Shown here: piece after piece, positions 1 to 23,431 of the stretch
Layout: each line of letters opens with the position of its first letter
Numbering within the stretch: the stretch's first letter is position 1
Program-made: the position numbers and the translations under genes
NCBI GenBank assembly: GCA_002722105.1
Contig: PBKF01000011.1
Span: forward strand, 1 to 23,431
Length of the DNA stretch: 23,431 nucleotides
Direction: 5' to 3'
Source of the DNA: Fidelibacterota bacterium
Lineage (GTDB): Bacteria; Marinisomatota; Marinisomatia; Marinisomatales; UBA1611
The notes under the pieces: generated by a model
The model's input: the letters and a program-made list of their open reading frames with translations, nothing else
Told to the model about the DNA's origin: nothing
The model's database searches: none

Positions 1-507
1 ATGGGAATGTAAATGATCTCCTGATACTTTTACTCCCTTGCCACCCATAAGACCATCATATTTTACTACGTAATTTTCTTTTAGCTCTTTCAGGAATTCT
101 GCTACCCCGACCATGGAATCAAAGATCTGATATTTAGGACCTCCAGGGATAGCATATTCCTTTAATAGGTCTCTAGTGAATGCTTTAGATGTTTCTAGTC
201 GCGCAAGTTTTTGTTTGGGTCCTACAGTTTTTACGCCGAGCTTCCAAAGGGCATCGGCAACACCATTTTCCAGTGGATTTTCCGGACCTATGATAGCCAG
301 AGTTGCGGCGGTCTCCTGAGCATAGTTTACGACAAAGTCTGGATCACTTATCCTACCTACTGTTAATTCATCGCAGATTTCTGCAATCCCGGGGTTCATA
401 TTGGACGCGAGGCAGTAAAGCTCTTTTTTTTGTGGAGATCTGTCTAATGCACGGACAATGGCATGCTCCCGGGCACCGGAACCTATGATTAAAATTTTAT
501 TCACCAT
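1..507 (-). CDS. purD: Phosphoribosylamine-glycine ligase (GAR synthetase), N-terminal part; C-terminus beyond window
   Basis: Catalyses ATP-dependent joining of phosphoribosylamine and glycine to give GAR, the second step of purine synthesis, in the cytosol. The visible 169 codons start at ATG 507 (the next codon is GTG, so the start could shift by one) and run off the window at base 1. Visible are the N-terminal glycine loop IIGSGAREHAI, a GPENPLENG motif, ETSKAFTRDLL, and the start of the ATP-grasp domain at GLMGGKGVKVSGDHL. Several of these (NPGI near residue 40, the SGDHL ending, the phrase around ETSKAF) resemble euryarchaeal PurD as I remember it more than E. coli/Bacillus PurD, which has GNAGTA and GLAAGKGV. 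The gene follows the sugar kinase stop by 10 bases, so it is probably co-transcribed with it rather than with the main purine operon. Confidence 0.93.
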   Translation of the reverse strand, partial: MVNKILIIGSGAREHAIVRALDRSPQKKELYCLASNMNPGIAEICDELTVGRISDPDFVVNYAQETAATLAIIGPENPLENGVADALWKLGVKTVGPKQKLARLETSKAFTRDLLKEYAIPGGPKYQIFDSMVGVAEFLKELKENYVVKYDGLMGGKGVKVSGDHLHSH

Positions 508-517
508 TCGATTCGTT

Positions 518-2080
518 TTATAAAATATTTTTTCTTTTTAAGAATGGATCTTTACTTTCAAGGCCTCTGATTCTATAGGTAATCGACTTATATAAAGATT
601 TTAAATTTTTATATTTATCAACATAATTAGGATCTGGATTACAACGTAATTTTTCATCATATTCTACAAAATTATCTGTGAGCTCGGTCAAATTAATATT
701 TTTATTACCTGATTCTAATTCCCAAACCCATGCTGCGTGTATCGCGGCACCTAAAGCAGCTCCTTCACCTATTACTGGAACAGCTTGACAATTAAAAATA
801 TTTGCTATGGTTTGACACCAGCTTTTTGATAAAGATAATCCGCCTGTTAAATGGAGTATCTTTGGCTTAACTGGCATTCTTTCAAAACCTTGATTTAAGT
901 TAAGTATGTGACCTTCAAGTATTCCCCTTGCAATGGATTTTTTATTAAGGTCTTTAAATCCAAATCCAAAATATAGTGGTGCTGCATTAGGTATATCAGG
1001 CGTTCTTTCACCTTCATACCAAGGTACAATAATGTTACCATTATTACATGGCTCTGTCTTGGAAATCAAATCTTCAAAATCTAGATGAGATAGAGAATGT
1101 TCTTTTAAAAATGTATTATATCCGCCTGACATATTTGAGACACAAAGAAGCGGCATATAGTTTCCAGTGCTATCACAAAATAAAGCAATCTCTCCTTCTT
1201 CATCAACATATGGGTTTTCTAATATTGTAAACGCAGTCCCACTGGTACCGAGACTAATTGTAACAGTCCCTGGTTTTGTATTTGCAGTACCAATGGCACT
1301 GTACATATTATCACCTGATCCGGCATCAATTTTACATTGAGGATTGAAACCATACTTGGCAACTAATTCTTCTGAGATATTTCCAATTGATTCTGTAGAT
1401 GAAGTAACATTTGGTAATTTTTCTAACAAATCATCAGAAATTATTTTTATTAACTCTGTTGACCATGTTTTGCTTACAGGATCCCATAGACCACTACCAG
1501 AAGCATCTCCCGGCTCCATAGCGATTATTCCACCTGTTAAATACCAGTTAATAAAATTATGAACCAGTAAAAATGAATCTGTATTCTCATAATATGATTT
1601 CTCATTTCTATACATATGAAATATTTTTGATGCAGTATATCCTGTCCGTTGAGTATTGCCAATTTTTGCAATCATGGCACGTACTCCACCTAATGAATCT
1701 GTTAATATTTCACATTCACGTTGTGTTGAAAAATCATTCCAAAGTTTGGATGTTGGTTTGGTCAGTTTACCAAATTTATCCAGTGCAACTAAACCATGCT
1801 GTTGGCCAGAAATAGATAATGCATTTATTTTATGTAATATTTGTCCTTCAAGTTTTAATCTTTGGAAAATAATGTTGAGAGCTTCAATCCACATATTGGG
1901 GTCGGACTCTGAGATCCCCAGTGAGTTATCCCCAATTGTGCCATTTATGGTACGATAAGTTGGTAAATCAGTATCATAAACCAGCGTATCCTGATATATT
2001 ATAGAATAATTGGAAATATTTAATACGGAGATTGTTAGACTTTGAGTTGAAACATCGATTCCTGCAAAAAATTTATCCAT
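518..2080 (-). CDS. xylB: FGGY-family carbohydrate kinase, xylulokinase-like
   Basis: Predicted to phosphorylate a ketopentose, most likely D-xylulose, at O5 for entry to the pentose phosphate pathway; cytosolic. It is 520 residues, the usual FGGY length. The N-terminal actin-like domain opens with FAGIDVSTQS (phosphate loop, Asp9). SGQQHG at about 91-96 is the xylulokinase-type signature, and LWND follows at 113-116. The catalytic-base region is DAGSGDN, with Asp257 as the probable base. The C-terminal domain has SLGTSGT near 277-282 and a LTGGLSLSKSW nucleotide-binding motif. It is divergent from an SGLT-type sugar symporter across a 263-base gap, which supports a sugar uptake and phosphorylation module. 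No xylose isomerase is in the window, so the substrate is inference; another FGGY substrate such as ribulose cannot be excluded. Start ATG 2080; only a weak purine-rich ribosome site precedes it. Confidence 0.85.
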   Translation of the reverse strand: MDKFFAGIDVSTQSLTISVLNISNYSIIYQDTLVYDTDLPTYRTINGTIGDNSLGISESDPNMWIEALNIIFQRLKLEGQILHKINALSISGQQHGLVALDKFGKLTKPTSKLWNDFSTQRECEILTDSLGGVRAMIAKIGNTQRTGYTASKIFHMYRNEKSYYENTDSFLLVHNFINWYLTGGIIAMEPGDASGSGLWDPVSKTWSTELIKIISDDLLEKLPNVTSSTESIGNISEELVAKYGFNPQCKIDAGSGDNMYSAIGTANTKPGTVTISLGTSGTAFTILENPYVDEEGEIALFCDSTGNYMPLLCVSNMSGGYNTFLKEHSLSHLDFEDLISKTEPCNNGNIIVPWYEGERTPDIPNAAPLYFGFGFKDLNKKSIARGILEGHILNLNQGFERMPVKPKILHLTGGLSLSKSWCQTIANIFNCQAVPVIGEGAALGAAIHAAWVWELESGNKNINLTELTDNFVEYDEKLRCNPDPNYVDKYKNLKSLYKSITYRIRGLESKDPFLKRKNIL

Positions 2081-2343
2081 ATATTATTTTCTTATTAATT
2101 ATGATTAAGGAGTATTTCATTAAAAAGGCTTCAGCATAATAAATGAATAACCGAAGATACAATTGCCCAAAAAAAGAAAAACTGTTTATGGGTTCAAAAC
2201 ATCTCAATAAAATATTATGCTTATTTATATTAGAAATTTTATGATAGTATCGTTTGTAAACAATCAATTTCAATTATATATAATTGTTTAAACTGAATTT
2301 TGATCATCTATTTGTATATTTAAATGATCTATTATAATTGACT
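2081..2343. promoter_or_regulatory. Divergent intergenic region between sugar kinase and symporter, with inverted repeats
   Basis: This 263-base AT-rich gap must contain the promoters of both the kinase (minus) and the symporter (plus). It contains a perfect 16-base palindrome, CAATTATATATAATTG, at 2271-2286. Farther out, AAACAAT on the left and ATTGTTT on the right are also complementary. A second inverted repeat is GATCAT at 2302-2307 against ATGATC at 2324-2329. These are plausible operator sites for a sugar-responsive regulator, but in DNA this AT-rich palindromes arise by chance, so the assignment is tentative. A 66-codon open frame on the minus strand here looks like chance. Confidence 0.35.
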
Positions 2344-3975
2344 ATGACTATTTTTACTACATTTGACTGGATTGTACTGGCTCTCTTTTTTGGTGTGCTT
2401 GGTTATATTATTTGGTGGGTTATCAACCAAAAACAAGATTCCACTGAAGAATACTTCTTGGCTGGAAGAAACTTAGGCTGGTTTGTAATTGGAGCTTCAA
2501 TTTTCGCATCTAATATAGGCTCTGAACACATTGTTGGATTAGCAGGAACAGCTGCAAATAGCGGTATGGTTATGGGGCACTATGAATTACATTCTTGGAT
2601 TATTCTGTTACTGGGTTGGGTATTTGTACCATTTTATTTACGCAGTACTGTTTTCACAATGCCCGAATTTATCGAGCGTAGATATTCTGAAGAGTCCAGA
2701 TGGATTTTGACGGTTATTACCCTGATTAGTTATGTTCTTACGAAAGTGTCTGTTACGGTGTATGCCGGGGCTGTTGTTTTTCAAACTCTAATGGGTATTG
2801 AATTTTGGTCGGGAGCACTTACAATCGTTATATTGACAGGCCTATATACTGTCCTTGGCGGATTAAGAGCAGTAATCTATACTGATGCAATTCAGGCCAT
2901 AGTCTTATTAGTAGGATCAGCAACCATTACTGTTTTGGGCTTAATAAAGATTGGAGGCTGGAATAATTTAGTTTCTGGAATCGAAGCATCACATTTTAAC
3001 ATGTTTCTGCCAGCAGACCATCCGGATTTTCCTTGGATCGGTATGGTTTTTGCTCCGCCGATTATAGGTATTTGGTATTGGTGTACAGATCAATATATTG
3101 TACAAAGAGTTTTATCAGCGAGGGATGAAACACAGGCAAGAAGAGGGACCATTTTCGCAGGATATTTAAAGATATTACCTATTTTTATGTTTTTTATCCC
3201 AGGGTTAATTGCTTATGCCCTATCTAAATCAGGTCAAATGAGCTATGGATCATCTGATCAAGTTTTCCCAATGCTTGTTAGAGACCTTTTACCCTCTGGT
3301 ATCCGTGGTCTGGTAGCTGGCGGACTTTTAGCTGCTTTGATGAGTTCTCTTTCTTCAGTTTTCAATTCTTGTTCCACATTATTTACAATGGATATTTATA
3401 AAAAACTTAATCCAAATGTTGAAGAAAAAAAGCTAGTATTTGTTGGCCGACTAGCTACAGGTATTGTGGTGTTAACTGGAATATTGTGGATACCTTTAAT
3501 GAAAGTTGTCAGCAGTGGTGGGCTATACAAATATTTGCAAAGTGTTCAGGCATATATAGCACCACCAATTGCAGCAGTATTTTTACTTGGGATATTTTGG
3601 AAAAGAATCAATGCAAACGGTGCTCTGGCTACCTTGATAAGTGGTTTTTCAGCTGGGATGCTGCGCCTTTTTCTAGAGATAAAGAAGGAAACTCTTTCAT
3701 CTGGTTTTTGGCTCAGCGTTGCAGAGCTTAATTTTCTCTATTTTGCAATTTTCTCATTTTTATTTTCAGTCATAATATTGATAGTGGTAAGTCTATTTAC
3801 TCCTGAACCTAATCTGGACAAATTACAGGGGCTCACTTTTGGCACAGTGACACAGGAAGATAAAAAATTGTCACAACAAAGTTGGGCTAATTCAGATTTA
3901 ATCCATTCTGTAGTAATTGTTCTCATCTTGATATTAATATTGGTTTATTTTTCGCCGATTGGCATTGGAGGTTAA
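2344..3975 (+). CDS. SGLT-type sodium/solute symporter (SSS family)
   Basis: Inner-membrane sodium-coupled transporter, probably for a sugar. It has 543 residues and the expected run of about 14 hydrophobic segments. It resembles the animal SGLT/vSGLT branch of the SSS family closely: SNIGSEHIVGLAG near 57-69, VFTMPEF, the family signature GGLRAVIYTDAIQ, WYWCTDQ followed by IVQRVLSA, YLKILP, and YLQSVQAYIAPPIAAVFLL. The positions corresponding to human SGLT1 His83, Glu102, the YWCTDQ motif, Lys321 and Gln457 all appear kept, which favours a sugar rather than proline or iodide. ATG 2344 is chosen over TTG 2338 because it is the first standard start and keeps the hydrophobic N-terminus. Divergent from the xylulokinase-like gene, hence a likely xylose or other pentose/hexose importer (inference). 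Confidence 0.88.
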   Translation: MTIFTTFDWIVLALFFGVLGYIIWWVINQKQDSTEEYFLAGRNLGWFVIGASIFASNIGSEHIVGLAGTAANSGMVMGHYELHSWIILLLGWVFVPFYLRSTVFTMPEFIERRYSEESRWILTVITLISYVLTKVSVTVYAGAVVFQTLMGIEFWSGALTIVILTGLYTVLGGLRAVIYTDAIQAIVLLVGSATITVLGLIKIGGWNNLVSGIEASHFNMFLPADHPDFPWIGMVFAPPIIGIWYWCTDQYIVQRVLSARDETQARRGTIFAGYLKILPIFMFFIPGLIAYALSKSGQMSYGSSDQVFPMLVRDLLPSGIRGLVAGGLLAALMSSLSSVFNSCSTLFTMDIYKKLNPNVEEKKLVFVGRLATGIVVLTGILWIPLMKVVSSGGLYKYLQSVQAYIAPPIAAVFLLGIFWKRINANGALATLISGFSAGMLRLFLEIKKETLSSGFWLSVAELNFLYFAIFSFLFSVIILIVVSLFTPEPNLDKLQGLTFGTVTQEDKKLSQQSWANSDLIHSVVIVLILILILVYFSPIGIGG

Positions 3976-4053
3976 TAATATATTGCCAGTGTTTACGATT
4001 AGGTAAAAAGAACACGTAGCTTCTGACTAACTCAAATAAAGCTAGGGTACATT

Positions 4054-4413
4054 TTAAATCCAGACATCATTCTCAGTTGTGAGTGAACCACCAGCGTCTC
4101 CAGTATTGGTTACCCCTTTTGGTTCTATGATCATAATCTGGCATTCGTTCTGTGCTGCCGGTTTGTGTTTCATACCCTTGGGAACAACAATCATTTCACC
4201 CTTTGACAGTGTTACGGTTTTATCAGGGAATTCAATGTTCAGTTCACCATCCAGTACAATGAATGCTTCGTCCGTATCTTCATGAGCATGCCAGATAAAC
4301 TCACCATCCACCTTTGCAAGTTTGAACTGATAATCATTCATTTCAGCGATTACCTTTGGTGTCCAGTGATCCGAAATTTTTTCGAGTTTTTCAGAAAGAT
4401 TGATTATTTGCAA
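4054..4413 (-). CDS. Small single-domain cupin protein
   Basis: A 119-residue protein that is a single cupin (conserved beta-barrel) domain. Motif 1 is visible as FIWHAHEDTDEAFIVLDGE (two His and a Glu as metal ligands) and motif 2 as PKGMKHKP (fourth ligand His). Metal binding is therefore likely, but cupins range from sugar isomerases to dioxygenases and the substrate cannot be read from sequence. It is the last gene of the purine operon, 8 bases after the purF stop. The start is TTG at 4413, supported by AGGA six bases upstream (4420-4423 on the complement) that overlaps the purF stop codon; no in-frame ATG occurs until residue 25. Its role in purine metabolism, if any, is unknown. Confidence 0.8.
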   Translation of the reverse strand: MQIINLSEKLEKISDHWTPKVIAEMNDYQFKLAKVDGEFIWHAHEDTDEAFIVLDGELNIEFPDKTVTLSKGEMIVVPKGMKHKPAAQNECQIMIIEPKGVTNTGDAGGSLTTENDVWI

Positions 4414-4421
4414 AGGATGTC

Positions 4422-5909
4422 CTAAGTAATCGGGTTTCCCGTATTGCGATCATTCACACGCATGGTTTCCATTTCAACTACCTTGGCTGCATCAATATCG
4501 TTAGCCACGTAATTTCCGTCCAGGCAGGCCATACATGGTCGGTCAATGTGATGATCCCCTCTGCGGGTTACTGCCTCCACAAGATCATCGATGGTTTGAT
4601 AGAGCAGGGCATCCACTTCCATATATGCTTCAATGGCATCTTCTGTCATATTTCCTGCGATAAGTTCATCCTTGGTAGGCATATCCACGCCGTAAAAGCA
4701 AGGCGATTTCACAGGAGGGCAAGCCACAGCGAAATAGACTTCCTTTGCCCCGAAATCTTTAAGCATACGAACGATCTCCCAACTGGTATTCCCTCGGACA
4801 ATGCTGTCATCCATGATCATGACTTTTTTATTTCTGATTTCTAATTCCTGAGGTACCAGCTTGTATTTTACAGATTTTTTCCGTTCCGCTTGCCCTGGCA
4901 TAATAAAGGTTCTGCCGATGAACGTGTTTTTGTACAGGCCTTCCGAATAACGAACACCAAGTTCATGAGCAAAGGATAGTGCAGCGGTATTGGCCGTGCT
5001 CGGTGCAGGTATCACAATATCCGGTATTTTATTTGGATATTTTTTTTGCCAGGCTTCTGCCAGATTTTGCCCCATGCGCAGGCGTGCCCTGTATACACTC
5101 ACATCATTCAGGGTGGAATCAGGGCGGGCAAAATATACATATTCAAAAATGCAGGGATTGAATTCCTTCTTTATTAGGCGCTTGTTGAAAACCTGTCCAC
5201 TTTCATCCACGTAAATTAATTCACCGGGCAGTACAGTTCCGGTGGGCTCATATCCTAGTGCATAAAACATGGTGTTTTCGGAAGCAAAAATATAATCTTT
5301 TCTGCCATTACCATTCGATCGCTGCCCCTTAACCAGAGGACGAATCCCCTGGGGGTCTCTAAAAACAACAAGTCCTTTGCCAATAATAATACATGTAACG
5401 GAATATGCCCCCGTTACTTTATTAAAAATATTTTTGACTGCTTCACATAGCAGTTCAAAGAATTCTTCACTAGTTTGGGGAGGCATATCTTTATGCAATG
5501 CGTCAGCAAATAAATGCAATAGCACTTCTGAATCACTGGTTGTATTTAGGTACCTTGTTTCTTTTTTTGTTACTTCAGAAGCCATCTCATTATAGTTTGT
5601 TAAATTGCCGTTATGGGCTAGTGCAATACCGTAAGGAACTGATGTCCAAAAAGGTTGGACCTCTCCATGACTAAATCCGCCGTGAGTAGGATAGCGGTTG
5701 TGAGAAATACCAATGTTCCCCGTTAGAAGCTGCATGTTTTCTTTATTGAAAATTTCTTTGGCCAGGCCGACCCCTTTCTCTTTATGCATTCGGTCGTCAT
5801 AAGTCATGATGCCAGCGGCGTCTTGTCCTCGGTGCTGTAGGTGAATTATACTATCGTAAAGCTCAGCGGCAACAGGTTTATGAGAAAATATTCCGGCGAT
5901 TCCGCACAT
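4422..5909 (-). CDS. purF: Amidophosphoribosyltransferase
   Basis: First committed step of purine synthesis: transfers glutamine-derived ammonia to PRPP giving phosphoribosylamine; cytosolic. 495 residues. The N-terminal glutaminase begins MCGIAGIF with Cys2 as nucleophile and no propeptide, followed by LQHRGQDAAGI, HNRYPTHGG and AHNGNLTN. The phosphoribosyltransferase domain carries the PRPP loop IMDDSIVRGNTS near 365-376. Cysteines at 253 (NPCIFEY), 404 (SPCFYG), 459 and 462 (CMAC) match the four 4Fe-4S ligands of the Bacillus-type enzyme, so an iron-sulfur cluster is expected, unlike E. coli PurF. The ATG overlaps the purB stop (TAATG), indicating translational coupling. Feedback inhibition by AMP/GMP is known for the family. 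Confidence 0.97.
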   Translation of the reverse strand: MCGIAGIFSHKPVAAELYDSIIHLQHRGQDAAGIMTYDDRMHKEKGVGLAKEIFNKENMQLLTGNIGISHNRYPTHGGFSHGEVQPFWTSVPYGIALAHNGNLTNYNEMASEVTKKETRYLNTTSDSEVLLHLFADALHKDMPPQTSEEFFELLCEAVKNIFNKVTGAYSVTCIIIGKGLVVFRDPQGIRPLVKGQRSNGNGRKDYIFASENTMFYALGYEPTGTVLPGELIYVDESGQVFNKRLIKKEFNPCIFEYVYFARPDSTLNDVSVYRARLRMGQNLAEAWQKKYPNKIPDIVIPAPSTANTAALSFAHELGVRYSEGLYKNTFIGRTFIMPGQAERKKSVKYKLVPQELEIRNKKVMIMDDSIVRGNTSWEIVRMLKDFGAKEVYFAVACPPVKSPCFYGVDMPTKDELIAGNMTEDAIEAYMEVDALLYQTIDDLVEAVTRRGDHHIDRPCMACLDGNYVANDIDAAKVVEMETMRVNDRNTGNPIT

Positions 5910-7258
5910 TAGATTAGATCCACTAGTTTAGGGGCAATGCCTACATATGTTTTGGGAGATAAGGATAATAGAATATTCTTATCTTCCTTAGAGATATTCA
6001 ATCCCGACACAAATTCTGCCATGGATTCAGCATTGATGGTTTGTCCGTGAGTCAGTGATTTCAATTGTTCGTAAGCGTTTGGTTTCCCTGATTTTCGCAA
6101 AATGGTCTGTACTGCTTCTGCCAGCACTTCCCAGTGGTTATCTAGCTCATTCCCCATCTGTATTTTATTAATTGTAATTCTTCCCAAACCTTTTAAAATA
6201 TTTTTAAGAGCTAAGTAAGAATGCCCTAGAGATACACCCTGATTACGCAGAGTGGTAGAATCTGTGAGATCGCGCTGCATGCTTGAGATGGGTAGTTTTA
6301 CCGCTAGGTGATTTAATAAAGCATTGGCAATCCCCATGTTCCCTTCCGCATTCTCGAATTGAATGGGGTTAATCTTATGGGGCATTGTGGAAGAGCCTAC
6401 TTCGCCAGCTACCTTTTTTTGCATCAATACTCCCCGGCTTATGTAAGCCCAAATATCACGGCACAGGTCAGTCAGAATAGAGTTTACACGTACGATCTGG
6501 TGATAACTTTCTGCTAAAGAATCATGGTCTTCAATCTGAGTAGTGATAAGATTTGGTTCAAGCCCGAATGATTTAATGAATCTGGATGCAAATCGTGGCC
6601 AGTCTGTTTTTGGAGATGCAGCCACATGGGCAGACCAGGTGCCGGTAGCACCGCCAAATTTCCCCATCAGAGAATGAGTTTTTATTTTTTTGATTTGTCG
6701 ATCGAGCCGACCGTAGAACACTGCCAGTTCTTTACCAAATGTAGTGGGGGTGGCCGGTTGGCCATGTGTCAAAGAGAGCATGGGAACATTCCTGTACTTA
6801 CGAGCCAGTCTCTTTAAATACTTATTTATCGCTTGCAGTGCTGGTAGATACACTTGTTTTAATCCATCCTGCCACATGAGCGAATAGGATAAATTATTCA
6901 CATCTTCCGATGTCAGAGCAAAATGGATCCAGGGATGGATGGATTGTTTAATTCTGCCCTGTATGTAATATTCAATTGCTTTCACATCGTGATTAGTTGT
7001 TGATTCAATATTCTTTACTTTTTCTGCAGCAGCAGTGTTGAAGTTTTTATAGATATTCCGTAGGCGGGCCTGTTCATCTTTGGAAAATGGCGATAGTTCT
7101 TGAATGCTCTTTTCATGGCCCAAGGCTATGATATATTCTATCTCCACTTTTAAACGGTATTGCATAAGAGCAGATTCAGAAAAGTATGCAGAAAGGTCCT
7201 CTACGCTATTGTTATAACGTCCATCAAGTGGTGAAATTGCATTGAGTCGATTAGACAC
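5909..7258 (-). CDS. purB: Adenylosuccinate lyase
   Basis: Cleaves SAICAR to AICAR plus fumarate and adenylosuccinate to AMP plus fumarate, so acts twice in purine synthesis; cytosolic homotetramer. The 449 residues belong to the fumarase/aspartase superfamily. The signature SSTMPHKINP is intact, as are THGQPATPTTFGKE and ESTTNHDVKAIEYY. The sequence follows the E. coli type (SPLDGRY at the N-terminus, about 455 residues) rather than the shorter Bacillus type. GTG 7258 is chosen, giving MSNRLNAISPLDGRY; a TTG one codon upstream is possible. The start lies inside the last codons of purE (8-base overlap), and its stop overlaps the purF ATG. Confidence 0.96.
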   Translation of the reverse strand: MSNRLNAISPLDGRYNNSVEDLSAYFSESALMQYRLKVEIEYIIALGHEKSIQELSPFSKDEQARLRNIYKNFNTAAAEKVKNIESTTNHDVKAIEYYIQGRIKQSIHPWIHFALTSEDVNNLSYSLMWQDGLKQVYLPALQAINKYLKRLARKYRNVPMLSLTHGQPATPTTFGKELAVFYGRLDRQIKKIKTHSLMGKFGGATGTWSAHVAASPKTDWPRFASRFIKSFGLEPNLITTQIEDHDSLAESYHQIVRVNSILTDLCRDIWAYISRGVLMQKKVAGEVGSSTMPHKINPIQFENAEGNMGIANALLNHLAVKLPISSMQRDLTDSTTLRNQGVSLGHSYLALKNILKGLGRITINKIQMGNELDNHWEVLAEAVQTILRKSGKPNAYEQLKSLTHGQTINAESMAEFVSGLNISKEDKNILLSLSPKTYVGIAPKLVDLI

Positions 7259-7637
7259 CAAAAATGCGTTTAACAGCTAACGCACAATTACCTGGATCAA
7301 CCACAGTAAGTACCGGTGTATTGCTGGGCATTTGCAGAGTCGAATGAATGTTCACCAGCATATCCGCCTTATCTGAAAAAGGCGGACAGCCTAAGGTGGG
7401 AAATGCAGAATTGGCAGCCACGAATCCGGACAGGGCATTGGATCGTCCGGCGATAGTGATATACACAATATCTTTATTATCTTTATTAGCATTTAAGATA
7501 TCCAGAACTTTCAGAGGCTCCTTATGTGCTGATGCTGCATGCTGTTCCCATGCAATTCCGTATTCATCCAGTTTGTCAGTAATTTTTTTCGCGTGGGGTT
7601 CATCTGATGTTGAACCCATGATAATCACTGTTTTCAT
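7251..7637 (-). CDS. purE: Phosphoribosylaminoimidazole carboxylase, class II PurE
   Basis: Makes CAIR from AIR. 128 residues, a single PurE domain. Features visible: MGSTSDEPHAKKI at the N-terminus, SAHKEP in the active site, IAGRSNALSGFVAAN, GCPPFSDKAD and a C-terminal KRIFGV. These follow the metazoan PAICS/Treponema class II pattern (GSTSD, SAHK, AGRSN, CPP, IFG ending) rather than the bacterial class I pattern (SAHRTP, AGGAAHLPGM). Class II enzymes use CO2 directly and do not need PurK and N5-CAIR. No purK gene is present in the cluster, which agrees. Its ATG overlaps the purC stop as ATGA, and its end overlaps purB. Confidence 0.93.
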   Translation of the reverse strand: MKTVIIMGSTSDEPHAKKITDKLDEYGIAWEQHAASAHKEPLKVLDILNANKDNKDIVYITIAGRSNALSGFVAANSAFPTLGCPPFSDKADMLVNIHSTLQMPSNTPVLTVVDPGNCALAVKRIFGV

Positions 7638-8620
7638 AATTCATCCTTTAAGTTTGTGTTAATGCGTTTCTGTACTTCCTTACCGGCATCTGGAAAAGGG
7701 AAGGCGACCCCGGTAATGGTTTCGTAGAGATATATATAGCGACTGGAAAGTTCAATGACCAAATCAGTCGGGGCCTCCGGCAATGTTTCATCGTTGTAGG
7801 GGTCACAATTATCCACGAACCACAGGCGTAGGAATTCTTTATCAATATTTTGAGGCTCCTGCCCCTCGGAAATACGTCGTTCGTAGGTTTCAGCAATCCA
7901 ATATCTGCTGGAATCTGGAGTATGGATTTCATCAATCAACACAATATTTCCATCGGCGTCTCGTCCCATTTCATACTTAGTATCTACCAAGATCATGCCG
8001 TGTTCTGCTGCTTTCTGCTGGCCGAAGGTAAAAAGTTCCAGCGCCTTCTGACTGCAGTAATCCCAATCTTTCTGGTTCATCCATCCTTCGCTCACAATCT
8101 CTGCCGGTGCAATGGGCCGGTCATGGTGTTCCTCCTTTGTAGTCGGTGTAAGCATATTAGTATCTAGTTTTTGGTTTTTCTTAAGCCCTTCTGGTAGAAC
8201 ATTACCACAATATTGTCGATCACCATTATTATAAACCGTCCACAGCGATGTGCTGGTACTACCTGTAATATATCCGCGAACCACAAATTCAATGGGGAAA
8301 ACATCGCATGTTTTTACCAATGTTACATTGGGGTCTGGCACATGAAGCACATGGTTTGGAATAATGTTTTTTGTCTGATCAAACCACCAGGCGCTAGTTA
8401 GGTTAAGGACCTGTCCCTTAAAGGGAATAGCAGCCAGCACGCGGTCAAAAGCACTTTGTCGGTCCGTGGTTATTAACGCAATTTTATCTCCCAGGTTATA
8501 TTGGTCTCTAACCTTGCCGGTCTTTTTGGAACCACTGGGAAGATTTGTTTTAGTGAGGGTATTATTTAATTCCGCCTCGATGCGGTCTTTGTAGTGTTTA
8601 GTTGATTCGATAGCATTCAT
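7634..8620 (-). CDS. purC: Phosphoribosylaminoimidazole-succinocarboxamide synthase (SAICAR synthetase)
   Basis: Condenses CAIR with aspartate using ATP to give SAICAR; cytosolic. The 328-residue product is longer than E. coli PurC (about 237) and resembles the roughly 300-residue long form found in yeast Ade1 and many bacteria. Visible motifs: GKVRDQY, ITTDRQSAFDRVLAAIPFKG, FVVRGYITGSTSTSLW, LVDTKYEMG and IDEIHTPDSSRYW, the last being the usual PurC signature. It starts at ATG 8620 inside the end of the PurQ-PurS gene (23-base overlap) and ends in an ATGA overlap with purE, the next enzyme's partner gene in the pathway. Confidence 0.96.
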   Translation of the reverse strand: MNAIESTKHYKDRIEAELNNTLTKTNLPSGSKKTGKVRDQYNLGDKIALITTDRQSAFDRVLAAIPFKGQVLNLTSAWWFDQTKNIIPNHVLHVPDPNVTLVKTCDVFPIEFVVRGYITGSTSTSLWTVYNNGDRQYCGNVLPEGLKKNQKLDTNMLTPTTKEEHHDRPIAPAEIVSEGWMNQKDWDYCSQKALELFTFGQQKAAEHGMILVDTKYEMGRDADGNIVLIDEIHTPDSSRYWIAETYERRISEGQEPQNIDKEFLRLWFVDNCDPYNDETLPEAPTDLVIELSSRYIYLYETITGVAFPFPDAGKEVQKRINTNLKDEL

Positions 8621-9863
8621 GAGATAGTGGGTTGTATAGTATGTTAGTGTTTAATATGTCTTGTAAAACAGTGTTTAAATTACCGCTATTTACGGATACA
8701 TTCCATATGACGCCACGCTTTAATTTGGTAAGTTCTTGAATTTCAAACCGTTCTGTAAGGGATTCAAATTTTGCACGCCCATGCATATCTTCTTTCTGGC
8801 GCACTAAAAAAGACACTGTGTTTTTATCTGCTTTTGTTTGACTGATAAATTCTTTGTTTGAATTATAAAGCTCTCCTGTGGCATCAATGCGTTTTAAATT
8901 TGCATCCCGGTCGCCACTGGTAGAAATTTCCCAATGAGTCTGGCGGGAAATGGTGACATCGTGACCAAGTTGATTTAGTGCATTATGTACTGACGCTGCT
9001 TCGTTATCGGTAATAATCATATCAATCACCCATTCTGTTGCCTTCGGGTTTGCTATATGTTCTTGCACTTCGTATTGGGGACGGTCATAGAATAATTTAT
9101 GTTTTGTGATCGGATTTCCAAGTTCAATAAACTCTTTCATAGAAGAAAAAATAACATCTCCGTTATCCGTTCGTTCCGGATGAGGCATCATGGCCATAAT
9201 ATTTCCCTGCGTATTGCATACAGCAGCTAGGTTATACATAGATCCGTTGGGATTCGTAGGAAACTCATCCATCACGTTTCCGTTGTCATCGCAGTAGCGG
9301 TAAACGGTTTGCTCATTAGCAATCATTTTTTCCAATAATTCTTCTGGAATGATAAAACGTCCTTCGCCATGGGCTAGCGGTATATTAATAAAGTCACCAG
9401 TCTTTAAATGACGTGTAAATGCACAGCGTTCAGGTGCAATAGACATTTGTAGATTAGCCCAGGTATTGTAATAACCCACACCCACAACATGGCCACCTTT
9501 TACCCGCTTGTTATCTGTGAGTGCCAATCCGACTCGGTGATTTGCCATCCCGGGGACGAGCTTGCTTTCTACCAGAATCTGGGCTCCATTGCAGATGCCA
9601 AGTACTGGCTTCCCTTTATTTGCCTCAATTTTGATCTTCTTCATGATGGGGTCCAGGGCCGCAATAACGCCGGCACGGGAGCGGTCTTCATAGGCAAATC
9701 CGCCCACAATTATATAACCATGAAAATCTGATAGTTTTTCGGCCTGCTCATTCCATAGAAATTCAATTGGGTTCAATCCCACGCGGTGGCAAGCCATGAT
9801 TGTTTCACGTTCTGTATTGGAACCAGGGAATTGAATGATTGCAATTTTTGCCATAGAGCTCAC
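8598..9863 (-). CDS. purQ: FGAM synthase glutaminase subunit PurQ fused to C-terminal PurS-like modules
   Basis: Supplies ammonia from glutamine to PurL for conversion of FGAR to FGAM. Residues about 4-260 are a class I glutamine amidotransferase: IIQFPGSNTERE, GGFAYEDRSRAG, GICNGAQIL with nucleophile Cys91, AHGEGRF, and MMPHPERT with His228 and Glu230 completing the triad. The remaining 155 residues are not PurQ. Residues about 345-420 match PurS (beta-alpha-beta-beta-alpha, ending NILYNPLSHECYRI, compare the family's LL-NP-E-Y ending). Residues about 276-341 look like a second, more diverged copy ending GELYNSNKEF. No separate purS gene is present, so this protein probably provides both accessory subunits. 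GTG 9863 gives a 4-base overlap with the upstream gene; ATG 9854 (MAKIAIIQF) is an equally good start. Confidence 0.92.
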   Translation of the reverse strand: MSSMAKIAIIQFPGSNTERETIMACHRVGLNPIEFLWNEQAEKLSDFHGYIIVGGFAYEDRSRAGVIAALDPIMKKIKIEANKGKPVLGICNGAQILVESKLVPGMANHRVGLALTDNKRVKGGHVVGVGYYNTWANLQMSIAPERCAFTRHLKTGDFINIPLAHGEGRFIIPEELLEKMIANEQTVYRYCDDNGNVMDEFPTNPNGSMYNLAAVCNTQGNIMAMMPHPERTDNGDVIFSSMKEFIELGNPITKHKLFYDRPQYEVQEHIANPKATEWVIDMIITDNEAASVHNALNQLGHDVTISRQTHWEISTSGDRDANLKRIDATGELYNSNKEFISQTKADKNTVSFLVRQKEDMHGRAKFESLTERFEIQELTKLKRGVIWNVSVNSGNLNTVLQDILNTNILYNPLSHECYRIN

Positions 9864-10570
9864 AGAGAACTATTTAACCAACTATATATTTTTGTTATTG
9901 TTTTTTTACTCATTTCGTGACCAATAGAATCTTCAAAGTATTCTGCATTAGCCCCCAGTCGATCAAAAAAGACTTTTGCCTGTATTGACCATTTTTTACT
10001 AAAACTATCTTCTGTTCCATGCAAAATCAAAACATTCAGATCTTTATAATCATCTTCAGAGTTTCTTAATGTATATTTAATTGGAATACGTGCACTATGA
10101 GCAAAGATACCTGCAAAATATTCTGGATGGGATAGGCCCAAATTAAAGGCCATAATCCCTCCTTGGCTAAAGCCACCTATAAATACATTAGAAATATCAT
10201 AATTGTATTGTTTGTTGATTGTGTCAATAGTAGAGAGTATTCTTTGTTTACTATGTTCGATCTGTGTCTGATTGGATGCAGTATCTCCATCAATAATGTT
10301 AAACTCATACCATCTATTTAAAAAGCCCAACATAAATCCATAAGGTGCTTCTATGGATACAACAAGAAACCGATCATCAATAATGTCAATTACATCATTA
10401 AATTGATTTTTATTGCTCCCGTATCCATGTAATAAGAATAACACAGGCGGTTTTTCTCCAACATCTTTATGCATTTTTAATTTATATTGTAATGGTACAT
10501 TGTTACTCGTGGCAAAAAGCACACAAAACACAATAATTAATACTAACAATGATGATAATATTCGTTTCAT
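9860..10570 (-). CDS. Exported or membrane-anchored alpha/beta hydrolase (phospholipase/carboxylesterase type)
   Basis: 236 residues. A hydrophobic stretch at about 4-20 preceded by KR suggests a signal peptide or membrane anchor. The rest is an alpha/beta hydrolase of the Abhydrolase_2 (carboxylesterase/acyl-protein thioesterase) kind: oxyanion motif LLHGYGSNKNQF, nucleophile elbow GGFSQGG with Ser136, LILHGTEDSF with Asp188, and SIGHEMS with His218. All three catalytic residues are present, so it is probably an active esterase or lipase; the substrate is unknown. It sits between purM and purQ with ATGA and GTGA overlaps, so it is co-translated with purine enzymes although no purine role is known for the family. 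Codon and base composition look more AT-rich than the flanking pur genes, hinting at later insertion (visual impression only). Confidence 0.85.
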   Translation of the reverse strand: MKRILSSLLVLIIVFCVLFATSNNVPLQYKLKMHKDVGEKPPVLFLLHGYGSNKNQFNDVIDIIDDRFLVVSIEAPYGFMLGFLNRWYEFNIIDGDTASNQTQIEHSKQRILSTIDTINKQYNYDISNVFIGGFSQGGIMAFNLGLSHPEYFAGIFAHSARIPIKYTLRNSEDDYKDLNVLILHGTEDSFSKKWSIQAKVFFDRLGANAEYFEDSIGHEMSKKTITKIYSWLNSSL

Positions 10571-11604
10571 TTGAAGCTCACTATACTGCTTCCAGCTACT
10601 ATGGTACCTATATCATAAATATGAGTTAATTCTTTCAGCGCATCTTTCACTAATTTCACATCGTTTGCATCCACAATAAAGACCATTCCAATACCCATAT
10701 TAAAAGTACGAAACATTTCATCTTCATCTACATTACCGATGGTTTGCATCACATCAAAAACCGGTAGGATTGGCCAAGATCTTTTTTGAATTTCTACTCC
10801 GCAGCCATCCGGTAAAATGCGTGGCATATTTTCTACCAATCCGCCGCCGGTGATGTGGACAACCCCTTTGATATCAACTCCGGCATCAAGCGTTGCAAAT
10901 ACATGCTTTGTATAATTAATATGGGGCTCAAGCAAAGTCAACCCAACAGACTTATCCAATCCAGGAATGGGGTCATTCACATCATATCCGCCAATTTCAA
11001 AAAAGAGTTTTCGGGCAAAGGAATATCCATTGGTGTGTAATCCATTAGAAGGCAACCCCAAGACCGAATGACCAGGCACAATTTTTTTGCCGTTAATAAT
11101 GTTATCTTTTTCAACAACTCCAGTAATAACGCCTACTAAATCGTGCTCGCCAGGCAGATATGTGTCAGGCATTTCTGCTGTTTCTCCACCCACCAAAGAA
11201 ACACCTGTATCCTGACAGGCTTTCACCATTCCAGATACAATCTCTTCAATAATTGTCGGATTTAGTTTGTCGTTTGCAATATAATCCAAAAAAGTGAGTG
11301 GTCGGGCACCCATGACTAAAATATCATTGGCGCAGGCGCTTAACAGATCAATGCCAATTGTATCGAATTTGCCTAGCTTTCTGGCAATGATGATCTTAGT
11401 ACCTACACCGTCAATACTTTGCACCATGACAGGATTCTTGTAACCATTAAGAATAGATTTAAGATCATACAGGGAACCGAAACTGCCAAGACTAGTAAGC
11501 ACATTAGATGTAAAAGTGGACTTTACGCCATCTTTGATGCGATTAACTGCTTCATTGCCGGCATCAATATCAACGCCAGCTGATTTGTAGTCCAGCTTGC
11601 TCAT
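10567..11604 (-). CDS. purM: Phosphoribosylformylglycinamidine cyclo-ligase (AIR synthetase)
   Basis: ATP-dependent ring closure of FGAM to AIR; cytosolic dimer. 345 residues, the normal family length. Visible: LDYKSAGVDIDAGNEAV at the N-terminus, VQSIDGVGTKI, DLLSACANDILVMGARPL, LVGGETAEMPDTY, GLPSNGLHTNGYSFAR, and VVHITGGGLVENMPRILP. All are standard PurM/ATP-binding signatures with no missing key residue. Starts with ATGA overlap on purL and ends with ATGA overlap on the hydrolase gene, so it is translationally coupled on both sides. Confidence 0.97.
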   Translation of the reverse strand: MSKLDYKSAGVDIDAGNEAVNRIKDGVKSTFTSNVLTSLGSFGSLYDLKSILNGYKNPVMVQSIDGVGTKIIIARKLGKFDTIGIDLLSACANDILVMGARPLTFLDYIANDKLNPTIIEEIVSGMVKACQDTGVSLVGGETAEMPDTYLPGEHDLVGVITGVVEKDNIINGKKIVPGHSVLGLPSNGLHTNGYSFARKLFFEIGGYDVNDPIPGLDKSVGLTLLEPHINYTKHVFATLDAGVDIKGVVHITGGGLVENMPRILPDGCGVEIQKRSWPILPVFDVMQTIGNVDEDEMFRTFNMGIGMVFIVDANDVKLVKDALKELTHIYDIGTIVAGSSIVSFK

Positions 11605-13933
11605 AGCTTATCACGCAAACCATGCGCCCAAGCTTCCACTGCATCAAGAACCGCAAGATTCACCGTTTTATTGATGTTAATTGTTGTACCACCGGTAGTT
11701 CCTATATCAAAAGGTCTCACACCATAGTTTGAAAAAATAGCTTGGACTTTTTCAATATTACCTTGATGCGTTTCTGCTAAAAAGCCACCTGTTTCAGAAA
11801 ACAGAACCTTGACAAGGGAAAGGTCACTTTCAATATGCACTTTACAGCCGATATTCTTTCCAAAAGTCATTTCTGCGAGAGCTGATGAAATTCCACCATC
11901 AGCAATATCATGGCATGACAAAAACAACTCTTGATCAATACAGTCGGTAATCGCAAATATCTGGTTTTTTACTTCATTCAAATCAGGCTTCGGTATTTGT
12001 GCTCCCAGCTCATCATAGAGAGAATAATACACCGACCCCCCCAGCTCATCTTTCCGTTCGCCAATCATTAAAATCACAGAATCCTTTTTTTGAAAATGCA
12101 TAGGTACAGTACGACGCACATCCTTTATACGACCCAGACAGCTTACAATAGGACTAGGAGGAATGGCCCCGTTTTTTGATTCATTATAAAAACTGACATT
12201 TCCTGCAATAATGGGTGTGGCGTCATGAGGGTTATCTTTCAGTGTAATTGTATGGCAGGCATCAGCAATGCCCCTGGCACTTTCTACAAACTCCCACATC
12301 TGGTGAGGCTTCTCTGGGTTGCCAAAACATAGACAATCTGAAATAGCATGTGGTGTGGCGCCCACAGCTGCAACATTACGCATAGCTTCTACAACAGCAT
12401 TCACCCCACACCAATATGGATCTATTAGGCCATGGCGTGGATTATTATCTGTAGAAAGTGCTATACCTACATTACGAAGTTCTTCCGGATAATTTTCAGA
12501 ATTAAAGGGAGCCAAGACTCCTGCATCAGCTAGACCTGTTTCGGTATAGATTCTTCCCTGAACCTGTTTGTCGTACGTTTCAAAAACGGGCTCACGGCTG
12601 GCCATATTTTCATGGGCTAAAATTTTCAGCATTATTTCATTATAATCGAAACCCTCCACAATCTCTGGTTCTGTAAATTTTTGTTGCCGTGCTTCGTAAG
12701 GGCGATCGTATAAAAAGCCTTTAGTTACTTCTGATGCTGGGGCGTTGATAATTTCTTCATCACCGCTGTGAACAATATACTGACCATCTCTGCGGATTTT
12801 GCCTATGACAGATGCCTGTGCACCTTTACTCACGCCGGGCAGGTTAAATACATTATTATAATGATCTAGTATCATTGGTGTCACCTCCGGAGGTGACACC
12901 CACATAAAACGCTCTTGGGTCTCGCTACACAGGTAAACCGATGGATGGAGGTTTTCCATACCAATATGAATTTTGTCCATCCACACTTCAGAACCATACC
13001 CCGATGTTTCTGCCAGTTCGACGCTGGCACAGGCAACACCACCAGCCCCTAGATCCTTAAAACCCATTTTATGGACTAGTTCCTTTTCTTTTAGGATATC
13101 AAATAAGGCGTAAGATGATTTTAATAGATGGCGCTCCAGAAAAGCGTTAGGTTCCTGAACAGCACCCTTGTTTTGTTCCTTTTTATCTTCTTCTAGTTCT
13201 AGAGATGCAAAACTTGCACCGCCAAATCCGCTATTATCGGTAGGCTTACCAATGAGAATTAGGTCATAGCCATCAGCATCCTTCGGGGCGTAGGAATGAA
13301 GGATGTGGTCTTCGCGAACTATACCCAATGTAACTAAAGTGACTAAACAATTTTCATTATATCCTTTATGGTAATAAATGTCTCCACCAATGTTTGGAAT
13401 ACCTAATGGATTACCGTAGCCAGCGACGCCTGCCACCACGCCGTCATGAATCCATTTAGTTTTATTACTACTAATTTCTCCAAAGCGAAAAGAATCGGTG
13501 CAGGCAATCACCTCTGCGCCCATACACAAGACATCCCGGACATTCCCGCCAACGCCAGTAGCCGCTCCTTCGTAAGGAACAATTTGGGATGGGTGATTGT
13601 GTGATTCGTGGCTCATGGCCACACACCATCGGTGACCTTCATTATCGGTTGCAACCGCTACCACGCCCGCATCTTCTTTGGCACCAAGGATTACGTCGGG
13701 TCCTTTAGTAGTAAATTGCTTTAAATGGATGCGGCTACTTTTATAGGAGCAGTGTTCAGACCCTTGGATGGAGAATAGAATAAGCTCCGCCAAAGATGGA
13801 GCACGCCCTAGCATATTATTTTGAATTTTAAGAGCTTCTTCAGCGGAAAGGGGAATGTTCAGATCATGTAGTCTGCTATTGATAGCTTCATCATTGAGCC
13901 CGTTGAAATCAACAAGTTCCTGTGTAAAGGGCA

Positions 13934-13934
<1 letters not shown>
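11601..13934 (-). CDS. purL: FGAM synthase large subunit PurL (short type)
   Basis: Synthetase subunit converting FGAR to FGAM with ATP and ammonia delivered by PurQ. 777 residues, close to the Bacillus small PurL (about 740) and far short of the 1300-residue E. coli enzyme, so it must work with separate PurQ and PurS. Active-site His61 lies in SEHCSYKSSR. Other motifs: SHESHNHPSQIVPYEGAATGVGG (read in two pieces, SHESHNHPSQ and PYEGAATGVGG), DLGAGGVACASVELAE, the second-half repeat AISDCLCFGNPEKP, and DIADGGISSALAE. The ATG overlaps the purA stop (TAATG), and its TGA overlaps purM (ATGA). Confidence 0.96.
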
Positions 13935-15265
<1,331 letters not shown>

Positions 15266-15283
15266 TCACGAAAAATAGAGTAA

Positions 15284-15302
15284 ATATTATTCGAATATTA
15301 TA
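15284..15302 (-). promoter_or_regulatory. Possible -10 box and overlapping imperfect palindrome upstream of the purine operon
   Basis: On the minus strand, TATAAT occurs at 15302-15297, about 70 bases ahead of the purA GTG. It overlaps an imperfect palindrome centred between 15292 and 15293 (core TATTCGAATA, extending to nine bases per half with one mismatch). A TATAAT overlapped by a dyad is what a repressor-controlled promoter can look like, but no convincing -35 element at 17 bases was seen and AT-rich dyads are common by chance. Confidence 0.3.
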
Positions 15303-15329
15303 GAGATAACAATGTTAAAAAAACCGCTA

Positions 15330-15527
15330 TTAAAAATCTTTTTTATTTAATCCGGATTTCTTTTTTGCCCATTCCAGCACGCGCTTTACTGGTGGAAAAT
15401 AATCTGCCAAGATAATTAATCCGGGAATACCAAACATCCAGCCTTGAAAAACTGGAATCAAACCACCAATCAATCCAACTATCAAAAGGAATATTCCCAA
15501 TGTGATCCGGATTGTTTTTCTGATCAT
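15330..15527 (-). CDS. Small membrane protein, PGPGW-like
   Basis: 65 residues with one or two hydrophobic segments (about 5-42) flanked by basic ends: MIRKTIR at the start and EWAKKKSGLNKK at the end. The pattern of a glycine-rich hydrophobic region (FQGWMFGIPGLIILADYF) followed by PVKRVLEWAKKK resembles the putative transmembrane PGPGW family, whose function is unknown. The ATG overlaps the stop of the upstream PAF-acetylhydrolase-like gene (ATGA), so the two are likely co-expressed. It ends about 100 bases before the purA start region and on the same strand, so read-through into the purine operon is conceivable. Confidence 0.7.
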   Translation of the reverse strand: MIRKTIRITLGIFLLIVGLIGGLIPVFQGWMFGIPGLIILADYFPPVKRVLEWAKKKSGLNKKDF

Positions 15528-16900
15528 TGAACTTGCTCTAAGTTAATATGATTTAACAAAGAATAAAATTTTGAATCTGACAGGCCTAGCAAATAAACAT
15601 TTAAATACTCATAGACTATATTATTAAGTAAATCTATCGAAATATCAGTGGTTAAGTGACTCACATCTCGCATTACCCAGTGAATAATTGGAGAAAATAT
15701 GGGGACATCTGAAAAATCTAAATGTTCTGATTCTTTGATAATGTATCGATGATACTGTTCTTGAGAATTTAAAATCAATGTATCCAGTGTCTTATAATTA
15801 TTTGGATAATCAGAATTATGCCAACTCGGTCTCATCAAAAAAAGTTGTGGAATTTTCAATCCTGAATTTAAAATAACCTTTGGTACAGGACTTATCCAAG
15901 GGTCTAGTCCAAGACAAGTCTTGATTCTTGGATCCCAAAAGGATGAAACTAGCGCTGTTGCGCCACCATATGAATGGCCGCCAACCGCTATCTTATCCAT
16001 ATCCAACCGGCTATTTAAATTAGATTCAATTTGACCTAATTGAATTTTTTTCATTTGATTAATGATAAAAGATATATCTTTACCACGAGTATTTATTTGC
16101 ATTTTACGCAGAGCGAGACTATCTGGATGCCCAGTAATGTTTGAACGATAATCAGCCATACTGCCATCTGGGAAAATAGTTAAATTGGCATCGTAGCTAT
16201 GATCTAGGGCCGCTATAACGAACCCCCGGCTTGCCAAATATTCGTAAAGGGCTTGGTGTAAATGGCGAGACCCAGTTATCCCGTGAGAAAACACTAGGAT
16301 AGGTAATTTAAACTTTGAGATTATAACCGTTGCATTTAAATGACTATTAGTGGAAATATAATTTAAATGTTTAGGAAAAAACTCAGGAATACCTCCTGCT
16401 CTAGCTAAGGTTTTAGCTCTCAATTCAATATAGTCCATATAGGGTTCTGTCTTTTTTTCACTTTTAAGATCTGCAGGATACCAAATTTGGATCATAATTT
16501 GGCGAAAATCGGATTTTTTTTCTGTAAACAACTCTGCTCTGCTTGAATCAATCCAATGATGTACTTCTGTTCCTATTGAATATTTGCCACCGGGGCTTGG
16601 TAAATTAAAAACTGGTATAATCCAAAGAATAGAACCCGCAAGAATTAACCAACTCATTAACAATGATTTTGTTGTAACATTAATCTCCTTCGCTTGTAAT
16701 TTGTGAGTAATATACATTGCCGGTAGAAAATATATAATAAAAGTAAATTGCCATCTGATGCCTTCTATAAAAAACTGCATCAGGATCGTTAGTATAGCAC
16801 CAAAAATCAGGTAAAGAAAGATTCGCCTATCTTTATGGTACAATAAAGCAGTTAAAGCGCCAATTGTTAAAATCAACGTTAGAATTTCAAAAGTGCGCAT
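15524..16900 (-). CDS. Membrane-anchored PAF-acetylhydrolase-like alpha/beta hydrolase
   Basis: 458 residues. The first 100 contain about four hydrophobic segments (roughly 5-22, 26-44, 50-66, 78-98), placing the enzyme domain at the membrane. The rest resembles the PAF-acetylhydrolase/lipoprotein-associated phospholipase A2 fold: IQIWYPAD, LPILVFSHGITGSR (oxyanion region), nucleophile elbow VGGHSYGGATAL with Ser310, LGLDPW with Asp333, and SEHLDFSDVP with His393. The Ser-to-Asp spacing of 23 equals that of human plasma PAF-AH (Ser273/Asp296), as I recall it. Probably hydrolyses short-chain or oxidised acyl esters of lipids; the true substrate is unknown. Divergent from the iodotyrosine-deiodinase-like gene across 50 bases, with which it may share a promoter region. 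Confidence 0.85.
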   Translation of the reverse strand: MRTFEILTLILTIGALTALLYHKDRRIFLYLIFGAILTILMQFFIEGIRWQFTFIIYFLPAMYITHKLQAKEINVTTKSLLMSWLILAGSILWIIPVFNLPSPGGKYSIGTEVHHWIDSSRAELFTEKKSDFRQIMIQIWYPADLKSEKKTEPYMDYIELRAKTLARAGGIPEFFPKHLNYISTNSHLNATVIISKFKLPILVFSHGITGSRHLHQALYEYLASRGFVIAALDHSYDANLTIFPDGSMADYRSNITGHPDSLALRKMQINTRGKDISFIINQMKKIQLGQIESNLNSRLDMDKIAVGGHSYGGATALVSSFWDPRIKTCLGLDPWISPVPKVILNSGLKIPQLFLMRPSWHNSDYPNNYKTLDTLILNSQEQYHRYIIKESEHLDFSDVPIFSPIIHWVMRDVSHLTTDISIDLLNNIVYEYLNVYLLGLSDSKFYSLLNHINLEQVQ

Positions 16901-16950
16901 TCAAAAACCATGTGTAAATTGAACGTATAAAAACCATTATGTTTTAAACT

Positions 16951-17604
16951 ATGTCCTTTCAAAAGTTAAGATTTACAACCTTACCTGAACCAGATATGAT
17001 ATCTCGATCTACATCTTTTTTAAATCATTTAATGCAACGAAGAACCATACGGGATTTTTCAGATAAATCGATTCCATTAGAAATTATAAAAAATGCCATT
17101 AAAGCTGCATCTTCTGCACCATCAGGAGCAAACAAGCAGCCATGGCATTTTGTAATCGTTCAAGATCCTGGAGTAAAAAAAGAAATTAGAACTGCAGCAG
17201 AAAAAGAAGAAAAAGAATTTTATAAACATAGAGCACCAGATTATTGGTTAGAAGATTTAAATCAGTTTGAAACAGATTGGCATAAACCATTTTTAGAAAT
17301 AGCACCATATTTAATTGTGGTATTTAAACAGAGTTATGATTTAGGAGATGATGGTAAAAGAAAGAATTATTATGTCAATGAATCGGTGGGTATTGCTTCT
17401 GGGTTTTTATTAGTGGCTTTGCATAATGCTGGACTTGCGACATTAACACATACTCCAAGCCCAATGGGTTTTTTGGAAAGAATATTAAACAGGCCAGAAA
17501 ATGAAAAAGCTGTCCTACTTATACCAGTGGGATTACCGGCTCACGATGCAGAAGTCCCAGAGCTAAACAAAAAATCCTTTCGGGATGTTTGTACAATGAT
17601 CTAA
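16951..17604 (+). CDS. Iodotyrosine-deiodinase-like flavoprotein (nitroreductase superfamily)
   Basis: 217 residues, nitroreductase fold, FMN-dependent, expected to be a cytosolic homodimer. RRTIRDFS and APSGANKQPWHF are FMN-contact motifs of this superfamily. What points to iodotyrosine deiodinase rather than a general nitroreductase is the substrate lid: Glu87, Tyr91 and Lys112 have the same spacing (4 and 21) as human IYD Glu157, Tyr161 and Lys182, which hold the zwitterion of halotyrosine. KNYYVNESVGIASG, HNAGLATLTHTP and LLIPVGLPAHDA also follow IYD. Bacterial IYD homologues that dehalogenate iodotyrosine are known. The likely job is reductive dehalogenation of halotyrosines, plausible in a marine setting. 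It is followed after 12 bases by the broken asparaginase gene. Confidence 0.87.
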   Translation: MSFQKLRFTTLPEPDMISRSTSFLNHLMQRRTIRDFSDKSIPLEIIKNAIKAASSAPSGANKQPWHFVIVQDPGVKKEIRTAAEKEEKEFYKHRAPDYWLEDLNQFETDWHKPFLEIAPYLIVVFKQSYDLGDDGKRKNYYVNESVGIASGFLLVALHNAGLATLTHTPSPMGFLERILNRPENEKAVLLIPVGLPAHDAEVPELNKKSFRDVCTMI

Positions 17605-17616
17605 GGTCAACAGGTT

Positions 17617-18067
17617 ATGCCAGTTCGAATTTTAATAACCGGTGGAACTTTATTTTAAAGATACGCACTTGCGTGAAATATTAGCTCTCGGAAGATCTAA
17701 ACTAAAGGTGAAAGTTCGAACATTAATGCTTATCGATAGTTTGGATATGACCGATGAAGATAGAAAGTTAATTCTTGATAATTGTAATAAGATAGAGGAG
17801 GATCAAATTATCATTACTCATGGCACAGATACAATGACGCAAACTGCTCGGACTATTGCAAATGAAAATTTGAATAAAACAATTATACTCACCGGTGCAA
17901 TGATACCATACAAATTTGGCAGTAGCGATGGTTTATTTAATTGCGGCAGTGCCTTAGCCTTAGCTCAAGCCTTACCCCATGGTGTATATATTGCAATGAA
18001 TGGGCGATATTTTAATTGGGATAAAGTAGAAAAAAATAAAAAAACAGGTGTATTTGAAGAAATATAG
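17617..18067 (+). pseudogene. Short asparaginase-domain protein, disrupted near the N-terminus
   Basis: The reading frame opening at ATG 17617 gives MPVRILITGGTLF and then stops at TAA. The rest continues in another frame from about 17642: ELYFKDTHLREIL, IITHGTDTMTQTA, ILTGAMIPYKFGSSDGLFN, HGVYIAMNGRYFNWD, ending KKTGVFEEI. Together these match a family of about 160-residue single-domain asparaginase-like proteins, in which GGT carries the catalytic Thr and THGTDT the second Thr. About 11 residues between GGT and the LYFKDTHL segment are missing and the frame is shifted. Starting at GTG 17642 would give a 141-residue product without the GGT nucleophile. It is therefore a recent pseudogene or an assembly error. 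It lies 12 bases after the deiodinase-like gene. Confidence 0.75.
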
Positions 18068-18087
18068 TATGCATTTACGCGTATGTA

Positions 18088-19137
18088 TTAATCTTGCATT
18101 TTTCTAATCCAATTTTTAACAAGCTCTACACCTTCTTTATGAACCAGTTTTCTGCCCAGTTCAGGCATCATGATTCCAGGGTCTGTTGATTCTATTCGAT
18201 AAAGCATTATTGATTTATCTGGATGCCTTGGTACAATGGTGTATTTCATATCACCCGAGCCTCGTCCTGCTGCAATAGGTGGTTTCATGATCCCTAATTT
18301 TGTTGGATCAGTTTCTTCAACATTCAAAAATAAACCTGATGTTTCTCCTGGAGCACCAAACCGATGGCAATGGGCACAGTTAATATCAATCCAGGCCCGC
18401 GCTCGTTCAGCAACAGTTCCATCTTCGTGATTATCATAATCGGGCGTATAAGGCAATTCAGAAATTGGAGGCAGCCCTTTTATCATATCTAATTCTGACC
18501 ATTTCTGTAGTTGATTCATTATCTCATGCCCATAATCATAGTCATTATTTAGTAGTCTTACTTTTGGTCCAATAGGTACCATTTTATTGTGACTGACATG
18601 ACAACCTTTACATTGATTGAAGTTGGGGACACTATATTTAAAATTGACTTTTTCTCCTGCAAAATTAGTAAATGACACATCCATTCTGTCACCGGCAATT
18701 TCTAAGAATGCATCTGACTGCTCTTCATCCCAAATATAGGGGAAGCCCATCCAGCCATTGGGAGTATGAATAAGTAGCCTTGTCTCCATGAGACGAATAT
18801 TTTCTTCAGGATATCTTAAATCAGCAGGGAAATAAAATGTTTTAATCAGTATGGACTCAATTGGAAAATCAAAGGAACCGTCTATTTGGTAGATCAATTG
18901 TTCACCGGCTGGTAAAACAATAAATCTAGATTTTAGAGCATAATCAGAAAATAATTGAGCTGATATATTATATGGGACTATGCCATCTGCTGGCTGGTGT
19001 TGTGCTATCCGTCCTTCAAAGAAATTATAATCAGATAATTTAGGCTTTGCATATTTAAGTGGACTTATTCCAGAAAGAAGGGAAAACAGAACAAGAGAAA
19101 AAGTAAAGCGATGCACTTTTCTCAAAAAAATAATCAT
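18088..19137 (-). CDS. Exported two-CXXCH heme c protein, HNE_0200/SO2930-like family
   Basis: 349 residues with an N-terminal signal sequence (basic start, hydrophobic about 11-24). The N-terminal half is a beta-rich domain. Two heme c attachment motifs follow, CKGCH at 176-180 and CAHCH at 254-258, with GIMMPELGRK (Met323/324) as a likely axial ligand near the C-terminus. Expected to be periplasmic or surface-exposed and to transfer electrons. This matches the family I know as TIGR03806, reported to occur as a gene pair with a parallel-beta-helix protein (TIGR03805), which is exactly the upstream gene here (ATGA overlap). The biological role of the pair is undescribed as far as I know. Convergent with the asparaginase remnant, 20 bases apart. 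Confidence 0.85.
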   Translation of the reverse strand: MIIFLRKVHRFTFSLVLFSLLSGISPLKYAKPKLSDYNFFEGRIAQHQPADGIVPYNISAQLFSDYALKSRFIVLPAGEQLIYQIDGSFDFPIESILIKTFYFPADLRYPEENIRLMETRLLIHTPNGWMGFPYIWDEEQSDAFLEIAGDRMDVSFTNFAGEKVNFKYSVPNFNQCKGCHVSHNKMVPIGPKVRLLNNDYDYGHEIMNQLQKWSELDMIKGLPPISELPYTPDYDNHEDGTVAERARAWIDINCAHCHRFGAPGETSGLFLNVEETDPTKLGIMKPPIAAGRGSGDMKYTIVPRHPDKSIMLYRIESTDPGIMMPELGRKLVHKEGVELVKNWIRKMQD

Positions 19138-20321
19138 TTTTTTACTTCTAAGACCAATTGGTGTTCACTACCACAATGATGTGGAGATAGGTCTTCCGAA
19201 AAACTAGAAATAAATGGTGAATACCATTCTTTAAAATTGTGTTCTATATCTAGATTTGTAAATCTAGCGCGCCCATTATTTTGAATACATAGCCCTGCTG
19301 TTATTTTTGGATCTTGCATACCATCATAAATAATATCTGGTGTGTTCCTTCCGTATTTAATTGCTAATAATTTTCCAATGTCATAATCTAAGGTGGGGAA
19401 TCCTGGCCATCGCTCATAAACATTATTATATATATGAATATCTGCTGTGTAAGGATTATATAGAGAATCCTTAATTGTTTCTTCTGTCATGAAATAACTG
19501 ACCACACCAGTTCCTACACTTTTATTATTTCGAATTGTATTCCGGTAAATATATATATCTCTGCAGGCTAAAATCATAATTCCTGTACCCGGGAGTACTT
19601 TTCCAACAATATTACCCGGGGGTGCGAAATTGAATAAATTATTGGATTCAATCAGGTTATTAAAAACATGAATATTCCCGCCTTTTTTCTGTATCAGATC
19701 AGGTAAATCAAATACAAGAATACCCCCCGTATTATTATAGGTATGATTTTCGTAGACTTTTGCATTATTTGAATTTTCAATTTCAATACCAGCCACATTA
19801 TCAAAAACAGTGTTATAGCGCACAATGATTTCATTAGACTGACCCACATAAATTCCGGCGTCAGAAGCACCGATCGAAAGTGAATGTTCAATTAACACAT
19901 TATTACATTGCACTGGATATAGTCCATAGGCTCCATTGGTAGGTTTGGGACCTCCTGTCCATTCTGTTTTTAAGTGACGGAAAACAATTCCATCCGTATA
20001 TTGAACCTTAATAGCATCACCTTTTGAATCTTGAACTGTAAAATTTTCCAATGTTATATTTTTGGAATTAGTAATGCTGATGCCTTGCGCTCCTTCTTCT
20101 TGATTGGAAAACTGCAGGATGGATTTATCCATGCCGGATCCACGAATAAACAAATTTTCTTTTCCTTCAATTGATAAAGTACCTAAAATTAGATGGACAC
20201 CATCCGGCACTGTGATGGTATCACCGAACTCTGCTAGAATGAATTGCATTTGCAGTTCTTTTTCCAGATTCGCATAAGCTATGCAAACTAAAAGATGAAG
20301 TGATATGGTTAAATGGGTCAT
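19134..20321 (-). CDS. Secreted parallel beta-helix protein (TIGR03805-like)
   Basis: 395 residues. A short hydrophobic start (LTISLHLLVCIAYA) suggests a signal peptide cleaved near residue 17. The body is a right-handed parallel beta-helix with repeats of about 22-25 residues rich in Asn and Ile/Val: ITNSKNITLENFTVQDS, YTDGIVFRHLKTE, CNNVLIEHSLSIG, QSNEIIVRYNTVFDN, NSNNAKVYENHTYNN, CRDIYIYRNTIRNN. Such folds occur in polysaccharide lyases, epimerases and NosD-like proteins; no lyase active site is recognisable. It is translationally coupled to the heme c protein downstream, the known TIGR03805/TIGR03806 pairing. Divergent from the endonuclease V homologue across 112 bases. Confidence 0.85.
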   Translation of the reverse strand: MTHLTISLHLLVCIAYANLEKELQMQFILAEFGDTITVPDGVHLILGTLSIEGKENLFIRGSGMDKSILQFSNQEEGAQGISITNSKNITLENFTVQDSKGDAIKVQYTDGIVFRHLKTEWTGGPKPTNGAYGLYPVQCNNVLIEHSLSIGASDAGIYVGQSNEIIVRYNTVFDNVAGIEIENSNNAKVYENHTYNNTGGILVFDLPDLIQKKGGNIHVFNNLIESNNLFNFAPPGNIVGKVLPGTGIMILACRDIYIYRNTIRNNKSVGTGVVSYFMTEETIKDSLYNPYTADIHIYNNVYERWPGFPTLDYDIGKLLAIKYGRNTPDIIYDGMQDPKITAGLCIQNNGRARFTNLDIEHNFKEWYSPFISSFSEDLSPHHCGSEHQLVLEVKK

Positions 20322-20433
20322 GCGTATAATTAAGAAATTAAGTGCAACTTAAGGTATGAATAAACATCAAAATAACGCATTCAACAATTCCCGCATATTT
20401 TCTTTTTTAAAAATCTTTGCTTAGATTTAAAAA

Positions 20434-21150
20434 ATGAAGCCTACTCGTTTCCATTCCTGGAATGTTTCTCCTGAAGAAGCATCTGCAATTCAGCTCAATT
20501 TGCGTGATAAAGTTGAAGTTCAACCTTTGCCAAATGATATTGAATTGGTGTGTGGGACATCTATATCTCATGATCCAAATACCAATACAGTACATGTAGC
20601 ACTAGTGGTCTCAAAATTTCCAGCGATGGAATTAGTAGAGTGTCACAGTCTATCAGAAGAAACCACATTCCCTTATGTTCGTGGTCTATTGGCATTTCGG
20701 GAAGCACCGTCTTTGATGACATTGCTGAAGAGAATCCAGTACCAGCCTGATGTAATATTATTTCATTCTCACGGGCTTGCCCACCCCAGAAAGTTTGGCT
20801 TAGCATGCCACTTAGGTGTTTTATTTAATATACCATCGATTGGTGTTGCAGACCGGGTTTTGGTTGGATACCATGATAATTTATCGATAGAGAAAGGATG
20901 CTATGTACCACTTAAGGATAACAAGCAAGAACTGGGACTTGTTCTGCGTGCAAAGGAAGATGAGAATCCTATATTTATTTCTGTTGGGCACAAATCGGAT
21001 CTTTTCACTGCTATGGAATTAACTATGAAATGTATCACGCATTACCGGCATCCCGAACCCATACGCCAGGCACAATTAGCTGTGAAAGCCCAAAGAGATG
21101 GTGAAAATATTGATTTAGAACATGGTAATAATCAAGCGTCTATATTTTAG
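20434..21150 (+). CDS. Endonuclease V homologue with substituted catalytic residues
   Basis: 238 residues covering the whole endonuclease V fold. Normal members nick DNA or RNA 3' to deoxyinosine/inosine using Mg2+ held by Asp-Glu-Asp. The frame of the family is clear: KFPAMELVECHSL, FPYVRGLLAFREAPSL, HGLAHPRKFGLACHLGVLF, IPSIGVA and SVGHKSDLFTAMEL. However the first metal ligand (T. maritima Asp43, in the usual G-x-D-x-S/G) is Ser43 in CGTSIS. The third (Asp110, in DGHG) is His111 in FHSHG. The lysine after IGVA is Asp140. Glu90, Tyr81 and the HPR motif are retained. Probably inactive as a nuclease, or uses different chemistry; substrate binding may persist. Start ATG 20434. Confidence 0.85.
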   Translation: MKPTRFHSWNVSPEEASAIQLNLRDKVEVQPLPNDIELVCGTSISHDPNTNTVHVALVVSKFPAMELVECHSLSEETTFPYVRGLLAFREAPSLMTLLKRIQYQPDVILFHSHGLAHPRKFGLACHLGVLFNIPSIGVADRVLVGYHDNLSIEKGCYVPLKDNKQELGLVLRAKEDENPIFISVGHKSDLFTAMELTMKCITHYRHPEPIRQAQLAVKAQRDGENIDLEHGNNQASIF

Positions 21151-21313
21151 TACATATTTTTATGCTCCAAATAAAACAATAACTATAAGAATTGTAAGTT
21201 TATAGGATAGAGATTAGACTTTTAGCATAATGGTCACTTATTTCTTATTTTATATTTTAGTTATTAATAATAACCTAACATTGTTTTTTTAAAGTAAAAA
21301 TAAAGGAATAGAT
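21151..21313 (+). promoter_or_regulatory. AT-rich gap upstream of the ArsC-family gene, with ribosome binding site
   Basis: 163 bases without a gene. AAAGGA at 21302-21307 lies six bases before ATG 21314 and is a good ribosome binding site that supports the upstream start of the TGA-containing gene. The rest is AT-rich and presumably holds its promoter; no convincing -35/-10 pair or terminator hairpin was identified. Confidence 0.5.
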
Positions 21314-21667
21314 ATGTCTGAATTCACCCTATATCATAATCCAAGGTGAGGGAAAAGCAGGGGAGCCGTGTCGCTCCTCAAAGAAGAAAATATAGATTTC
21401 AAAATTATAGAATATTTAAAAACACCCTTAAACAAAAAAGAAATCTTATCTATCTCTAAAAAACTGAACCTTCCTCCATCAGGTTTTGTGCGAAAGAATG
21501 AAGTAGAATTCAAAGATAATAATTTGAGTGATGAGCTTGATAATGATGAAACAATGGCAGAAGCAATCGCGAAATTTCCAAAAATTATGCAACGTCCCAT
21601 TGCTGTTAAAGGCAACCAGGCAGTCATTGGACGTCCGCCAGAAAATGTTTTAATTTTAATTCGTTGA
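21314..21667 (+). CDS. ArsC/YffB-family thioredoxin-fold reductase, probable selenoprotein (in-frame TGA = Sec)
   Basis: 118 codons starting at ATG 21314, with AAAGGA six bases upstream. The product reads MSEFTLYHNPR, then TGA (codon 12, 21347-21349), then GKSRGAVSLLKEEN and continues with YLKTPLNKKEI, SGFVRKNEVEF, FPKIMQRPIAVKG and VIGRPPENVLILI. This is a full-length ArsC/glutaredoxin-like protein, and the TGA falls exactly on the nucleophilic Cys of the family's HNPRCxKSR motif. A 7-bp hairpin lies 10 bases after the TGA. TGA serves as an ordinary stop in this genome (purC, purL, purM and this gene's own end), so recoding must be local. Selenocysteine is therefore much likelier than a general code change. 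Likely a thiol/selenol-dependent reductase; true arsenate reduction is not shown. A Cys-to-stop mutation or sequencing error is the alternative. Confidence 0.82.
21360..21379 (+). promoter_or_regulatory. Candidate bacterial SECIS hairpin
   Basis: GGGGAGC (21360-21366) pairs with GCTCCTC (21373-21379) over seven base pairs, one of them G-U, closing a six-base loop CGTGTC. The loop starts 17 bases after the TGA at 21347-21349 and has G as its second base. Bacterial SECIS elements lie inside the coding region just downstream of the UGA, with an apical loop roughly 16-37 bases away and a G among its first two bases, so position and form both fit. The local GC richness stands out against the AT-rich surroundings. 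Confidence 0.72.
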
Positions 21668-21678
21668 GAGAAAAAAAC

Positions 21679-22788
21679 ATGAAAAAAACATTATTACTTT
21701 TTACCCTGTTTATCATGTGCTGTGAGCCATTCGTTACAACCTTCCCAGACTCATCTGATGCAGTCATGTATGAAGCTACTGATAAGACCAATGTGGCTTA
21801 TAGTGGAGAAAATATAAAAGTGATTACATGGAACATCCGTTTTGGTGTTGGACGTTTTCCATTCTTTGGCGATTCCTGTGGTGATAGTGTTATTTTAGAT
21901 GATGGTTCCATTGAAAAAATAATGTCTAACATAGCAGACTCCATTAATGCTATGAATGCTGATATTGTGTTGTTGCAGGAAGTGGATGTATCATCGAAAA
22001 GAACAGGCTACATAGATCAGGTTCAATATCTTTTGGACAATACCCACATGAATTATGGGTGTTACGCTTCCATGTGGAAGGCCGATTATATACCTAGTGG
22101 TGGCATTGGACGTGTTGATGCTGGGAATGCTATTTTATCAAAATATAAACTTACAGATCCAGAACGAATCCAACTTAGGCTAAGAACAGATCAGGACGAG
22201 TTAATTCAGTATTTTTATTTAAGACGTAATATATTAAAAGCAAAGGTCCCTGAATTATCACAAGGAGGAAAATCTTTTTATGCTGTGGATATCCATGCTA
22301 CAGCTTTTGCAACAGATGATACCAAACAGCAGCACATTGATAAATATGTTCAAACTCTAGCAACTATTCATAATAATGGTGATTATTTTGTTACCGGAGG
22401 TGATCTCAATTCTGTGCCACCTGGATCGGTTACCGATTTTTGTGAAAGTGATATGTGTGAAGGAGATGATTACCACACAGAAGGTGCTGAAGAATATCAT
22501 AAAGAGGGGAGCTATTTCGAAAACTTTGATGGTGAACCTGATCTGTTGCTTCCGCTTTATAACTCTTACAATGCAGCTATCGATTCGGCAGATGCAAATC
22601 TTCCTGGTCATTTTACCCATGGCCCGAGTACTAGTTATGAAATTAATAATATTAAATATGATAGAAAATTGGACTATCTTTTTACGAACAAAACTTGGGT
22701 AGATGGCGCATCCAGAACGCACCAAGCAGCCTGGGTACTAAGTGATCATATGCCAGTTAGCTCAATTATAAATATGGGAGGTGATTAA
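21679..22788 (+). CDS. Exported endonuclease/exonuclease/phosphatase-family protein, probable lipoprotein
   Basis: 369 residues from ATG 21679 (GAGAG eight bases upstream); an upstream in-frame TTG overlaps the previous gene's stop and is less likely. The N-terminus MKKTLLLFTLFIMCCEPF is a signal sequence with a cysteine pair, suggesting a lipoprotein. The EEP (DNase I/exonuclease III-like, Mg2+-dependent phosphodiesterase) fold is clear: TWNIRFG (Asn52), LLQEVD (Glu101), VDIHATA (Asp204, His206), TGGDLNS (Asp242, Asn244), DYLFT (Asp332) and LSDHMPV (Asp356, His357). All catalytic positions are present. The substrate may be nucleic acid, a phospholipid or an inositol phosphate. An acidic insert around 256-285 is unusual. 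It is followed by an overlapping exported-protein gene. Confidence 0.86.
   Translation: MKKTLLLFTLFIMCCEPFVTTFPDSSDAVMYEATDKTNVAYSGENIKVITWNIRFGVGRFPFFGDSCGDSVILDDGSIEKIMSNIADSINAMNADIVLLQEVDVSSKRTGYIDQVQYLLDNTHMNYGCYASMWKADYIPSGGIGRVDAGNAILSKYKLTDPERIQLRLRTDQDELIQYFYLRRNILKAKVPELSQGGKSFYAVDIHATAFATDDTKQQHIDKYVQTLATIHNNGDYFVTGGDLNSVPPGSVTDFCESDMCEGDDYHTEGAEEYHKEGSYFENFDGEPDLLLPLYNSYNAAIDSADANLPGHFTHGPSTSYEINNIKYDRKLDYLFTNKTWVDGASRTHQAAWVLSDHMPVSSIINMGGD
22777..22784 (+). promoter_or_regulatory. Strong Shine-Dalgarno of the last gene
   Basis: GGAGGTGA is a near-perfect match to the anti-Shine-Dalgarno sequence. The six bases between GGAGG and ATG 22788 are ideal spacing, and the site lies inside the end of the upstream coding region. 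It fixes the start of the truncated exported protein. Confidence 0.8.
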
Positions 22789-23431
22789 TGGGCCGTATCA
22801 TTCCTTCTATACTTCTTTCCTGTTATCTTATTGCAGAAACCAAAATTTGGGATTCACACTCTGCTTACTTGCTTCCTCAAAAACGATGGGAAATAGGCTT
22901 GTTTCAGCCATTTAGATATGGCTATTCAGATAAATTGGAATATAGCGTATATCCATTATGGTTTTTTGTCATGCCTAATCTATCTTTGAAAAAGCCTTAC
23001 AAGCCAATTGGCAGTTTCACAAGTGCATTTCAATCTTCCTTGGTTTATCCAACACCTTTTCTCAATATGATTGCTAAGAAAGATATTTTGGGTTTCATTT
23101 CTCCAGAATTTCAAATTCCACCAATGCTTGGTCTTTCTGGTACATTCCTTATATCTAATAATATAGCTGGGGTGGATTTAACTGTAAATGGTGGTTTAGA
23201 CTTAGGCCTAGTGATGGGTGATTTGGATTCTCGTTCCACTATTGATCTGCCCCTCGTCTATCATCGTTTGGGCGTTTATTATAACAATTGGGGAATGCAT
23301 ATGGGATTAGATATACAGAAAAGTATTTCATCAATGATAGAAATTTTAGTTGATATTGATTACAGACTATTGCCTGCATTTCCTTTAAAACAGTTAGGGA
23401 AGAATTATTCTATAGAACATAAGCTTATTCT
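22788..23431 (+). CDS. Exported protein, possible outer-membrane beta-barrel; truncated by window end
   Basis: The reading frame opens at ATG 22788, sharing an A with the previous stop (TAATG). It has the best ribosome binding site in the window, GGAGGTGA at 22777-22784, and stays open to the last base (214 full codons). The N-terminus MGRIIPSILLSCYLIAET looks like a signal peptide. The rest has short alternating hydrophobic/aromatic stretches, for example KRWEIGLFQPFRYGY, LEYSVYPLWFFVMPNL, VDLTVNGGLDLGLVMG and WGMHMGLDIQKSI, typical of outer-membrane beta-strands. I do not recognise the family. Co-expression with the EEP lipoprotein suggests a shared envelope role. Confidence 0.75.
   Translation, partial: MGRIIPSILLSCYLIAETKIWDSHSAYLLPQKRWEIGLFQPFRYGYSDKLEYSVYPLWFFVMPNLSLKKPYKPIGSFTSAFQSSLVYPTPFLNMIAKKDILGFISPEFQIPPMLGLSGTFLISNNIAGVDLTVNGGLDLGLVMGDLDSRSTIDLPLVYHRLGVYYNNWGMHMGLDIQKSISSMIEILVDIDYRLLPAFPLKQLGKNYSIEHKLI

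Follow-up and report, generated by a model that had tools for sequence, protein, structure and literature searches.

A predicted selenocysteine-containing ArsC-family reductase of Marinimicrobia (SAR406) and its SECIS hairpin

The stretch of DNA analysed here (the window, 23,431 nucleotides) carries an ArsC-family gene with an in-frame TGA exactly at the codon of the catalytic cysteine. We conclude that this gene almost certainly encodes a selenocysteine (Sec)-containing ArsC-family reductase of a Marinimicrobia (SAR406) bacterium, in which the UGA at 21347 is read as Sec. An initial annotation, made from the letters alone, had proposed a probable selenoprotein on the basis of the position of the TGA. 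This proposal is now supported by the alternation of TGA and Cys codons at the site in relatives, by the sel genes found in their genomes, and by a covarying hairpin downstream of the codon.

Results

The gene starts at ATG 21314, with an AAAGGAA sequence ending 5 nt upstream of it (Table 1), and a single frame runs through MSEFTLYHNPR, the TGA at codon 12, and GKSRGAV. After this TGA, 105 sense codons were counted before the terminator TGA at 21665-21667. The coordinates, sequence and ribosome binding site of the initial annotation were confirmed, and its figure of about 105 further codons proved to be exact. When Cys was substituted for TGA, the window protein scored 110 bits with the arsC model TIGR00014, narrowly passing the equivalog cut-off of 106, and 49 bits with PF03960 (cut-off 24). 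It also aligned near full length with the solved arsenate reductases PDB 3f0i, 3rdw, and 1i9d. The window protein does not contain any cysteine, so that without Sec it would lack such a redox residue altogether. The part ahead of the TGA was also compared with relatives. Over the 9 codons 5' of the TGA, 67 sequences showed 188, 93, and 361 changes relative to the window at codon positions 1, 2, and 3, respectively, a coding-like pattern which indicates that the reading frame is more than chance. The YHNPR stretch just before the TGA is conserved in relatives. The first start codon 3' of the in-frame TGA is GTG 21368, and no tRNA or Rfam matches were found in the window.

Table 1. Features at and around the ArsC-family gene of the window.
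Feature	Position	Strand	Remarks
ArsC-family gene with in-frame TGA	21314-21667	+	117 residues with TGA read as Sec
TGA, predicted selenocysteine codon	21347-21349	+	Residue 12, where ArsC has its catalytic Cys12; every locus read has TGA or TGC/TGT
AAAGGAA, ribosome-binding-site-like	21302-21308	+	Upstream of ATG 21314; read from the sequence
SECIS hairpin (predicted), 7 bp	21360-21379	+	Apical loop CGUGUC at 21367-21372, 17 nt after the TGA
False 99-aa ORF	21368-21667	+	GTG start inside the SECIS loop; without the active site; from the ORF listing
Endonuclease V (nfi)	20434-21150	+	Neighbour; beside the gene in some relatives too
Endonuclease/exonuclease/phosphatase-family protein	21679-22788	+	Neighbour; beside the gene in relatives too

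The codon at the site was then read in two sets of related genes. For the phylum set, 245 Marinimicrobia/SAR406 genomes were searched at E <= 1e-8; 83 of them yielded 84 places, of which 83 were read. The site codon was TGA in 68 and TGT or TGC in 15 of the 83, and no other codon was found; the alignment of homologues that had been suggested as a check on the selenoprotein reading thus came out in its favor. The 84th place, in genome G163, contains one TAG and two TAA codons and looks decayed. The second set, from a genome collection, comprised the best 80 of at least 579 relatives and overlaps with the phylum set. Here TGA was present in 11 genes, all titled Marinimicrobia or Neomarinimicrobiota, and TGC or TGT in the other 69 (one of which, L066, is shifted by an indel and was assigned to Cys by eye). 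Scanned viral contigs did not yield relatives of the gene.

Among the best 120 of 1623 protein matches, 60 entries are 96-100 aa long and begin after the site. Automatic gene callers had been expected to start this gene falsely after the TGA, and indeed the active site of the enzyme is lost in these 60 entries. Another 49 have W at the site, and 11 have Cys (four rows by eye). The W rows seem to stem from translation of TGA with code 4, because P0016 has W at the site and the nearly identical gene L003 has TGA. A separate record, P0002, holds a protein that is 98% identical to the part of the window protein after the TGA.

Most genomes of relatives carry genes for Sec synthesis and incorporation. 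After joining the tables by hand, selA was found over the cut-off in 58 of the 68 TGA genomes; among the 10 without such a selA match, 8 carry selB over the cut-off and/or tRNA-Sec (E <= 1e-9). In the remaining genomes, G108 and G137, no selA, selB, or tRNA-Sec was found, and we tentatively take these to be incomplete assemblies. The first 12 genomes of relatives (11 with TGA, and G006 with Cys) contained selB in 10, selA in 10, and SelD in 9 cases over the cut-off, and tRNA-Sec in 9, with eight tRNA-Sec loci confirmed by ARAGORN. All 9 SelD genes have an in-frame TGA themselves (in G003 on a separate fragment), and SelD genes of relatives with such a UGA (L105-L112) show candidate hairpins about 16 and/or about 32 nt after the UGA. 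Genome G002 has two selA-selB places on different contigs (C33 and C15), one with a partial selA, and perhaps represents a mixed assembly. Across the phylum, selA was over the cut-off in 175 of the 245 genomes. The Sec trait is therefore common in Marinimicrobia, despite a 2016 survey in which three SAR406 single cells were listed with orphan SelD (PMC5029168). From these data we infer that UGA is decoded as Sec in the window's own organism as well.

Downstream of the TGA, the window RNA can form the hairpin GGGGAGC-CGUGUC-GCUCCUC, with a stem of 7 bp, a loop of 6 nt, and an energy of -12.0 kcal/mol. A published model of the bacterial SECIS has a loop of 3-9 nt, a stem of 4-16 bp, a distance of 16-37 nt from the UGA, a G in the first two loop positions, and an energy <= -7.5 kcal/mol (PMC13188914), and the window hairpin agrees with all of these constraints. 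A SECIS-like hairpin had been noticed before and, while its identification holds, its placement was loose and is here corrected to 21360-21379. Folding of the single sequence was not significant against dinucleotide shuffles (z -0.93 and -1.43). When the shuffles were synonymous, with the protein kept constant, 0 of 200 were as good as the window hairpin. The significance of the hairpin is thus derived from comparative tests and not from single-sequence folding.

For these tests we considered the stretch after the site in relatives. Against synonymous shuffles, the mean z was -1.27 for 12 TGA genes and -0.02 for 68 Cys genes, and in genes of the phylum it was -1.58 (62 TGA) and -0.03 (14 Cys). 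A scan for SECIS hairpins allowed the loop to start 14-37 nt after the TGA; because of N or short ends in the others, it covered 62 of the 69 TGA rows and 14 of the 15 phylum Cys rows, and the other Cys loci were used without L066 and L078. Values of p <= 0.05 were reached by 49 of 62 TGA genes, by 2 of 14 phylum Cys genes, and by 9 of 66 other Cys genes; being related by descent, these genes are not independent of one another. Two controls are counted twice, since by eye L019 and L052 appear to duplicate L136 and L158 of the phylum set. A hairpin of <= -1.5 kcal/mol with the loop starting at the 17-nt place was present in 1 of 14 phylum Cys genes and 0 of 66 other Cys genes; at the 30-nt place these numbers were 0 of 14 and 7 of 66.

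Covariation was assessed in an alignment (A2) of 39 of the 42 listed sequences with a window-like (type I, 17 nt) hairpin, 38 of them distinct. L147, L151, and L180, which have differing loops, were excluded by hand; an earlier step had removed L144 and L149 along with rows containing N within their first 42 nt. In A2, 90.6% of cells pair and 26 cells are changed on both sides of the pair. The pairing, the number of both-sided cells, and the covariation score were each matched by 0 of 500 shuffles, which do not keep relatedness. There were 3 pairs with a both-sided change, which is not in excess since 171 of 500 shuffles reached this number, and in 19 of the 38 sequences the outermost pair does not form. 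Columns 19 and 28, which belong to residues 18 and 21, read GC in 26 and UA in 12 of the 38 distinct sequences. In this alignment, a replacement of Ala18 by Ser accompanies one of Leu21 by Ile, and the SECIS base pair is kept. It seems, as far as the alignment can tell, that RNA pairing steers the protein sequence at these two residues.

The scan also revealed that the hairpin occurs at two distances from the codon. In the 62 TGA genes, the loop of the best hairpin started 17 nt after the UGA in 40 and 30 nt after it in 18; it started at 16 nt in one and at 22 nt in one, and two genes had no hairpin. Of the 60 TGA genes having a hairpin, 53 show a loop that starts with CGUG. The loci with the second register (30 nt, CGUGA loop) are L127, L129, L131, L132, L134, L135, L139-L142, L152, L153, L156, L159-L161, L163, L177, and L190. 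Of these, L141 has a hairpin with a mismatch that was unscored by the scan; the genes at all these loci are otherwise window-like. When the 19 second-type genes are aligned, 99.2% of cells pair and both sides are changed in 18 cells (0 of 500 shuffles as high). Pairs with a both-sided change numbered 4 (23 of 500 shuffles as high), further pair types numbered 7 without excess over the shuffles (500 of 500 as high), and a slide by 3 columns also scored well (0.409 vs 0.508). In 19 of 19 genes, the loop and its closing pair are made from the Arg codon CGT and the Asp codon GAC; elsewhere in the same genes, Arg is encoded by CGT in 9 of 80 cases and Asp by GAC in 26 of 114. An additional helix of the second type, between columns 10-14 and 25-29, pairs in 98.7% of cells. 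Since its covariation score (0.346) is exceeded after a slide of 3 columns (0.420), this helix is only a suggestion from the alignment.

Genes of the second type share neighbours with the window. L012 keeps purA, a lipase-like gene, asparaginase, and the phosphatase family nearby, and asparaginase is kept nearby in 11 more of the 19 second-type loci. We lean towards the view that these are orthologous copies within one phylum that have the SECIS in two registers (17 or 30 nt), with the same UGA and the same CGUG start, the signal having been rebuilt 13 nt further on. With the UGA unmoved, the SelB of the phylum would have to tolerate a 13-nt shift, and the small extra helix could perhaps fold out the added stretch and so let SelB do this. 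To our knowledge, and after a light search of the literature on SECIS distance, two registers in one orthologous gene have not been described, and the observation looks new. Such a pair of registers offers a naturally occurring test of the distance allowed between the Sec signal and its codon.

A quick, midpoint-rooted tree was made from 98 rows, with the site masked in Sec and outgroup rows; the site column was filled in 15 of the 98 rows (the phylum Cys rows) and came under the 30% rule for dropping columns. All 69 Sec rows, including the window, clustered together with 9 Cys rows in a group of 78 (SH-aLRT 93, not starred); the remaining Cys rows grouped with genes of other phyla. The Sec/Cys label changed at least 5 times on this tree, in which many forks are unresolved. 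In the window, the gene stands in the neighbourhood purL, purA, nitroreductase, short asparaginase, endonuclease V, arsC, and phosphatase family, which is partly kept in relatives: in the 95 loci searched, several of which are the same gene twice, the short asparaginase was found in 28, nitroreductase in 21, and the phosphatase-family gene in 26. L006 has TGC at the site with purL, purA, nitroreductase, and asparaginase alongside. Judged from this shared neighbourhood, Sec and Cys appear to replace one another at a single orthologous site.

Other genes of the window deserve mention as well. The short asparaginase (17642-18067) consists of an N-terminal asparaginase domain standing alone; with 141 aa, it is too small to be a complete enzyme. 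At 8598-9863, PurQ (residues 6-232) continues into a C-terminal extension of about 190 residues without an NCBIfam match of its own, perhaps, as a guess, a PurS-like fusion. A dihaem cytochrome c of the SO2930 family (TIGR03806) at 18088-20321 adjoins a beta-helix protein.

Discussion

Could the TGA have another meaning than Sec? If it were an ordinary stop, the gene would be a pseudogene, contain a sequencing error, or be a real gene that starts at GTG 21368. Single-sequence folding lends the hairpin no significance, gene callers often choose the 99-aa form, and one place of the phylum, that in G163, looks decayed. However, an ordinary stop does not account for TGA standing at the same codon in 68 of 83 phylum genes with Cys in the other 15, or for a conserved YHNPR stretch ahead of it, and we regard this reading as very improbable. 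A reading of TGA as Trp (code 4) would fit the 49 W rows among the best protein matches, but it is at odds with the window itself, in which TGA terminates 7 of the 21 genes examined, and in which frames that are free of stops under code 11 match whole families (purF, purB, purL, purA) without read-through. Moreover, TGG is used 93 times in the window genes examined and never at the site in the loci read, where Cys is. We give the Trp reading still less chance than the ordinary stop. The code-4, pseudogene, and GTG-start readings were rejected on these grounds.

A different question is whether the selenoprotein acts on arsenate. It might instead be a Grx-like selenol oxidoreductase or a peroxidase on an ArsC scaffold. 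Sec enzymes are often peroxidases, and no arsenic operon was found in the window, where pur genes, endonuclease V, and a phosphatase-family protein surround the gene. In addition, known arsenite exporters are rare in the host genomes: ACR3 was over the cut-off in 9 of 68 TGA genomes and in 58 of 245 phylum genomes overall, and ArsB was found in 0 of 245 at E <= 1e-20. This rarity weakens the case for arsenate reduction, and it speaks against a plain detoxification role. On the other hand, the residues that have been tied to arsenate resistance, His8, Asn9, Cys12, Ser15, Arg60, Arg94, and Arg107 (PMC5593903), the last three Arg forming a triad also discussed in PMC3169414, are kept. The window protein has His8, Asn9, Ser15, Arg60, Arg94, Arg107, and Pro108, with Sec for Cys12, and all seven are nearly invariant across the 69 Sec rows. 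The TIGR00014 equivalog cut-off is passed, if narrowly, and the Lys93/Asn60 set of the YffB type is absent. We therefore consider a function other than arsenate reduction to be possible but rather unlikely, and, going by the residues, arsenate is the probable substrate, although with clearly less confidence than we have in the Sec itself.

For the Sec-containing reductase, the following course of events can be envisaged. The hairpin at 21360-21379 would recruit SelB with Sec-tRNA(Sec), upon which the ribosome would read UGA 21347 as Sec. In the finished enzyme, the selenolate of Sec12 would attack arsenate held by Arg60, Arg94, and Arg107, and arsenite would be released with an outside thiol as reductant. 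An outside reductant would indeed be needed, because the window protein and 57 of the 69 Sec proteins have no cysteine. Matches to glutathione-synthetase domains were found in 7 of the 20 TGA genomes tried (out of 68), four of them weak.

Within the PF03960 family, the window protein shares its fold and family with the Spx and YffB branches. It differs from Spx in that the Spx/MgsR model TIGR01617 gives 41 bits with a cut-off of 75, and from YffB in having Gln93 and Arg60 instead of Lys93/Asn60 and in keeping the arginine triad, which was reported to be absent in YffB of Brucella (PMC3169414). Similar in build are the glutaredoxin-type ArsC enzymes (3f0i, 3rdw, 1i9d), which have the same length and numbering and the same His8, Ser15, Arg60, Arg94, and Arg107; here, however, Sec replaces Cys12, most related genomes lack ACR3, and none of the 245 has ArsB at the threshold given above. 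The UxxC arsenate reductase-like selenoprotein (NF041106, PMC13188914) likewise belongs to the ArsC superfamily with Sec first in its motif, but the window protein is of the UxxS type and without cysteine, and NF041106 was not among its five NCBIfam matches.

The UxxS family itself has been known for some time, and the initial annotation was right in recalling ArsC-like selenoproteins from marine surveys. In 2005, 14 Sargasso Sea sequences were reported as a Sec-containing arsenate reductase with UXXS (PMC1088965), followed in 2008 by 'ArsC 1' with 77 sequences from GOS (PMC2398784), and a UxxS arsenate reductase is listed in the reviews PMC9312934 and PMC13188914, with MBT3519430.1 as the example. 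These reports lower the novelty of the present gene, which resembles the reported family in being an ArsC-family protein with Sec at Cys12 and the motif U-x-x-S (here U-G-K-S), in having a bacterial SECIS just downstream, and in its marine source. As for the host, the main texts of PMC2398784 and PMC13188914 name neither SAR406 nor Marinimicrobia, the word 'Marinimicrobia' is absent from the main text of PMC9312934 and 'SAR406' from that of PMC1088965, and our search for literature linking Marinimicrobia, Neomarinimicrobiota, or SAR406 to selenoproteins or selenocysteine found nothing on this point among the papers listed. Thus, the Sec-ArsC family is not new, but its phylum-wide home in Marinimicrobia looks new. 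What sets the present gene apart from the earlier UxxS reports is that it is traced to Marinimicrobia, with a conserved neighbourhood and two SECIS registers, and a home phylum is thereby given to marine selenoproteins that were first described in 2005 from sea-water sequence.
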